From: Acidobacteriaceae bacterium
GTDB taxonomy: Bacteria > Acidobacteriota > Terriglobia > Terriglobales > Acidobacteriaceae
Direction of reading: 5' to 3'
DNA length: 64,000 nt
Assembly: GCA_003132445.1 (NCBI GenBank)
Contig: PKXU01000201.1
Coordinates: 1-64,000, forward strand
Position numbers and translations under genes: made by a program. This document shows positions 1-64,000 of this stretch, one piece after another; positions within the stretch are counted from its first letter, which is position 1, and the number at the start of each line of letters is the position of its first letter. Under the pieces are notes generated by a model that was not told the origin of the DNA, ran no database searches, and saw only the letters and a list, made by a program, of their open reading frames with translations.

Positions 1-312
1 ACCTGAGCTACCTGGCCACTTTAAACTCGCGGGCCGCGGGCCGCGAACACCTTCGCTTCACGCTGAATGTGGCGGGATTCCTAACCGAACCAAATTTCTC
101 CACTGCGGATGCGTGTGGGGCGCTCACGATTATAACAACCGGATTCATTTCCCTCAACGTGCAGCGTCTCTTGCTGGTTGCGGCGAAAAATCACCGTCGC
201 GAATTTTTTGATCAGGACTTTATAGATCACCTGCTAATCGATTACCGATCATCGGCTGAAGTCTGCCGCGCAGAAATATTTGTGAGCATTCCACCAGCTT
301 CGCAGCTGCATC
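1..312. other. left-edge region without a recognised gene
   Basis: No reading frame here has recognisable protein features. A short + frame starting at 69 runs into the 3' end of the aminopeptidase gene on the other strand and looks spurious. The region follows the stop of the minus-strand aminopeptidase, so it should hold that gene's 3' trailer, but I see no convincing terminator hairpin. Confidence 0.5.
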
Positions 313-1821
313 TCAGGCGAAGCCCTTGACGAACTCCACCAAACTGCGTAGCGCGATACCCGATGGCCCTTTCGCAATCCACGGCTTCTGTTCTTCCATC
401 CACGCCGTGCCGGCGATATCGAGATGAATCCAGGGGGTCTCTTCGGCAAATTCTTTCAGGAACATCGCCGCTGTGATAGCGCCTCCCCAGCGCCCGCCAG
501 TATTCATTATGTCGGCGATCGACGAGCGAATCTGCTCTTTGTATTCGTCGTCCAGCGGCAGGCGCCACATTTTTTCGCCGGCTTTCACGTTCGCGCTGTG
601 GAAGCGGTTGTACATGTCGTCGTCATTGGCGAAAATTCCTGCATTGTTAAAACCAAGCGCCACCACAACCGCGCCTGTCAGAGTGGCTGCGTCAACCAGA
701 TGCGTGCAACCGAGTTGCCGCGCGTAGTGCAATCCGTCGGCCAGCACCAGTCGGCCTTCCGCATCGGTATTAATGATCTCAATGGATTTCCCCGACATGG
801 CGATCTGAACGTCGCCAGGCTTCTGCGCTTTTCCCGAAGGCATGTTCTCGGTGGCGCACACAATGCCGATCACTCTCACTTTCGGCTTCAGCAGCGCGAT
901 GGCGCGCATAACGCCGATCATGGTCGCGCCACCCGCCATATCGTATTTCATCTTCTCCATGCCATCGGCCGGCTTAATCGAGATGCCGCCGGTGTCGAAC
1001 GTAATTCCCTTCCCCACCAGGCCCAGCATCGGCTTCTCGGGTGCGCCGGCCGGTTCATAGCGCATCACAATCAGTGCCGGCGGTTCGTCCGACCCCTGGG
1101 CGACGCTCCAGAACGCCCCCATTTTCATTTCTTTGATTTTGTCAGCGTCGAAAACCTCGCACTTCAATCCAACTTCGGCGCACATCTTCTTGGCCCGCTC
1201 GGCGAGAATCGTCGGCGTCATGCGATTGGAAGGTTCGTTGACCAGGTCGCGCGTAAAGTTTTGCGATTCGCCGATGATCTGTGCTTCATTGGCAGCTTTT
1301 TCCAGCGTGGACTTGTCGCCGCTCGCGACCACCGTGAGCGCGTCAATCTTCTGGTCTTTGCGATCGCTGCGATAGTAGTCAGGATCGAAGTTGCCTACGT
1401 GCGCTCCCTCCGCAATCGCGCGCACGGCCTCTTCCGCCGGAATGCTCGGCGGTGCAACAAAGGCAAAGCTACGGATTCCGCGTGACTTGAGCGCGCGCAC
1501 GGCCGCTCCAGCCAGACGCCGCAAATCGTAGCTGGAGAACTTCTTCGCGCTTCCACCGCTGATCAACAGCAGGCGCTTTGCTTTCAACCCGCTGGGCTTG
1601 TGCAGCAGATTCGTCTCAAATGATTTGCCGGCGACTTCCCCACTGGCCAGCAAATCCGCGGCGAACGATTGCACTGCGGAATCGGTAGTCCCGACTTTGA
1701 GTTGCGGTTTTTTATCTTTGTTCTTTTCGTTGGCCGCGGGCTCGGCACTGTCGAGCACGACAGCTACAAGGCATTCGGTTTCCAATTCGGCGGGCGTTGA
1801 TAATGAGATGGTCGTTTTCAT
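313..1821 (-). CDS. pepA: leucyl aminopeptidase (M17)
   Basis: Cytosolic M17 leucyl aminopeptidase of 502 residues, a two-metal enzyme that removes N-terminal residues from peptides. The family signature NTDAEGRL lies at residues 351-358, and the catalytic domain around it (GKGITFDTGG, then KYDMAGGA) carries the metal ligands expected of the family. Length is normal for PepA (about 500). The N-terminal third (macrodomain-like part) is the less conserved half, as usual. The gene diverges from a secreted M1-type peptidase starting near 2021, so the roughly 200-nt gap should contain both promoters. Identification is firm; substrate range is not determined by sequence. Confidence 0.95.
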   Translation of the reverse strand: MKTTISLSTPAELETECLVAVVLDSAEPAANEKNKDKKPQLKVGTTDSAVQSFAADLLASGEVAGKSFETNLLHKPSGLKAKRLLLISGGSAKKFSSYDLRRLAGAAVRALKSRGIRSFAFVAPPSIPAEEAVRAIAEGAHVGNFDPDYYRSDRKDQKIDALTVVASGDKSTLEKAANEAQIIGESQNFTRDLVNEPSNRMTPTILAERAKKMCAEVGLKCEVFDADKIKEMKMGAFWSVAQGSDEPPALIVMRYEPAGAPEKPMLGLVGKGITFDTGGISIKPADGMEKMKYDMAGGATMIGVMRAIALLKPKVRVIGIVCATENMPSGKAQKPGDVQIAMSGKSIEIINTDAEGRLVLADGLHYARQLGCTHLVDAATLTGAVVVALGFNNAGIFANDDDMYNRFHSANVKAGEKMWRLPLDDEYKEQIRSSIADIMNTGGRWGGAITAAMFLKEFAEETPWIHLDIAGTAWMEEQKPWIAKGPSGIALRSLVEFVKGFA

Positions 1822-2020
1822 AATTTGTGTGAATATTCAGTATCGTCGGGAGCGAGGGATAAGCGCAAGCGGCCCGCCCCGAGAGGCCAGTGCGGCTGGG
1901 CCTTTTGCAGGGCACCTCGCCCGTCGGCAACAAATCATCACCCTGTACAGCCCCGCAGGATGACGCTATCCAAGTCCGTGCGATATGATTCGATCCCACA
2001 GCGCAAATGAGGTTTACTTC

Positions 2021-4081
2021 ATGAAGATTCGGTGGATTATTTTATTTTTCCCGCTGCTCTCAGTAATTGTGCTATCTCTGGCCGTGCAGCAACATGCCGC
2101 GAAGGCCCAATCGGCCCCAATCGCCGCTTCCGCTCCGCAAACCTCGCAAGCCGCAACCGCGCCGTCTTCAGAAGTGCCAACAATCCCCGACACCACGTTG
2201 GCCATCAATTCCGACAAGCCCATGTCGGAACGTGTCGTGCACTATGAAATCGATGCTAAATATGACGCTGCCACCCACACCGTCGACGCCACCGAAGTCC
2301 TCACCTATCACAACCTGACCGGCCAGGCGCTCGACCACTTCCCTTTCCATCTTTATCAGAATGCGTTTCAGCCTACGTCCACCTGGGTGCGCGAAGCCAA
2401 AATTCAAGGCAGCCGCGACACCGCTTATGACAAGTGGACCGAAAAAGAATATGGCTCGGAACAAATTAAGAATCTCGAAGTAGTCGGCCAGGGCGACCTT
2501 ACGAGTCAGCTGCAATACATCGCGCCCGACGACGGCAATAAAGATGATAAGACCGTCATCGACCTGCGCATGGCCAAACCGATCGCGCCCGGCGCCTACG
2601 TTCAATTCAAGATTGCATTCCAGACGAAGTTTCCCGAAACCCAGGCGCGCTCAGGATGGAAGCGCGACTTCGTCCTCGGAGGACAATGGTTCCCAAAGGT
2701 TGGCGTATGGTGGCACGGAGCCTGGAATTGCCATCAGTACCACGCCACCACCGAATTCTTCGCCGACTTCGGCGTCTACGATGTAAAGCTGACTCTGCCG
2801 CAGAATGAAATAGTCGGCGCCAGCGGCGTGCTGGTCAACGAAATGAATAATCCCGACAACACAAAAACTTACACCTACCACGGCGATGACATTCATGACT
2901 TCGCCTGGACCGCAAGTCCGCGCTACAGAGTCAGAGAAGGCGTCTATCAGGCGCAGATGGGGCCGGTAAAGCTGCGTTTCCTGATGCAGCCCGCGCACTG
3001 GAGCCAGGCCGAACGCCACGAACGAATCATTCGCCAAACGCTCGACCACTTTGAGAAATGGTACGGTCCATATCCCTACAAAACCTTGACCGTGGTCGAT
3101 CCCGAGCCAGACTCAGCGGCCGGCGGCATGGAGTACCCAACCTTTATCACCGGAGAATCGAGCTGGTTCATGCCCGACGGGTTATACCTGCCGGAAATAG
3201 TATTGGAGCATGAATTTGGACATCAATACTGGTACGGCATGGTGGCCACAAACGAATTCGAAGACGCATGGATGGACGAGGGCATCAACAGCTACAGCGA
3301 AGTAAAAGTTCTCGATTCTATTCTCGGCAAGAATACGTCCATCATGAATGTCGCAGGCATTACGATGGGTGAACGCCAAGAACAGCGGCTGGGTTATGTC
3401 AGCGCGGCCGATCGCGATCCCATTGCTCAGAAAGCCTACGACTATTACAGCTTTGGATCGTATGGCGGAATCACCTACGGCAAGACTGCCAGCGTGCTGG
3501 TCACGCTCGAAAGCATTATCGGCGAAGACACAATGGCAAAGGCGATGCGCGCGTACTTCATGAAATACCGTTTCACTCATCCGACAAAAGAAGATTTTCT
3601 AAAAACGATCGAGGAAGTTTCCGGGAAAGATTTGCGCTGGTACTTCAACCAGGCCATTTATGGATCGCAGGTAATGGATTATGAAGTCCTGAAGGTCGAT
3701 TCCTTCCCGGTGAACTGGTACGAAGAAAAGAAAGACAGAAAAAGCGAGAAAAATAAAGACACGGTCTACCAATCCTACGTGTCGCTCGGTCGCAAGGAAG
3801 ATTTCATAATGCCGGTCGAGGTCGAAATCAAGTTCGACAACGGTGAAGAGATCCGCGAGCATTGGGATGGACAAAGCCGCTGGACGAGATTCAGTTACCA
3901 GAAAAAAGCAAAAGTAGTTTCGGCGGAACTCGATCCCGACCATAAAGTGCAGATCGACCGCAACGATTTCAACAACAGTTTCGTGGTCGAGGCCAATCCT
4001 AAGCCCACGCACAAGTTGTCGAACTATTGGCTGTTTGTGACGCAGTGCCTAAGCCAGGCGGTTGCCTGGTGGGCAGTTTAG
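2021..4081 (+). CDS. secreted M1-family metallopeptidase
   Basis: Zinc metallopeptidase of the M1 (gluzincin) clan, 686 residues. HEFGH at residues 397-401 with the third ligand Glu 18 residues later (E420) gives the HExxH-x18-E zinc site, and a GGMEYP motif upstream stands where M1 enzymes have GAMEN. The N-terminus (MKIRWIILFFPLL, then an Ala/Pro-rich stretch) is a signal peptide plus linker, so the enzyme is probably exported. I chose ATG 2021 because a GAGG lies 8 nt upstream and the signal peptide begins there; an in-frame ATG at 1985 would put 12 residues in front of it. It resembles the acidobacterial 'M1 family metallopeptidase' group rather than classical PepN. The second M1 gene in the window (16950) is clearly distinct. 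Confidence 0.9.
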   Translation: MKIRWIILFFPLLSVIVLSLAVQQHAAKAQSAPIAASAPQTSQAATAPSSEVPTIPDTTLAINSDKPMSERVVHYEIDAKYDAATHTVDATEVLTYHNLTGQALDHFPFHLYQNAFQPTSTWVREAKIQGSRDTAYDKWTEKEYGSEQIKNLEVVGQGDLTSQLQYIAPDDGNKDDKTVIDLRMAKPIAPGAYVQFKIAFQTKFPETQARSGWKRDFVLGGQWFPKVGVWWHGAWNCHQYHATTEFFADFGVYDVKLTLPQNEIVGASGVLVNEMNNPDNTKTYTYHGDDIHDFAWTASPRYRVREGVYQAQMGPVKLRFLMQPAHWSQAERHERIIRQTLDHFEKWYGPYPYKTLTVVDPEPDSAAGGMEYPTFITGESSWFMPDGLYLPEIVLEHEFGHQYWYGMVATNEFEDAWMDEGINSYSEVKVLDSILGKNTSIMNVAGITMGERQEQRLGYVSAADRDPIAQKAYDYYSFGSYGGITYGKTASVLVTLESIIGEDTMAKAMRAYFMKYRFTHPTKEDFLKTIEEVSGKDLRWYFNQAIYGSQVMDYEVLKVDSFPVNWYEEKKDRKSEKNKDTVYQSYVSLGRKEDFIMPVEVEIKFDNGEEIREHWDGQSRWTRFSYQKKAKVVSAELDPDHKVQIDRNDFNNSFVVEANPKPTHKLSNYWLFVTQCLSQAVAWWAV

Positions 4082-4154
4082 AACCACACGTTCAGGACTA
4101 GACCGGGGATTTCGCGATGGCGGCCTAACCCTTAATAATCGAGAGGAAAAGTGG

Positions 4155-5135
4155 ATGAGTGAAAAGCGGGTAAATGAGAAGCAGGGTTTGCTGAGCGACG
4201 GCTTGGCAATGGTCGGCCACAACAAGCGTTATATTTTCTGGTTCTGGTTGTTGAATCTTACCCTGGCCGAGTTCGGCACATCTGCCTTTCGCAAGAGTGC
4301 GCACGCAATCCTCGACCACAGCTTCGCCGCTAATCGACTTCTCCATGGCTTCGACCTCTCAGTGATGGTCGGCCTGATTGCCAGGCCTGAGTTTGGGCAG
4401 ACCTCGGCGATGAGCGCTCCCGTGTCCTATTTTGCTTTCCTGTTTTTTCTCGCGACAGCGCTATTTCTTCCGGGAGTATTTCTGGCATACGCTTCGACCT
4501 ACCGCTTGCCCCGTGAAGATTTTTTTCGCGCCTGCGGACGAAATTTATGGCGCTTCATCCGCCTGATGATTGTTGCCGGCATCGTGATGGGAATCGCCGC
4601 AGGCTTGCTCTTCGCCCTCAACGGCGCGCTCGTGAAAAAGGCCGGTGACAGTACAAACGAACTTCTGCCCTTCGAAACGCAAATGGTTGGGCTGACCATA
4701 ATCTTTCTGGTGATGACCATCCTGCGTATCTGGTTCGATCTGGCCGAGGCGGATATTGTTTTAAATAATCAGAATGCTGTGCGCAAATCCATTGCCGCGG
4801 GCTTTCGTCATACGTTCCGCGCGCTGGGCCGCCTGCTCGGCAGCTATGTGGTGACCACGATTGTGGCCGCAGTAATCCTGCTCGCTGGACTTTTGATCTG
4901 GATGAAGTTGATTGCCCCGGAGAGCATCTGGGGCGCGTTCGTAGTCAGCCAACTCACTTTGTTTTTGCTGTTCATCCCGCGCTTCTGGCAGCGTGGCGTC
5001 GCGGTGTCGTACTGGCAACAGCAGATGATGGTTCCTGTGGTCGCAGTTCGCCCTATCGAGCCCCAGCCGGTCACCATGGCCGTTGTTTCCGATGGCGCTC
5101 CCGTGCTTCCGAGTTCGCCTCCCGTCACGTCCTAA
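4155..5135 (+). CDS. multi-pass membrane protein of unknown function
   Basis: Integral membrane protein of 326 residues with about six hydrophobic helices (near residues 30-50, 95-120, 140-165, 185-205, 245-270 and 280-300) and a Pro/Val-rich cytosolic tail. I see no catalytic motif and do not recognise a named family. The start at ATG 4155 follows a purine-rich GAGAGGAAAAG. An upstream in-frame ATG at 4062 overlaps the end of the preceding peptidase gene and has no ribosome site. It lies 73 nt after the M1-type peptidase on the same strand and may be co-transcribed with it. Base composition does not differ visibly from its neighbours. Confidence 0.75.
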   Translation: MSEKRVNEKQGLLSDGLAMVGHNKRYIFWFWLLNLTLAEFGTSAFRKSAHAILDHSFAANRLLHGFDLSVMVGLIARPEFGQTSAMSAPVSYFAFLFFLATALFLPGVFLAYASTYRLPREDFFRACGRNLWRFIRLMIVAGIVMGIAAGLLFALNGALVKKAGDSTNELLPFETQMVGLTIIFLVMTILRIWFDLAEADIVLNNQNAVRKSIAAGFRHTFRALGRLLGSYVVTTIVAAVILLAGLLIWMKLIAPESIWGAFVVSQLTLFLLFIPRFWQRGVAVSYWQQQMMVPVVAVRPIEPQPVTMAVVSDGAPVLPSSPPVTS

Positions 5136-5180
5136 CCGAATCGCCGGCACCTCAGCGCAGGAGAGTATCAGCAACAACAA

Positions 5181-5489
5181 TCACAGCAGCACAATCGTGA
5201 TGCCAGCATTGCGCCGCCCCAGATCAGAATCGCTTTTCAATTCCGGCTGCGCCTGCAACAGTCGCCACGTCGCCTCATCGCTTTTCGACCAGCTCTCTCC
5301 ATAAATGCATCCGCGAATCTGCCCGGCCTCCACCAATTCGTACAATCGCTTCTGCACCGCGATACGAATATCTCCACCCGCGCCCGTCGATCCATAGCCG
5401 TGCACGACTTTCAGCAGCGAATGTTTCTGCTGGCGCGCCAGGCCAATCTCCCGGTCTAGCCGCTGCAGCGCCTCATGCACCGCCGGCAT
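5181..5489 (-). CDS. Smr-domain (MutS2 C-terminal-like) protein
   Basis: Small stand-alone Smr-type protein. The core reads LKVVHGYGSTGAGGDIR, matching the HGxG-t-G-x-(L/I)R signature of Smr domains, followed by a basic helix and ending in GITIVLL. Smr domains act as nucleases or bind nucleic acid; the role of this one is unknown. The first standard start is ATG 5489 (102 aa), but in-frame homology-like sequence (KTVNLKSD) continues nine codons upstream to an ATC codon at 5514-5516, which sits 6 nt after a strong AAGAGGAG Shine-Dalgarno. No ATG, GTG or TTG exists between there and the upstream stop TAA, so the true start may be a non-canonical AUC (see findings). Its end is close to the convergent membrane-protein gene. 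Confidence 0.75.
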   Translation of the reverse strand: MPAVHEALQRLDREIGLARQQKHSLLKVVHGYGSTGAGGDIRIAVQKRLYELVEAGQIRGCIYGESWSKSDEATWRLLQAQPELKSDSDLGRRNAGITIVLL

Positions 5490-5559
5490 ATCAGACTTCA
5501 GATTTACCGTTTTGATGCGACGCTCCTCTTAATCAACAGCCCATTAGTGAATCATGTGG

Positions 5560-5624
5560 GGACAGCCGCCCCTTCGACTTCGCTCAGGGCAGGCTCTCGG
5601 CTGTCCAGCCGGGCAAAGCCCGGC
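5560..5624. repeat. two adjacent palindromes between smr and smpB
   Basis: A 9-bp inverted repeat (GGACAGCCG at 5560-5568, CGGCTGTCC at 5598-5606) is followed at once by a perfect 7-bp hairpin with an AAA loop (GCCGGGC AAA GCCCGGC, 5608-5624). No U-tract follows on either strand, so this is more like a dispersed intergenic palindrome than an intrinsic terminator. Confidence 0.6.
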
Positions 5625-5656
5625 GATTCGCGCTTTGTAACAGCGGCACCAGCCCT

Positions 5657-6184
5657 CTATCGCTTCTGGCCCCGCCGCACCGCGTCCCTCGCCTCTTTGT
5701 CCGCTGTCCTTCGCCGCTCCGTCTCACGCTTGTCCCACAACTGCTTGCCCTTGGCCAAAGCCAGTTCCACCTTGACTCTGCCGTTCTTAAAGTACAGTCG
5801 CGTCGGAATCAACGTCAGTCCCTTTTGCTGCGTCTTGCCGATCAGCTTTCGTATCTCTTCCCGATGCATCAGCAGCTTCCGTGTTCGCAGCGGAGCATGA
5901 TTAAAGATGTTCCCATGCTCATACGGACCGATATGAGCATTCAGCAGCCAGACCGCATCGTCTTTCACCAAGCCATAAGAGTCTTTCAAGTTCGCCAGAC
6001 CGCTCCGGATGGACTTGACCTCCGTACCCGTTAAAACCACTCCCGCCTCAAATTTTTCCAGCAAGAAATAGTTATGTGAAGCGATCCTATTAACGGCGGC
6101 GTCTCGCTCGCCGGATGCTGTGGGGTCGCGACGTGGAGATTTCTCTGGATTGGCCTTAGTCTGGTGCGTCGATTGGCGAGCCAT
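5657..6184 (-). CDS. smpB: SsrA (tmRNA)-binding protein
   Basis: SmpB binds tmRNA and brings it to stalled ribosomes for trans-translation. The 175-residue product has the full family core: [27 protein letters not shown], then [13 protein letters not shown], and a basic C-terminal tail ([16 protein letters not shown]) that enters the mRNA channel. It carries an N-terminal extension of about 30 polar residues before the usual start of the family. ATG 6184 is chosen because the sequence further upstream (to 6310) has no family similarity. There is no Shine-Dalgarno before this ATG; instead the leader carries an anti-Shine-Dalgarno-like sequence (see findings). It diverges from the secretin gene. 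Confidence 0.93.
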
Positions 6185-6543
6185 GGAGGTTAAGGAGGTA
6201 ACTATCTTAGCGCATCGTTCGGCGTCCGGCTTCAGGCGTTCGGCTTTCCGAAAATTCCTCGTGAACAAGGCCGGAAGCCGGGTTGCGGCAGCCGGAAGCC
6301 GAAACGGCACTCACTAGGCCTACGACTAAAGAGTATAACTCCCATGTGCACAAGCACTTCGGATGCCGGAAATTGCGATGCTATAATCGCCTCAAAGAAA
6401 GCATTTTCAATGTATCGAGTAGCTTTCCCACGCGAAAATGTCGGCGGGATGTGCGCCCCCACTGGGGGGAAACTGCTTGTCCGGCGAGCACTGTAATAAG
6501 ACTGTAATAAGAATAAGAAGGATCATCTCGTGAGGACTATCGA
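6185..6543. other. divergent intergenic region between smpB and secretin
   Basis: About 360 nt between divergent genes, expected to hold both promoters. It contains a repeated GCCGGAAGCCG motif (near 6270-6300), a G/C-rich hairpin-like stretch near 6455-6475, and a tandem ACTGTAATAAG repeat at about 6490-6512 just before the secretin ribosome site (GTGAGG, 8 nt before ATG). I recognise no riboswitch or RNA gene. Confidence 0.5.
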
Positions 6544-8847
6544 ATGAGACGCTTGTTGCGCCCGGCTGTCTTGCTGTTGCTGGTCGCGGTTGTAACGCTC
6601 CCCGCCATCGCCGACAAAGCCAAAGACTTTTACGCCAAGGGTGAGGATGCCGAAGCTCGCCAGGACTTCGAAGCGGCCTACGGCTTCTTCAAGAAGGCCT
6701 ACGACCTGAGGCCGAAGGATCTGCGCTACCGGACGGCCTTCGAACGCAATCGTTTTGAGGCTGCGGCGGCAATCGTCCACAAAGGCCAGAAGCTGCGCGA
6801 TGACGGCAAACTCGACGAGGCCGTCGCCGAATTTCAGCGGGCGCTGACCATCGATCCGTCTCTGTTCATTGCCAAGCAGGAACTGGAGCGGACGCTGAAG
6901 ATCATCAACGATCAGCGAAATCCTCAGCCGCAGGCCGCTGGCCCGCCAGCCGGATTAGAGCGCAAAGTCCACGACGCGACTGGCCCGGTTGAACTCGCAG
7001 CCATTTCGAACGTTCCCATTACCGTCAAAATGCTCTCCCAAAAGTCCGATGTGGTCTACCACACCATCGGACAATTGGCAGGAATTAACGTGCTCTTCGA
7101 TCCTGACTACACTCCCCGCGTCATCAACGTTGACCTCAACGGAGTCACACTCGAAGAGGCGCTGGAGATTACTGCGCTCGAATCAAAAACCTTCTGGCGT
7201 CCCGTCACGCAGAATACGATTTTCGTCGCCGCCGATACTCCTGCCAAGCGCAAGGAACTGGAACAAAGCGTCCTCAAGACTTTTTATCTTACGAATCTTT
7301 CCTTGCCCACGGAACTGCAGGATGTGGTCAACGCAATTCGCGCCGTGCTCGATGTGCAGCGTGTGCAGCAGTTGATCTCACAAAATGCCTTGATCGTGCG
7401 CGGAACTCCCGACCAAATCGCCCTGGCCGAAAAACTCGTCGAAGATTTGGACAAGCCGCATGCGGAAGTGATTGTCGACATCGCCGTAATGCAGATCAGC
7501 AAAGATAGGTCGCGCACTCTCGGGCTCAGTCCGCCCACCAGTGCCTCGGTTACGCTGCAAAGCAACCTGAATACCACCACCCCAACCACCGGCACCACTA
7601 CAGGAACCACAACTACTACTTCGACAACGTCGAACACCGGCTTAAACCTCAACACCTTGGGCAGCCTCAATGCAACCGATTTCCAGGTGACGATTCCTTC
7701 CGCTAACCTGTCAGCGTTGTTGAGCGACACGGATACCAAGCTGATCCAGAATCCGCAGGTTCGCTCGCTCGACAATCAAAAGGCTTCGCTCAAAATCGGC
7801 GAACGTCTGCCCGTCGCCACAGGTTCGTTTCAGCCAGGCATCGGCGGCGTAGGCATCAACCCTCTCGTGAATACCCAGTTTCAATACATCGATGTCGGCG
7901 TCAATATCGATGTCACGCCGCATGTTCACTCCGACCGGGAAGTTTCGCTGAAAATCACAATGGAAATCTCTTCGGAAATTGGCCAGGCGAACATCGGCGG
8001 CATCACCCAGCCCATCATCGGGCAGAAAAAAGTTGACTTGGGCGAAATCCGCCTCAAGGATGGCGAATCCAGTCTGATTGGCGGAATCCTCGACGATTCG
8101 CAAACCAAGTCGCTGAGCGGCATCCCAGGCTTGGCGCAGATTCCCATCTTGAAATATCTTTTCGGCCAGACCTCAACCGATCACTCATCCGATGAGACTG
8201 TCTTCGCCATTACTCCGCACATCGTCCGTGGCACCGATGTGAACGAGATCAATCAGCGCGCGATCGATATCGGCACCGCGAACACCATTCAATTGCGCCA
8301 TGTCAGCCGGCCGCTGGCGAGCACGGCAGCCCCGGGCCAAGTGCCCTCGCAGCCTGCCAACCCCTCGATTCAGCCGCAGTCCAATCAGGCTCCGGCAAGC
8401 CAGTCGCCCGCTCCGAACTCTACCGCCGGCGGAACGGCCAGTTTCCTCTTTGATCCGCCAACCATTCAGGCGGTCAAAGGCAATACCTTCGCCGTGAATC
8501 TTGTGATCTCCGGCGCGCAAAACGTCCATTCCGTTCCGGTGCAGCTGAACTACGATCCAAAAATGCTGCAACTGGTCAACGTTTCCAATGGCGGATTCCT
8601 CTCCCAGGACGGCCAGGCCGTCGCTCTGGTTCATCGCGAAGATGAATCCATAGGGCAGTCGCAGATTACCGCGACGCGGCCGCCCGGTGCAGGCGGAGTT
8701 TCCGGCCAGGGCTCTGTAGTCACGCTAACTTTTATGGCCAAAGCCGATGGACAAACTCCGCTCACTATCACTCGAGGAGGCGCCCGCGATCCGGGCATGC
8801 AGGCCATCACCGTCAACGGCGCGCAGGCCGCAGTCACCGTCCAGTAA
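6544..8847 (+). CDS. gspD: secretin (GspD/PilQ type) with N-terminal TPRs and C-terminal cohesin-like domain
   Basis: Outer-membrane secretin of a type II secretion or type IV pilus system, 767 residues. Order of parts: signal peptide (residues 1-23), TPR-like helices (about 25-120), an STN/N0-like domain (about 170-230: VVYHTIGQLAGINVLFDPDY), short-domain secretin repeats, a Thr-rich linker (about 345-365), the secretin barrel domain (about 375-570, with SLSGIPGLAQIPILKYLFG and ETVFAITPHIVR), a Pro/Gln/Ser linker, and a cohesin-like beta-sandwich (about 630-767). Two pseudopilin genes follow on the same strand, supporting a secretion role. The cohesin-like tail is unusual compared with proteobacterial GspD. 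A GAGG lies 8 nt before the ATG. Confidence 0.9.
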   Translation: MRRLLRPAVLLLLVAVVTLPAIADKAKDFYAKGEDAEARQDFEAAYGFFKKAYDLRPKDLRYRTAFERNRFEAAAAIVHKGQKLRDDGKLDEAVAEFQRALTIDPSLFIAKQELERTLKIINDQRNPQPQAAGPPAGLERKVHDATGPVELAAISNVPITVKMLSQKSDVVYHTIGQLAGINVLFDPDYTPRVINVDLNGVTLEEALEITALESKTFWRPVTQNTIFVAADTPAKRKELEQSVLKTFYLTNLSLPTELQDVVNAIRAVLDVQRVQQLISQNALIVRGTPDQIALAEKLVEDLDKPHAEVIVDIAVMQISKDRSRTLGLSPPTSASVTLQSNLNTTTPTTGTTTGTTTTTSTTSNTGLNLNTLGSLNATDFQVTIPSANLSALLSDTDTKLIQNPQVRSLDNQKASLKIGERLPVATGSFQPGIGGVGINPLVNTQFQYIDVGVNIDVTPHVHSDREVSLKITMEISSEIGQANIGGITQPIIGQKKVDLGEIRLKDGESSLIGGILDDSQTKSLSGIPGLAQIPILKYLFGQTSTDHSSDETVFAITPHIVRGTDVNEINQRAIDIGTANTIQLRHVSRPLASTAAPGQVPSQPANPSIQPQSNQAPASQSPAPNSTAGGTASFLFDPPTIQAVKGNTFAVNLVISGAQNVHSVPVQLNYDPKMLQLVNVSNGGFLSQDGQAVALVHREDESIGQSQITATRPPGAGGVSGQGSVVTLTFMAKADGQTPLTITRGGARDPGMQAITVNGAQAAVTVQ

Positions 8848-8879
8848 AAGAGGCGCCGCGACGCTGTTGCTTGGGGAAG

Positions 8880-9077
8880 GGCACGACTTCAGCCGCGGGA
8901 TAGATTTGGAAAGGTCACGGCTTCAGCCATGCGGGCCGCTTGATTTAGGAAAGGTCACAGCTCAAGCGAGGAAAAGCGCCGCCTCGTATCAGGGCACGGC
9001 TTCAGCCGTGCGGGGGTCGTGAAACCGCACGGCTTCAGTCGTGCGGGGGTCGTGAAGCGGCACGGCTTTAGCCCCTG
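8880..9077. repeat. tandem array of GGCACGGCTTCAGCCGTGC-type palindromes
   Basis: Six degenerate copies of a roughly 20-23-nt unit centred on GGCTTCAGCC lie at about 8880-8899, 8913-8935, 8953-8971, 8993-9015, 9025-9048 and 9058-9077. Copies 4 and 5 are near-perfect palindromes (CACGGCTTCAGCCGTG) and share the spacer GGGGGTCGTGAA. The array fills the gap between the secretin and the first pseudopilin and has no coding potential. Copies differ by several substitutions, so this is an old REP-like cluster, not a CRISPR. Confidence 0.85.
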
Positions 9078-9100
9078 ACATTCGAAGCATCCAATAATTA

Positions 9101-9583
9101 ATGACGCTACACACATTCCATCACGGACGCGCAGCAAAATCTTTCGGCGGCTTTACGCTCCTCGAGCTAATCGTCACCACCGCCATCCTCTCGATTCTCA
9201 CCATGATGGCCCTCCCGCTGGCGCGCGTCACGATTCAACGGGAGCGTGAAAAGGAACTCCACAAGGCCTTGTGGGAGATGCGCGACGCCATCGACCGCTA
9301 CAAAGACGGCGCCGACCGCCAGATGTTTCAGACCAAGGTCGACAGCGGCGGCTATCCTCCCGATCTCGATACGCTGGTCAAGGGCGTCGAGGCCCAGGGC
9401 GGCAAGAAAATTCGTTTTCTTCGTTCTATCCCTATCGACCCGATGACCAAAAGCACGGAGTGGGGCCTGCGCTCCATGCAAGATGATCCTGACTCCGACT
9501 CCTTTGGCGGGCAGAGCGTCTTCGACGTTTACTCCAAGTCGACCGGCACCGCCCTCGACGGCACGAAATATAAAGACTGGTAA
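9101..9583 (+). CDS. type II secretion pseudopilin (GspG-like), first copy
   Basis: Prepilin-like protein of 160 residues. A short basic leader ends in G before FTLLELIVTTAIL (prepilin peptidase site G|F with Glu at +5), followed by one hydrophobic helix and a globular domain ending in a GspG-like Ca-site region (DPMTKSTEWGL ... DVYSKSTGTALDG). It would be processed by the prepilin peptidase and assemble into the pseudopilus working with the upstream secretin. Its last codons (KDW-stop) are echoed by repeated DNA just downstream. No strong ribosome site precedes ATG 9101, so it may depend on upstream translation or on another start. Confidence 0.88.
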   Translation: MTLHTFHHGRAAKSFGGFTLLELIVTTAILSILTMMALPLARVTIQREREKELHKALWEMRDAIDRYKDGADRQMFQTKVDSGGYPPDLDTLVKGVEAQGGKKIRFLRSIPIDPMTKSTEWGLRSMQDDPDSDSFGGQSVFDVYSKSTGTALDGTKYKDW

Positions 9584-9646
9584 AGGAAAATATCAGGATT
9601 GGTAAGAATAGAAATATAAGGACTGGTAAGCATAAAGGACTGGTAA
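9569..9646 (+). repeat. four short tandem copies of the gene's 3' end
   Basis: The last 15 nt of the first pseudopilin gene (TATAAAGACTGGTAA, 9569-9583) recur in altered form at about 9590-9605, 9614-9629 and 9631-9646, each ending in GGTAA. The last copy abuts the ATG of the second pseudopilin. Looks like slippage duplication of a stop region. Confidence 0.75.
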
Positions 9647-10117
9647 ATGTTTCAGAACGTGAACCCGTTGCAGCACGGCGCGCCCGTATCTCGCGGTAGC
9701 GCGGCTGCGCGCCGGTTTGCGCGTCGCGGACTGCGATCCGTTCGCGGATTCACCTTGCTGGAACTGATGATCGTCATCAGCATCATCATGATCCTGATGG
9801 CGGTTGCCGTTCCCATGTACAACCAGTCCATCGTGCAGGCACGCGAATCCGTCCTTCGCTCCAATCTCAGCACTCTCCGCTCCGTCATCTCACAATACAC
9901 GCTCGACAAGCAGAAAGCTCCGCAGTCGCTCGACGACCTGGTCACCGCAGGTTATCTGCGCCAGATTCCGGTCGATCCCATGACCCGCGAAACCAACTGG
10001 GAAGTCGTGCAGGAAGATGTAATGCTAGCCGTCGATCAGCAAGACCCCGGTATCACCGACGTACACTCCGCCTCCAACGCCACCGCCACCGACGGCACCG
10101 CCTACAGCACCTGGTGA
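9647..10117 (+). CDS. type II secretion pseudopilin (GspG-like), second copy
   Basis: Prepilin-like protein of 156 residues with a long basic leader (about 33 residues, Arg-rich) before the G|FTLLELMIVISI cleavage region with Glu at +5, one hydrophobic helix, and a C-terminal domain containing DPMTRETNWEVV like its upstream neighbour. The two genes are paralogues: both end in a short D-G-T-x-Y/K-x-W tail. It should be a pseudopilus subunit in the same secretion apparatus. The motor ATPase and platform genes are not in this window. Start at ATG 9647, 63 nt after the first copy. Confidence 0.88.
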   Translation: MFQNVNPLQHGAPVSRGSAAARRFARRGLRSVRGFTLLELMIVISIIMILMAVAVPMYNQSIVQARESVLRSNLSTLRSVISQYTLDKQKAPQSLDDLVTAGYLRQIPVDPMTRETNWEVVQEDVMLAVDQQDPGITDVHSASNATATDGTAYSTW

Positions 10118-10130
10118 CATTTAGTTCTTA

Positions 10131-10192
10131 TCATGCTTGCGAGCAGTTGCCTCCGCGAAGCGAAGGCGACGCGCAGTTGAAGCATCCCTACC
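10131..10192 (+). repeat. dispersed repeat, copy 1 of 2 (GCGAGCAGTTGC family)
   Basis: About 62 nt, closely matched by 11092-11154 in the same orientation (shared blocks: GCGAGCAGTTGCC, CGCGAAGCGAAGGC, ACGCGCAGT, GAAGCATCCCTACC). It lies just after the second pseudopilin. The two copies bracket the gene at 10249-10977 as direct repeats. Confidence 0.85.
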
Positions 10193-10248
10193 GCACCGGG
10201 AAGTATGCGTAACGAGGCTAGTTTCCGACAACGGCGAACGGAGAAAAT

Positions 10249-10977
10249 CTACTCTGCGCCCTTAGCGCCTTTAGGCGGACGGTAACCTTCCGGGACGTCA
10301 AAGAAAACAGCATCCGGCTCCGTCCGCGAGATCTGCGTGACCGTCATCGTGACCGACCCAGTCCTTGGATCGCTATGTTTGATCATCAAATTGATGCGGA
10401 GATCCGCCGAGTACCAGTATTCGTCCGTAATCACAATCTCCGCGCCGGTCCCGCTACTCTCAGCCGGAATGGTCTGGGTCTGCCGAACTCCATGTGCGGA
10501 GACGCCCTCCATTTCACGAATGCCCAGGTCTTCCTCTTTCGCAAATTCGTTCGGCGGACCCTCGCCGGGGGGCGAGGCAAAGCGCAGCGTCGGCGGCTCC
10601 GTTGAAGGCGGATGATTCCCCGTCTGCGTCCAGAACATTTTCTTTTGCGGATCAAGATAGGTCGAAATCCGCGTCTGCGGATCAAATAAGTGGACCCGCA
10701 ACAGCTGCGGCGTCTCACTGCTCGATGCGGGCACCGCCGCCCTCGACTCGTTGTGGATGCGTCCCCGGCTGTCCCTCCCAATCTCGCGAATATTTCTGAA
10801 GTTAACGATAGACCCGTCACGGAGCACCCACGAGCGCTCCACTTTGACAACGCCGCTAAACGGAGCATTAGGGACAGGGGTTACAAAAATGTCTTGCGCC
10901 GAAGCACCCAGAACCCCGATGCCAACGGCCAGCAGAAACGCAAACCAGACAGCAGTGAAAGAGAATCGCCAATGCAT
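10249..10977 (-). CDS. secreted protein of unknown function
   Basis: A 242-residue protein with a signal peptide (MHWRFSFTAVWFAFLLAVG, cleavage after about residue 28), then a beta-rich domain with no catalytic motif that I recognise. It contains phrases such as RTWVLRDGS-like and SDPRTGSVTMTVTQ, suggesting an outer-membrane lipoprotein-carrier-like or immunoglobulin-like fold, but this is a guess. I start it at ATG 10977 because GGAGGG lies 5 nt upstream; a longer in-frame version from 11037 lacks a ribosome site. It is bracketed by two copies of a 62-nt direct repeat. Confidence 0.7.
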   Translation of the reverse strand: MHWRFSFTAVWFAFLLAVGIGVLGASAQDIFVTPVPNAPFSGVVKVERSWVLRDGSIVNFRNIREIGRDSRGRIHNESRAAVPASSSETPQLLRVHLFDPQTRISTYLDPQKKMFWTQTGNHPPSTEPPTLRFASPPGEGPPNEFAKEEDLGIREMEGVSAHGVRQTQTIPAESSGTGAEIVITDEYWYSADLRINLMIKHSDPRTGSVTMTVTQISRTEPDAVFFDVPEGYRPPKGAKGAE

Positions 10978-11091
10978 AAGCGCCCTCCATCGACGTTCGG
11001 ACCCGGACGTTCTTACGCGAAAAGAATACACCGCCATCCAAGCGGCGGCAATAAAGTATGCAGCAATAAAAGATGAACCAGCACCCGCCTG

Positions 11092-11154
11092 TCATGCTGA
11101 GCGAGCAGTTGCCGTCGCGAAGCGAAGGCAACGCGCAGTCGAAGCATCCCTACC
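11092..11154 (+). repeat. dispersed repeat, copy 2 of 2 (GCGAGCAGTTGC family)
   Basis: Direct copy of the repeat at 10131-10192, differing at only a handful of positions. It is located upstream of the secreted-protein gene (10977) and downstream of the TonB-domain gene on the minus strand. Confidence 0.85.
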
Positions 11155-11271
11155 TAACCTGTTTTCGCGATCTGAGGGACGAGACGGGAACTGTTAATCG
11201 GAGGAGCGCTGAGTGTAATCGCCGATAGTGCCAACTACACTTCTCCACTCCGAATCTTGGGAGGACGTGAA

Positions 11272-11925
11272 CTAATGGTACAGGTGGAAGTTGACGCTGA
11301 CCTCAATGGGCCACTCAACCGGCTGGCCATCCTTCAGTGCCGGCTTGAATCGCCAGCGCTGAACCGCTTCTATTGCCTTTGCGTCGAAGTCTTTGTCCGT
11401 AGAAGACACAACCCTAACGTCATGAGGCACACCATCAATGCCGACCACCAGTCCTATCGACACGTACCCCTCCTTCTTGGCCAAACGTGCTGACGGAGGA
11501 TAATCCGGCCCAGGCGCAAACACTTGACTTGGTGGGTGATTCTCTGCTCGGTCTGGTTCCGTCGGGGCCTTGCACACTGGAGCTGGTCCAGCTTCGATGT
11601 CGAGTGGCATAAATTGCTCGGGTTTCTGCGACGCGGCACCGCTCTTTATGAAGCGCGTGATTCCATCCGAGTTGACTACCTTCAGCCACAATCCCGACTC
11701 TGAAACCACATCCAACTTCTCCCCACACGAAATATTCCCGACGGGAAACTTCAGGCAAGGGTCAAGGAAAACAGGCACGGAATGCTCAGGCTTATCGCTG
11801 GCACAATAGACGTAGCCCACGAGTGGAGGCTTTTTAGTCTGTGCCCAGTCACCCGACACCATCATAGAAACGAACAAGAATAGGAAGGCCCATCTGTTCA
11901 GACGCATACGAGCTAAACGCTGCAT
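11272..11925 (-). CDS. secreted protein with TonB C-terminal domain
   Basis: A 217-residue exported protein. After a signal peptide (about residues 1-29) comes a Cys-containing SH3-like segment (residues 35-95, with SGLWLKVVNSDG), a Pro-rich spacer, and a C-terminal TonB-like domain (about residues 135-217: PSARLAKKEGYVSIGLVVG ... AIEAVQRWRFKPALKDGQPV) as seen in 'energy transducer TonB' proteins. It lacks the usual N-terminal membrane anchor plus long proline arm of true TonB, so it may be a periplasmic partner rather than an energy transducer. Start at ATG 11925 is supported by AGGAGG 5 nt upstream. Confidence 0.82.
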   Translation of the reverse strand: MQRLARMRLNRWAFLFLFVSMMVSGDWAQTKKPPLVGYVYCASDKPEHSVPVFLDPCLKFPVGNISCGEKLDVVSESGLWLKVVNSDGITRFIKSGAASQKPEQFMPLDIEAGPAPVCKAPTEPDRAENHPPSQVFAPGPDYPPSARLAKKEGYVSIGLVVGIDGVPHDVRVVSSTDKDFDAKAIEAVQRWRFKPALKDGQPVEWPIEVSVNFHLYH

Positions 11926-12439
11926 ATGTGCCTCCTATCGCAACATTCTAGAACACATCGAGGATTCGAATTCGCGGTATGTTGGTGAAACATCTCTATT
12001 ACACTCATCAACAACCGAATCGCCGTATTATCGGACCAAAGGGCCTGAATTTGCCTCAGGCTGGCCCACCTCCTGAAGATCACAATTGTAGATGCTCCGA
12101 GAACCCCTTCGCCCGCTACACTTTTCCACAGCCCATTATGTGACGAACAACCTTTACTGAGAATTCAGAAAATGCGAAATTGGGAATATGCGCGACCATG
12201 CCACAGCCTCTTCCACAAAACGTTTAAACTGCCGCGCTAACTCCTTATTCCCGAAGATTTTACGGGTAACTCATTTCGAATCAACATTTTGCCCGGATCA
12301 ATTCGACCGCCAAGTCAACAACTCCTTTAAATCCAGGAATTTAGCCCTTGGATATCAAAAAAAAATAAACCCAGGTATCGCGACGAACGCGCGCGAACGC
12401 AAAGTTGTCCGCGCCTCCATCGAGCAGTAACATCTACTC
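11926..12439. other. 514-nt noncoding gap before hutU
   Basis: No supported coding frame. A relatively A+T-rich stretch between divergent genes. Its right part (12119-12300) shares several sequence blocks with 46480-46700, listed separately as a diverged repeat. A poly-A run of nine lies at about 12357-12365. I see no recognisable promoter consensus or operator for hutU. Confidence 0.5.
12119..12300 (+). repeat. diverged noncoding repeat, copy 1 of 2
   Basis: Blocks shared in the same order with 46480-46700: CTTTTCCACAGCC, GTGACGAAC-ACCTTTACTGAG, TCCTTATTCC-GAAGATTTTA, and a TTTTxCCCGG block further on. The intervening sequence has diverged and differs in length. No ORF is conserved between the copies. 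Confidence 0.6.
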
Positions 12440-14113
12440 ATGCCCGTTGAAACGGAAATCCAAGCTCCAGTTTCCATCCGCGCTCCACGCGGCAGCGCCA
12501 TCACTTGCAAAGGGTGGCAGCAGGAAGCTGCCATGCGAATGCTGATGAACAATCTCGACGAAGAGGTTGCCGAGCGTCCCAGGGATTTGGTGGTTTACGG
12601 CGGCACGGGTCGCGCCGCGCGCAGTTGGGAAGCCTACCATGCCATCGTCGCGACGCTGAAAAATCTCGCGAACGACGAAACTCTGCTGGTGCAATCGGGC
12701 AAGCCCGTGGGCGTATTCAAAACCCACGATCACGCGCCGCGCGTCCTGATCGCCAATTCAAATCTGGTCGGCCACTGGTCCAACTGGGAAAAGTTCAACG
12801 AACTCGAACGCGCCGGTCTCATGATGTATGGACAGATGACCGCCGGTTCGTGGATCTACATCGGCTCGCAAGGAATTGTGCAGGGCACGTTCGAAACATT
12901 TTCGGCGGCAGGCGAGAAACATTTTGGGGGCGATCTCGCCGGCAAGCTGATTGTCAGCGGCGGCATGGGCGGAATGGGCGGAGCGCAGCCCATGGCCGCC
13001 ACTATGACCGGCGCGGCTTTTCTGGGAATTGATGTCGATCCCGATCGCATCAAGAAGCGCCTGAAGACCGGCTATCTCGATTTCATGGTCAACACGCTAG
13101 ATGAAGCGTTGCGCATTCTGAAAAACGCCGTCCGCAAAAAAGAAAATGTTTCCGTCGGGCTGGTCGGAAATTGCGCCGACGTGATTCCGGAACTGGCCGA
13201 ACGCGGTGTCGTTCCCGACATTCTGACCGATCAAACTTCCGCGCACGATCCGCTGAACGGGTACGTCCCCAATGGCATGAGCCTTTCAGAGGCGGTCGAG
13301 TTACGTAAAAACGATCCGCAGGCCTACCAGGAAAAGTCGCTCGACGCCATCGCCCGCCACGTCGAAGCCATGTTGCGCCTGCAGAAGATGGGCTCAGTCA
13401 CATTTGACTACGGAAATAACATCCGCACCTTCGCCTTTCAGCGCGGCGTCAAGAACGCCTACGATTTTCCAGGATTCGTGCCGGAGTACATTCGTCCGCT
13501 GTTTTGCGAGGGCCGCGGACCGTTCCGCTGGGTCGCACTGTCGGGCGAACCCTCCGACATTCACGTGACTGACGATCTGGTGCTGGAGCTGTTTCCTGAA
13601 GACCGCACCCTGCGCCGCTGGATCGATCTCGCGCGCAAGCGCATCAAGTTTCAGGGATTGCCCGCGCGCATCTGCTGGCTGGGTTACGGCGAGCGCGCGC
13701 AGTTCGGATTGGCGATCAACGATCTCGTCAAGAACGGCAAGATCAAGGCGCCCATTGTGATGGGTCGCGATCATCTCGACTGCGGTTCGGTAGCGTCGCC
13801 GTTTCGCGAAACCGAAAACATGAAAGATGGGTCCGACGCAGTGGCCGACTGGCCGCTGCTCAATGCCCTGCTCAACACTGCCGCCGGCGCATCTTGGGTT
13901 TCAATTCACAATGGCGGCGGCGTCGGTATCGGCTACTCCCTCCACGCCGGCCAGGTCACCGTTGCCGACGGTACTGATGAAATGGCGAAGCGCATCGAGC
14001 GCGTGCTGACCGCTGACCCGGGCACCGGCGTCATGCGCCACGCCGACGCGGGCTACATCGAAGCAAAACAATTCGCCAAGAAAGCCGGCGTGAAAATACC
14101 GATGCAAACCTGA
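12440..14113 (+). CDS. hutU: urocanate hydratase
   Basis: Urocanase, the second step of histidine degradation, adds water to urocanate to give imidazolonepropionate using a tightly bound NAD. The 557-residue product has normal length. It shows the NAD-binding glycine-rich stretch [20 protein letters not shown], the family segments [27 protein letters not shown] and [13 protein letters not shown], and [11 protein letters not shown] in the catalytic C-terminal part. Start ATG 12440 has no strong ribosome site nearby. The next hut gene on the same strand, hutI, is separated from it by a xylanase gene on the opposite strand, so the pair is not a simple operon. No hutH is visible. Confidence 0.96.
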
Positions 14114-14172
14114 CACGACGTGTGCGAACCGCAGAGGGTCTCGCGCAAAAATTGCAATCTTCGTGGGAACTC

Positions 14173-15354
14173 TTACTTCGTCAGCGCGTCGTGCACGGCT
14201 TCGTATGCGGGCTTCTTTTGATACTTGTCATCCCACAGCAGCGCCCATCCCTGGCCCTTATAGAACTGCGAAATCCAGGAGTGCTTGTCCGTGAATCCCC
14301 AGGTTTGCAGCACCTTGCATGCGGGTTGGTGCACGCAGAGTGTCGTGATCTCGCCGTAGAGTTTTGCCTGGGCATTTAGCGATGCTTCGCTGTCATCGTT
14401 GAGGCGTATATCGAGCTCGGTGATATGCAGCACAAGCCCAAGCTCGGCGAACCGCTGCAGGTTTTTCTCGTAGGACTTCAATTTTGCGGGATCGTCGAAC
14501 TTCAAACTGATGTGAGTCTGAAAGCCCACGCCGTCCATCGGCACACCGCGCTGCTTGAAATCTTTCGCCATCGCATAAATAGCGTCTGATTTTTTGTTGA
14601 GCACTTCCGCGTCGTAATCGTTATAGAACAATTTCGCCTGCGGGTCCGCTTCCCGCGCCCAGCGTAGCGCCTGCTCGATATACTTCGTTCCGTCGCCCGC
14701 GCCGATTCCCGGTTGGTCGAACCAAATCGTATGACGCATGCTGCCGTCGTCATTGAATGCTTCGTTCACCACGTCCCACGCATAGACCTTCGAAGCGTAG
14801 TGCCCCATCACGGTGTGAATGTGTTTCTGCAAAATTGCGGCCAGCTGTGGAGCGGTGTAATTGCCGTTCTTTACCCAATCCGGCACTTGATTGTGCCAGA
14901 CCAGAGTGTGCCCGCGCACCTGCATGTTGTGGCTTTGTGCAAATGCGACCAACTTGTCTGCGCCGGCGAAACTATAAGGATTAGGATCGCTATCGGGCCG
15001 CGGATGTATCGGACCAAATTTCATTTCATTCTCCGGCTGCAGTTGGCTGAATTCCGAGCCGAGAACTGCCGCGTATTCGCTTTCGGCAAGGTTAGCGGAA
15101 GCGGCGGCAGCGCCGATCATAATATGCCGCGGCTCGCCGGCTGCGCGCAGTGTGGTCCCCGCGACAGAAGTGTGCACCTTCAGCGTCGCTATTCCGGATT
15201 GAAAAGCGATTCCCGACAGCAGCGCTGCAAAAGCGGCGCAGCATGTTATGCACGGGCGAAACTGAGTTGAACATCCAGGTGAAGATTGTTGGCCGGGCAA
15301 TTTATGGCTGATCGACTTTTGACTATTCACAGGAAACCTCAACTTCCCCATCAT
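14173..15354 (-). CDS. endo-1,4-beta-xylanase (GH10)
   Basis: Glycoside hydrolase family 10, a retaining endo-xylanase that cuts xylan backbones. In the 393-residue product the acid/base Glu is E198 (WDVVNEAFND) and the nucleophile is E313 (ITELDIRL). HNMQVRGHTLVWHNQVPDW is the typical strand-3 region. The N-terminus (about residues 30-55) has a hydrophobic stretch with two adjacent Cys (CITCCAAFAALLSG), consistent with export, perhaps as a lipoprotein. It stands alone between hutU and hutI on the opposite strand. A single-domain enzyme with no carbohydrate-binding module. Confidence 0.95.
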   Translation of the reverse strand: MMGKLRFPVNSQKSISHKLPGQQSSPGCSTQFRPCITCCAAFAALLSGIAFQSGIATLKVHTSVAGTTLRAAGEPRHIMIGAAAASANLAESEYAAVLGSEFSQLQPENEMKFGPIHPRPDSDPNPYSFAGADKLVAFAQSHNMQVRGHTLVWHNQVPDWVKNGNYTAPQLAAILQKHIHTVMGHYASKVYAWDVVNEAFNDDGSMRHTIWFDQPGIGAGDGTKYIEQALRWAREADPQAKLFYNDYDAEVLNKKSDAIYAMAKDFKQRGVPMDGVGFQTHISLKFDDPAKLKSYEKNLQRFAELGLVLHITELDIRLNDDSEASLNAQAKLYGEITTLCVHQPACKVLQTWGFTDKHSWISQFYKGQGWALLWDDKYQKKPAYEAVHDALTK

Positions 15355-15468
15355 CGTCTTTCCGTCGATGTTAGGCGCATTGCAAAACTCTGTACAGCCG
15401 CAGCAGGTGAATCTGTTGATGCCTGCCGATTGATCGTGTGATCGACTGCCCTGCTAGACTAAAAGTGT

Positions 15469-16815
15469 GTGACTACTTCGAAACCTAGCTCTGCAAAACC
15501 TGGCTCTGCAAAACGTAGCTCTTCAACTTCTGGATCCGACGCGCCACGCGCAATTTTGTTGATCAACATTGGGCAGCTTCTCACGCTGCGCGCGGCATTC
15601 CCTGGAGCCGGCCCGCGTCGCGGATCGGAACTGAACGAACTGGGTATCATCAAAGATGGAGCCGTACTTTGCCTCGACGGCAAGATCGTCTCCGTGGGAG
15701 CCACCAAAGATGCTCTGCGCGACTCATGGGTCAAGCAAAATCGACGAAGCCTGGTGGAGGTCGATTGCGCAAACAAAGTTGTGCTTCCCGGTTTCGTGGA
15801 CTCGCACACGCACCCGGTCTTCGTGAATCCGCGGCTGGTGGATTTTGAGAAGCGCATTGAAGGCTTGTCCTATGAAGACATTGCCGCTGCGGGTGGCGGC
15901 ATTCGCTCGAGTGTGGAGACTGTTCGCAAAACTCCGAAAGCCGCGCTGGCGGCGAAAGTCACGACGGCGCTGAAACAGATGGCGGCCTTCGGCACGACCA
16001 CGGTGGAAGCCAAGTCGGGCTACGGGCTGTCGGTTGTATCAGAAATCAAGTCGCTGGAGGCGATCCGCGACGCAGCATTAAACTGGCCCGGAACGCTCGT
16101 GGCGACGCTTCTCGGAGCCCACGTCGTTCCAAAAGAATTTCAAGGCTGCTCACAAAAATATGTTGAGATCGTCTGTAAAGAGATGATCCCGCTGGTGGCG
16201 AAGCGGAAGCTTGCCCAGTTCGTGGACGTATTCTGCGATCAAGGCGCATTCACTGCCGGAGAAACCCAGCAGATTTTTGTGGCCGCGGAGAAGAGCGGTT
16301 TGAGCGTTCGCGCTCATATGGGACAGCTTTCAGAAATCAGGATCTCTCAGTTCTTGCGTTTCAATCCGGCGTCATTGGATCACATGGACCACGTGAACGA
16401 AGGCGATATTTCGCAGCTGGCCAAGAGCAACACGGTCTGCACATTGCTGCCCGGAGCAAATTATTTTCTCGGCCTGAATGAATATCCGAACGCGCGGCGG
16501 TTGATCGATGGCGGCGTGCCAGTCGCTCTGGCGACCGATTACAATCCCGGCACCTCGCCCACTCTCAGCATGCCAATGGCAATGTCGCTGGCTTGTACTC
16601 ACATGAAGATGTCACCCGCGGAAGCTGTGGCAGCGGCCACAGTCAACGGAGCGTGGGCTTTGCGCCTCGGCGACCGGAAAGGCAGCATCGAACCCGGCAA
16701 GGACGCCGATCTCGCCATGTTTGACGTCGAAGATTACCGCGAGATTCCATATTGGTTCGGCGGCAATCACTGTGCGGTAACATGGTTGAATGGCGTGGTC
16801 GCATCGCGTGCGTGA
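15469..16815 (+). CDS. hutI: imidazolonepropionase
   Basis: Amidohydrolase-superfamily enzyme opening imidazolonepropionate to formiminoglutamate, third step of histidine degradation. Metal-binding HTH is at residues 113-115 (DSHTHPVF); later ligands fall in GAHVVPKE, RAHMGQLS and ATDYNPGT. It starts with GTG. The product (448 aa) is longer than usual because of an N-terminal extension of about 25 residues rich in Ser, Lys and Pro (KPSSAKPGSAKRSSS), encoded by a small DNA repeat around CTCTGCAAAACCTGG. The real start might lie inside this extension, but no better start codon with a ribosome site is obvious. Confidence 0.93.
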   Translation: MTTSKPSSAKPGSAKRSSSTSGSDAPRAILLINIGQLLTLRAAFPGAGPRRGSELNELGIIKDGAVLCLDGKIVSVGATKDALRDSWVKQNRRSLVEVDCANKVVLPGFVDSHTHPVFVNPRLVDFEKRIEGLSYEDIAAAGGGIRSSVETVRKTPKAALAAKVTTALKQMAAFGTTTVEAKSGYGLSVVSEIKSLEAIRDAALNWPGTLVATLLGAHVVPKEFQGCSQKYVEIVCKEMIPLVAKRKLAQFVDVFCDQGAFTAGETQQIFVAAEKSGLSVRAHMGQLSEIRISQFLRFNPASLDHMDHVNEGDISQLAKSNTVCTLLPGANYFLGLNEYPNARRLIDGGVPVALATDYNPGTSPTLSMPMAMSLACTHMKMSPAEAVAAATVNGAWALRLGDRKGSIEPGKDADLAMFDVEDYREIPYWFGGNHCAVTWLNGVVASRA

Positions 16816-16949
16816 AGCTTTATCGCGCCGTCGCGCGTATTGGTGTTGAGTGCAGCATACGCACGCGCGCGAGGTACGTTAGAAATCCACGTTCCACAAT
16901 AAGGAAGCACTTTAAAGAATCAATTCGACCCTATCTCCCGAGGAGAAAT

Positions 16950-19568
16950 ATGAAGCGCATTTTTGCGGTAGTGACATTTCTTGTGTTCACTCTGTCGCTG
17001 GCTGTCGCACAGCGACTGCCTGAGGGTGCACGACCAGAGAATTACAAACTCACATTCACGCCTGACCTTGACCAGGCGAAATTTGAGGGCGATGAAATCA
17101 TATCCATTCGACTACTGAAGCCGAGTTCGGAGATCACGCTGAACGCCGTCGACATCGATTTTCACGATGTCACCATCACCAGCGGCGGCGCGACACAAAA
17201 GGCCACGGTGACGCCGGAAAAAGAGAACGAGATGGTGGTGCTGAAGGTCGAGAAAGCACTGCCAGCCGGCCCGGCGAAGATACACATCACCTACACCGGC
17301 ATTCTGAATAACGAAATGCGCGGCTTGTACCTTGGCAAAGATGACCACGGCCGCAAATACGCCGCCTCGCAGTTTGAAGCCACCGACGCACGCCGGGCAT
17401 TCCCGTCATTCGACGAACCCGACTATAAAGCCACTTTTGACATTATTGCAATTGCCGACAAGGGTCTGGTGGCGATTTCGAATCAGAAGGTGATATCGGA
17501 TACTCCTGGACCAGGCGACAAGCACACAGTGCGCTTCGCCACTACAGCCAAGTTGTCGTCATATCTGGCGGCGTTAGTAGTGGGCAACTTCGAATACGTT
17601 GAGGGCGAAGCCGACGGAATTCCGATTCGCGTTTACTCTACGCCCGGTAAGAAGGACATGGGGGCATTCGCTCTCGAGGTCGCGCAGAATGTTCTGAAGT
17701 ATTACGACCACTATTTCTCGATCAAATATCCTTACGGAAAGCTTGATCTGATCGGGCTTCCCGACTTCTCCGCGGGCGCCATGGAAAATGCGGGATGCAT
17801 CACTTTCCGCGAGGTTCTTCTGCAGATCGACGAGAAGCACGGCTCCGGCGGTCTGAAGAAGACGATTGCCAGCGTGATTGCCCACGAGATGGCACATCAA
17901 TGGTTTGGCGATCTCGTCACCATGAAGTGGTGGGATGACATCTGGCTGAACGAAGGATTTGCCACTTGGATGTCGAGCAAGCCCATCGAGTCGTGGAAGC
18001 CGGAATGGAATTTCAAGTTGGACGACGTGAGCGACACCGCCCGAACGCTGAGCATCGACTCTCTGGAGAATACGCGTCCTATCCATCAAGCGGCTGAAAC
18101 CCCCGCGCAGATCATGGAACTCTTCGATGGCATTGCATATGGCAAGGCGGCGGCGGTGTTGCGCATGCTGGAATCTTATTTGGGCGAGGAGACATTTCGC
18201 GCGGGCGTAAACGCGTATCTCCAGCGGCATCAGTACGCGAATGCCACGGCGGACGACTTCTGGGATGCTCAGGCCACAACGTCGAAAAAGCCGGTCGACC
18301 ACATCATGCCGACGTGGGTGAAACAGGCAGGCGTTCCTATTGTGAATGTGAAAGCCGAATGCTCGGGAAGTTCCACGAATGTCACGTTGGCGCAGCAGCG
18401 CTATTTCTCCGACCGCACAAAGTTCGAAGCGCCCAACGATCAACTCTGGCAAATCCCGCTGTGCATGCGGGGATCGGCCAGCGGCAAGGGTGCGAAGTGC
18501 GAGGTCATGACCAAGAAAGAAGAATCGTTCACCGTGCCGGGTTGCTCGACTTGGGTCTTGGCCAATGCCGGAGCGACGGGATACTACAGAACAGCCTTCC
18601 AGGAGAATGCAGTTCGCGCGCTGGCCAGTGACGCGGAGACCAAGCTGACTCCTGCCGAGCGTATTGCAACGGAGAACGACATCTGGGCCTCGGTGCGCGT
18701 CGGCCGCGAACCGGTGGGCGATTATCTCGCCTTCGCTCAAGGTCTGCAGTCAGATCGAAACCGCGCCGTGGTCGTGGATGTGCTTGGCAATCTCACATAC
18801 ATCAATCGTTACCTGGTGAACGAAAACGATCGCGATGAGTTTCGCATGTGGCTGCGCCAATATCTGGCACCTGCGATGAAAGACGTGGGCTATGAGCCGA
18901 AACCGGGAGAGAGCGAAGAAGAGAGGGGATTGCGCTCGCGTGTGTTTACGGCCCTCGGCGACGATGCCCGCGACCCTGAAACGCTGGAAGAGGCGCGCAA
19001 AATTGCGGACAAAGCTTTGGCCGAACCCAGTTCGGTCGACCCTGAAATGGCCTCGAGTGCGCTGGCCCTTGCAGCATTGAATGGGGATTCCGCATTTTAC
19101 GACAAGGTGATGGCCGCCACCAAGAATCCGAAATCGCCCGAACAGTATTACATGTATTTCTCCACGCTGGCGCGGTTCAGTGATCCGAAGCTATTGCAGC
19201 GCACCCTGGATTTCGCCGTCTCGCCCGACGTGCGATCGCAGGATGCATTGCGATTGATTGCAGGCGTGATGCGGAATCCAGCCGGCCAAGACCTGGCCTG
19301 GAGTTTCGTTCAATCCCACTGGAACGCGGTGGCGAAGGCGGGTGGTCCGTTTGCCAGCGCGGCAGTTGTAGGATCGACCGGCGGTTTCTGCGACGCTGGG
19401 ATGCGCGATCAGGTGACGGACTTCTTTTCTGCGCACAAGATCGCGGCCGCGGAGCGTACCTACAAACAATCGATTGAGCGCATCAACAACTGTATCGATT
19501 TGAAGTCGCACCAGGAACCGCAGCTGGCGTCGTGGCTGGGACAACACGGCAACGCTGGCGGAAACTAA
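16950..19568 (+). CDS. secreted M1 aminopeptidase
   Basis: Zinc aminopeptidase of 872 residues, larger than the 2021 gene and typical of the PepN/ERAP-like M1 group. Substrate-binding GAMEN is at residues 276-280; the zinc site HEMAHQWFGD starts at H312 with the third ligand E335 (WLNEGFATW). The C-terminal half is the helical ERAP1-C-like domain, with a Cys pair (AECSGSS, VPGCSTW). The N-terminus is a clear signal peptide (MKRIFAVVTFLVFTLSLAVAQ), so it works outside the cytoplasm. ATG 16950 follows AGGAG closely; the frame stays open upstream to 16752 but overlaps hutI there. A strong terminator follows the stop. Confidence 0.95.
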   Translation: MKRIFAVVTFLVFTLSLAVAQRLPEGARPENYKLTFTPDLDQAKFEGDEIISIRLLKPSSEITLNAVDIDFHDVTITSGGATQKATVTPEKENEMVVLKVEKALPAGPAKIHITYTGILNNEMRGLYLGKDDHGRKYAASQFEATDARRAFPSFDEPDYKATFDIIAIADKGLVAISNQKVISDTPGPGDKHTVRFATTAKLSSYLAALVVGNFEYVEGEADGIPIRVYSTPGKKDMGAFALEVAQNVLKYYDHYFSIKYPYGKLDLIGLPDFSAGAMENAGCITFREVLLQIDEKHGSGGLKKTIASVIAHEMAHQWFGDLVTMKWWDDIWLNEGFATWMSSKPIESWKPEWNFKLDDVSDTARTLSIDSLENTRPIHQAAETPAQIMELFDGIAYGKAAAVLRMLESYLGEETFRAGVNAYLQRHQYANATADDFWDAQATTSKKPVDHIMPTWVKQAGVPIVNVKAECSGSSTNVTLAQQRYFSDRTKFEAPNDQLWQIPLCMRGSASGKGAKCEVMTKKEESFTVPGCSTWVLANAGATGYYRTAFQENAVRALASDAETKLTPAERIATENDIWASVRVGREPVGDYLAFAQGLQSDRNRAVVVDVLGNLTYINRYLVNENDRDEFRMWLRQYLAPAMKDVGYEPKPGESEEERGLRSRVFTALGDDARDPETLEEARKIADKALAEPSSVDPEMASSALALAALNGDSAFYDKVMAATKNPKSPEQYYMYFSTLARFSDPKLLQRTLDFAVSPDVRSQDALRLIAGVMRNPAGQDLAWSFVQSHWNAVAKAGGPFASAAVVGSTGGFCDAGMRDQVTDFFSAHKIAAAERTYKQSIERINNCIDLKSHQEPQLASWLGQHGNAGGN

Positions 19569-19586
19569 GAACGCATGATGGGAAAC

Positions 19587-19619
19587 ACGGCCCGGTAAGT
19601 TTCCGGGCCGTTTCTTTTT
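19587..19619 (+). terminator. intrinsic terminator after M1 aminopeptidase gene
   Basis: Perfect 9-bp stem ACGGCCCGG / CCGGGCCGT with a 7-nt loop, followed by TTTCTTTTT. It starts 18 nt after the aminopeptidase stop codon. Confidence 0.9.
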
Positions 19620-19814
19620 GCAGAAGCGGAAATCTGAACTAGAGCGACCCAATCGTGGGACCCTGCCATCTTCAGCGGATCGTCCGCGATCCCCGCTCGA
19701 ATGCGTCTTGGCGCAACGGCATTACCCGACGCCTGATGACGCGAAAAAGTGCAAAAGAGAAACTCGACGAGTTTACTTGTTGCGTCCGGGCTGGCCGACA
19801 ACTAGCCTCATACA

Positions 19815-20729
19815 ATGACAAAATTAGCCGCGATTCTTGCCCTGACCATTGTGGCTGTGCCGTGCCTGGCTCAGACTATCGCCAAACCTGACCCTTTAAG
19901 GCAATCGAAGAGCAAGGAGATCGTGCTGATCGGCAACACCACGCAGGCCGGCATGGATCCAAACTATGCCCCGCAATCCGGCAGGCTGACCGTTCTGAAC
20001 AATGCCGGATCAGATACGGTCGCCCCCACGGACACGGACCCGGGTGGCTACGGCCTTACTGCGTGGTCGTTGAGCACCAATGCTGCCGGCGATAGCTCCA
20101 CCGTGGGCCTTTACGGCATTGGTGAGGCAATCCTGGACTGGGGAAAATATGGGAGCATCGCGATCGGGCCCCAAGGCGCTCAGTTGGATGGCATCTCCTC
20201 GCCGGCCGAGGGAGCAGAGATTAGTTCAGTGAAAGGAGTGCAGGCGATTGGAATCCACAACGGCGCAGGCACCACCGGCTTCCTAATCGGCGTGGACGTT
20301 CTCGGCCCGAGCATCACAGGCGGGACCGTAAATGAGAGCTTGGGCGTACACATTGCGGCGCAGTCAGGAGCGACTGTAAACTACGGGCTGGCGATTGATG
20401 GGAAATACTCCGGAGCCGACGATTTCGCGGTTCTTGTCAACAGCACAACGGCGCGTTCATTCTTCGGCGTGATCGACTTCGGCGCGAAGGCGGGAATCGC
20501 GGACGCGGGGATTTCCCGCTTGGGACCGGCTTCCGTGGCCATTGGCGATGGAACTGCCGGAAATGCCAGGGGAACGCTTACTGCCGGTTCGATTGTTGAG
20601 CCCATGTCATACACTCCCACATCGTCAAGCTCCGACGGTGTGACCGGCCAGATCGCATGGGACGCGAATTATGTTTATGTCTGCATCGCACCCAACACCT
20701 GGCGGCGGGCACCGCTCTCCAGTTGGTGA
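19815..20729 (+). CDS. secreted protein resembling phage/structural tail-fibre proteins
   Basis: A 304-residue protein with a signal peptide (MTKLAAILALTIVAVPCLAQ) and then a Gly/Ala/Ser-rich repetitive beta region with many short GxxxG turns. The end of the protein (GQIAWDANYVYVCIAPNTWRR then APLSSW) is the kind of C-terminal motif found in phage tail fibres and in environmental surface proteins. I do not recognise a named family and cannot assign a function. No phage genes surround it: it sits between a peptidase gene and a convergent hydrolase gene whose end is 15 nt away. Confidence 0.65.
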   Translation: MTKLAAILALTIVAVPCLAQTIAKPDPLRQSKSKEIVLIGNTTQAGMDPNYAPQSGRLTVLNNAGSDTVAPTDTDPGGYGLTAWSLSTNAAGDSSTVGLYGIGEAILDWGKYGSIAIGPQGAQLDGISSPAEGAEISSVKGVQAIGIHNGAGTTGFLIGVDVLGPSITGGTVNESLGVHIAAQSGATVNYGLAIDGKYSGADDFAVLVNSTTARSFFGVIDFGAKAGIADAGISRLGPASVAIGDGTAGNARGTLTAGSIVEPMSYTPTSSSSDGVTGQIAWDANYVYVCIAPNTWRRAPLSSW

Positions 20730-20744
20730 GCGCCGCACACAATG

Positions 20745-22634
20745 CTAAGGCATGACTGGCAGAACCAGATGTGACGGCAGATCCGGCGAGCAATAGATTC
20801 GTTGCGTCGCGGGAACAAAGTCGGATGCTGCTGCCTTATAGATGCTGGCCACAAACTTCTGCGGGTTGCGGTCAATCACAGGAAACCACGTCGATTGGAT
20901 CTGCACCATGATGCGATGTCCCTTTAGAAAAACGTGATCGTGATCGCGCAGCGGAATGTTCCACTCCGTGGGTTTGTTCGGGGTCAGCGGCGACGGCTTC
21001 TCATAACTTGCGAGATAGCGGCCGCGTCGTACTTCCATCGCGATGGGTAGTTCGTAACCATTCAGAGACTGAAAATATTGCCTCGGCTTCGGGCCTTCTT
21101 CCGGCGGCCAGTCATTCTTCTGCGCGTCCCGCGGATAGACATCGATCAGCTTCACGACGAAATCGCTATCGGTTCCGGAAGTCGAAGCGAAAAGATTCGC
21201 CGCCAGCGGGCCAGTCACAATAAGATCGTGGTCGAGCGGTTCGCTTACGAACGAGAGAACATCTGGCCGGTGATCGACGAAACGCTGGTCAGCGACTTCC
21301 CACGTGCGCCAGTCGCCTGCCGGATATGTGGGCGAGATGGGACGCTGGCGATACGGGACGGGATTCGCCGGATCGGAAACATATTCACGATAAGCGGCCG
21401 CGGCTTTAGTTGCGCCCGCCGCGGTGAACGAAAGTGTTCCGTCCGCGTGCAGATAAAGTTTTGTCGGTTTCGCTTCCTTCGGAGGCCAAACGGCGTAGGT
21501 GCGCCAGGTGTTCGATCCACTCTGAAAAGTGCTGGCCTGCCATTGCGGCTTCTCGCCCTGACCGTGGAGATAATAGCGGAAGAAAGGTGCTTCGATATTC
21601 TCGCGAAATTCCCGCGCAGTCTCGTGTCCGGCGAACGGAATGAGGCCGATCGTGTCGCCCTTGCCCCCAAACCATTGCCCGTGAAACCAGGGGCCGGCAA
21701 CCATAAAATTCGTGTGCTGCGGATCGTTCTCTTCGGCGTGACGAAAAATCTGCCACGGCCCCCAGGGATCCTCCTGATCCCAAAATCCGGCGACGTTCAA
21801 GTTGGGTACGGTCGAGGCATGCAGCTGGTTGACCCACGCTTCCTTCTTCCAAAACTCATCGTAGTCGGGATGCTCGACCGTGGAGTTCCAGTAAGGAATG
21901 GAACCGTGAAGATATTTCGCATTGATATTGGAGAGCGGGCCTAGGTCGAGATACCACTCGTAGGTGTCGTAGGTTTCAAAATCGAAATGCGTATTCTCGT
22001 TCTTGTCGGATTGCTCCATGACCGCATATTCGAAGTCGTAACTCTCGCGCAGCGCGCCGTAGCGGTGGTCGTCGTCATTCATCCACTGGTCCACAGGCGA
22101 GGCTTGCTCGCTGATGGCCTTAAGCGCGGGATGCGGATGCAGCAAGGTGAGTGCAGTGGTTAATCCATCGTACGAAACGCCAAACATCCCGACCTTGCCA
22201 TTATTGTTGGGAACGTTTTTCAGCAGCCACTCGATCGAATCGTAAGCGTCAGTGGTCTCGTTGGTGGCCTTCGGATCATTCAAATCCACCCATGATGAAA
22301 GGTTAAACACTCCTTCGGACTTGAAGCGTCCACGCAGATTCTGGAAGACGAAAATGTAGCCGTCTTGCGCGAGCTCTTTAAGAGACGAGGGCATCTGCTC
22401 AGGCGGTTTCTCTGGGACGCCGTACGGAGTGCGCCGAAACAAAATCGGCAGCGGGCCTTGCTGATCGACGGGAGTGAGAATCGCGGTTTGCAAATGAACT
22501 CCGTCGCGCACCGGAATCATCACTTCCTGAAGTGTGAATATAGGCTTCGCGGCGGGCTGCGGTGCGGACTGTTGCGCGGCGGCAGAAATACCAGTGGATA
22601 AAAGTAAAATTAGACCCAGATTAGCCAAGCGCAC
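20745..22634 (-). CDS. CocE/NonD family hydrolase (X-Pro dipeptidyl-peptidase S15-like)
   Basis: Alpha/beta-hydrolase of the CocE/S15 family, 629 residues, cleaving esters or X-Pro peptides. The nucleophile elbow is G-V-S-Y-D-G, with the acid and His expected further on (AGPWFHGQWFGG is the region normally holding the catalytic His). The C-terminal jelly-roll domain (from about residue 370) ends in the typical HRIMVQIQSTWFPVIDRNP motif. I start it at GTG 22634 because GGAGG lies 7 nt upstream and a clean signal peptide (LANLGLILLLSTGISAAAQ) follows; a longer frame from a TTG at 22682 has no ribosome site. Substrate unknown. Confidence 0.9.
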   Translation of the reverse strand: MRLANLGLILLLSTGISAAAQQSAPQPAAKPIFTLQEVMIPVRDGVHLQTAILTPVDQQGPLPILFRRTPYGVPEKPPEQMPSSLKELAQDGYIFVFQNLRGRFKSEGVFNLSSWVDLNDPKATNETTDAYDSIEWLLKNVPNNNGKVGMFGVSYDGLTTALTLLHPHPALKAISEQASPVDQWMNDDDHRYGALRESYDFEYAVMEQSDKNENTHFDFETYDTYEWYLDLGPLSNINAKYLHGSIPYWNSTVEHPDYDEFWKKEAWVNQLHASTVPNLNVAGFWDQEDPWGPWQIFRHAEENDPQHTNFMVAGPWFHGQWFGGKGDTIGLIPFAGHETAREFRENIEAPFFRYYLHGQGEKPQWQASTFQSGSNTWRTYAVWPPKEAKPTKLYLHADGTLSFTAAGATKAAAAYREYVSDPANPVPYRQRPISPTYPAGDWRTWEVADQRFVDHRPDVLSFVSEPLDHDLIVTGPLAANLFASTSGTDSDFVVKLIDVYPRDAQKNDWPPEEGPKPRQYFQSLNGYELPIAMEVRRGRYLASYEKPSPLTPNKPTEWNIPLRDHDHVFLKGHRIMVQIQSTWFPVIDRNPQKFVASIYKAAASDFVPATQRIYCSPDLPSHLVLPVMP

Positions 22635-22711
22635 CAGTTTTCCTCCGTGCAGTTTCTTAAAGACTACCTTTCGTATAACCAAGGGGCGAAGTATATCAAT
22701 CGGCGAACGCG

Positions 22712-24949
22712 TCAGAACAGCCGTCCCACGGAAAAATTGATGCGGCTCAGCCCGGTCGGGCTCACGCTCCCCGCCAATGCAATCGGCCCAACGATTGTGT
22801 CCGCGATCAACCCGAGGTTAAATGATCCCCGCACCGCAATCGGCCCCGGATTGCTGACCGCCGTCCCGAACGCGGCGCCGGCTTCATACCACCCCGCCCA
22901 ATAGATCCTTTCACCCACTAGCTCCGGTAGACGGTAAAGTTCGCGGTGAAAACCGATCGAGGAGTAGGCATAGTTGTTTCCCACGAACTGGTAAGGAAGA
23001 TACGCACCTAATCGAAATGGGCCGCCCAGTGAAAAAACTTGAAATGGTCCAGCATCGCCGCGGAAAGTAGTCCCGCCGGAAATATTGAAAAAAAGCGAAG
23101 TCTTCGGCCCAACGGGAACAAAATTGGAAGTCTGCACCTCGATTTGTCCAATGGGACGCGCCAATCCTGGGCTTTGCAACACGCGAGAAGCAGTCACCAC
23201 CAATCGTGTCCCTTTACTAGGAACTGCAGGACTGTCTTGCCCATCCCAAACATATCGGGCGCGAAATTCACCGGTGCTGCCGCCCACGATGGGCAGGCCG
23301 GCGTTGCCGATCAACGGACTCAGTTTCCCATCAAAGAGCTCGTAACCCAGGCGGAGTTCGCTCCGCAGTCCGGAGTTGTATCCAATATCGAAACCACCTC
23401 CAGCGCGTTCGTCGCCAAACACGGCCGCCCGAGTTGAACCTGTAAAGGAATTGCGTGCATATTTCGATGCGAAAGCGTAGGGTGCAACGAAAAATCGCGA
23501 CTGCCATAAGCGCTGATAGAATTCGCTTGCCGCCAGATTGCTCGAGCCGAAAAGAAGATCGTTGCGCCACTCGCCGCCGTGGTGAGCAACATCCATAAAC
23601 GTGATGCGAGCCCCGGCGGAAAAGTCGAACGCTGCCACGCCCTGTCCGTCTACGTTGACGGCCAGGTCGACGAAAGGTGGTCCATAGGATTTATCGTGCG
23701 TAGTCACGCGAATGCCGGGAACTCCGTTCTGGGTGAAACCCTCGTACCCCAGCCAGTCGAATTGGCCTTCCCCGGCTATGTGGTTGAGCTGCGCATCTAA
23801 TTTGGAAAGACTGAGCGGGCCCTGAACTGTTTTAGCGAGACGGCGTTCAATTCTGCTGTCAGTATCAGAATCGGCGCCAGTGACTTTGATGGTTTCGATT
23901 GTATTCGGCGTTCGCCGTCTACGCGCCGCTCGAGCCGCCAGATAATCGCGCCACTCTGCTTCGTCTTGAATCGCATACGGAAGAATTGCTGCGGATTGTG
24001 CGGCAGCACTGCGTCGCCCGAGTGCAATGAGTTCTCTCACCCGCGAATAATCCGTCTCCGAGAAACCGTTCATTCCAATCGTCACGGTAGCCTTGGCCAG
24101 TGCAAGAGATCGGCGCTCGTTCTGAGTAATCATGACGTCGACCGCGCGAGACAGAACGCCGGTAAGTGTCTCGAGCTCCTTACGGTCGCCCGGAGCGAGC
24201 TGGAGTTCAACCGCGACCACAGCATCCGCATTCATAGCGAGAGCGGTTTCGACCGGAATGTTCTGCACCATGCCGCCATCCGCGAGCACGCGATCATTTA
24301 TTTCTACCGGAGTAAATACGCCGGGAATCGCCATCGAAGCCCGCAAAGCCTGAGCTAACGGGCCGTCATGCAGCACCACACCTGCGCCGCTTATCATGTC
24401 GGTTGCGACGCAACGAAATGGAATCGGCAGATCGTCAAACGTTGCGACGCCCGACTCCGGAAAAGCGATGCGATCCAGCAATAGTCCGACGGCCTGGCCA
24501 GAGTTGTAACCATTCGGTCCATTTAAGCCGTCTTTCAATCCGAGCGGGGCATCGATCTGAAAGTCCCGCCGATCCTGCTTTCGCCGATAGGAGAGCTGCG
24601 TATAAACCGGCTCGGGACGAAAGACCTCATCCCAATCAATTTTTTCCGCGAATGTTTGAATTTCAGCGGGCGACATGCCGGTGGCGTACATGGCGCCGAT
24701 GATGCTGCCCATGCTGGTACCGGCAATTCGATCGACAGGAATGTGATGCTCCTCCATCCATTGGATCACGCCGATTTCGGCCAAGCCCAGCGCACCGCCG
24801 CCGCTGAGCGCGAGACCGATTCGCGGCCGGCGGGTTGCGACCACCGGCTGGGGAGAAGCATTCTGCGCATGCGACAAACTCGGCAACCACATGCCGCACA
24901 GCAGAACCAAAATCAGCGAAATACGGTTAGAGCGAGACGATGATTCCAT
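22712..24949 (-). CDS. patatin-like phospholipase with BamA/TamA-type outer-membrane barrel
   Basis: A type Vd-like autotransporter phospholipase (PlpD/RssA-related), 745 residues. After the signal peptide the patatin domain (about residues 43-330) shows the oxyanion GGGALG (50-55), nucleophile Ser79 in GTSMGS, and Asp224 in DGG. A POTRA-like segment (about 350-420) and a surface-antigen (D15) beta-barrel (about 440-745) ending in an aromatic F complete the protein, so patatin would be presented at or exported across the outer membrane. ATG 24949 is preceded by AGGAG. The substrate (lipid) is inferred from the family. Confidence 0.92.
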   Translation of the reverse strand: MESSSRSNRISLILVLLCGMWLPSLSHAQNASPQPVVATRRPRIGLALSGGGALGLAEIGVIQWMEEHHIPVDRIAGTSMGSIIGAMYATGMSPAEIQTFAEKIDWDEVFRPEPVYTQLSYRRKQDRRDFQIDAPLGLKDGLNGPNGYNSGQAVGLLLDRIAFPESGVATFDDLPIPFRCVATDMISGAGVVLHDGPLAQALRASMAIPGVFTPVEINDRVLADGGMVQNIPVETALAMNADAVVAVELQLAPGDRKELETLTGVLSRAVDVMITQNERRSLALAKATVTIGMNGFSETDYSRVRELIALGRRSAAAQSAAILPYAIQDEAEWRDYLAARAARRRRTPNTIETIKVTGADSDTDSRIERRLAKTVQGPLSLSKLDAQLNHIAGEGQFDWLGYEGFTQNGVPGIRVTTHDKSYGPPFVDLAVNVDGQGVAAFDFSAGARITFMDVAHHGGEWRNDLLFGSSNLAASEFYQRLWQSRFFVAPYAFASKYARNSFTGSTRAAVFGDERAGGGFDIGYNSGLRSELRLGYELFDGKLSPLIGNAGLPIVGGSTGEFRARYVWDGQDSPAVPSKGTRLVVTASRVLQSPGLARPIGQIEVQTSNFVPVGPKTSLFFNISGGTTFRGDAGPFQVFSLGGPFRLGAYLPYQFVGNNYAYSSIGFHRELYRLPELVGERIYWAGWYEAGAAFGTAVSNPGPIAVRGSFNLGLIADTIVGPIALAGSVSPTGLSRINFSVGRLF

Positions 24950-25180
24950 CCTGTACTCCTGGAACGCGAAGCAAAATCTTCTCGGAACTTTCGGTGAATG
25001 AATCTCAAGTGAACGAAAAGGTTAGCAGGTCTGTGCGGAGACAAACAGAAATAGGCGCGGAGAAGATCAAGTCGACAGTCAAGATCAATTCGACTGCGGG
25101 CCCTGCTGTGTGCATGAAGAATGAACTAAAGACCAAAGCGATAACGACGCTTGCTGAAAGCCAGCGCCAATGCCGAAAAC

Positions 25181-27202
25181 TTACATGACCGAGGGCACGA
25201 TGATGCCCATGATTGCCAGCGCGCGAATTAATTCCCGGCGCACCACGACAACCGTGGCCAGCAAAAATTGCTTACGCCTGTCATCCGCTTCAGTAAGGAT
25301 GGGATGGCGATGATAAAAAGTATTGAAAAGCTGCGCCAGTTGGAAAACATGTTTGGCTAAGTAGGCCGGCTCGGTGGTAGCAATACATTTCTCGACCACG
25401 TAAGACGTTTTGGACGATGCCAGCCAGAGCTCCCAGAATTCGTTGCCCGCTTCGCCATTCAGATATCTAGCCAGATCTACGGCAGAAATGCTGCCGGCTC
25501 CGCCGCCAGAGAAAATTTCGGGATCGATGCCAGCTTTGCGAAAGATGCTGGTGGCCCGCACCACCGCATATTGCGCGTAAGGTCCAGTCTCGCCTTCAAA
25601 GCTGAGCGCCTCTTTGAAATCGAATGCAATGACCGACTGCTTGGTGAACTTCAGCATGAAATAGCGCAGAGCGCCAATTGCAATCTGAGTGGCGATTTCG
25701 CCGCGCTCAGAATCGCTCAATTGAGGATGCCGCGAATCCACTTCTTTCTTTGCCGATTCAATCAGCGTATCGAGCAGATCATCGGCTTTCACGCCAAAAC
25801 CTTTGCGGCCGCTGACTTCGATGTACGAGCGCGTCTTGTCTTCTTCGCTCAAACTGTAACCGAGTTCGGCGGCGCAGCGCGGAGTCAGCGCGACCATCTC
25901 ATAGGAGAAATGCGTGTAGTGGTCCGCGGCCTCATTGTGGCCGAGTCCGCGTAGCGCTTCAATGACCGTGTTCTGAGCCTCGGACTGCCGCGCATCGATG
26001 ACGTTGTAAATCTCGGCGACATCACCGAAGTGAGGATGATCCTTTTCGCCATCCGCCGTAGAAATCCAGCAATCGTGTTCGTTTGGATAGCGGTAGAACT
26101 TACGGTAGCCGAAGTCCCGTCCGAGAAGACCGAACTTCCACATGTGGTAAGCAATGTCTTTGCCTACGTAGCCGACGGTGCCGTTGGAGCGGACGATGAC
26201 TTTCTGATCTTCTTCGGTGATTTTGTCTTTCTCTGTACCCCCCTCTGCGCCCTCAGTGCCCTCAGTGCCCTCTGTGGTTGAGTTTGATTTTGACGTTCCA
26301 GCCCGCCGCATCACCCAACAGCCCTTATTCTTACCTTCAGCCTCATAAGCAAGCACGCCAGCTTCTTTCAACTTTGTGAAAGCCGCATCCCAAAAATGCA
26401 GGTGCAAGATTTCGCTCTCGCGGGGAAGAAAATCGTATTCGATGCCGAGACGGTCCATGGTTTCTAGATGGCGACGCAACACCGCCACAGAAATCAGGTC
26501 CGCGATAGCGGCAGTTTCCGTTGACGCGTCTTCAATTGCATGTAACGTCTGCAGCCGTACTTGCAGATTCTGCTTGTCCGCCTCATACCACTTCGAGACT
26601 TGCGCATATAAATCCCAGCAGTAGTAGTCGAATCGCGGTCCCTTGCTGAGCGCTTCGATTTCGGCGCGAGATTTCTTTTCGATGCGAGTGAAGCCGACAA
26701 CAACATCGGCGACCTGCACACCGGTGTTGTCGATGTAATTTTGAACGTCCACGGAGCGCCCCGCATAACGTAAGAGTCGCACGAAAGTGTCGCCGAGAAC
26801 GGCGTTGCGCAGGTGTCCGATGTGCGCGGCCTTATTGGGATTGATGCTCGAGTGCTCCACCAGAATCTTGCCGCGGGGAAGTTCGACGGTGGGCTTGGCA
26901 TCGGCGGCCAAAGCAGCAGCCATCCAACCACGATCGATGCTGACGTTCAGATAGCCGGGAGGAGAAACTTGCATCTCTCCGATGCCCTGGATCGGCCCGA
27001 TCTCCGCCCGAATGGCTTCGGCAATCTTCAGCGGAGCTGATCGCAAAGGCTTGGCGAAGGGAAAAAACGGAATGGCGAAGTCCCCAAGCTCAACTTTTGG
27101 TGGCTGCTCGATCACGATGCCGGGCAGGACAACGCCTGGGTACAGGCGCTGAAGACACTGCAGCAGGTGATGGGTAAGACGGCGTTCTAGATAACGATAC
27201 AA
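25181..27202 (-). CDS. argS: arginyl-tRNA synthetase
   Basis: Class I synthetase charging tRNA-Arg. HIGH is at about residues 127-130 (NPNKAAHIGHLRNA) and the DALR anticodon-binding domain lies at the C-terminus. I start it at TTG 27202: GAGGG lies 4 nt upstream and similarity to ArgS begins at once (YRYLERRL ... PGIVIEQPPKVELGDFAIP). The frame is open another 90 codons upstream to 27472, but that part is repeat-derived DNA with no family similarity. Oddity: residues of about 308-325 are a low-complexity insert (TTEGTEGTEGAEGGTE) encoded by a dispersed repeat, between the catalytic-core segments ending NKGCWVMRRAG and starting VGYVGKDIAYH. It diverges from larC. Confidence 0.93.
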   Translation of the reverse strand: MYRYLERRLTHHLLQCLQRLYPGVVLPGIVIEQPPKVELGDFAIPFFPFAKPLRSAPLKIAEAIRAEIGPIQGIGEMQVSPPGYLNVSIDRGWMAAALAADAKPTVELPRGKILVEHSSINPNKAAHIGHLRNAVLGDTFVRLLRYAGRSVDVQNYIDNTGVQVADVVVGFTRIEKKSRAEIEALSKGPRFDYYCWDLYAQVSKWYEADKQNLQVRLQTLHAIEDASTETAAIADLISVAVLRRHLETMDRLGIEYDFLPRESEILHLHFWDAAFTKLKEAGVLAYEAEGKNKGCWVMRRAGTSKSNSTTEGTEGTEGAEGGTEKDKITEEDQKVIVRSNGTVGYVGKDIAYHMWKFGLLGRDFGYRKFYRYPNEHDCWISTADGEKDHPHFGDVAEIYNVIDARQSEAQNTVIEALRGLGHNEAADHYTHFSYEMVALTPRCAAELGYSLSEEDKTRSYIEVSGRKGFGVKADDLLDTLIESAKKEVDSRHPQLSDSERGEIATQIAIGALRYFMLKFTKQSVIAFDFKEALSFEGETGPYAQYAVVRATSIFRKAGIDPEIFSGGGAGSISAVDLARYLNGEAGNEFWELWLASSKTSYVVEKCIATTEPAYLAKHVFQLAQLFNTFYHRHPILTEADDRRKQFLLATVVVVRRELIRALAIMGIIVPSVM
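26228..26280 (-). repeat. in-frame CACTGAGGG-type repeat inside argS
   Basis: On the coding strand three near-copies of GAGGGCACTGAGGGC-like sequence are followed by GCAGAGGGGGGTACAGAG. This matches the style of the intergenic 'ACCGCGGAGCACGCCGAG' repeat seen at 54751-54840 and translates as TTEGTEGTEGAEGGTE. Its length keeps the reading frame open. Confidence 0.8.
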
Positions 27203-27405
27203 GCAACCCTCTAAGCGATTGAAGAACAGTGATTTTAGCAGAGCGGGTAAGGGGCGCGCCGTTTGAAGGGCATGATTGCGGGCATGGCTGAGCAACACAT
27301 TGCCCGACTGTGCTGGCTGACAGAGCATGTTTGGCGAAGCATGTTGCCGGAGGATGTTTGACGCAGGATGGAAGCGTTCCCTATGATGAAACCTGCGTCG
27401 TTGGC

Positions 27406-27459
27406 CGTTGGTCTTTGGTCGTTGGTCGTATGCCGACGACGAACGACTAAGGACCAACG
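27406..27459. repeat. intergenic inverted repeat (TTGGTCGTTGG family) between argS and larC
   Basis: Two 24-nt arms (27406-27429 and 27436-27459) are complementary at about 20 positions around a 6-nt loop. The arms are themselves built from degenerate TTGGTCG units. It sits 14 nt before the larC ATG in the divergent argS/larC gap. Confidence 0.8.
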
Positions 27460-27472
27460 ACGGTTTTTGCAT

Positions 27473-28858
27473 ATGCGCATTGCTTATCTTGAATGCTTTT
27501 CCGGCATGAGCGGCGACATGTTTCTAGGCGCACTCATCGATGCCGGGGTTCCGCCCCAACTGCTGGAAGAGACTGTGGCTGCGCTCGACGTGGGAGCTCG
27601 GCTGGAGTTTTCGCGAGTCGTACGTAGCGGGATTTCAGCCACTAAGGTGGATGTTTGGGTCGATGGGGAAAAAGATCTTCCGCGGGAAGAGTACTGGGCC
27701 AAGCAGAATGTGGCGCGGGCGCCCTCGCCCGCGAAAGGTCAGCACCAGCACAGTCATACCAGGCACGACCACGAACATGATCATGATGAAGATGAACATG
27801 ATCACGAACATGAGCACGCCTCCGAGACAGGGACCTCGCGGGCGGGGGCGCCCGCGCCACATGAGCATTCTCACGGCCGCGGATTGAGCGAAATTCGCGA
27901 GATCATCCATAACGCGCGAATCAGCGAAACCGCCAAGAAGACTGCGATCGCAATCTTTGAGGCTCTGGGCGCGGCCGAGGCGAAGATTCACGCTACCTCC
28001 ATCGAGAAGGTCCACTTCCACGAAGTCGGAGCCGTGGATGCAATGATCGACATCGTTTGCGCAGCTGTGGGCGCTGAGGCGCTGGGAGTGGATGAAATTA
28101 TATGCTCCTCGTTGAACGTCGGCGGCGGAACGGTGAAGTGTGCGCACGGCACGTTCCCTGTGCCCGCCCCCGCGACGGTGGAATTACTGAAAGAAGCGCC
28201 ACTCTATTCCTCGGGTCTGCAAGCGGAGTTAGTCACGCCAACGGGAGCGGCGATTGTGAAAACGCTGGCCACGCGCTTCGCCGCTTTTCCTGAGATGAGA
28301 ATCGAAAAGTCAGGATACGGCGCTGGCACACGGGACTTCGCTGGACATCCCAACGTTGTGCGTTTAACCGTTGGTGAGGCCGCTTCCATACTGGCCTCAA
28401 AAACTTCGTCCGAAACCATCGCCGTGCTGGAAGCTAATTTGGACGACCTGAATCCGCAGGTCTTCGGATATGTTTTGGATCGTTTGCTCGAAGAAGGCGC
28501 TCTGGATGCATTTTGCATGCCGGTACAAATGAAGAAGAACCGGCCGGGAACGCTGCTGACGGTGCTGTGCAAACCGGAAGATGCGAGCAGGCTGACACAA
28601 TTGATCTTTACCGAAACTACGACGCTCGGCGTGCGCCGGCGAGATGAACTTCGGCAAACTCTGTCGCGGCGCTGGGAAAATGTTCGAACCGAATGGGGAG
28701 AGGTTCGAATCAAAATCGCCAGCATGAATGGAACTGTCACCAACTATGCGCCTGAATATGAAGATTGCCGACGCATCGCAGCCGAGCATCAGGTGCCACT
28801 CAAGGCGGTGATGCAGGAGGCCTCGAGGCAGTATCTCGGGAAGAGCGAAAAGCATTAG
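27473..28858 (+). CDS. larC: nickel-pincer cofactor biosynthesis protein LarC
   Basis: LarC inserts nickel into the pyridinium-dithiocarboxylate precursor to form the nickel-pincer cofactor used by lactate racemase-type enzymes. It begins MRIAYLECFSGMSGDMFLGA, the canonical N-terminus, and runs as one continuous 461-residue frame (in Lactiplantibacillus larC is split by a programmed frameshift; not so here). A His/Asp-rich loop (about residues 79-130, HDHEHDHDEDEHDHEHEH) is a probable nickel-storage region, and it is bracketed by a 26-nt DNA inverted repeat. No larA, larB or larE lies in the window. ATG 27473 is chosen on homology; a longer frame from 27368 covers the palindrome. Confidence 0.93.
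   Translation: MRIAYLECFSGMSGDMFLGALIDAGVPPQLLEETVAALDVGARLEFSRVVRSGISATKVDVWVDGEKDLPREEYWAKQNVARAPSPAKGQHQHSHTRHDHEHDHDEDEHDHEHEHASETGTSRAGAPAPHEHSHGRGLSEIREIIHNARISETAKKTAIAIFEALGAAEAKIHATSIEKVHFHEVGAVDAMIDIVCAAVGAEALGVDEIICSSLNVGGGTVKCAHGTFPVPAPATVELLKEAPLYSSGLQAELVTPTGAAIVKTLATRFAAFPEMRIEKSGYGAGTRDFAGHPNVVRLTVGEAASILASKTSSETIAVLEANLDDLNPQVFGYVLDRLLEEGALDAFCMPVQMKKNRPGTLLTVLCKPEDASRLTQLIFTETTTLGVRRRDELRQTLSRRWENVRTEWGEVRIKIASMNGTVTNYAPEYEDCRRIAAEHQVPLKAVMQEASRQYLGKSEKH
27709..27861 (+). repeat. inverted-repeat element inside larC flanking the His-rich codons
   Basis: Left arm 27709-27734 and right arm 27836-27861 (26 nt each) are inverted copies with one mismatch, of the form TGGCGCGGGCGCC...GCCCGCGA. 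The 101 nt between them encode the His/Asp/Glu-rich segment. The total of 153 nt is exactly 51 codons, so the frame is kept. The arms are translated as ARAPSPA and SRAGAPAP. Confidence 0.88.
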
Positions 28859-28915
28859 CACAAAGGCCCACAGAATAGTTCTCCGTGCCACTGTGGCTTC
28901 CCGATTAAGAGATAT

Positions 28916-30931
28916 ATGAGCCGAAAGTTTTACATCACGACGCCGATTTACTACGTGAATGCCCGGCCGCACATCGGCCACGCATATACCACCATCGCCT
29001 GCGACACGATTGCGCGGCGGCAACGTTTATTGGGCTTCGACACTTTTTTTCTCACCGGCACCGACGAGCACGGGCAGAAAATTGAACGGGCGGCGCAAGC
29101 TGCCGGCAAAACGCCGCAGCAATATGCGGATGAGATTTCTTCCGAATTTCGCAAGCTTTGGAAGCAGATGGGAATCTCGAACGATGATTTCATCCGCACC
29201 ACTGAAGAGCGCCACAAAAAACGAGTGCAGGCTCTGTTTCGTCAGATTCGCGATAACGGCTATATCTATAAAGGCACGTATACGGGGCAATATTGCGTTT
29301 CTGACGAACTTTACGTCGATGGCGCGCAACCCGGCGATCCTTGTCCAACTTGCGGACGCATCACCGAGACGGTGCACGAAGAGAATTATTTCTTCAAGCT
29401 CTCCGCTTTTCAGGACAAGCTGCTTGAGCTTTATGCGAACGCGGAATTCATTCGGCCGGAAACCCGGCGCAATGAAGTGATTTCGTTCGTGCGTTCGGGC
29501 TTGCGGGATTTGTCAATCAGCCGATCCACATTCTCGTGGGGCATTCCCGTCCCCGACGATCCCAAGCACGTGATCTACGTTTGGCTGGATGCGCTGGCCA
29601 ATTACGTCACCGCCATTGGCTACGGCTCCTCCCATGCCGGCGCGCAGGAAGCTTTCAAGAAATATTGGCCGGCTGACGTGCACATGATCGGCAAAGAAAT
29701 CGTTCGCTTCCATTGTGTCTATTGGCCGGCTTTTCTGCTGGCGGCAGGATTGGCTTTGCCGAAGACGATTGTGGCGCACGGCTGGCTTCTGTTTGAAGAG
29801 AGCAAGATGTCGAAATCTCGCGGCAACATTGTGCGGACGGAAACGATTCTCGACGTGCTGGGCGCGGACGCACTCCGCTACTTTCTGCTGCGCGAAGTCG
29901 TGTTCGGACAGGATGGATCGTTTTCGTTCGACGCTCTGGTGCAACGTTACAACTCCGACTTGGCAAACGGGTTGGGAAACCTGGCCAGCCGCACGTTAAC
30001 CATGATTAACCGCTATTTCAAAGGCGAGGTGCCATATCCGTCGCATGCGGCCGCGAAAACTCCCGCCGACGACGCAATCGCCGAGACGGCCCGAAAGACG
30101 ATTCGCGAATTCGCTACGCTGTTCGATCAGTTCCAATTTTCTCGCGCGCTCGAAACGGCGTGGGGATTAGTAGCCGCAGTCGACAAATACATCGTCGAAA
30201 ACGAGCCGTGGTCGCTGGGCGAGAAGCAGGACGATGAGAGCCGGGCGCGCGTGGCCACGGTGCTTTACACGTCGGCTGAAGCCCTGCGGATTGCGACTGC
30301 GCTGGCGCATCCGGTCATCCCCGATGCAACTGCCAAAATCTGGGAGCAGATGGGCCTGGGCGACATCCAGAAACTCGCCTTGGCGGACCTCGCCTGGGGA
30401 CAGCTTCAACTGGGAACAAAACTCGGCGAAGTGCGCCCCGTATTTCCCCGCGCCGACAAAAGCGCAATTGAAAGGATGCAACAGATGGAAGATCAGCAGA
30501 GAGGGCCGGCGGTCGACGAACCGAAGCCGCCGGCACAACCCAATGCGACGCCAGCACCGGTTCAACCTGCCGTGGCATCCGCACCTGCGGCGGCCGCAGA
30601 CGCCGGGAAGATCACGATCGACGATTTCGCCAAAATTGAATTGCGCGTCGGCGTGGTGAAAGTTGCCGAGCGAGTGCCCAAAGCGGACAAACTGCTGCGG
30701 CTGGAAATCGACATCGGCACGGAAGTGCGGCAGGTTCTGGCCGGCATCGCCGAGGCTTATGCGCCTGAAACGTTGATTGGCCGCAAGGTAGTGATCGTGG
30801 CCAACCTCGCTCCCCGAAAGCTGCGCGGCATGGAATCGAACGGGATGATCGTTGCTGCGTCGCTCGACGGCGGAAAGCCCGTGCTGGCAAGCTTTCTGGA
30901 AGATGTGCCGGTGGGAGCGCGGCTGAAATAA
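28916..30931 (+). CDS. metG: methionyl-tRNA synthetase
   Basis: Class I synthetase charging tRNA-Met, 671 residues. HIGH is at residues 19-22 (RPHIGHAYTT), KMSKS at 297-301, and a single zinc-knuckle-type CPTCGR occurs in the connective domain, as in the one-zinc MetRS group. The C-terminal 110 residues (after a Pro/Ala-rich linker) are a tRNA-binding (Trbp111/EMAP-like) domain: IDDFAKIELRVGVV ... ANLAPRKLRGMESNGMI. It follows larC by 57 nt on the same strand with a small degenerate CACAG/CTGTG palindrome between. A repeat stem-loop follows its stop. Confidence 0.97.
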   Translation: MSRKFYITTPIYYVNARPHIGHAYTTIACDTIARRQRLLGFDTFFLTGTDEHGQKIERAAQAAGKTPQQYADEISSEFRKLWKQMGISNDDFIRTTEERHKKRVQALFRQIRDNGYIYKGTYTGQYCVSDELYVDGAQPGDPCPTCGRITETVHEENYFFKLSAFQDKLLELYANAEFIRPETRRNEVISFVRSGLRDLSISRSTFSWGIPVPDDPKHVIYVWLDALANYVTAIGYGSSHAGAQEAFKKYWPADVHMIGKEIVRFHCVYWPAFLLAAGLALPKTIVAHGWLLFEESKMSKSRGNIVRTETILDVLGADALRYFLLREVVFGQDGSFSFDALVQRYNSDLANGLGNLASRTLTMINRYFKGEVPYPSHAAAKTPADDAIAETARKTIREFATLFDQFQFSRALETAWGLVAAVDKYIVENEPWSLGEKQDDESRARVATVLYTSAEALRIATALAHPVIPDATAKIWEQMGLGDIQKLALADLAWGQLQLGTKLGEVRPVFPRADKSAIERMQQMEDQQRGPAVDEPKPPAQPNATPAPVQPAVASAPAAAADAGKITIDDFAKIELRVGVVKVAERVPKADKLLRLEIDIGTEVRQVLAGIAEAYAPETLIGRKVVIVANLAPRKLRGMESNGMIVAASLDGGKPVLASFLEDVPVGARLK

Positions 30932-30940
30932 GTAGCTGGC

Positions 30941-31046
30941 CTCGGACGTCGGACCCCGGATGTCGGACCTCAGACCTCAGACTTCAGACAGTCCTCGAAG
31001 TCCATTGCCCGAGGCCCGACGTCTGTTGTCCGCGGTCTGATTTCCG
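30941..31046. repeat. intergenic repeat stem-loop (GGACCTCAGACC family), copy 1
   Basis: Degenerate tandem GGACxTCGGACC-like units on the left (30941-30988) and complementary GTCCxxGG/CCGAGG-like units on the right (30991-31046) form a long imperfect hairpin that fills the whole gap between metG and the TatD gene. It ends directly at the TatD start codon. Confidence 0.8.
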
Positions 31047-31871
31047 ATGTTCGTCGATTCTCACGCACATCTCGATGGCAAGCAGTTCGACTCCGATCGC
31101 GAGCAGGTGATCGCTCGCGCTCGTGACGCGGGCGTGCAAACCATGGTCGCCATCGGCAACGGCGACGGTCCTCCGACACTCGATGCCGGCATTCGACTCG
31201 CAGATCAATATCCGTTCATGTACGCCACGGTTGGAATCCATCCCCACGAAGCGAAGCTGGCTTCCGATGATGCGTTCTCCGAGATGGAGCGCCTGGCGCG
31301 GCATCCCAAGGTGATCGCTTGGGGAGAGATCGGTCTGGATTACTTCTACGATCATTCTCCGCGAGAAACGCAGAAGCATGTATTTACTCGACAGATGGAG
31401 TTAGCGGCCGCGGCTAAACTACCGATTGTGATTCACTGCCGGCCGTCGGACGGCAGCGACGATGCCTGGGGAGATTGCCTGGGACTGATCAAGAATCAAT
31501 GGGCTCCGAACGGCCTTGGCGGAATTCTGCACTGCTTCACCGGAAATTCGGCTCACGCAAAACGCGCGCTTGATATGGGATTTATGATTTCCTTTGCCGG
31601 TAACTTAACGTTCCCCAAGGCTCAGCCGATTCGCGATGCCGCTCTCGAGGTTCCGCTCGACCGCCTGCTCATCGAGACCGACTCGCCCTATTTGGCGCCG
31701 GTACCGCATCGAGGAAAACGAAATGAGCCGGCCTTTGTGAGAGAAACCGCTCGCAAACTGGGTGAACTGCGGGGGCTTTCCATGGAAGAAATTGGCGAAC
31801 GTACATCCCACAATTTCTACAATTTTTTCAAATTGACTGAAATCGCTGAAAGCAAAGTTCCCGCGCGTTAG
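31047..31871 (+). CDS. TatD-family metal-dependent deoxyribonuclease
   Basis: TIM-barrel hydrolase of the TatD/YcfH family, 274 residues. It has the opening metal motif FVDSHAHLDG (HxH), the central Glu in WGEIGLDYF, His in IVIHCRP and in LHCFTGN, and the final Asp in LLIETDSPYLAP. Members are 3'-5' DNases involved in DNA repair or turnover. It begins immediately after the repeat stem-loop, so the element's terminal sequence supplies its leader; no independent Shine-Dalgarno is evident. YajQ follows 61 nt later, probably in the same transcription unit. Confidence 0.94.
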   Translation: MFVDSHAHLDGKQFDSDREQVIARARDAGVQTMVAIGNGDGPPTLDAGIRLADQYPFMYATVGIHPHEAKLASDDAFSEMERLARHPKVIAWGEIGLDYFYDHSPRETQKHVFTRQMELAAAAKLPIVIHCRPSDGSDDAWGDCLGLIKNQWAPNGLGGILHCFTGNSAHAKRALDMGFMISFAGNLTFPKAQPIRDAALEVPLDRLLIETDSPYLAPVPHRGKRNEPAFVRETARKLGELRGLSMEEIGERTSHNFYNFFKLTEIAESKVPAR

Positions 31872-31932
31872 AACTTCCAGTTCTGATACTCTCAAGAGTT
31901 AGATTTCCTTATTTCAGAAAGATTAGAAATGT

Positions 31933-32427
31933 ATGCCCGATAACAGTTTCGATGTGGTCAGCAAGATCGATCTGAACGAGGTTTCGAACGCGATTCAGCA
32001 GGCGCTGAAAGAGATTCATACGCGCTTCGATTTGAAAGACTCAAAGTCGAATATTGAACTGGAAAAGGACGCCATCGTGCTGCACTCGGCCGACGAATAC
32101 AAACTCAAAGCGGTAAATGACATCCTGCAGCAAAAACTTGTGAAGCGCGGGGTCTCGCTGAAGGGCTTGACTTATGACGCCGTCGAGCCGGCAGCGGGAG
32201 GTACGGCGAAGCGTAAAGTCACCATGCAGCAAGGGATTGCGATCGAAAAAGCGCGAGAGATCGTCAAACTGGTCAAAGATTCGAAGAAGAAGGCCCAGGC
32301 CTCGATTCAGGGCGACCTGGTGCGCATCAGCAGCAAAGACCGCGATACTTTGCAGGAAACGATTGCTCTACTGAAACAACATGACTTCGGCATTGACTTG
32401 CAATTTACGAATTACAGAACGAATTAG
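31933..32427 (+). CDS. YajQ-family nucleotide-binding protein
   Basis: YajQ/UPF0234 family, 164 residues, two ferredoxin-like (RRM-like) domains. It has the family opening DNSFDVVSKIDLNEVSNAI and RFDLKDSKSNIEL, the middle KRGVSLKGL, and the end HDFGIDLQFTNYR. Members in Xanthomonas bind cyclic di-GMP and in other bacteria bind tRNA or nucleotides; which applies here cannot be told. It is located between the TatD gene and a repeat stem-loop. Length is normal. Confidence 0.95.
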   Translation: MPDNSFDVVSKIDLNEVSNAIQQALKEIHTRFDLKDSKSNIELEKDAIVLHSADEYKLKAVNDILQQKLVKRGVSLKGLTYDAVEPAAGGTAKRKVTMQQGIAIEKAREIVKLVKDSKKKAQASIQGDLVRISSKDRDTLQETIALLKQHDFGIDLQFTNYRTN

Positions 32428-32431
32428 AAAC

Positions 32432-32584
32432 GGACCTCAGACCTTGGACCTCGGACTTCAACCGGCTAGCGCCGCGACGCATCGGAGAATCGACTTCGTG
32501 TGCTGGCGGTGCGCTGCGTTGGTTCTTCATTGCCGAGGTTTTGAAGTCCGAAGTCCAAGGTCCGAGGTCCAACGTCCGAGGTCC
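32432..32584. repeat. intergenic repeat stem-loop (GGACCTCAGACC family), copy 2
   Basis: Inverted arms of 30 nt (32432-32461 and 32541-32570) match at 28 of 30 positions, enclosing a 79-nt loop with its own GC-rich sequence; further GTCCGAGGTCC units extend the right arm to 32584. It lies 4 nt after the yajQ stop and ends 5 nt before the TTG start of the prenyl synthase, whose only Shine-Dalgarno-like GAGG is inside the repeat. Confidence 0.88.
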
Positions 32585-32589
32585 AATTC

Positions 32590-33579
32590 TTGAGCGCCAC
32601 CGCCGCCATTAACGGAAAAGAAGTATTCGATCTGCTGCGGGACGACCTCGTCGCATTGGAAGCCGAGTTCGGTCGCGACACGGTTTCGGGCGTTCAAGCC
32701 ATCACCGAGATTGGCGAATATTTGCGGGCCGGCGGGGGCAAGAGAATTCGACCGGCACTGCTGTTGCTCTCCGCGAAATTGCTCGACTACACCGGGCAGG
32801 GTGCGGTTCGGCTGGGCGCAGTGGTGGAAATCATTCACACGGCGACGCTCGTTCACGACGACATCATCGATGAGGCCAAGACGCGGCGGGGCCGTCCCGC
32901 AGCCAACACCCAGTGGGGAAATTCCAAGTGCGTACTCGCCGGCGATTGGCTTTACATGCAGGCCTTCAAGATTGCCGTGCAAGAGCGCAACTTCCGCATC
33001 CTCGATACGCTGATCGAACTCACGCAGCAAATGGTTGAAGGCGAACTGCTGCAGATGGAAAAGCTGGGCAAGCTCATCACGCTGGACGAGCACTTCGACC
33101 TCATTTTCCGAAAGACCGCCTGCCTGTTCTCCGTTTGCATGCGTCTGGGAGCGATTCTGGCTGGCGCAACAGCAGAACAGGAATCCGCCCTCGGCCATTA
33201 CGGCCACGACCTGGGTATGGCGTTTCAGATCGTCGACGATGTTCTCGACTTGACGGCCTCAGAAAACATTCTTGGCAAACCAGTGGCGAGTGATTTGCGC
33301 GAGGGCAAGGCCACGATGTCGGTAATCCATGCGGTGGAGCGCTGCACGACTTCGGAACGCTCGAAAATCGAGACCGTACTTCATCACGGAGCCTTCAATG
33401 GCGTGGGCCATGCCGAGATTCTGGAAATCCTGCAGCGCTACGGATCGCTGGAGGCCGCAACGGGTCGCGCCGCGCAGTATGCGGAATCGGCGCAGAAAGC
33501 GATTTGCGCTTTTCCGGATTCGCAGATCAAACGCGCCTTGCTTTGGGCGCCGGAGTTCGTGGTCGCGCGAGAAAAATAG
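32590..33579 (+). CDS. polyprenyl (octaprenyl-type) diphosphate synthase
   Basis: Trans-prenyltransferase, 329 residues, making the long isoprenoid tail of respiratory quinones. The first Asp-rich motif is HDDIIDEAKTRRG and the second is VDDVLD. GGKRIRPALLLLSA is the substrate-binding Lys/Arg region. Small residues ahead of the first Asp motif (HTATLVHDD) agree with a long-chain product. The start is TTG 32590, just after the repeat element. It is close to IspB/HepT-type enzymes, but chain length cannot be read from sequence with certainty. A terminator hairpin follows at 33708. Confidence 0.93.
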   Translation: MSATAAINGKEVFDLLRDDLVALEAEFGRDTVSGVQAITEIGEYLRAGGGKRIRPALLLLSAKLLDYTGQGAVRLGAVVEIIHTATLVHDDIIDEAKTRRGRPAANTQWGNSKCVLAGDWLYMQAFKIAVQERNFRILDTLIELTQQMVEGELLQMEKLGKLITLDEHFDLIFRKTACLFSVCMRLGAILAGATAEQESALGHYGHDLGMAFQIVDDVLDLTASENILGKPVASDLREGKATMSVIHAVERCTTSERSKIETVLHHGAFNGVGHAEILEILQRYGSLEAATGRAAQYAESAQKAICAFPDSQIKRALLWAPEFVVAREK

Positions 33580-33707
33580 ACTCACCTCGACTTGCCATCG
33601 ATTTCGCCTGCATCCCTTCGACTCCTCTGGAAGCGCCCCGTGAGACGCAAATCTGTGACCGGAAGCACTGAACCTTTCTCAGAACCCGTTTGATAGCCGT
33701 CACCAAG

Positions 33708-33734
33708 ATCAGTGACCGGTGTTACTGATTTTTC
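33708..33734 (+). terminator. intrinsic terminator downstream of prenyl synthase
   Basis: A 9-bp stem (one G-U pair) with a CGGT tetraloop, ATCAGTGAC / GTTACTGAT, followed by TTTTTC. It lies about 130 nt after the prenyl synthase stop. Confidence 0.75.
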
Positions 33735-33736
33735 TG

Positions 33737-34107
33737 GCAAACAATTTCAAAATGTGCTCAGTTGCTGGGACTGTCCGCCAGAGCGGAGGGCTAATGAGAC
33801 GCACTGGCATGTGATGAGGCGCGGAAGCCGCGACCTCCATCCTCTCCCCCCGGCACCTGTGAAAGGCAGGTCGCTCAGGGTCCCGTCCGCTACGGACGAC
33901 CATCAACGACAGACGGCGGCTTCAGTCGAAGCTTTAGAACGAAAGGCGCCTTGGTTTTTCGACGCGCCAGCCCGGACAGGGTTGGAAGAGACTTCGAGTG
34001 CAGGCCGCCGTCTTTCTCGCCGTGAACGAGGGATGTCTTCCTGAGAGACTCGCTCCTCGTGCAACGAAGCCGGGCGCCCATTCCCTGGGGTTGCCCGGCT
34101 TTTGTTT
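33737..34107 (+). ncRNA. structured noncoding region ending in a terminator (candidate RNA)
   Basis: No credible protein is encoded between the two terminators at 33708-33734 and 34068-34107. The stretch contains several local hairpins (for example CGTCCG CTA CGGACG at 33884-33898) and G/C-rich paired segments. It ends in its own strong terminator, so a separate short transcript is possible. It matches none of 6S RNA, SRP RNA, RNase P RNA or tmRNA as far as I can tell. It may instead be a cluster of degenerate intergenic repeats. Confidence 0.35.
34068..34107 (+). terminator. intrinsic terminator before DedA-rhodanese gene
   Basis: Perfect 8-bp stem AGCCGGGC (34068-34075) / GCCCGGCT (34093-34100), with a 17-nt loop that can pair further, followed by TTTGTTTAT. 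It ends about 60 nt before the DedA start. Confidence 0.8.
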
Positions 34108-34166
34108 ATACTGAACCCTTTACTGTATTCGGCCAATCAAAGTTCCACCAACTGAAAGTTTCTCGC

Positions 34167-35138
34167 ATGAATGACCTGCTCTCCATCATGGCGCGCCATG
34201 GCTACGCTTTAACGTTCACGTTGTTGCTTGCCGAGGCGATTGGACTTCCGTTCCCGGCCGCGATCGCATTGGTTGGGGCCGGAGCGGCCGTTGCCGCTCA
34301 CACGCTTTGGGGGCCGGGCGTTCTTCTTGCCGCCATGGTAGCGCTTGTGCTGGGCGACGTGGCTCAGTTCTGGCTGGGCCGGTACACTGGCTGGGCGCTG
34401 CTGGGATTTCTCTGCCGCCTGTCAATGAACCCAGAGACCTGCATACTCCGTTCCGCTGAATCCTTCTACAAACGCGGCAAGGCAACGCTCGTATTCGCCA
34501 AGTTCATTCCCGGGCTCAACACGATGGCGGCGCCGCTCGCAGGTAGCATGAAGATGCGTTTTGGACAATTCTTGCGTCTGGACTTCGCCGGAGCACTGTT
34601 GTACTCAGTCACTTATTTGATGGTGGGATACGTCTCGCGCGATTTTCTGGCAGCGACCTTGAACGGATTCCACGCCGCGGGACGGGCTATGGAAATCATC
34701 GTTATCGTCGCCCTGCTGGGATATTCCATCTACCGCATCGTGCAGTTCTCCCGCTACAAGAAATATCGCATTATGCCGCGCGTGCAGGTACAGGAACTCG
34801 CTGCGCGCATGGCCTCCGACCAGGCAAACCGGGTGCAGATTGTCGACGTGCGCAGCCACGGTTATTACGACGCAGGATCGGAGCGCATCGCAGGCTCGAT
34901 CCGCATCGAACCCAATAATCTCGATGAAGAAATAAAACATCTCTCCAAAGACAAAGCCATTTATCTCTACTGTACTTGAGCACGCGAAGCGACCAGCGCC
35001 CGGGTGGCGCATCTATTGCAGGAAAAAGGATTCAACACGTTCGTTATCGTCGGCGGCTTGGCCGCGTGGCGCAAGGCCGGCGAACCGCTTGAGTCGGTTC
35101 CGAAAGACGATCTGGTGAAGTTGCCGACGTTCAGTTAG
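34167..35138 (+). CDS. DedA-rhodanese fusion, candidate selenoprotein (in-frame UGA = Sec271)
   Basis: Membrane protein of 323 residues if the in-frame TGA at 34977-34979 is read as selenocysteine. Residues 1-200 are a DedA/SNARE-associated domain (FAKFIPGLNTMAAPLAGSMK, several membrane helices). Residues about 210-315 are a rhodanese domain: VQIVDVRSHGYYDAG, IAGSIRIEPNNL, KAIYLYCT-U-AREATSARVA, then after the TGA an unbroken 52-codon continuation containing VIVGGLAAWRKAGEPLE, the normal C-terminal half of a rhodanese, to TAG at 35136. The UGA falls two residues after the presumed catalytic Cys269, making a C-T-U motif. A SECIS-like hairpin begins 17 nt downstream. Alternative: a nonsense mutation producing a truncated protein. 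The start ATG 34167 fits the DedA N-terminus. Confidence 0.8.
34996..35010 (+). promoter_or_regulatory. SECIS-like hairpin after UGA of DedA-rhodanese gene
   Basis: Perfect 5-bp stem GCGCC / GGCGC with a 5-nt loop CGGGT. The loop starts 22 nt after the UGA and has G in its first two positions, fitting the published bacterial SECIS pattern (loop 3-14 nt, stem of at least 4 bp, G in the first two loop positions, 16-37 nt from UGA). It is inside the continuing rhodanese coding sequence. Confidence 0.55.
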
Positions 35139-35292
35139 GGTTACGGTTCTCTTTGCGAAGGTCGCGACTCACTCACTCGCCGTCGGCTGGCGCGCAACTT
35201 TTCGGCGGGCAAGGGTTAGGAAACGCAAGGGAGTCGCACGTCTCGCGTCTTTCTGTTAAATGTAAGGCCGTTCAAGCGCCTGGAGGATGCCC

Positions 35293-36693
35293 ATGCGCCT
35301 CATCGCCACTTCGCTTTTTCTCATCGCTTTGGCAGTCACATTCAGTAAGGTCACAGCCTCTCCCGCACGTCCCGAAATACCCACCACCATTTACGATCCG
35401 AATCCCTCGCATATTTGGAACCGCCTTTATGCAGCCTTGTTGATCCGTGAAGACCGGCACGGAACTCAGGTCGGCGCGGACTCGCTGGATCCGCCCCTAT
35501 GGCCGGAGACCGAACATTTGCTGGCGGGGTCCTCGCACCAGCAGGCCCTGCGCGTTCTCGACGAATTCCTACGGACGCATGCAGAGAATCTCATTCAAGA
35601 TCCCATCAAGCGTGCCTTGTTGCAGCATGATCTGTGGGCCGTGTTCGACTGGTCGGTCGAACAATTTTCTTCCATAGATCGGCCTCAGTACGCCAAGCCT
35701 CAGTACGGTAAAGAGAAGAAGGAATTGCAAGTCCGGCTCGCGGAAGTGCTCCGGAGACTGGCGCTCACGCCAGAAGCAGTTAAGTCTCTGCCTGACAATT
35801 ATGCTCAGGCGTTGGCCTTAGGTGCATTCGCCAGAGAATATGACCCAGCGAACCCGGAGCGGCCGTTCCTGCCGCCAGACTTGTTTGACCCGCATGGTCC
35901 GTGGGCCGGCATTACACCCAGTCCGGAGTTTGCTGGTCTGGGCGTGGCCAAAATGCACATCTTTAACCTCTCAGGACGCTCCAGCTTCCTGGTTTTCGTG
36001 AAACTGCCCGGCGGACATAAGGCAACGATGGATTACTTCCAGGCTCTGTGGAACTTTCCTCAACCGTGGGTTCAGGAGACAAATTCGGATCAAGCTGCGG
36101 TGAATCCCGCGCTGCCGTCGTTTCCCGCCGGAACCCAGGTCGCGCTGGTACGCCGGATGAACCTGTTTGACAATCAGGGCAACCTGGTTTCTGCGAACAT
36201 CACCGAAAGCGTGCAAATTCGCGTGTATCACACAATTACAACGACTGCCGAACGCTTCTTTAGCGGCACGTTAGCCGACACCATCAAGAACAGCGGACAG
36301 GATTTTTACGAGTTCAAGCTCAGCCGTCCGCTGTTATTTTCCGCGAAGAATGGCGGCCTGCGAGCAGTCGCTCGCGACGAAAGAGAGTTCGCCACTTTTC
36401 AGACCAAAGGCGGAGACCCAATCGAGGGCACTGAGCCTTCCGCCCGTCCGGATTCTATAAACGAAGCTCCTCTCGAGTTACAGCGCTGCGTCTGGTGCCA
36501 TTCCGGTGGAGGAGTGCGCTCGTTGAACAGCCGAGAAGCCCTCCTTCGTCCCAATCGAATGCAGATGGAACCGGGGAACTCCGACTATGCCTCGATCTAC
36601 TGGGGTGACAGCTCGGCCATCGACTGGAAACAGAATCATTACGACTGGGGCTTGCTGAATGGTTACTGGAAAGCGTCCTCCCATCCGCAATAG
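35293..36693 (+). CDS. secreted protein with a CxxCH motif, function unknown
   Basis: A 466-residue exported protein with a signal peptide (MRLIATSLFLIALAVTFS). One CVWCH motif (near residue 398) is a potential haem c attachment site, the only one present. The rest, including TIYDPNPSHIWNRLYAALLIRED near the N-terminus and a Trp-rich end, matches no family I recognise. I start at ATG 35293 because GGAGG is 6 nt upstream; ATG 35287 directly abuts the GGAGG and is unlikely. It may be an extracytoplasmic redox or cytochrome-like protein, but the motif is late in the protein and may be coincidental. Confidence 0.7.
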   Translation: MRLIATSLFLIALAVTFSKVTASPARPEIPTTIYDPNPSHIWNRLYAALLIREDRHGTQVGADSLDPPLWPETEHLLAGSSHQQALRVLDEFLRTHAENLIQDPIKRALLQHDLWAVFDWSVEQFSSIDRPQYAKPQYGKEKKELQVRLAEVLRRLALTPEAVKSLPDNYAQALALGAFAREYDPANPERPFLPPDLFDPHGPWAGITPSPEFAGLGVAKMHIFNLSGRSSFLVFVKLPGGHKATMDYFQALWNFPQPWVQETNSDQAAVNPALPSFPAGTQVALVRRMNLFDNQGNLVSANITESVQIRVYHTITTTAERFFSGTLADTIKNSGQDFYEFKLSRPLLFSAKNGGLRAVARDEREFATFQTKGGDPIEGTEPSARPDSINEAPLELQRCVWCHSGGGVRSLNSREALLRPNRMQMEPGNSDYASIYWGDSSAIDWKQNHYDWGLLNGYWKASSHPQ

Positions 36694-36715
36694 GGCGGTT
36701 AATTCCGCGGAGTCG

Positions 36716-37165
36716 TCACACGCCGAATTGCCGCAGATGATGATCCATATGTTTGTACATTCCGCGGCTCCAGTCTTGCGGTGTGAGTGCGCCAAAAAAT
36801 GGATGCGGATGCCGAGTACATTTCTCTTCTCCGCCTTCGTGAAATTGCCGAAGGCGAAGTTTGAGCTGCTCCTGTTCGCGACAAAAATCCCGCTGGTCCG
36901 ACACGACTAACTTTTTGTCGGTTGGATTGTTCCGCGAGAATGGCTTCTCGTTGGTATAGATCGGCTTGACAAAAGAGCCGATCAACCTTCCGATGAGGAC
37001 GCGCGGAGGATTGATTTGGCCCGAGGCCATGTCGAGCGCGGCGGAACAATGCGCCATCATCTGCGCCACATCCATTTTCCCCCACTGCCGCTGCGTCGCC
37101 GGCCGAAGCGCGTCGATGCGCACGATTACCTCGCCGACGGTCTCTGGTTCGAATAGATTCTTCAT
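36716..37165 (-). CDS. DUF1569 (DinB-like four-helix) protein
   Basis: A 149-residue protein of the DUF1569 family, related to the DinB/YfiT-like putative metalloenzyme fold. Recognisable parts are RQWGKMDVAQMMAHCSAAL near residue 30 (with the His expected to bind metal), PFFGALTPQDWSRGMYKHMD and HHLRQFGV at the end. Function unknown. It is convergent with the CxxCH-protein gene (22-nt gap) and divergent from the MFS gene. ATG 37165 follows a run of G residues. Confidence 0.85.
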   Translation of the reverse strand: MKNLFEPETVGEVIVRIDALRPATQRQWGKMDVAQMMAHCSAALDMASGQINPPRVLIGRLIGSFVKPIYTNEKPFSRNNPTDKKLVVSDQRDFCREQEQLKLRLRQFHEGGEEKCTRHPHPFFGALTPQDWSRGMYKHMDHHLRQFGV

Positions 37166-37292
37166 AGGCCCCCCAACGCAGGCTCTGAGTGCGACGAAAA
37201 TAATAGCATCTCGCCGTAGGGCTCAGCGCCGCGATACATAAATTCCCGATGAAACTCCCCCGATGGTGTAGCATTTCTCGGGCCTTGCCACC

Positions 37293-38588
37293 ATGCCTGC
37301 CACGACCACCCACGAAGCGCCTAGCAGCGCCCGGATGAACGGCGTTCTTTTCCTGCTCTCCCTCTCCGTACTCATCAACTACATCGATCGCAGCAACCTC
37401 TCCATCGCCGCGCCCTTGATCAAAGATGAGTTGGCAATCTCGGCATCGCAGCTCGGCATACTGCTATCGGCATTTTTCTGGACTTACGCGTTGATGCAGA
37501 TTCCAGCTGGCTGGCTGGTAGACCGCTTCGATGTGAAATGGGTCTTTGCCGCCGGCTTCTTCGTATGGTCGGCCTCAACGGCGATAACCGGGCTCTTGCA
37601 CGGGTTCGCGGCGCTCCTGTTCATTCGCATCATTCTCGGTCTAGGCGAATCGGTCGCATTTCCTTCGTATAGCAAAATCCTGTGCTGTCACTTCAAAGAG
37701 AACCGGCGCGGCTTCGCCAACTCCATGCTCATGGCCGGGTTAGCACTTGGCCCCGCACTTGGAATGAAAGTGGGAGGCAACGCCGTCGGTCGTTTTGGAT
37801 GGCGGCCATTTTTTGTTGTGCTCGGCCTGGCGGGTTTGCTCTGGCTCCCGCTGTGGTCGGCAGTGATGCCGCGCAGACCTGCAGCTCCGTCCCGGCCGCG
37901 CGGGCCCAGCGCCGGCGTGCTCGAAATTTTGCGGCACCGCTCGGCGTGGGGCGCCTGCATCGGACAAGCATCCATCAATTACTACCTGTATTTTCTGGTG
38001 ACATGGTTGCCCTTCTATCTGGTGCGAGGACGCCATTTGTCTATGAATGAAATGGCAAACGCCGGCGGACTGCTCTTCATCGTCTCGGCGATTTCTTCCG
38101 CAGCCAGCGGAAAACTCTCGGACCGCTGGATTAACGCGGGAGCCTCTCCCACCCTGGTGCGTAAGGGAATGATGCTCTTCGGCCACACCGGCGTTGGCAT
38201 TCTTCTCGTTCTGACGGTATTTGCGCCCAGCCGCCTCCTCATGGCGTCACTCGCTTTCACCGGCGCGTTTCTAGGAATCAGCGTCTGCAACAGTTGGGCC
38301 ATCTCCCAGATGTTGGCCGGTCCACGCATGGTGGGCCGGTGGGTCGGTGTTCAGAATTTCGTGGGAAATCTTGGCGGCGCCGTCGCTCCCGCACTCACTG
38401 GATTCCTTCTGGATCGAACCGGTTTCTTCTATTGGCCATTCCTGATCACTGCTGTCGTGGCCTGGATTGGTGGCCTCAGCTGGTGGCTTGTGGTTGGACC
38501 GCTGCACGAAGTGGACTGGGACAAGCAACTCGGCCCGGCGCGCTTCCGCATCCAAGGAACTCCGGCAACGGGCGCAGCGCAAACGTAA
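37293..38588 (+). CDS. MFS transporter (anion:cation symporter-like)
   Basis: Twelve-helix major facilitator permease of 431 residues. The loop 2-3 signature is GWLVDRFDVKWVFAAGFF; the N-terminal INYIDRSNLSIAAPLIKDEL is typical of the ACS (organic anion/cation symporter; glucarate, hexuronate or phthalate transporter) subfamily. Substrate unknown. It is followed 26 nt later by a CYTH-domain gene, perhaps co-transcribed, though the two functions are not obviously linked. Confidence 0.9.
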   Translation: MPATTTHEAPSSARMNGVLFLLSLSVLINYIDRSNLSIAAPLIKDELAISASQLGILLSAFFWTYALMQIPAGWLVDRFDVKWVFAAGFFVWSASTAITGLLHGFAALLFIRIILGLGESVAFPSYSKILCCHFKENRRGFANSMLMAGLALGPALGMKVGGNAVGRFGWRPFFVVLGLAGLLWLPLWSAVMPRRPAAPSRPRGPSAGVLEILRHRSAWGACIGQASINYYLYFLVTWLPFYLVRGRHLSMNEMANAGGLLFIVSAISSAASGKLSDRWINAGASPTLVRKGMMLFGHTGVGILLVLTVFAPSRLLMASLAFTGAFLGISVCNSWAISQMLAGPRMVGRWVGVQNFVGNLGGAVAPALTGFLLDRTGFFYWPFLITAVVAWIGGLSWWLVVGPLHEVDWDKQLGPARFRIQGTPATGAAQT

Positions 38589-38614
38589 TCCAATTCACGG
38601 ATAAACTTCTCTTC

Positions 38615-39181
38615 ATGTCGCGGGAAATCGAAGTCAAATTTCGGGTTTCAGACTTACCCAAGCTTGCGCGCGCTTTGCGCGCCGCCGGATTTCGTTTGGT
38701 TACACGACGGACGCATGAGCTGAATACGCTCTATGATCTGCCCGGTGAAGTCTTGCGCGCACGCAAGCAATTATTGCGATTACGCAAGTATGGTTCGTCC
38801 TGGAAGCTAACTCACAAGAGCGGCAACAAAACAGGCCGCCACAGCAGTCGTGTGGAATTAGAGACTGGCGTGGATGACGGTAAAAAGATGGACGCAATTC
38901 TGCGTGGGCTGGGATACGCGCCGTCTTTCCGCTACGAAAAGTTCCGCGCGGAGTGGACCGACAAAAAGGGGCAAGTGGTCGTGGATGAAACGCCGATCGG
39001 AACTTTTTGCGAGATTGAAGGTCCGCCGAGGTGGATCGATGCAACTGCAACAAAGTTAGGCGCCAGTCGCGAGGACTACATCACGAAGAATTACGCGACA
39101 CTGTTCTCCGACTGGAAAAAAGAAACAAAGAGTTCAGCCGAGGAGATGACCTTCAAAGCGGTGGGAAAGCGACACTCGTAG
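38615..39181 (+). CDS. CYTH-domain protein (class IV adenylate cyclase / triphosphatase-like)
   Basis: A 188-residue CYTH-fold protein. The defining EIEVK (ExExK) is at residues 4-8; further conserved parts are LRLRKYG, WKLTHKSG, RVELETGVDD, FRYEKFRAEW and GTFCEIEGPPRWID. Family members are class IV adenylate cyclases, thiamine or inorganic triphosphatases; the sequence fits the CyaB-like group but the reaction is undetermined. ATG 38615 is supported by the motif order; a longer frame from 38294 overlaps the MFS gene. Confidence 0.9.
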   Translation: MSREIEVKFRVSDLPKLARALRAAGFRLVTRRTHELNTLYDLPGEVLRARKQLLRLRKYGSSWKLTHKSGNKTGRHSSRVELETGVDDGKKMDAILRGLGYAPSFRYEKFRAEWTDKKGQVVVDETPIGTFCEIEGPPRWIDATATKLGASREDYITKNYATLFSDWKKETKSSAEEMTFKAVGKRHS

Positions 39182-39202
39182 ACTCTCTTCCCGTCCAGAT
39201 TT

Positions 39203-39670
39203 CTATTTGTTCGGCGACTCCTTTGCCAGCCGATCCGCAATTCGTTGCTGCAACAACCGCAAAACCTTCTGTACATCGGCGAAGGTCGTTGTGGGATCGT
39301 TGTTATAGTCCTTCAAGCGATGATGATAGTTGCGGTTGGGAGCGATCTCATCAATCACGAAGCGCGACTCCTGCATCGCAGCACCACGATGTTGAAAACT
39401 CCCGGTCACTTCGACCGTAGCTTTTTCCAGCGCGCAATAAAGGCTGAATGTCTTGGCCTCTGCCGGGCAAACTCGCGTGTCTGCACGGTTCCACTTTGTC
39501 GGAGAATCGAGGATCTTCTGCGCACGTTGCACGATCTGTAAATCAGCCTGACTTACCGGCGGTCTGGCATCCGGATCGTCGCTATCTTTCTTTGAAGATG
39601 ATTTGGGTTGAGCGACGCCGGAGGATATCAACAAAACTGCAACAGCAAAGGCTAAAGATTTCGCACTCAT
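39203..39670 (-). CDS. small secreted protein of unknown function
   Basis: A 155-residue protein with a signal peptide (MSAKSLAFAVAVLLISSGVAQ) followed by a charged linker and a helical domain ending in a Lys-rich tail. Two Cys (VCPAEAKTFSLYCALE) could form a disulfide. I recognise no family. It is transcribed in the same direction as secA, which starts upstream at 42680 and ends 41 nt before this gene's start. Codon use is like its neighbours. Confidence 0.65.
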   Translation of the reverse strand: MSAKSLAFAVAVLLISSGVAQPKSSSKKDSDDPDARPPVSQADLQIVQRAQKILDSPTKWNRADTRVCPAEAKTFSLYCALEKATVEVTGSFQHRGAAMQESRFVIDEIAPNRNYHHRLKDYNNDPTTTFADVQKVLRLLQQRIADRLAKESPNK

Positions 39671-39710
39671 CGGTCATCCACTATGTCGCGTAATCTTAGA
39701 TAAGTCTGAA

Positions 39711-42680
39711 TCACGCCCCGTGACACTTCTTGTACTTCTTCCCTGATCCGCACGGACAAGGATCGTTACGCCCCACTTTTTCCTGCCCGCGAACAACTTG
39801 CTGCACTGGTTGCGAGTCGCCCGCTCCAGCCATGCGCGCCTGTTCCAGCTCGCGCCGCTTCCGTCGCATGAACGCTTCTTCCAGTTCGTCGGCCGAGGTC
39901 GAAACCAGGCGCGGAGGTCGCCGTCCGTTGCCATCTCCGTCATGTCCAGGACCTCTTGAGTCAGGGCCTTTGCTGACAGACGCGTCAGGTGGAGGATTTC
40001 CCGCGCCGGAATCCGGCGGCCGCTCCAAAATCTGCATCAGGTACAAATAACGGACTGTGTCTTCCTGGAAGCGCTGCATCATCGCTTCGAACATGTCGAA
40101 CGATTCTCGCTTGTATTCGACCAGTGGATCATGCTGCCCGTATCCGCGCAGCCCAATTCCCTCTTTGAGGTGATCCATGCTAAGCAGGTGATCTTTCCAT
40201 TGCTGATCAATCACACTCAGCATGATCATGCGCTCGTGATGGCGCATTGCCGCCGGCCCGATGAGTTTTTCTTTCGCGTCGTATCGTTCTTTGAGCTTCT
40301 CAAAAATCGCGTCGCCAAGTTCCTGCCGGTTCAGCTCGTCAGCCTTCACGCCTTCAGCAAGGAAATCGACGCCGAAGCGCGTGAATACCGCATCCTTCAG
40401 TCCCTTAATATTCCAGTCCGCTGCGTGAGCTTTCGCTGGGCAGTACTCCTCGATCAATTCGGCGAGAATCGCCGAAACATAATCTTCAAGAATCAGATCT
40501 TTCTGGTCGGTCCCTTCCAGCAAGCGGCGTCGTAGGCCATACACCGCCTCGCGCTGCTTGTTCATCACGTCGTCGTATTCGATGAGGTGCTTGCGGGCGG
40601 CGAAATTCTGCGCCTCCACGGCTTTCTGGGCCGCGGCAATCCGCTTGCTGATCATCTTGGACTCGATGGGAACGTCTTCCTCCATGCCCAACCGCAGCAT
40701 GAGGTTCTGCATGCGCTCGCCGCCGAAGATGCGCATCAGATCGTCTTGCAGCGAGAGATAAAAGCGCGATCCGCCAGGGTCGCCCTGCCGGCCGGCGCGG
40801 CCGCGAAGCTGATTATCGATGCGCCGGGATTCGTGACGCTCGGTGCCGAGCACGTGCAATCCGCCGACAGCGACCACTTCATCATGCTCTACGGTCGTCT
40901 CCTCTTTGAATCGCGTGAAGACGGTGTCCCAGTCCGCGCGCTCAGGCGTTCCCACAGCAGCGGTCTGGAGAGCGTCCGGGTCCTTGTTCTGCTTCTTCAG
41001 ATACTCCTTAGTGAGGAATTCGGGATTGCCGCCCAGCAGAATATCGGTGCCGCGGCCGGCCATGTTGGTGGAAACAGTGATGGCGCCTTTTCTGCCGGCC
41101 TGCGCGACGATGAACGCTTCGCGCTCGTGATTCTTGGCGTTCAAAACTTCGTGCTTCACGCCCATTTTCTTCAGCGCGTTCGAAAGCCGCTCCGACTTTT
41201 CCACCGAAATGGTGCCCACCAGCACGGGCTGGCCTTTTTCGTACAGCTCCTTGATCTCCTTGGCGGAGTTGCGGAATTTTTCATCCTCGGTGCGATAGAC
41301 GACGTCCTGAAATTCCTTGCGCAGCATCACGCGGTTAGTGGGGATCACCACCACATCCAGGTTATAGATCTTCTGGAACTCGGCGGCTTCCGTTTCCGCC
41401 GTTCCGGTCATGCCAGCCAGCTTCTTGAACATGCGGAAATAATTCTGGAAGGTAATGGTCGCGAGCGTCTGGTTCTCGCGCTCAATCTTCACGCCTTCTT
41501 TCGCCTCAATCGCTTGATGCAGGCCATCGGACCAGCGCCGCCCCGGCATCATGCGTCCGGTAAATTCGTCGACGATGATGACCTCGCCATCTTTGATTAC
41601 ATACTCGACGTCCTTGCGATACAGAGCGTGCGCCTTAATCGCAGTTTCCACGTGATGCTTGAGTGGCCAGTTCTCCGGATCGGCAATATTTCCAATCCCG
41701 AGCAGTCCCTCTACCTTTACCCAGCCTTCATCGGTCACCGTGATGTTGCGATGCTTCTCGTCGACCACGAAATCGCCGGTGAGCTGCGCGGGTTCGCCGG
41801 GAGGGCCTTCGATTTCCTCGCCTTTCTCTAGCTTCGGAATAATGCGGTTAACTTTGTAATACTTGTCGGTCGATTCTTCACTCGCGCCCGAAATAATCAG
41901 CGGCGTGCGGGCTTCATCAATCAAAATGGAATCGACTTCATCGACGATCGCGTAGTTGTGCCCGCGTTGCACGCAATCCCTAATGTCGAACTTCATGTTG
42001 TCGCGCAGATAATCGAAGCCGAATTCGTTGTTGGTGCCGTAAGTCACGTCGGCCGCGTAAGCTGCGCGGCGCTGTTCGTCATCCAGGTCGTGCACGATCA
42101 CGCCTACCGTCAGGCCGAGAAAGCGGTAGAGCCGTCCCATCCACTCCGAGTCGCGTTTCGCCAGATAGTCGTTGACCGTGACCACATGCACGCCGCGCCC
42201 GCTCAGAGCATTCAGGTATACCGGAAGAGTCGCGACCAGCGTCTTGCCCTCGCCGGTCTTCATTTCCGAGATCGTTCCCTGATGCAGCACCATGCCGCCA
42301 ATCAACTGCACATCGAAGTGGCGCATCTTAAGCACGCGCCGCCCGGCCTCGCGCACCACGGCAAACGCTTCCTCCAGAATCTCGTCGAGAACTTCCTGAA
42401 GCGCTTCGTACTCTTGTTTTTCAAATTCCTTCTGCCGGTCAATATCGGGCTCGTCCTCGTCGCCGGGCGCGGGGACCTCGGTTGGAGTATTCCTCGTAAC
42501 TCGGCTTAGCCGCTCCTGAACGCGCTGGCGAAACTCATCCGTCTTGGCGAGTAGCTCTGCGTCGCTGAGCTTCTGCATCGCAGGCTCAAGCGCGTTGATC
42601 GCCTGCACCCTCGGCGTCAACGACTTAACCACACGTTCGTTCTTGGTCCCAAAAACCTTGCCTAATAGCTGATTTATCAA
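39711..42680 (-). CDS. secA: preprotein translocase ATPase SecA
   Basis: Motor of the Sec translocase, 989 residues. Walker A GEGKT at residues 143-147, [14 protein letters not shown] (Walker B/DEAD region), the second NBD with [10 protein letters not shown], and a C-terminal SEC-C zinc domain ([14 protein letters not shown]). Longer than E. coli SecA (901) because of an acidic insert near residues 65-90 ([17 protein letters not shown]) and a Gly/Pro-rich linker before the C-terminal zinc domain. All hallmark helicase motifs are intact. It works with the many signal-peptide proteins of this window. Confidence 0.97.
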
Positions 42681-42845
42681 GCCGGAATTCCTTCAGAGGG
42701 CAGCACGCCCGAAAATACTTCTAAAGCCTAGCATATTAGATGCGGGCCTAGTTCATGACGAAGCACAGGACGTAGCACACGACGGAGCACGCCCGCCGCA
42801 TCTCCAGTATAATGGCGGCATCCGTCGCTGGTCACGGAGGCTTCC

Positions 42846-43484
42846 ATGACTGCACGCCTGGCCTCGCTGTTCCTTCTCACCGCTCTGTTGGCCGTTTCTG
42901 CCAATGGGAAAGATAAAAAGAAATCTTCGCTTCCGGAATATGTCTTGAGAGCTACCACCGTGCGGGTGGTGGTAAGCCCGGATGCGGGCGAACCGCTCGA
43001 CCATCCTATGGCCAACGCTAACGCCCGGGATAGTGTGGAAAAGGCGCTCATGCAGTGGGGCCGTCTACGCCCCGTGATGGACGAAGCGGAATCCGATCTC
43101 GTCATCGCCGTCCGAACGGGAAATGGCAGGATGGTGCAACCGACGATCAGGGGCGGACCCATCGACCAGCGTCCTGGCGTGGCGCAAAGCACAGACGATA
43201 GCATCCGCATCGGCGCCCAGCAGGGACAAGCGCCTCCGCTGAACAATCCAGGCATGGGACCACAGATTGGTCCGCAGAATGGCCCGGAGATGGGCAATAC
43301 AGTCGGCGCATCCGAAGATACATTCGAAGTGTATCGCGGAAGTGTGCAATATCCGCTGGATTCGGCGCCAGTGTGGCGCTACATCGCGAAGGATTGTTTG
43401 CGCGAACCCGGCGTAAGCGCCGTGGAAGAGTTTCGTAAGGCGATCGCAAAGGCGGAACAAGCGCAGCCCGCCAAGAAACCTTAA
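42846..43484 (+). CDS. secreted protein of unknown function
   Basis: A 212-residue protein with a short signal peptide (MTARLASLFLLTALLAVSANG). The N-terminal half (TTVRVVVSPDAGEPLD ... ESDLVIAVRTG) resembles the LPP20/DUF4136-like lipoprotein beta domains, but without a lipobox. The middle is a Gly/Pro/Asn/Gln-rich linker (MGPQIGPQNGPEMGN). ATG 42846 has GGAGG 5 nt upstream. Unknown role. Divergent from secA; convergent with the sulfur-carrier gene. Confidence 0.65.
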   Translation: MTARLASLFLLTALLAVSANGKDKKKSSLPEYVLRATTVRVVVSPDAGEPLDHPMANANARDSVEKALMQWGRLRPVMDEAESDLVIAVRTGNGRMVQPTIRGGPIDQRPGVAQSTDDSIRIGAQQGQAPPLNNPGMGPQIGPQNGPEMGNTVGASEDTFEVYRGSVQYPLDSAPVWRYIAKDCLREPGVSAVEEFRKAIAKAEQAQPAKKP

Positions 43485-43614
43485 CAGTCGCTCAAAGTTT
43501 TGGAGTGCATTTTATCTTCACACTCCCTGAATGTCTTATTTGCACGCACCCCGCCAGGAATCATCAAGGAGCAATCATCTCCCCGAAGCGGCTCCAAACT
43601 GGGTATGAGTCTTT

Positions 43615-43895
43615 CTATTCCGCGCCGCCGGCAATGGACGGCACCAGCAAAACTTCGTCGCCTTCCTGAAACGAATATCCAAGTCCGCCCAGAAATCGTA
43701 TGTCTTCCTCGTTGACGTAAATATTCAGGAAGCGGCGAACCTGGCCTTTGTCGTCGCGCAGGTGCGGCTTCAAGTCAGGGAATTTTCGTCGAGCACCGAG
43801 AATAATTCTCCAAGATTCGTCGCCGCGCAGGTCACCGATCCCACTCCCGCGGTGTGGCGGCGCAACGCGGTCGGAATTTGTACAGTGATCGGCAC
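43615..43895 (-). pseudogene. MoaD/ThiS-type sulfur-carrier protein with a 1-nt frameshift
   Basis: Beta-grasp sulfur carrier. It begins at GTG 43895, 2 nt after the thrC stop, with GGAGCG as ribosome site: PITVQIPTALRRHTAG ... ELFSVLDE. The frame then meets TGA at 43770-43772; but a one-base gain in the AAAA run at 43783-43786 restores KFPDLKPHLRDDKGQV, then NIYVNEEDIRFLGGLGY, SFQEGDEVLL, VPSIAGG-AE-stop, a textbook MoaD/CysO-like end. The GG is followed by two extra residues, so C-terminal processing would be needed before thiocarboxylation. Either a real disruption, recoding, or a sequencing error in the homopolymer. Its place after thrC and a SAM riboswitch suggests a role in sulfur transfer for methionine synthesis. 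Confidence 0.75.
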
Positions 43896-43897
43896 GA

Positions 43898-45202
43898 TTA
43901 CGCTCCCACCGACTCGGCGATCACTCCCGGAATATCCGACGGGCTGAGACTTTCGCTCAGATACCGTTCGAACTCCGTCAGTTTCGGAGCGATCGGGATC
44001 TCGGTGCGGTAAACTCCCGCCAGCACATCAGTGGTCTTCAAACCGTTGCCGGTGATGCCGAGCACGGTCGTCTCTTCGGGGTCGATGCGATCCTGACGAT
44101 ACAGTTTGCCCGCGCAGCCCACGGTTACGCCGCCGGCGGTTTCGGTAAATACGCCTTCGGTTTCCGCCAGCAGTTTGATCGATTGAATGATTTCGGGATC
44201 GCTCACGTCCTCGCTCCACCCGCCGCTCCCTTTGATTACTTTGATCGCGTAATGTCCGTCGGCAGGATTGCCAATGGCCAGCGAGCGTGCGATGGTCGAC
44301 GGCTTCTGCGGTTCGATCTCGGAACTGCCGGTCTTGACCGCTGTCGAAATCGGAGAGCAGCCAGTCGCCTGCGCTCCGAAGAATTTCACTTCCTTGCCTT
44401 CAACCAGTCCCAGCTTGATCAGTTCGTCGAACGCCTTCTTGATCTTCACGATCAGCGATCCACCGGCCATGGGGCAAACCACGTTATCCGGCAGGCGCCA
44501 TCCCAGTTGCTCAGCGATTTCGAAACCGACTGTCTTCGAACCCTCCGAGTAATAAGGCCGCAGGTTTACGTTGACGAAGCCCCAATGATGCTCATCCGCA
44601 ATCTGCGAGCACAGCCGGTTCACCTGATCGTAGTTTCCCGCGATCCGCACTACCTTCGCGCCGAAAACGTTTGTCCCAAGAATTTTCGCAGGCTCCAGAT
44701 CCGAAGGAATAAAGATCCACGCCTTCAGTCCCTCGCGAGCAGCGTGCGCGGCCACGGCGTTCGCCAGGTTTCCAGTCGATGAGCACGACACGGTGTCGAA
44801 CCCGAAGGCTTTCGCCTGCGACAGCGCGACCGCCACCACGCGATCCTTGAAACTCAGCGTGGGCAGGCAGACCGCGTCATTCTTGATGTAGAGATTTTTC
44901 GCGGCAGCGGCCGTCCCACTCAACTGCTGGGCCAAACGCGGAGCCTGAAACAGCGGAGTGAATCCGACCGGCAGCTGCGGTTCAAAGCCCTGGGGGAGGG
45001 GTAAAAGTTCGGAGTAGCGCCACATGTTCGGCGGCCGCTGAGAAATACGCTCACGAGCCGATCGTCCATCGCCCAGCTGACTGCGAATCGAATCGTAGTC
45101 GTAGGCAACTTCCAGAGGAGAGAAACAATCGTCGCAGATCGATCGGGGCTGGTTTCCCCAGCTCCTTCCACATTCCCGACAGCGCAGTTCGTAATGAGAC
45201 AT
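43898..45202 (-). CDS. thrC: threonine synthase-like PLP enzyme under SAM riboswitch
   Basis: Fold-type II PLP enzyme of 434 residues. An N-terminal zinc ribbon (Cys 8, 11, 23, 26) precedes the catalytic domain. PLP Lys119 lies in LPTLSFKDR; the phosphate-binding SSTGNLANAVAAHAA and GNGLKTTDV (C-terminal) are as in threonine synthases acting on O-phosphohomoserine. It is preceded by a SAM riboswitch and terminator and followed at once by a MoaD-type sulfur carrier. The riboswitch suggests it is made when SAM is low, which fits homocysteine or methionine formation better than threonine formation. Plain threonine synthase remains the default call. Confidence 0.88.
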   Translation of the reverse strand: MSHYELRCRECGRSWGNQPRSICDDCFSPLEVAYDYDSIRSQLGDGRSARERISQRPPNMWRYSELLPLPQGFEPQLPVGFTPLFQAPRLAQQLSGTAAAAKNLYIKNDAVCLPTLSFKDRVVAVALSQAKAFGFDTVSCSSTGNLANAVAAHAAREGLKAWIFIPSDLEPAKILGTNVFGAKVVRIAGNYDQVNRLCSQIADEHHWGFVNVNLRPYYSEGSKTVGFEIAEQLGWRLPDNVVCPMAGGSLIVKIKKAFDELIKLGLVEGKEVKFFGAQATGCSPISTAVKTGSSEIEPQKPSTIARSLAIGNPADGHYAIKVIKGSGGWSEDVSDPEIIQSIKLLAETEGVFTETAGGVTVGCAGKLYRQDRIDPEETTVLGITGNGLKTTDVLAGVYRTEIPIAPKLTEFERYLSESLSPSDIPGVIAESVGA

Positions 45203-45271
45203 GAAGCTACTCGCTTTCTTGCTTCGTTACTTCAAAGCCGCGAATAGCTGAGGACGAGCCTGAAAAAGTGG

Positions 45272-45316
45272 CCCAAAAAAGCAAAGGCCTCTTTTTCCAG
45301 GAAAAGGAAAAGAGGC
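45272..45316 (-). terminator. intrinsic terminator between SAM riboswitch and thrC
   Basis: On the minus strand an 11-bp stem with one bulged base, GCCTCTTTTCC / GGAAAAAGAGGC, is followed by CTTTGCTTTTTTGG. It lies about 50 nt downstream of the riboswitch aptamer and 70 nt before thrC, the expected place for the expression platform of an OFF switch. Confidence 0.85.
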
Positions 45317-45365
45317 TATCGGAATGCCAATAGAGCGCGCATGCCGAATCCCATGTTCCCTGTTT

Positions 45366-45460
45366 CCAGGAGAGAGTTGGCACCAGTCACCCGGGATATA
45401 TGATCCCGGATCGGTTGCCGTGGCGTCACAGGGCTCGTCCCTCAGCCACTCTGCATGAAA
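45366..45460 (-). promoter_or_regulatory. SAM riboswitch (SAM-I/SAM-IV superfamily) upstream of thrC
   Basis: On the minus strand, in order: GAGTGGCTGAGGGACGAGCC, then CTGTGACGCCACGGCAACC, a GATCCGGGAT-ATCCCGG hairpin (P3-like), and GGTGCCAACTCTCTCC. These are the core SAM-I/S-box segments: the kink-turn region (GAGGGA...GTGA), the GGCAACC strand and the GGUGCCAA joining strand. The closing P1 helix pairs the flanking segments. It senses S-adenosylmethionine; with the terminator after it, it should shut off thrC when SAM is high. Confidence 0.88.
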
Positions 45461-45544
45461 TTCAGGCCCACTCAACAATCAAATTGAAGAATGGACTTGT
45501 TGCTACGATGCTACAAAATGCCTGGGCTGGCGTCAAGGGGATAT

Positions 45545-45793
45545 TTATCCTTGTGCGTCATCTGGCTCAGGAGCGACTCTTGGCGCGGTACGCAAGAATC
45601 TCATCAGCCCTTTGCCAGTGGCCTTTCCGGCGCGTTTTTTAAAGAACTCCGCCGCAGTCTCCACTACCCCCACCTTCTCCGCCACGGCCACAGCAATCCA
45701 CTGGTTAAGCGATACTCCGTCTTCCTTTGCCAGTCGCTGCGCAGCCTTTTTGATCGAGAGAGGCAACTTCAATGGATAGGTAGCTTTGCTCAT
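45545..45793 (-). CDS. ribbon-helix-helix antitoxin-like protein
   Basis: A small basic protein of 82 residues with the Arc/HicB-type RHH opening MSKATYPLKLPLSIKKAAQR followed by ASLNQWIAVAVAEK-like helix-turn-helix sequence (GVSLNQWIAVAVAEKVG) and a less ordered Lys/Arg/Pro tail. Its ATG overlaps the stop of the upstream PIN gene by 4 nt (ATGA), so the two are one unit. It probably neutralises the PIN toxin and represses the pair, but its family assignment is by pattern only. Confidence 0.82.
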   Translation of the reverse strand: MSKATYPLKLPLSIKKAAQRLAKEDGVSLNQWIAVAVAEKVGVVETAAEFFKKRAGKATGKGLMRFLRTAPRVAPEPDDAQG

Positions 45794-46218
45794 CGTCTCA
45801 CCTTTTTTAAAAGTTCCGCCGGTCGCATCACAGGAATTTTAAATCGCTTCGCCATCGCTTCAAAATCTCTGACGTTGTACGTTATCAGCGCATCCGCACC
45901 GCCATTAATGGCCGATTCAAGAACCATCTCATCATTCGGATCCCCACCCTGTGGCCGCCAGAGAAAATGTACTTCCACCGGTTCAGTCAGAGCGGCAAGT
46001 TCTGCCAGAAATTCGTCAACAGCGCTAGGGGCAAGTCCGTGAGCCAATTCTTGCTCCGGCCGCTTCAGTACCTCCTCGTACTCGAGAAAGAGAGGCGGGG
46101 TAGCCAGGGGCACGATCAGATGTTCCGCGACCAGCCGCAGCACAGCGTTACCAGCCCCCAGGCGAGTGCGAAGCGCCGCAACAATCACTGATGTATCGAG
46201 CACAACCCTCAAAACCAT
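45790..46218 (-). CDS. PIN-domain toxin-like ribonuclease
   Basis: A 142-residue PIN-domain protein of the COG1569 putative toxin type. Acidic residues of the active site are in VLDTSVIVAAL (near residue 8), EEVLKRP, and DPNDEMVLESA followed by LITYNVRDF. PIN toxins cleave RNA. The gene precedes its putative RHH antitoxin in the operon (toxin first), less common than antitoxin-first order. ATG 46218 lies about 30 nt from a stem of palindromic DNA further upstream. Confidence 0.88.
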   Translation of the reverse strand: MVLRVVLDTSVIVAALRTRLGAGNAVLRLVAEHLIVPLATPPLFLEYEEVLKRPEQELAHGLAPSAVDEFLAELAALTEPVEVHFLWRPQGGDPNDEMVLESAINGGADALITYNVRDFEAMAKRFKIPVMRPAELLKKVRR

Positions 46219-46309
46219 GTGACATGGTATAGGATGTCACATCCTTTCGGCGAGGGCAATCCCCGAAAAGGGGGATAATACAGTTGACTAACAAGAAAAG
46301 TTAGGCGGG

Positions 46310-46393
46310 CGGCCCACCCTTCGACCGAGGTTCCGCGCGCACTATTTCAAACGACGGTGACCATCCTTGCATTCTTTGCAAGGGTGGGCGAGA
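46310..46393. repeat. inverted repeat with CCCACCCTT arms
   Basis: Arms GGCCCACCCTT (about 46310-46320) and AAGGGTGGGC (about 46380-46389) enclose about 60 nt that includes a CTTGCATTCTTTGCAAG palindrome. No U-tract follows. Confidence 0.6.
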
Positions 46394-46479
46394 CGAACGG
46401 TCAAGGAAGAGCGGAGATATCGAGGCCATGGTACATACCCACCGCAAGAAATAGGGGAATGGAACGGGCCCTCCACTCT

Positions 46480-46700
46480 CTTTTCCACAGCCTTCCACAA
46501 CAAAAAATCCAGTTCTTGTGACGAACGACCTTTACTGAGGATTTCCAAAAGAGCAAGCTCGATACATGCGCGAGGGCTCTCCCAGTCAATCTTCCCCGAC
46601 CGATCATCGTCAGTGCAGGCTTTGCCAATCTAAGTCCTTATTCCGGAAGATTTTAGAGGCAAGTCCTTGTGGCTCAAGATTTTACCCGGGCTTCTCCATA
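46480..46700 (+). repeat. diverged noncoding repeat, copy 2 of 2
   Basis: Shares in order with 12119-12300 the blocks CTTTTCCACAGCC, GTGACGAACGACCTTTACTG, TCCTTATTCCGGAAGATTTT and a TTTTACCCGG block. It is the longer copy, with extra sequence between blocks. No reading frame is shared between the copies. Confidence 0.6.
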
Positions 46701-46794
46701 TCGATTTAACATAAAGCCTTAAGAATGAGGATTTTATGTGGTTCGTCGAAAAAAATATTGAGATCGGTATCCCGGAACTTCTCGCAAGCCAAGT

Positions 46795-48813
46795 TCATTT
46801 GGTAGCTTCCACCCACTCTTGGTCGCCGCGATGGAGCAAGGCGTCGCGATCTTCGGGAAGAATCCAGCGTTGCTTCACCAGATCGTCGACCGCATTCTTG
46901 TAGCGCGTCAAATAGTCTTCGCGATCCGCATAGCGTTCCGCAATCGACTTTCTCGGATCGCGCGTCTGCTCACGTTCTGCAGCAGTTTTAGGAAATGGAA
47001 TATACGACGCCTCAAAAGAAACCCGCTGATCGGGCGCGCCAATCGAGGCGTCGCGGAGATTCCAACTAGCATACGTCGCCAGCGGGGCCGTGATTTCCGG
47101 CAGGCGCACGCCGTCGCGTTCATTGCCATCGGCGTCGACCTGCGGCACGAGCACGGGGAACGGCTCGCTAACTTTTGGCGGCTGGATGCTGAGATTTCCA
47201 TCGCGCCAGTGGGGGCCAAAATCCAGGCGCCAGGCTTCGTTGGCTTCATGCGGGCGGTTCATGCCGGGGATCGCAGGCATCGCATATTCACGCAGCGGCA
47301 CGAGATTTCCATCCGCAATCTTCGGATAGCTGCTCGCCGGCGGCAGTGTGTTGCTGCGCACCCAGGCGTCCATATTGGCGATCATGGCACGCCAGAAGTA
47401 TTTGACCGGAAGCGGCGATTGCGGCTGCTGCCCAAGCAAATCTCCTTTTCCTTTTTCTGGAGGGAACGGTCCGGAAAAATGTTGCAGCCCGGTGAAGTGA
47501 TAGATGCGAACGTTGTCCGAAATCGGCGCATCCTGCTTCCCATCGGCGCTGACGTGAATCAGCGCAGCAGCGCGGCCCCAATATTCATAAGAAGTGTTCG
47601 AGAAAAAAATCTTGGGCACAACTTTGTCAGCCACGGCGCGATCGAGCAAACCGCTGGTATCTCCCGTCAGCGGATCTTTCTCAGGCTGATCGGTAACCGG
47701 GAAAATGTCGGTGGGAAAGAAAACGGAAGAAGTTGGTTGAGCATCGCGCGAAGGCTGCGCAAACCGATAGTTAAAGCTGCCGCGACCGGCACCAGCAACA
47801 TGAGCGAGAACACCATCGAGCGCGATACGGCCTTCTTCGTCGGCATTGAAGCCCTGATAAAGAAAATCGCGCAGGAAGCGTCCGTTCTGCGAAATGCCCT
47901 CGCCGTAGACGCGCGCCACCGGCGTGACTGCATCTGCCCTATGCTTGGCATACGACGCGAAGTCGCGAATCGCTGCGAAGCCGCCACCAGCCACAACCGG
48001 GTCAGCCACCACATAAACGTACTCGTAAATTTTGCCGGGCTGAAAGCCACCGTTCAAGTGGATATGTCGATCGCTGGGAACGAGTTTGCCGTCGACGGTC
48101 TGCGCGAACTGCCACTCAGAGCGTGGAATGGCGCTGCGCGCTCCAGCGCGAGAGTCACGCACGGTGAGAACATTGCGGGGGTCTTCGGGATTCGCAACCG
48201 GATATTCCGTTCCACCAATATTCCCCAGAATAAGATGGCCCAGCGGAATCTCCGGCATCGCCTTCGAAGGCATGAGGTCGCCGCGTAGCAGTCCCGTAAT
48301 CGTCTTTCCATTTTCTTTTGCGACCGGCGCGACGAATCGCAACGCGTCCGCACCGGCTGCATCCCATTGCCATCCCAGGCTCACAATCGTAAAGCCGTTG
48401 CGCAACAACCAGCCATCTCCGGCGTCGTTCGCCAAATCCCAGTCGCCGCCGTCAACTAACCCGATGATACGTCCGCGCCCGCGGTTGGGAACTTCCAGCA
48501 GCATCGATCCGTTCCCCTTGTGCTCGTCCCTAGGACGCACGGCAATGAAGTCCGCAGAGAACTCGACCTCGCCATTTTTTAGATTTACCGCATTGCCCAA
48601 GTCCACGATCTGCCTATTATGCGGATTGGTAACCGGAAGCGAAAAGTAAACGCGCCCGGTAATGCGCTCGTACGCGCCGACATTGCCAAACTCTTTTCCG
48701 TTGAGGACGTCTTTGCGGGAAGTGATCTCCACGCGAACGACGCGCGCGCAGAGCGGGTGGATGGTCAGGGCAACGATGAACAGGAGTGCAGGGATGCGAG
48801 AGCGCAGGCGCAT
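46795..48813 (-). CDS. secreted alpha/beta-hydrolase-domain protein (Abhydrolase_10-like)
   Basis: A 672-residue exported protein (signal peptide MRLRSRIPALLFIVALTIHPL). Segments such as EFGNVGAYERITGRVYFS, LLEVPNRGRGRIIGLVDGG, FTIVSLGWQWD, YGEGISQNGRFLRDFLYQGFN and PVTDQPEKDPLTGDTSGLLDR are those of the large alpha/beta-hydrolase family common in Acidobacteria and Proteobacteria. The probable nucleophile is Ser in EGISQNG. Substrate unknown. I start it at ATG 48813, where the signal peptide begins; in-frame starts up to 48885 have no signal sequence before them. No clear ribosome site is seen. Confidence 0.87.
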   Translation of the reverse strand: MRLRSRIPALLFIVALTIHPLCARVVRVEITSRKDVLNGKEFGNVGAYERITGRVYFSLPVTNPHNRQIVDLGNAVNLKNGEVEFSADFIAVRPRDEHKGNGSMLLEVPNRGRGRIIGLVDGGDWDLANDAGDGWLLRNGFTIVSLGWQWDAAGADALRFVAPVAKENGKTITGLLRGDLMPSKAMPEIPLGHLILGNIGGTEYPVANPEDPRNVLTVRDSRAGARSAIPRSEWQFAQTVDGKLVPSDRHIHLNGGFQPGKIYEYVYVVADPVVAGGGFAAIRDFASYAKHRADAVTPVARVYGEGISQNGRFLRDFLYQGFNADEEGRIALDGVLAHVAGAGRGSFNYRFAQPSRDAQPTSSVFFPTDIFPVTDQPEKDPLTGDTSGLLDRAVADKVVPKIFFSNTSYEYWGRAAALIHVSADGKQDAPISDNVRIYHFTGLQHFSGPFPPEKGKGDLLGQQPQSPLPVKYFWRAMIANMDAWVRSNTLPPASSYPKIADGNLVPLREYAMPAIPGMNRPHEANEAWRLDFGPHWRDGNLSIQPPKVSEPFPVLVPQVDADGNERDGVRLPEITAPLATYASWNLRDASIGAPDQRVSFEASYIPFPKTAAEREQTRDPRKSIAERYADREDYLTRYKNAVDDLVKQRWILPEDRDALLHRGDQEWVEATK

Positions 48814-48941
48814 GCGCGAAAGAATAGCACGCGGGCTCGCACGCTTTTCCTGGCAAGGCCGGTGTACAATCTCTCCCGTTCGCAAAATCCAGAGAAAGTC
48901 CAGAAATCTGGCCGCGATAATTCCTTCATGGGGACTGAACT

Positions 48942-50594
48942 ATGCATAGACGCTCTCGAGTGTTCGCTATTGTTGTCGCAGTAATTCTTGCCCGCGCTTT
49001 CGCTACGACCTCGTCCGCGCAACAAGCGGAGCAGCCACCAAAAACCCCGGCTGCAAAGAAAACCGCCCCCGCGCAGGCTGCTGAGAAACCTTCTGAGAGC
49101 AAGCCGGAGCAGGCTGCAGAGCCCAAGCCCGCGCAGCATGAAGCCGCGCCCGACGGCAAAGACAAAGAAGAACACTTCGATATGACCGAGGCCGCGCCGA
49201 TCGTGACGCACCACCAGGTTACGGTCGACGGAAAGTTGCTGAGGTACAGTGCCACTGCCGGGCGCCTACCGATCAAGCGCGGCGACGGCAAGATCGAAGC
49301 GGAAATGTTTTACGTCGCTTATACGCTCGACGGCCAGGATGCTGCCATGCGGCCGCTGACATTTGCCTACAATGGCGGCCCCGGTTCCGCTTCGATCTGG
49401 CTGCACATGGGAGCGCTTGGTCCGCGCAGAGTCGTGCTGCAACCGGACGGCTTTATGCCTCCCGCGCCCTATCGCATGGAAGACAATCCTTATACGCTGC
49501 TCGACAAGAGCGACCTGGTGCTGATCGACGCCATCGGCACGGGCTTCAGCCGTGCCGCCGACGCCGAGATGTTCAAGAAATTCTGGGGCGTGAAGGGCGA
49601 CATCGAGGCCTTCAGCGAATTCATTCGCCTTTACATTACTCGCAACGAGCGTTGGTCTTCGCCCTTATTTCTCTTTGGAGAAAGCTACGGGACCACGCGC
49701 TCCGCGGGCATTGCCGGCTACCTCGCCGATCGAGGAATTTCGTTCAATGGAATCACTTTGCTTTCGACGGTGCTGAACTTCGAAACTCTCGAAGACAACC
49801 ACACCAACGATCAACCTTATATTTTTCTGATCCCCTCTTACACCATGATAGCGGGCTATCACCACAAACTGGCGCCCGATCTCGCACAAGACATGAATCG
49901 CGCGCGCCAGGAATCGGAACAATGGGCGTCGACGGAGTACGAGCAGGCGCTCGATAAGGGCGACGCGCTAACGCCTCAGGAGCGACAGAAAATCATCGAC
50001 CAACTCTCTCGTTTTACGGGGCTGAGTAAGGAAGTGATCGACGAAGCCAACCTGCGAATCAACGTTCAGAAATTTACCCACTACCTGCTGATCGATCAGA
50101 AACTGCGCGTAGGCCGTCTTGACGCTCGCTATACCGGCCCCGATCCGAATGGACTGCTCGACACTCCGTTTTACGATCCTACGGGATCGGCTACGCAGCC
50201 GCCGTTTACCTCCGCGTTTAATAACTACATTCGCACCGAACTGGGCTATAAGACCGACACGCCTTACTACGTGCGGGCGCAGGACATTGGCTTCGACAAG
50301 TGGGATTGGGGCTCGGCGATTCAAGGTTTTCCTGACACTGCATCGGCAATGCGCCAGGCGATTGTGAAAAATCCCTACCTGAAGATATTAGTAATGGAAG
50401 GCTATTACGATCTGGCAACGCCGTATTACGCCGCCAATTACACGGTGGACCACTTCAATCTGCCGCAGAAATTTCGCGACAACGTTTCCTTCGCGACCTA
50501 CGATTCAGGCCACATGGTCTACCTGCCCATGCAAGGCTTGAAGAAGATGAAGGCAGACCAGGCCGCGTTCATGGGAAAAGCTGGGGCGCAGTAA
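48942..50594 (+). CDS. secreted serine carboxypeptidase (S10)
   Basis: Peptidase family S10 serine carboxypeptidase, 550 residues. After a signal peptide (about residues 1-27) comes an Ala/Pro/Lys/Glu-rich linker (about 28-80), then the alpha/beta-hydrolase fold: oxyanion region [11 protein letters not shown] (143-153), nucleophile Ser248 in GESYGT, and catalytic His in DSGHMVYLP near the end, with the Asp in [12 protein letters not shown]. The linker suggests cell-surface or periplasmic attachment. S10 enzymes are frequent in Acidobacteria but rare in model bacteria. It starts at ATG 48942. Confidence 0.95.
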
Positions 50595-50610
50595 GGTCAA
50601 GCCAGGTAAC

Positions 50611-51081
50611 CTAAGAAAAACGCATTTTCTCCTGATTGCTTCGTCGATCGGCCTCGCTCATTTCCCGCGCCAGTTCACGGGAGGTATGGCGCAAGCGTAC
50701 CGCCAGAACGATAGCGAGAGACATGTAGAAACGAGAAGCCAGCCGGGGAAACGCGTCGAAGATTTCTCGCAGATCGTTCGCCATGATCTCGTCAGTTTCG
50801 ACTTCCGCACTCTTGGCGATGACGGCAGCGGTGGTTCTGCCTTTTTCCAGGAAGGCCATATCGCCGCAAATATCTTCCGGCCCGAGAGTCGCAACCACCG
50901 CTCTACTGCTGGTGCCTGCCAGTTCCACGGAAGCTTCTCCGCGGCGAATCACATGCATCCTGTCACCCAGGCTGCCCTGGCGAATGATCTCCTCGCCCAG
51001 CTTATAGGTGCGGCGCTGAGTCTTGGCGTTGATGAGCACCCAGTCGTCCTTGTTCAGATAGAGTAGCCGATTCGCACCCAT
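50611..51081 (-). CDS. cyclic nucleotide-binding domain protein
   Basis: A single-domain protein of 156 residues built mainly of a cNMP-binding beta-roll: YKLGEEIIRQGSLGDRMHVIRRGEASVEL, then GPEDICGDMAFLEKGRTTAAVIA and an end helix. The phosphate-binding cassette (GDMAFLEKGRTTA) departs from the FGE(L/I)AL..RAA form of cAMP receptors, so the ligand is uncertain. There is no DNA-binding helix-turn-helix. I start at ATG 51081 so as not to overlap ddl; the frame is open to 51168. It is convergent with the S10 gene (16 nt). Confidence 0.8.
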   Translation of the reverse strand: MGANRLLYLNKDDWVLINAKTQRRTYKLGEEIIRQGSLGDRMHVIRRGEASVELAGTSSRAVVATLGPEDICGDMAFLEKGRTTAAVIAKSAEVETDEIMANDLREIFDAFPRLASRFYMSLAIVLAVRLRHTSRELAREMSEADRRSNQEKMRFS

Positions 51082-51124
51082 ATACGTGGCTATCGGCAGA
51101 AATCGCGATAATCTGTAGGCTGTT

Positions 51125-52315
51125 TTACCGGCTGTACTGATTCTTCTTCTTGTCTTCGTGCCGCTCAATGCCGAGCTGAATCAGCCTGTCGATCAAGTCG
51201 GCATAGGCCAGCCCAGAGGCGGCCCACAGCTTGGGATACATACTGATCGATGTGAAGCCGGGCATGGTGTTGATCTCATTCAAGTAAATCTTCCGCGTCT
51301 TCGGATCCATCAAGAAATCCACGCGAGCCAAACCTGAGCAGTCCACGGCCTGGAATGCGGCGACTGCCAGCTCCTGAACCTTCTTCGTTTCAGCTTTGGT
51401 GAGCTTGGCGGGAATAATCAGCTGCGAACCTTCGTCCACATATTTCGCCGCGTAATCGTAGAACTCTTTGCCGGGAACAATCTCTCCCGGCACGGATGCA
51501 GACGGTTCGTCGTTGCCCAGCACAGAGCATTCGATCTCGCGGGCCTTTTCCTTCTTGCCGCCCACGCCCTGCTCGATCACAATTTTGCGATCGAATTTCG
51601 CCGCTTCCTGAATGGCCGGTCCAAGCTCTTTGCGATTGCGAGCCTTGCTGATGCCAACTGACGATCCCAGATTTGCCGGCTTCACAAATACTGGGTACGT
51701 CAACTTGCTTTCGACTTGTTTCTGAACTTTCTTAGGGTCGTTTTCCCACCAGCTGCGCAGAATGGTCACGTGCTTCACGATGGGAATTCCCGCCGCGATG
51801 AACAACGACTTCATAATGTCTTTGTCCATGCCTGCGGCCGAACCCAGCACGCCCGCGCCTACGTAAGGAATGTCCGCAAGTTCGAGCAGACCCTGGATGG
51901 TGCCATCCTCGCCAAACGTGCCGTGCAGCACAGGAAAGATCACATCCACGTTGATGGCGCGGTCACTGGCACGGCGCATCATCGCGGCATCGGTTTGAAA
52001 AGGCACAAGCCCAGTTTGCCGATGCACCGGCTCGGGTGGCACAATAACGGCCTCGCCTCGCGCCAGCACCGCTGCCGGGGAGGTTGTCTCGGGATCGCCT
52101 GCGCGCAGATGGCGCGGTTCGATCACCAGCTTGCCCTGCAACAGGTTCTCGGCGTGCTCCGCTGTCAGCCAGCGCCCATCTTTGGTGATGCCGATGGGCA
52201 CGACCTCATATTTCTCTTTATCAATCGCGTTGAGAAGCGACGCGGCGGAGAGCAAGGAAACTTCGTGCTCACCACTGCGACCGCCGAACAAGATACCGAC
52301 CCGGAGTTTATCCAT
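51125..52315 (-). CDS. ddl: D-alanine--D-alanine ligase
   Basis: ATP-grasp ligase making the D-Ala-D-Ala dipeptide for peptidoglycan, 396 residues, longer than E. coli DdlB (306) as is usual for the long Ddl group. Recognisable are [17 protein letters not shown] at the N-terminus, [38 protein letters not shown], and [21 protein letters not shown]. The serine in the substrate loop and the catalytic Lys and Glu fall in these segments. It is upstream of the cyclic nucleotide-binding gene and 60 nt downstream of arginase, in the same orientation. Confidence 0.96.
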
Positions 52316-52375
52316 GACTTTCCAGTGTGGACGTGGAGGAACTGTCCCGTCAATCGCAGGATTGGTGCGACCGAA

Positions 52376-53311
52376 CTACAGAATCTTTTTTCCGAATGCC
52401 GACAACGCCAATTCCACTGCCAGATCAGCCGTCTTATTATGTTCGTCAATTACGGGATTCACTTCGACAATCTCGAAACTTAACATACGTCCGTGATCGG
52501 CGATGATCTCCATGGCCAGGTGAGCCTCGCGGTAAGTGGCACCGCCGCGCACCGGAGTGCCCACGCCGGGCGCGTCTTCCGGATCGACCCAGTCCATGTC
52601 GAGAGAAATGTGGTAGCCGGCAGTGCCGCGTGCAGCCATGCGTAAGGCTTCTTCCATTACTGTGCGCATGCCGCGCTCGTCAATGTCGCGCATTGTGAAG
52701 ACGCCGATGCCGGCGCGCACCACATTTTCTTTTTCCACCGCGTCGATGTCGCGCACTCCCACCAGTACGCAATTCTGCGGTTTCACCTTGGGCGAGAAGT
52801 TGAAGATGTTTCCAAGTTCAGAGGACCACAAACCTAGCAGTGCGGCTAGCGGCATGCCATGCACGTTGCCGCTAGGAGAAGATTCGGGCGTATTGATGTC
52901 GGTATGCGCGTCGATCCAGATCAATCCGACGGGCTGATTCTGGCGGCGATAGAACTCCGCGACTCCGGAAACGGTGCCAACGGCCATGGAGTGATCTCCG
53001 CCCAGCGCTAACGGAACTCTTCCGGCTTCCAGAGTCTTGACCACCAGCTCCGCGTGCTTGGTGCAGGTGGCCGTGATCTCCTTCAAATACTTCGCGTGCG
53101 TGTCGCCTTCTTTTTTCTGTTCGGGGATGGCAACGGCCACGTTGCCGCCATCTTCCACCTCATGCCCCAAGGCTTCCAGACGCGCTTCAAGACCGGCCAC
53201 GCGAACGGCCGACGGCCCCATATCGACGCCGCGCCGCGACTGACCAAGATCGAGGGGCACGCCGATGACGCGAATCTTTCGGGGGGCGATGTTGGCGGAT
53301 GTGGTCATCAT
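52376..53311 (-). CDS. rocF: arginase
   Basis: Ureohydrolase (311 residues) converting arginine to ornithine and urea with two Mn ions. GGDHS (104-108), DAHTD (134-138), and [14 protein letters not shown] (second pair of Asp ligands) are present. The sequence [19 protein letters not shown] is the usual N-terminal arginase region, which favours arginase over agmatinase or formimidoylglutamase. The histidine-degradation pathway here could in principle use a related formimidoylglutamase; the fit to arginase is better. Its start lies in an A/T-rich repeat region before asnS. Confidence 0.92.
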
Positions 53312-53312
53312 G

Positions 53313-53407
53313 AAATCGATTGTGTAATTTTGTAATTGAGTAATTTGAAAAGCAAAAGTGGATCGATTTTAAATTGCACAATTACCAAATTTCCCAATTA
53401 CCAAATT
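53313..53407. repeat. A/T-rich inverted repeat (AATTACCAAATT family)
   Basis: Left side with AATCGATTGTGTAATTTTGT and right side with TTGCACAATTACCAAATTTC and CCAATTACCAAATT form a long imperfect hairpin between rocF and asnS (about 53313-53351 and 53372-53407). The A/T richness contrasts strongly with the surroundings. Confidence 0.8.
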
Positions 53408-54733
53408 CTACGGGTACAATCTGTAGAGCATCCGGGGAAACGGAATCGTTTCGCGAACGTGCTCCAGGCCGCAGATCCACGCTACGGCGCGTTCAATGCC
53501 CATGCCGAAGCCGCCATGCGGCACGCTGCCGAATTTGCGCAGATCGAGATACCATTTGAATGCTTCTTCCGGCAAGTTGTGCTCGTGAATGCGCTGCAAC
53601 AGCAATTCATACGACGCCATGCGTTGCGAGCCGCCAATGATTTCTCCGTAGCCTTCCGGCGCGAGCACGTCCACGCACAGCGCCAACTCGGGACGCTGCG
53701 GGTCGGGCTCCATGTAAAACGCTTTCACTTTCGCGGGGTAACGGTGCACCATGACCGGCTTGTCGAACTGTGCCGACAGATAAGTTTCGTCGGGCGAGCC
53801 GAGGTCGCCGCCCCATTCGAACTTCGATTCCAGGGCGCCTTTCGCATGCCCTTCCTGAAGATTCCTGACCGCCTCGTCGTAACTGATGCGCGGGAACGGC
53901 GCTTCAATCTTTTCCAGCTTTGAAATGTCACGGCCAATGGTCTGCAAGTCAACGCGCCGCTTTTCCAGGCAACGTTTCACGATGAAACTGATGAGCCCCT
54001 CGGCCAGTTCCATCACGTCATCGAGTTGCGCGTAAGCGACTTCCGGTTCGACCATCCAGAATTCCGTCAAATGCCGCCGCGTCTTCGATTTCTCCGCCCG
54101 AAATGTAGGACCGAATGAGTAAACTTTGCCCAGCGCCATCGCGGTCGCTTCCACATAAAGCTGACCGGACTGCGTGAGAAATGCTTGCTCGTCAAAGTAA
54201 TCGACGGGAAACAGCGTGGTCGTGCCTTCGCACGCCGCCGGAGTGATGATGGGCGGATCAGTGAGGGTGAAGCCGCGTTCGTCGAAGAAATCGCGCGCCG
54301 CTTTGATGATTTCGGCGCGCACGCGCAAAATCGCGGCCTGCCGCTGCGAGCGCACCCAGAGATGCCGGTGCTCCATGAGGAAGTCGGTGCCATGTTCTTT
54401 CGGAGTAATCGGATATGGCGAAGACTCCGGCACACGCTGCACGACCTGCACATTGGCCACATCGAGTTCATAGCCGCCGTGCGCCCGCTTGTCGGCGCGA
54501 ACTTTGCCTTCAACGATCACGCTCGACTCCTGCGTCAGCGTCTTGATCGCATCAAAAACTTCCGGAGCAACGGCATTTTTCGGCACAACGCCCTGAATAA
54601 TGCCGGAGCCATCGCGAAACTGGGGGAATAACAACTTGCCACTCTCGCGTAGGTTATAGAGCCAGCCGCGGATAGTGACTGTCTGACCTTCGTGCTTGCC
54701 GATTTCTGCAATGGTAGTTACAGGTGAGGACAT
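53408..54733 (-). CDS. asnS: asparaginyl-tRNA synthetase
   Basis: Class II synthetase charging tRNA-Asn, 441 residues. An N-terminal OB domain ([24 protein letters not shown]) is followed by the class II core: motif 2 region [21 protein letters not shown] and motif 3 region [16 protein letters not shown] near the end. Classification as AsnRS rather than AspRS follows from lack of the large GAD insertion and from AsnRS-type sequence around [17 protein letters not shown]. It ends in a repeat block and starts 17 nt from another (54751). Length is normal for AsnRS. Confidence 0.94.
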
Positions 54734-54750
54734 AAGTTAGGAAGTCTATT

Positions 54751-54840
54751 ACCGCGGAGCACGCCGAGTAAATAATTGCTTCGCAGTCAAATAGACCGAG
54801 CCGCTATTTCTTCTCAGCGCCCTCTGCGATCTCGGCGGTA
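54751..54840. repeat. intergenic inverted repeat (ACCGCGGAGCACGCCGAG family)
   Basis: Left arm ACCGCGGAGCACGCCGAG (54751-54768) and right arm around CCCTCTGCGATCTCGGCGGT (54820-54839) are imperfectly complementary across a 45-nt spacer. It lies between asnS and the sugar isomerase gene. The same style of sequence is inserted in frame in argS. Confidence 0.8.
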
Positions 54841-54847
54841 AAAGCTT

Positions 54848-55669
54848 TCACGCCGCTTCGAGCTGTTCGAATGCCGGCGCCAGTTTTTCCAACGCATTCA
54901 CTTTCTCATCTTCCGCCAACTCCAGCAGCAGGGGCGGAGTTTGCGGAGCGGAGCGCAGCAGTTCTAGGGCTTCTTTCCAATCAATCGTTCCCTGCCCCGG
55001 CCACAGATGCGAATCCTTGTCCTTCGCATTGTCGTGAACGTGGGTGGAGCGAATGTGGTTGCGCAAGATTTCAAAGCCCACACGCACCGAACCCTCGATG
55101 TGCGCGTGACCAAAATCGAAACAGACACCGACATCGTCGAAGTGCGCGCCTTTGATCATCTCCACCAGACGATCAGGAGTGGACAATTCATTGGGAATAT
55201 TTTCCAGCAGAATGCGCACCCCCAGCGGTTTGGCAAAGGCGCGAAGGTGTTCGATGGAGGTCATTGCCGCTTCGAACTTTTTCTCGCTGAAACTTTCGTT
55301 CGGTGTCCCCAAATGCTGCACCAGGAAGCGGAACGGAATCTGCTCGGCAATTTCGAGAGCACGTTTGATTTCGTCCATCGCTTCGATTCGCGCAGAGCGG
55401 TCCGTCGACGCCACATTGATCGGCGGAGATCCTGCCCGGCCCCACTCATAATCTGCATACAGAGGAGAGTGGACGGAATTCAGCGGGATTCCGCTAGCGC
55501 GAAACCAATCGCTAATTTCTTTGACGTGCGCCTTGCGGTTGGCATAATCGAGATGCTGGCGCGCGGCAAAAATCTCGATCGCCTGCACCCCGCTGCGAAC
55601 CAGACCGTCCAGAATCCCGGGGTGCAATCGCTCTTTCACGAATAGATACGTAGAAACCGCTCTCTGCAT
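54848..55669 (-). CDS. sugar phosphate isomerase/epimerase (xylose isomerase-like TIM barrel)
   Basis: AP-endonuclease-2/xylose isomerase-like TIM barrel of 273 residues. Metal-ligand regions seen are LLENIPNE (Glu), VGVCFDFGHAHIEG (Asp, His) and STHVHDNAKDKDSHLWPG (His, His). Members act as sugar epimerases, isomerases or inosose dehydratases; the exact reaction is unknown. It lies alone between two repeat blocks on the minus strand. The N-terminus (MQRAVSTYLF) has no signal peptide. Confidence 0.85.
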   Translation of the reverse strand: MQRAVSTYLFVKERLHPGILDGLVRSGVQAIEIFAARQHLDYANRKAHVKEISDWFRASGIPLNSVHSPLYADYEWGRAGSPPINVASTDRSARIEAMDEIKRALEIAEQIPFRFLVQHLGTPNESFSEKKFEAAMTSIEHLRAFAKPLGVRILLENIPNELSTPDRLVEMIKGAHFDDVGVCFDFGHAHIEGSVRVGFEILRNHIRSTHVHDNAKDKDSHLWPGQGTIDWKEALELLRSAPQTPPLLLELAEDEKVNALEKLAPAFEQLEAA

Positions 55670-55686
55670 ATGCGTCTCTTAAAGAA

Positions 55687-55780
55687 ATTGTTGATTGATG
55701 ATTTTTGACTGTTGATTGAAAATCAAAGTCTCGCGCGCGTTCCAGGCTTTCTAATCAGCAATCAACAAATCAGCAATTTT
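55687..55780. repeat. intergenic inverted repeat (TTGTTGATTG / CAATCAACAA family)
   Basis: Left side (55687-55725) with TTGTTGATTGATGATTTTTG and GTTGATTGAAAATCA, right side (55752-55780) with AATCAGCAATCAACAAATCA and GCAATTTT. Complementary A/T-rich arms around a G/C-rich centre, between the isomerase and ggt genes. Confidence 0.8.
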
Positions 55781-55785
55781 GTCTT

Positions 55786-57543
55786 CTAGTACCCTACGGC
55801 CTTCCCTCCATCTCGCACGTCGCTGGCGCCCAGCCGGTCGCCGGTTTTCGCATCGACCGCGATGCACTCGGCATCGCTCCAGTAAGACGAGGTATTTGCA
55901 CCGTAGCGCAGTCCCACTTGAACGTTGTATCCCATGTGCTGCAGCAGATTCACGGTGTCGAGCGAAAACCATTTTTCCACGTTGACCAGGTCGGGCATCC
56001 ATTGATTGTGAAAGCGCGGCGCATCGACCGCTTCCTGAATATTCATTCCGTAATCCACTACTCCCATTAGAACATTCGCCACGGTTGTGATGATTTTGGA
56101 ACTTCCCGGCGAACCCAGCACCATGACAGTCTTGCCGTCACGCACCACAATGGTTGGAGTCATCGACGATAGCGGCCGCTTCCCTGGCCCAATCGCGTTG
56201 GTGCTGCTCTGAATCAAGCCGTCGGAATTCGGCACGCCCGGCTTAGAAGAAAAATCATCCATCTCGTCGTTGAGCAAAAAGCCCAGGCCCTCGGCCGTCA
56301 CTCGCGACCCGAACCAGTCGTTGATGGTCGTGGTCACGGCGACTGCGTTGCCGTCCGCATCCATCACCGAATAGTGCGTCGTGTGGTTGGACTCAGGCGG
56401 GGGCTGCGCCGGGGGATGCGCTGCGGCATACTGCTCCAATTCGCTGAAAATCGCGGGTCGCTTCAAATCTTTGCTGGGAGTGGCATGCTCGGGATCAATG
56501 GTTTCCTGCCACGCCGCGGCATATTTTTTATCGATGAGCTGCGCCACTGGGATCTTTGCGAAATCGGGATCACCCATAAACTCGGCGCGATCGAAGAACG
56601 CTCGCCGGAAGGCCTCGATCGTGTAATGGATCGACTGGGCCGAGCGTTCGCCCATCTTTCCGAGGTCGTAGCCTTCCAGAATATTCAGCATCTCAATCAA
56701 CACGGCGCCGCCTGAGGAGGGCGGCGGAGCGCTGATCACCTCATATCCGCGATAGGTTCCGTGCACGGGCTCGCGCTCTTTCACTTGGTAGTGAGCCAGA
56801 TCGGCGGCGGTCATCAGGCCTCCGCCTTTTTGCATGGCCTCGGCCAGTTCTCGCGCCAGGGCACCGTGATAGAAATCGTCGGGCTTGTCGGCAATTCGTT
56901 GCAGAGTGCGCGCCAAGTCGGGCTGGCGGAAAATCTCGCCCTGTTTGTAGTAATCGCCGTTGCGCTGAAATACGCACCGCGACTCAGGGAACTCGGCCAA
57001 GTGCCGATCATGCATGTCATTGGCTTCTTGCCAGGTTAGCGAATATCCTTCATGCGCCAGTTGAATGGCCGGCGCCATCACCTGCTTCAGGGTCAACCGA
57101 CCGTACTTTTGCTCGGCGTAAACCATCCCCGCGACCGACCCTGGCACGCCGATCGCTTTGTAACCAATTTCGCTCGCGCCGGGAATCACATTTCCCTGCG
57201 CATCCAGATACATGTCGCGGGTGGCGGCTGCAGGGGCCATCTCGCGATAGTCGAGAAAGTGCGTCTTTCCGTCGGCCATGCGAATGAGCATGAAGCCGCC
57301 GCCTCCAATATTTCCTGCCGGAGGATGAACCACCGCCAGCGCGAAACCGGTAGCCACCGCGGCATCTACAGCGTTGCCGCCCGCCTGCATAATATCCACG
57401 CCCACCTGGGACGCCAGATTGTGCACGCTGACTACGATTGCATGAGCAGCATGAACCGGCTGAACTGATGCCGCGGCGGGAATCGCCCCGAGTGCCAGTA
57501 TCGCAATGGCCAACAAAATCAATAATTTATGTGGAGATCGCAT
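55786..57543 (-). CDS. ggt: gamma-glutamyltransferase
   Basis: Secreted gamma-glutamyl transpeptidase of 585 residues, N-terminal nucleophile hydrolase processed autocatalytically into two subunits. The signal peptide is MRSPHKLLILLAIAILALG. The predicted cleavage and nucleophile Thr388 lies in HTTHYSVMDADGNAVAVTTT. The Arg/Asp substrate-binding residues fall in VHPPAGNIGGGGFMLI and downstream GSRVTAEG, and PLSSMTPTIV completes the small-subunit signature. It degrades glutathione and gamma-glutamyl peptides in the periplasm. Length and parts are normal. Confidence 0.96.
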   Translation of the reverse strand: MRSPHKLLILLAIAILALGAIPAAASVQPVHAAHAIVVSVHNLASQVGVDIMQAGGNAVDAAVATGFALAVVHPPAGNIGGGGFMLIRMADGKTHFLDYREMAPAAATRDMYLDAQGNVIPGASEIGYKAIGVPGSVAGMVYAEQKYGRLTLKQVMAPAIQLAHEGYSLTWQEANDMHDRHLAEFPESRCVFQRNGDYYKQGEIFRQPDLARTLQRIADKPDDFYHGALARELAEAMQKGGGLMTAADLAHYQVKEREPVHGTYRGYEVISAPPPSSGGAVLIEMLNILEGYDLGKMGERSAQSIHYTIEAFRRAFFDRAEFMGDPDFAKIPVAQLIDKKYAAAWQETIDPEHATPSKDLKRPAIFSELEQYAAAHPPAQPPPESNHTTHYSVMDADGNAVAVTTTINDWFGSRVTAEGLGFLLNDEMDDFSSKPGVPNSDGLIQSSTNAIGPGKRPLSSMTPTIVVRDGKTVMVLGSPGSSKIITTVANVLMGVVDYGMNIQEAVDAPRFHNQWMPDLVNVEKWFSLDTVNLLQHMGYNVQVGLRYGANTSSYWSDAECIAVDAKTGDRLGASDVRDGGKAVGY

Positions 57544-57627
57544 GCAGCGTTAAAGGTCGGCGCTTAGACCGAACTCTGAGGCTAGCCGACGGCAGCAAGC
57601 GGAGTCAAATCAGACGGAGCGGTTCGA

Positions 57628-58998
57628 TCAGGTTTCTTTGTCGGCTTCGTCGGTAATTCCGATTTTCGAGAGCCGGTAGCGCAGTGCATTGCGCGAAAGG
57701 CCCAGCAGCCGCGCCGCCTGACTTTTATTGCCGTGAGCACGACGCAGCGCTTCCTGCACCATTTCATCTTCCCATTGCTCGAGAGTCATGCCATCGGGCA
57801 GAAATCCGCCGGGGCCGTTCGCGGCTTTCGAGGAACGCAAGTCCAAATGAATGTCGGCGAGACCGAGAATATTTCCTTTCGCCAGCGCGCAGGCGCGTTC
57901 GACAATATTCTGCAGTTCGCGAACATTTCCGGGCCAGTGGTAGTTCACCAGAATCTGCATCGCCTCAGGGGTTATGCCTTCGACAGGCTTGCCGGATTCC
58001 CCGCTGAATCGCGAGATAAAGAGATTCACCAGGTCCGGGATGTCTTCTTTGCGCTCGCGCAACGGAGCAATGTCTATCGGTACAACGTTCAGGCGGTAAT
58101 AGAGATCTTCGCGGAAAGTGCCTTGTTCGAGAGCCTCGCGCAAATCCTTGTTGGTGGCTGCGATGAGCCGCACGTCAACCTTCACCGTGCGCGTTCCGCC
58201 GAGGCGTTCGAACTCGCGCTCCTGTAGCACACGCAGCAATTTCACTTGTGTCACGGGCGGCACGTCGCCGATTTCGTCGAGGAATAGAGTCCCTTTATCC
58301 GCCAGTTCGAACTTGCCCGGCTTGCTGGCGACGGCGCCGGTGAACGCTCCTCTTTCAAAGCCGAACAATTCGCTTTCCAGAAGATTCTCGGGGATGGCGG
58401 TGCTGTTGATCTTCAGGAACGGCCCGGAGGCGCGGCGCGATTTTTCGTGAATCGCGCGTGCAATCAAATCTTTCCCCACGCCGCTTTCACCGCCCAGTAG
58501 CACAGTCGAGTTCATGGGCGCTACGCGCTCCACGGTGGCCAGCACCTCCTGCATTTTGGGACTTCGCGCAACGATGTTGGGATGCGAATAACGCTTGCCC
58601 AAAGCCTCTCGTAGAGACCGGTTCTCTTCCCGCAGATTGCGGACGTCCAATTCCTTGTGGATGACCATCCGCATCTCAGTCAGCGAAAAAGGCTTCAGGA
58701 CGTAGTCGCTTGCCCCGGCCTTCATGGCCTCGACGGCAGTTTCAACGCTGCCGAAGGCAGTCATCACGACGACGGGCAACGCCGCATTCTGCCGCTTGAT
58801 GGTTTGCAGAAATTCCAGGCCGTTCATGCCGGGAAGCTTCAGATCGGTCAGGGCGAGATCGACAGAATTCTCGCGTATCAGCTTGAGTCCGGTCTCAGCG
58901 TCCCCGGCCGAAAGCGTGGTGAATCCATCGTCGCCGAGATTCAATTCGAGCAACCGGCGCATCTTGGCCTCATCCTCGACAATCAGAATAGTGGGCAT
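57628..58998 (-). CDS. sigma-54 response regulator (NtrC family)
   Basis: Response regulator of 456 residues with receiver (phospho-acceptor Asp52, TDLKLPGMNG), AAA+ domain with Walker A GGESGVGKD (169-177), sigma-54 contact loop GAFTGA (217-222), and a Fis-type HTH at the end (NKSQAARLLGLSRNALRYRL). It activates sigma-54 promoters when phosphorylated by its partner kinase, encoded directly upstream. Target genes are unknown; no sigma-54 promoter was identified with confidence in the window. 37 nt separate it from the kinase gene. Confidence 0.96.
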   Translation of the reverse strand: MPTILIVEDEAKMRRLLELNLGDDGFTTLSAGDAETGLKLIRENSVDLALTDLKLPGMNGLEFLQTIKRQNAALPVVVMTAFGSVETAVEAMKAGASDYVLKPFSLTEMRMVIHKELDVRNLREENRSLREALGKRYSHPNIVARSPKMQEVLATVERVAPMNSTVLLGGESGVGKDLIARAIHEKSRRASGPFLKINSTAIPENLLESELFGFERGAFTGAVASKPGKFELADKGTLFLDEIGDVPPVTQVKLLRVLQEREFERLGGTRTVKVDVRLIAATNKDLREALEQGTFREDLYYRLNVVPIDIAPLRERKEDIPDLVNLFISRFSGESGKPVEGITPEAMQILVNYHWPGNVRELQNIVERACALAKGNILGLADIHLDLRSSKAANGPGGFLPDGMTLEQWEDEMVQEALRRAHGNKSQAARLLGLSRNALRYRLSKIGITDEADKET

Positions 58999-59035
58999 CG
59001 ACGCGCCTTTCCCGATTCACTCGCTTTGCCGAATC

Positions 59036-60448
59036 TCATGAGATCACCAGATGAGCGCTTTTTCCCACGGCGCTTTGCTCGTTGGCTGCGGGCAGAAAAA
59101 TTACAAAATGCGCCCCAGGACCGGCTACGTTCGATCCCGGCTCACCCGCCGCTTTTTCGTCCGCGAAATTGTCCGGAGCTTCGATGCGGATCGTTCCGTG
59201 ATGTCCATCAATAATTTTCGAGACGATGGAAAGTCCCAGGCCAACGCCGGTTTTCTTGGTGGTCACGAAAGGATTGAAAATCTGTTCTCGCAGCTCCAGC
59301 GGAATGCCGGGTCCGCTATCGTCAATGCGCACTTCCACTCCATCAACCATCCCACCGGCGCGATCGTCGTTGCGATCCCCGGTACGCGATTTTCTAACGC
59401 TAACCCGCAACTGGCCGCCGTTCGGTGCCATGGCATCGTAGGAGTTTTGCACAATATTAACGAACGCCTGCTCGCTCAGGCTCTCGTCGAGTGGCACGAG
59501 CGGTAAACCGGGTTGGTATTCTTTTTCGACGCGAACTGGCGAACCCTTCCAAAACTGCGCAACGTCATGCAACGCCCGGTCAAGAATGGCAGTGATGTCT
59601 TGCGGTGTCAGGTCCGCATGGAGGGGGCGCGCGAAATCCAGAAAGCGCGTGACCAGCGCGCTCAGTCGATTGGTTTCGGTTGAGATATATCCGGAGAGTT
59701 CCGTGGCCAGCGGATTGGAGTCGCCGAGTTTCTGAGTTAGCATCTCGGCCGAGCCCTTGATTACGCCCAGTGGGTTGCGTATCTCATGAGCCAGTCCAGC
59801 CGAAAGCTGACCAAGCGCGGCCAGGCGTTCGGAACGGCGCGCTTCGGCTTGCGCCTGCTCCAGGCGGCGGTTCGTCTCGGCTAATGTCGCGGCAAGTTCC
59901 TGATAGCGCTGAGTCTGGCGCCGGCTCTCGACCACGAAGCGATTAACGACCATCGCCGCAAGAAAGAAAAAGACGATGCGAATGGCGAGCCGTCCATAGT
60001 CCTCTCCGGTGATCTCGTACTCCTGCAATGCCGGGTAAAGATACGAGCAGTAGGCAACCGATGCCAGCGATGTCCAAAACAGCGTGGCCCATGGCCCGAA
60101 ATATTCCGCAGCTGTGACCGCGGGCAAGTAGTAGATGGGATAGTAATAGCTGTTGATGGGAATTTCGCCGGTGTGATCGAGTAGCAGTGTGGCCAGCGCA
60201 ATCTTCAGCAGAACAATATAGGCATCGCCACGCTTCGGAGTTCGAGCAATCAGCCAGCCTTCGTTCAACTGGAGAATACCGAAGGCTAGCAAGATGAGTT
60301 GCTTGTGGTACTCGCGCACGGGCGGGAGCACGGCCAACAGGGCAAGCAAAACCAGCCACAGCACATCCATCCAATTAATCGTGGGGCGCTTGGCTTCGGT
60401 CGTTTTTGCTTCGGTCATTTTTATTTCGGTCGTTTTTGCTTCGATCAT
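59036..60448 (-). CDS. membrane sensor histidine kinase (NtrB/AtoS-like)
   Basis: A 470-residue kinase. The N-terminus has short tandem repeats (EAKTTEIKMTEAKTTEAK) and then about six membrane helices (residues 25-165). The HisKA phospho-site is His221 (AGLAHEIRNPLG); the ATPase has N box NIVQNSYDAM, G1 DSGPGIP and G2 KKTGVGLGLSIV. No periplasmic sensor domain is apparent, so it may sense a membrane or cytosolic signal. It is the upstream gene of a two-gene unit with the NtrC-type regulator. Confidence 0.95.
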   Translation of the reverse strand: MIEAKTTEIKMTEAKTTEAKRPTINWMDVLWLVLLALLAVLPPVREYHKQLILLAFGILQLNEGWLIARTPKRGDAYIVLLKIALATLLLDHTGEIPINSYYYPIYYLPAVTAAEYFGPWATLFWTSLASVAYCSYLYPALQEYEITGEDYGRLAIRIVFFFLAAMVVNRFVVESRRQTQRYQELAATLAETNRRLEQAQAEARRSERLAALGQLSAGLAHEIRNPLGVIKGSAEMLTQKLGDSNPLATELSGYISTETNRLSALVTRFLDFARPLHADLTPQDITAILDRALHDVAQFWKGSPVRVEKEYQPGLPLVPLDESLSEQAFVNIVQNSYDAMAPNGGQLRVSVRKSRTGDRNDDRAGGMVDGVEVRIDDSGPGIPLELREQIFNPFVTTKKTGVGLGLSIVSKIIDGHHGTIRIEAPDNFADEKAAGEPGSNVAGPGAHFVIFLPAANEQSAVGKSAHLVIS

Positions 60449-60507
60449 TCTGCTTCGAGCATTTTGCGCGGTAAGGGCTCAGTCACAAAAAGCGCTCTGC
60501 CACAAAA

Positions 60508-60542
60508 GACTACGCCGGGAAAGGTCGTGACTCTCCCGGCGT
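60508..60542 (-). terminator. intrinsic terminator downstream of the FecR/DUF6600 gene
   Basis: On the minus strand a 9-bp stem ACGCCGGGA / TCCCGGCGT (60534-60542 and 60512-60520) with a 13-nt loop, followed by AGTCTTTTG. It ends about 70 nt after the DUF6600 gene's stop, before the kinase gene. Confidence 0.75.
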
Positions 60543-60614
60543 TGCCCTTATTGGTTGTCTGCTTCGCGAGCGCATCTCATGCGAACCTATCACATCGCAA
60601 GCAGCCCGTCGTCG

Positions 60615-62630
60615 TCAACGGCCCTGCTTGGTCGGACTCGGCGGTCTCGACTCTGGAGCCCGCGACGGAGCCCTCTGCTCGGGCGGCGGGGAAGCTGGGC
60701 GCTGTTGGTGCCACTGATTGAATTTCTGCTCCTGCTGCTGCTCCTGTTGCGGACTGCGCTGCTGCACGGGAGGCGCGGGCCGGACGAGCGGATGCGTCGC
60801 TGCCGCGGCTGGATGGTTGGCCGACTGCGGGTTTTGGCTTTCCTCCGACTGCAGATTCTCGGGCTGCGGAGTTCCCTGCTCCTTGAAGACTCGGGGTTGA
60901 GTATTCGGCATCTGCCGGACCTCGTTGTTACCGACGTTGTCACCGCCGTTGGGCTGAGTAAATGGCCGGAAGCCGTTTTGATTAGGCGTTGACGTTGCTC
61001 TTCCCGCTGCATTGCCCGGAGCAGGTTGTGCGCCATTTAGAGGACGGGCATTTACAGGGCGAGCATTCACAGGACGAACCAGAGCCTGTTGATTCAGATT
61101 TCCGCCGGCCTGAACCTGGCGTTGCTCGATGGAGCGCGGCGGAGCGGCCGGAGTCCTGACTGCGACGACCTGACGGCTGATCACACTAGCGGGCGGCCGA
61201 ACGGATGCCGGCCGGCCGGAGCCCATCACACTTGTGCGGATCGGTTCCGCAGCCACAACATGGCCGACTGGCGCCGTTGCGATCTCTTTTTGATCGACCC
61301 TCATGATGTTCTGTGCGACTGGGCGCGCATTGACAAAGACGTCATGCGACACCACCGTCACGCCATTGCTTACGCGCTCATTCACATACGTGATGTGACC
61401 CACGGTGGTGTTCCGGTTCACGACGGTCGTGTTGTAGACGTTCGTGATCTTGGTCACGGTTACCGTCGTATTAGTGACGTTCACGTTGTTCACGTACGCG
61501 CGACTGACACGGTATCCCGGAACAAAGACTTCTCCCGGAGCGAGCGGGAACCATCCCACGCCCACGCCTGCGGAAAAACGGAATCCCGGACCGCCTACGA
61601 ATGCCACCATAGCGGGAGCCCATACTGGCCGAACCACCACTGGCCCAGGAACCCAGAACCAACCGTTATTCACAAAGGCCCACCGCCCGTAGTGGAATGG
61701 CGCGAATCCCCAAGGCTCGTTTTCCACCCAAGTCCATCCCCACGGACCAACATAAATCCAGTGCCCGAAGCGATACGGGGCCCATCCAGCAACCACGGCA
61801 CGCGGGCGCCAGCAAGGCCCGTATCCGGCGACGTAACTCCAGTCACCGTATTCGTCGAGATCTTCGTAGCCCGTCATTTCCCGGGAAACATAGTTCGCCG
61901 AATCGGCCTGATCTTCGCTGTCGTCGCGCTCAAAAGCCCACGTATCAAGGTCATCGCGATCGGGAACCTGGGCGAGTTCGTAATCCAGGCGATCGCTTCC
62001 GGTAAAGGTCGCGGACTGATTTGCAACTACCGAATAAGTATCTCCGCCACCGGTAACGCGTCCTCGACCATGCCACACAGTGACAATGGATTGACTGCCG
62101 TCCTCGCTCACATCCACGCGATATTCGCCCGGCTGCAATAAGCTGAAGGCTATGTTCGGAGTATCGACCTCATAGTTGTCGTCATCGTCGACGTGACGCA
62201 CGCGCAGAATCAGCGATCCCTGCGCCAGCCGGATCTGCGTGGTGTGGTCGTCGAGGGTAAGGAATGTGATTCCGGTCTTTGCGCCCATCCGGATGGCTGT
62301 AGAACCGATGTGAACTTCGGCGCGAGAATCCTCGTCGGCCCAGAGGTCATCGCCAGAAACCATGGGGCGGTTGGGCACACCAGAAACCCAGTCGTCTTCT
62401 CCGGCTGGACGGAACGAGATGGAACCTTCGGAGAAATCCAGGCGGGCAACCCGGCCCGGAGGATCCTGAGCCTGATCTTCGTCCGGATTTTGTTGACCTT
62501 GGTCCGGATTTTGATTCTGATCCGGATTTTGGTTTTGCCCGTTGTCCTGCGCTTTAGCCGCGATCGAAACTTGCAGGACAAATACAAGGCTGGCGATTAA
62601 AATCCAGGTCCACCACTTGCGTGTCTTCAT
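60615..62630 (-). CDS. secreted FecR-domain protein with DUF6600-like region
   Basis: A 671-residue exported protein. Signal peptide (MKTRKWWTWILIASLVFVLQVSIAAKAQ), then a Gln/Asn/Asp-rich repeat (QNQNPDQNQNPDQ), a FecR-type beta domain (about residues 60-215), and a Trp/Gly/Pro-rich core (YVAGYGPCWRPR, FGHWIYVGPWGWTW and similar repeats, about residues 265-380) as in DUF6600 proteins. The C-terminal 250 residues are Pro/Gln/Asn/Arg-rich and look unstructured. These proteins are widespread and uncharacterised in Acidobacteria. It is followed by a terminator and preceded by a palindromic repeat. Confidence 0.82.
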   Translation of the reverse strand: MKTRKWWTWILIASLVFVLQVSIAAKAQDNGQNQNPDQNQNPDQGQQNPDEDQAQDPPGRVARLDFSEGSISFRPAGEDDWVSGVPNRPMVSGDDLWADEDSRAEVHIGSTAIRMGAKTGITFLTLDDHTTQIRLAQGSLILRVRHVDDDDNYEVDTPNIAFSLLQPGEYRVDVSEDGSQSIVTVWHGRGRVTGGGDTYSVVANQSATFTGSDRLDYELAQVPDRDDLDTWAFERDDSEDQADSANYVSREMTGYEDLDEYGDWSYVAGYGPCWRPRAVVAGWAPYRFGHWIYVGPWGWTWVENEPWGFAPFHYGRWAFVNNGWFWVPGPVVVRPVWAPAMVAFVGGPGFRFSAGVGVGWFPLAPGEVFVPGYRVSRAYVNNVNVTNTTVTVTKITNVYNTTVVNRNTTVGHITYVNERVSNGVTVVSHDVFVNARPVAQNIMRVDQKEIATAPVGHVVAAEPIRTSVMGSGRPASVRPPASVISRQVVAVRTPAAPPRSIEQRQVQAGGNLNQQALVRPVNARPVNARPLNGAQPAPGNAAGRATSTPNQNGFRPFTQPNGGDNVGNNEVRQMPNTQPRVFKEQGTPQPENLQSEESQNPQSANHPAAAATHPLVRPAPPVQQRSPQQEQQQEQKFNQWHQQRPASPPPEQRAPSRAPESRPPSPTKQGR

Positions 62631-62796
62631 AGGTCCGCCCCGACGCAGATAAAATTTGTAGGTTTTATGTTACCGACAACCCTGTAAACACAATAGAGAT
62701 GGTTTAGTTTCCCTGAGTACGGAAGTGCTTGGACGGTGGGAACTTAATACGGGAAAAAGGTGCAACGTCTCTTCGCTGCAATTCGCAATGCCCGAA

Positions 62797-62824
62797 GCAG
62801 AGACGTAGCAAGATACGTCTCTGC
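62797..62824. repeat. palindrome of the GAGACGTA...TACGTCTC type
   Basis: Perfect 11-bp stem GCAGAGACGTA / TACGTCTCTGC around a 6-nt loop, with a related half-copy (GCAACGTCTC) about 35 nt to the left. It lies 18 nt from the end of the peroxiredoxin gene; with no U-tract it is probably a REP-like element rather than a terminator. Confidence 0.75.
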
Positions 62825-62841
62825 GAAGGCGCACGCGACGA

Positions 62842-63405
62842 TTAATTTTTCAGCTTGGGACGCTGACAGGTGTCCACGATCTTTGTGGGATCGATAGCGT
62901 CTTTATCCACTTGCTCTTCGATAATCTTTCCGTCTTTTCCAATCAGGAAGTTGACGCGGCGGGCGGCTTGATATTCGTCTTTGTAGATGCCGTATTCGCG
63001 AGTTACTTTTCCTCCCCAATCGCTGAGAAGAGGAAATGTCACTCCGATTTGGTCGGCGAAGGCTTTATTGGCGAAGGGACTATCCATGCTCACACCCAGG
63101 ACCTGGGTGTCGGCTGCTTCCAGCGTTTTGAGGTTCTGCTGGAGAGCCTGCATTTGCTTTGTTCAACCGCCAGTGAACGCGAACACGTAGAAGGCTACTA
63201 TGACGTTCTTCTTGCCGCGGTAGTCACTCAGCTTCACGTCTTTCCGGTCGCTGCCGTCGAAATATTTCAGTGTGAAGTCTGGCGCCGTGTCGCCCACTTT
63301 GGGCATGCTCGAACTCGCATTCTGGGTCTGCGCGAACGCCGGCGATGCCGCTGCGATCGCGAGAAACAAACCCAAACCTAAAACCGCAGATCTGTTTCTT
63401 TTCAT
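62842..63405 (-). CDS. secreted peroxiredoxin, candidate selenoprotein (in-frame UGA = Sec81)
   Basis: AhpC/TSA-family peroxiredoxin of 187 residues if TGA at 63163-63165 is read as Sec. Signal peptide ([22 protein letters not shown]), then [17 protein letters not shown] and [21 protein letters not shown], in which the UGA is exactly at the peroxidatic cysteine (T-x-x-C motif). After it, [26 protein letters not shown] and [22 protein letters not shown] complete the fold. The only other Cys is C180, near the end. Translation begins at ATG 63405 with GGAGGAG before it. A SECIS-like hairpin lies 20 nt after the UGA. Without readthrough, both halves would be dead; the intact flanking sequence argues for selenocysteine. 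Confidence 0.85.
63119..63143 (-). promoter_or_regulatory. SECIS-like hairpin after UGA of peroxiredoxin gene
   Basis: On the minus strand a perfect 6-bp stem TCCAGC / GCTGGA encloses a 13-nt loop starting AG. The loop starts 26 nt after the UGA, so stem, loop size, spacing and early G all fit the published bacterial SECIS pattern. A much stronger 19-nt palindrome (63092-63110) lies further downstream, outside the usual spacing. Confidence 0.5.
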
Positions 63406-63572
63406 TGAACTCCTCCACAGTAGGATCAGCGTTCCCTGCCGAAGCCGCCGGGTAAACCGATCGGTACCTAACGAAGTGATTGTACGCATTGCTCAAAGCG
63501 GCAACAAAACAGTACAGTTCTGTCCATAGTCACTTCTACGGGATAAACTGCGATCGGGCCCCGAAAGACGCA

Positions 63573-64000
63573 ATGAGCATAGCTACTCTGAATGATATTT
63601 TCTTTACCGCGGTCGAACGCAATCTTGACCGCATCATGCTCTACCGCGAAGCCGGAAAATGGCTGCCGGTGACTTCCCGCGAATTCGGCCAGGGAGTGGC
63701 GAGAACGGCACGCACGCTCCATTCCTGGGGTATTCAGCCGGGCGATCGAATTGCCATCTTAAGCGAAAATCGGCCGGAGTGGCCCATGGCCGATCTGGCC
63801 AGTCTTCTGCTCGGGGCAGTTACAGTTCCGCTTTACACCACGCTCACGGCAGAACAAACCGCATTTGTTTTGAATGACTCGGGCTGCCGGATTATTTTTT
63901 TGTCTTCCGATCAGCAGTTGCACAAAATTCTCTCCGTATTGCCCCAGACGAAGATCGACAAAATTGTGGTCATGGACGCGCTGGAGTTCAACGGAGATCT
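63573..64000 (+). CDS. AMP-dependent synthetase / long-chain acyl-CoA ligase (partial, runs off the window)
   Basis: The first 142 residues of a larger protein: MSIATLNDIFFTAVERN, then WLPVTSREFGQGVARTA, WGIQPGDRIAILSENRPEWP and LLLGAVTVPLYTTLTAEQTA, which is the N-terminal domain of the long-chain fatty acid-CoA ligase (FadD/FAA) family. The gene continues beyond 64000, so the P-loop-like AMP-binding motif is not visible. ATG 63573 begins the recognisable sequence; it diverges from the peroxiredoxin gene. Confidence 0.9.
   Translation, partial: MSIATLNDIFFTAVERNLDRIMLYREAGKWLPVTSREFGQGVARTARTLHSWGIQPGDRIAILSENRPEWPMADLASLLLGAVTVPLYTTLTAEQTAFVLNDSGCRIIFLSSDQQLHKILSVLPQTKIDKIVVMDALEFNGD

Follow-up and report, generated by a model that had tools for sequence, protein, structure and literature searches.

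An in-frame UGA codon interrupts a gene for a DedA-rhodanese fusion protein in the genome of a soil bacterium of the family Acidobacteriaceae (assembly GCA_003132445.1). Is this codon a stop signal, or is it read as selenocysteine (Sec)? We addressed this question for a stretch of 64,000 nucleotides (contig PKXU01000201.1, positions 1 to 64,000, forward strand), to which we refer as the window, and for which an earlier note, made from its letters, had proposed a membrane-anchored seleno-rhodanese. Our analysis supports this proposal, and none of the observations that the note had named as speaking against it (a genome lacking Sec machinery, homologues with neither Cys nor Sec at the column, a raised dN/dS past the stop) was made. 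Comparison of the sequences shows that selection at the protein level maintains UGA codon 271, that relatives may have Cys in its place, and that an RNA hairpin located 16 nt behind the codon is conserved along with it; in addition, the lineage of the host possesses the Sec machinery. We consider it highly probable that the codon is decoded as Sec and that the gene encodes a membrane-anchored selenoprotein.

The gene and its predicted product

The reading frame opens with an ATG codon and, in the ORF translation, runs into TGA directly after the residues IYLYCT; 52 sense codons lie between this triplet and the terminal TAG (35136-35138). The frame, the position of the TGA, the number of codons behind it and the length of the product are all as the earlier note had stated them (Table 1). 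When the UGA was read as a sense codon, Pfam recognized a VTT_dom (40.3 bits versus a gathering cut-off of 33.9) and a Rhodanese domain (46.9 bits versus 22.2). The latter match runs across the UGA, and in the earlier note the frame behind this codon had been read as the remainder of a rhodanese domain.

Table 1. Coordinates of the DedA-rhodanese fusion gene and its features in the window
Feature	Position	Strand	Remarks
DedA-rhodanese fusion gene	34167..35138	+	323 residues, counting UGA as Sec
DedA / VTT membrane domain, residues 30-155	34254..34631	+	PF09335; helices in AlphaFold2 model
Rhodanese domain, residues 209-303, across UGA	34791..35075	+	PF00581; Foldseek matches
Cys83 codon	34413..34415	+	same in 63/63 aligned fused proteins
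Cys92 codon	34440..34442	+	same in 63/63 aligned fused proteins
Cys269 codon, first residue of C-x-U motif	34971..34973	+	same in 63/63
In-frame UGA, codon 271, proposed Sec codon	34977..34979	+	UGA/Cys column in relatives
Hairpin GCGCC-CGGGT-GGCGC, proposed bacterial SECIS	34996..35010	+	loop 35001-35005; pairs kept in relatives

An AlphaFold2 model, computed from 63 of the 95 aligned rows available (52 with UGA and all 11 with Cys), reached a mean pLDDT of 80.9 and a pTM of 0.63. In this model, a strand (residues 264-268) stops just ahead of Cys269 and a helix (272-286) starts right past residue 271, and solved rhodanese domains were the best Foldseek matches. Not only Cys83, Cys92 and Cys269 but also the Cys/Sec column at position 271 proved to be invariant across the 63 rows.

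ARAGORN found no tRNA in the window, and at the gathering thresholds of Rfam the window contains one element, a SAM riboswitch (RF00162; 45348-45461, minus strand, 67.2 bits) that lies far from the DedA-rhodanese gene. Downstream of this gene, a 468-residue ORF with a CxxCH motif (35287-36693) has no Pfam match; it occupies the same place in two of 26 loci (L051 and L056).

The UGA codon and the hairpin in relatives

We searched 150 genomes drawn from the family of the host for relatives of the fusion protein. Matches of about 43% identity or higher, which we designate clade A, contained one TGA in 47 of 53 genomes, and reading of 57 loci (L018-L074) placed TGA at codon 271 in 51 of them and Cys in four; L071, whose contig is cut short, and the unrelated L074 were excluded from the Sec/Cys counts. 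Addition of 40 further loci raised the total to 97, and the column of codon 271 was readable in 96 of these: it holds TGA in 84 rows, TGC in nine, TGT in two and, in the unrelated L074, the Ser codon TCT. The expectation of the earlier note that homologues would carry Cys at the UGA position was thus borne out by 11 Cys rows next to 84 UGA rows. The UGA genes, 81 of which are distinct, form two clades, namely clade A, which includes the window protein and has CTU or CSU, and clade B (28-37% identity, mostly CTUPxE). The architecture is common, since the clade-A UGA form is present in 47 of the 150 host-family genomes and the second clade in others. Across the phylum, 69 of 396 genomes gave a match at 1e-40; rows with one TGA occurred in 11 families besides that of the host, and alignment confirmed the column in five of them.

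A true stop, whether it arose by nonsense mutation or sequencing error, marks a pseudogene or ends a functional truncated protein, would accord with the meaning of UGA in the standard code and with the TGA that terminates DUF1569, one of eight neighbouring genes examined. However, we regard this explanation as extremely improbable in view of a UGA column that is common to 84 genes, the most distant of them at about 28% identity, and of a frame that is equally constrained on either side of the codon. Among 25 orthologues with 70% identity or more (two of which, L020 and L054, are identical), the pooled dN/dS amounted to 0.115 for residues 1-200, 0.109 for residues 201-270 and 0.110 for residues 272-310, so that the rise past the stop that the earlier note had named as refuting was not seen. 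When the window gene was compared with L051 only, the values were 0.136 after the UGA and 0.071 and 0.118 before it, each from few changes. The preservation of the hairpin at synonymous sites also argues against a stop.

SelB together with Sec-tRNA-Sec recognizes a hairpin of this kind and inserts Sec at the UGA. The hairpin of the window gene, a five-pair GCGCC-N5-GGCGC stem, is separated from the UGA by a 16-nt spacer and occupies bases 19-33 when the U of UGA is counted as 0. Its stem is complete in 84 of 84 UGA rows and in none of the 11 Cys rows. Two UGA genes (L070 and L123) carry a double change that turns the second pair, C-G, into U-A; in L116 and in three rows with the loop CGTGC, the amino acids of the loop are altered and the stem is kept; and all four loop types have a G at loop position 2. 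Synonymous variability, computed from the 53 distinct clade-A UGA rows, falls to the minimum of the gene at codons 277-281 (0.067; the 277 five-codon windows have a median of 0.556), and these codons do vary in the Cys rows. A phylum-wide set of 27 loci, which overlaps partially with the rows above through five repeated genes, had all five pairs in 10 of 11 UGA rows and in one of 16 Cys rows; the exceptions are the UGA gene L177, which lacks the outer pair and retains four, and the Cys gene L178, which still has five standard pairs.

Taken by itself, the window sequence is less telling. Of 2000 synonymous recodings, 113 also yielded a five-pair stem at the hairpin site and 1183 were equally or more stable in folding; in addition, when 45 nt of the window were folded, the structure predicted to have the lowest energy differed from the hairpin. 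The single-sequence hairpin is weak evidence, and we dropped the folding of the single sequence as evidence. The hairpin after the UGA that the earlier note had pointed out is hence present and kept across relatives far beyond chance, but weak in the window alone.

Outside the hairpin, we observed a further synonymous fixation: the codon that precedes the UGA (34974-34976 in the window) is ACT in 51 of the 53 distinct clade-A UGA genes.

Selenocysteine machinery and its co-occurrence with UGA

The host assembly comprises 203 contigs with a completeness of 87.48%. It encodes SelA (541.4 bits versus a cut-off of 267.9) and SelB (362.5 bits versus 242.25), and contains no tRNA-Sec above the Rfam cut-off. 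Six matches below this cut-off were rejected, as ARAGORN identified them as tRNA-Leu (two), tRNA-Ser (two), tRNA-Cys and tRNA-His. In a genus mate (G143), a tRNA-SeC(tca) gene adjoins a peroxiredoxin-like gene, as judged by eye, and the host contig that is syntenic with this stretch (C24) breaks off inside the tRNA-Sec match, of which it holds the first 20 bases (L153 1-20, minus strand, beside the peroxiredoxin-like gene). All 20 bases are identical to the tRNA-Sec of G143 and of two other genus mates (G082 and G123), and 19 of the 20 to that of G006. SelD was not found in the 87.48%-complete host assembly, in which the selD match is ThiL and was rejected; within the genus set, SelD is present in 38 of 41 genomes and in 18 of 18 high-quality ones. 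Of the Sec machinery on which the earlier note had made its reading depend, the host genome thus yielded SelA, SelB and a 20-base match to the start of tRNA-Sec, but not SelD.

SelD itself possesses an in-frame UGA (KAAG-UGA-ASK) in five of eight loci read, and Cys in three; the UGA-containing selD loci of genus mates are L141, L143, L144, L145 and L148.

Could the UGA be a sense codon for Cys or another ordinary residue, either through a selC-like tRNA-Cys or through reassignment of UGA? Some bacteria possess a tRNA-Cys with a UCA anticodon, and excerpts of the paper describing it give U73 as the mark of the selC-like tRNA-Cys (PMC7609411); relatives of the window gene, moreover, do carry Cys at the column. 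We nevertheless consider such decoding very improbable. ARAGORN and Rfam type the tRNAs of the genus as tRNA-SeC, the base before CCA in these tRNAs is G, not U, and a Cys route would need neither selA, which is present in every clade-A UGA genome, nor selD, present in nearly all genomes of the genus set. Because seven neighbouring genes, SelA and SelB are all free of internal TGA codons, full reassignment of UGA is unlikely.

Decoding as Sec, the reading that we prefer, can be viewed against the distribution of the Sec machinery. All 47 clade-A UGA genomes contain selA (E 1e-50 or better) and none of the six clade-A Cys genomes does, a contrast that is confounded by kinship (Fisher p 4e-8, without kinship correction). 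At a limit of at least 60 bits, which was picked after the list had been seen, tRNA-Sec was detected in 39 of the 47 UGA genomes and in none of the six Cys genomes; at the 47-bit cut-off of Rfam, 98 of the 150 genomes had a match, including two of the six Cys-form genomes. Of the clade-B genomes, 29 of the 30 whose match has a UGA and 10 of the 59 whose match is uninterrupted possess selA; 28 of the 30 UGA genomes were checked at the column (all except G025 and G091), and the lists leave out G081, which has a stop elsewhere and Cys at the column, and G002, which has a TAA. In one clade-B UGA genome (G120), no hit to selA reached E 1e-50, and one Cys-form genome (G072) possesses selA.

Four changes between Sec and Cys are needed on the tree. 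The Cys genes L034 and L038 are nested in the UGA clade and come from genomes without selA, which suggests that they reverted to Cys. A kinship-corrected test has only three independent pairs to draw on, none of them in the opposite direction, and for this reason cannot reach significance.

The two Cys-form genomes with a tRNA-Sec match above the cut-off of Rfam are G064 and G140; both matches score about 51 bits, and neither genome gave a selA hit.

Known relatives and possible function

The window protein has its best NCBIfam match in NF041203 (rhodanese_LYCAU, 'rhodanese-related (seleno)protein'; 79.9 bits, under the cut-off of 115), a model that all 63 aligned members hit with E values of up to 0.001. 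This family has Cys-x-Sec at the same place of the rhodanese domain, but its model covers 126 positions and the rhodanese domain only, whereas the window protein is fused to DedA and has the motif LYCTU. A table in PMC13188914 lists five forms of rhodanese selenoproteins, in which NF041203 is form 3 (CxU) and TsoB is form 5 (UxxxxU, with two Sec). TsoB (NF045694, rhodanese/DsbD fusion-like selenoprotein) is, like the window protein as we read it, a rhodanese selenoprotein that carries a further domain, yet it is named for a DsbD-like part rather than DedA, and the window fusion has one UGA; weak TsoB matches were obtained for eight of the 63 aligned members and none for the window protein at E 0.001.

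Fusions of the Cys type are also on record. A protein of Xanthomonas sacchari annotated as 'DedA family protein/thiosulfate sulfurtransferase GlpE' agrees with the window protein in its two domains and their order, reads C-x-C where the window gene has the UGA, and contains the Cys pair of the DedA domain; it differs by Cys in place of the UGA and shares about 33% identity with the window protein over 306 residues. PA1209 of Pseudomonas aeruginosa is named as a DedA-rhodanese fusion in an excerpt of PMC12893004. In the literature that we searched, which was made up of main texts with few subscription papers among them and was judged by title, start of the abstract and term counts, we found no description of a Sec-containing DedA-rhodanese fusion, in line with the earlier note, whose author knew of none. 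The term DedA has no occurrence in the main texts of PMC13188914, PMC9312934, PMC2398784, PMC1794560 and PMC12013277. Hence, the parts are known, C-x-U rhodanese selenoproteins on the one hand and Cys-type DedA-rhodanese fusions on the other, and their combination was not found described. Selenoproteins would thereby gain a membrane (DedA/VTT) architecture. Since standard gene calling takes UGA as a stop, it would truncate such genes within the rhodanese domain.

What might the fusion protein do? The DedA domain shares the VTT fold, a Glu and one basic residue with the COG0586 DedA/UptA flippases (E. coli YghB and YqjA), and it has been noted that rhodanese fusions occur in this subfamily; the same excerpts call the link between rhodanese and undecaprenyl phosphate unclear (PMC10127716). 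An undecaprenyl-phosphate flippase regulated by the seleno-rhodanese would fit these fusions, a weak UptA match (43.1 bits versus a cut-off of 300) and a polyprenyl synthetase gene that precedes the fusion gene, with the same orientation, in 19 of 26 loci (L048-L073), although this synthetase may instead serve quinone synthesis. Four residues are reported as key in YghB (Glu39, Asp51, Arg130 and Arg136), with Asp51 and Arg136 listed as essential (PMC10127716). These two correspond in our alignment to Ala32 and Asn118 of the window protein, and none of the 63 rows has Asp or Glu at position 32 or Arg at position 118. The other two are maintained, Glu39 as Glu23 (Glu in 55 of 63 rows) and Arg130 as the still basic Lys112 (Lys in 62 rows, Arg in one). 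With half of the flippase residue set replaced, a flippase for undecaprenyl phosphate appears improbable. The window protein also differs from the COG0586 flippases by an extra Cys pair and an added rhodanese domain.

A membrane-tethered sulfurtransferase or persulfide reductase, for which the DedA part would be a mere anchor, is an explanation that we take seriously without thinking it probable. Both Foldseek and HMMER matched rhodanese domains, among them those of CoA-persulfide reductase and of persulfide dioxygenase fusions. However, the strong conservation of the DedA part (dN/dS as given above) and its own invariant Cys pair exceed the needs of an anchor. In an eight-row alignment, both Cys residues were found in four of four fused proteins (from the window, X. 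sacchari, L124 and L096), and equivalents of Cys83 and Cys92 in none of the four E. coli K-12 DedA proteins (YghB, YqjA, DedA and YabI); in our data, this pair is confined to DedA domains that are fused to rhodanese.

The outline that we favour, tentatively, gives both domains a part. The rhodanese domain would be soluble and face the cytosol, and Cys83, Cys92, Cys269 and residue 271 would act together: Sec271 and Cys269 would form a C-x-U selenosulfide or persulfide centre, this centre and the Cys83/Cys92 pair would exchange electrons or sulfane sulfur, and the exchange would control or drive a DedA carrier in which two of the four flipping residues are lost. We derive this outline from the invariant residues and the loss of flippase residues, and from these only. 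Its more specific form, a selenium-gated membrane carrier, seems rather unlikely as yet; here, the four residues would constitute a relay of electrons or sulfane sulfur from the rhodanese to the DedA domain, which would move another lipid, or else a sulfur or selenium species, and not undecaprenyl phosphate. If true, it would place a DedA/VTT transporter that is widespread in Acidobacteriota under the redox control of selenocysteine. The natural Sec/Cys pairs, the four invariant Cys/Sec positions and the replaced flippase residues make the question of how rhodanese and undecaprenyl phosphate are related a testable one.

A search of the host genome with the pattern TGA-N16-GCGCC-N5-GGCGC returned four matches, compared to one in a reversed control. 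Two of the four are UGA rhodaneses, the window gene and a gene on contig C158, and this second case adds to the evidence for Sec; in the matches on C41 and C81, the second base of the loop is not G. C158 carries two small rhodanese genes in tandem (3612-3953 and 4043-4363, corresponding to 1501-1842 and 1932-2252 on the minus strand of L135), each with one in-frame UGA (YCTUPDEGSS and CTSLHUHASE). The product of the first scored 107 bits against NF041203 (cut-off 115). Its GCGCC-N5-GGCGC stem is identical to that of the window gene, as is the distance from the UGA, and the second gene has a GCCGCC/GGCGGC stem.
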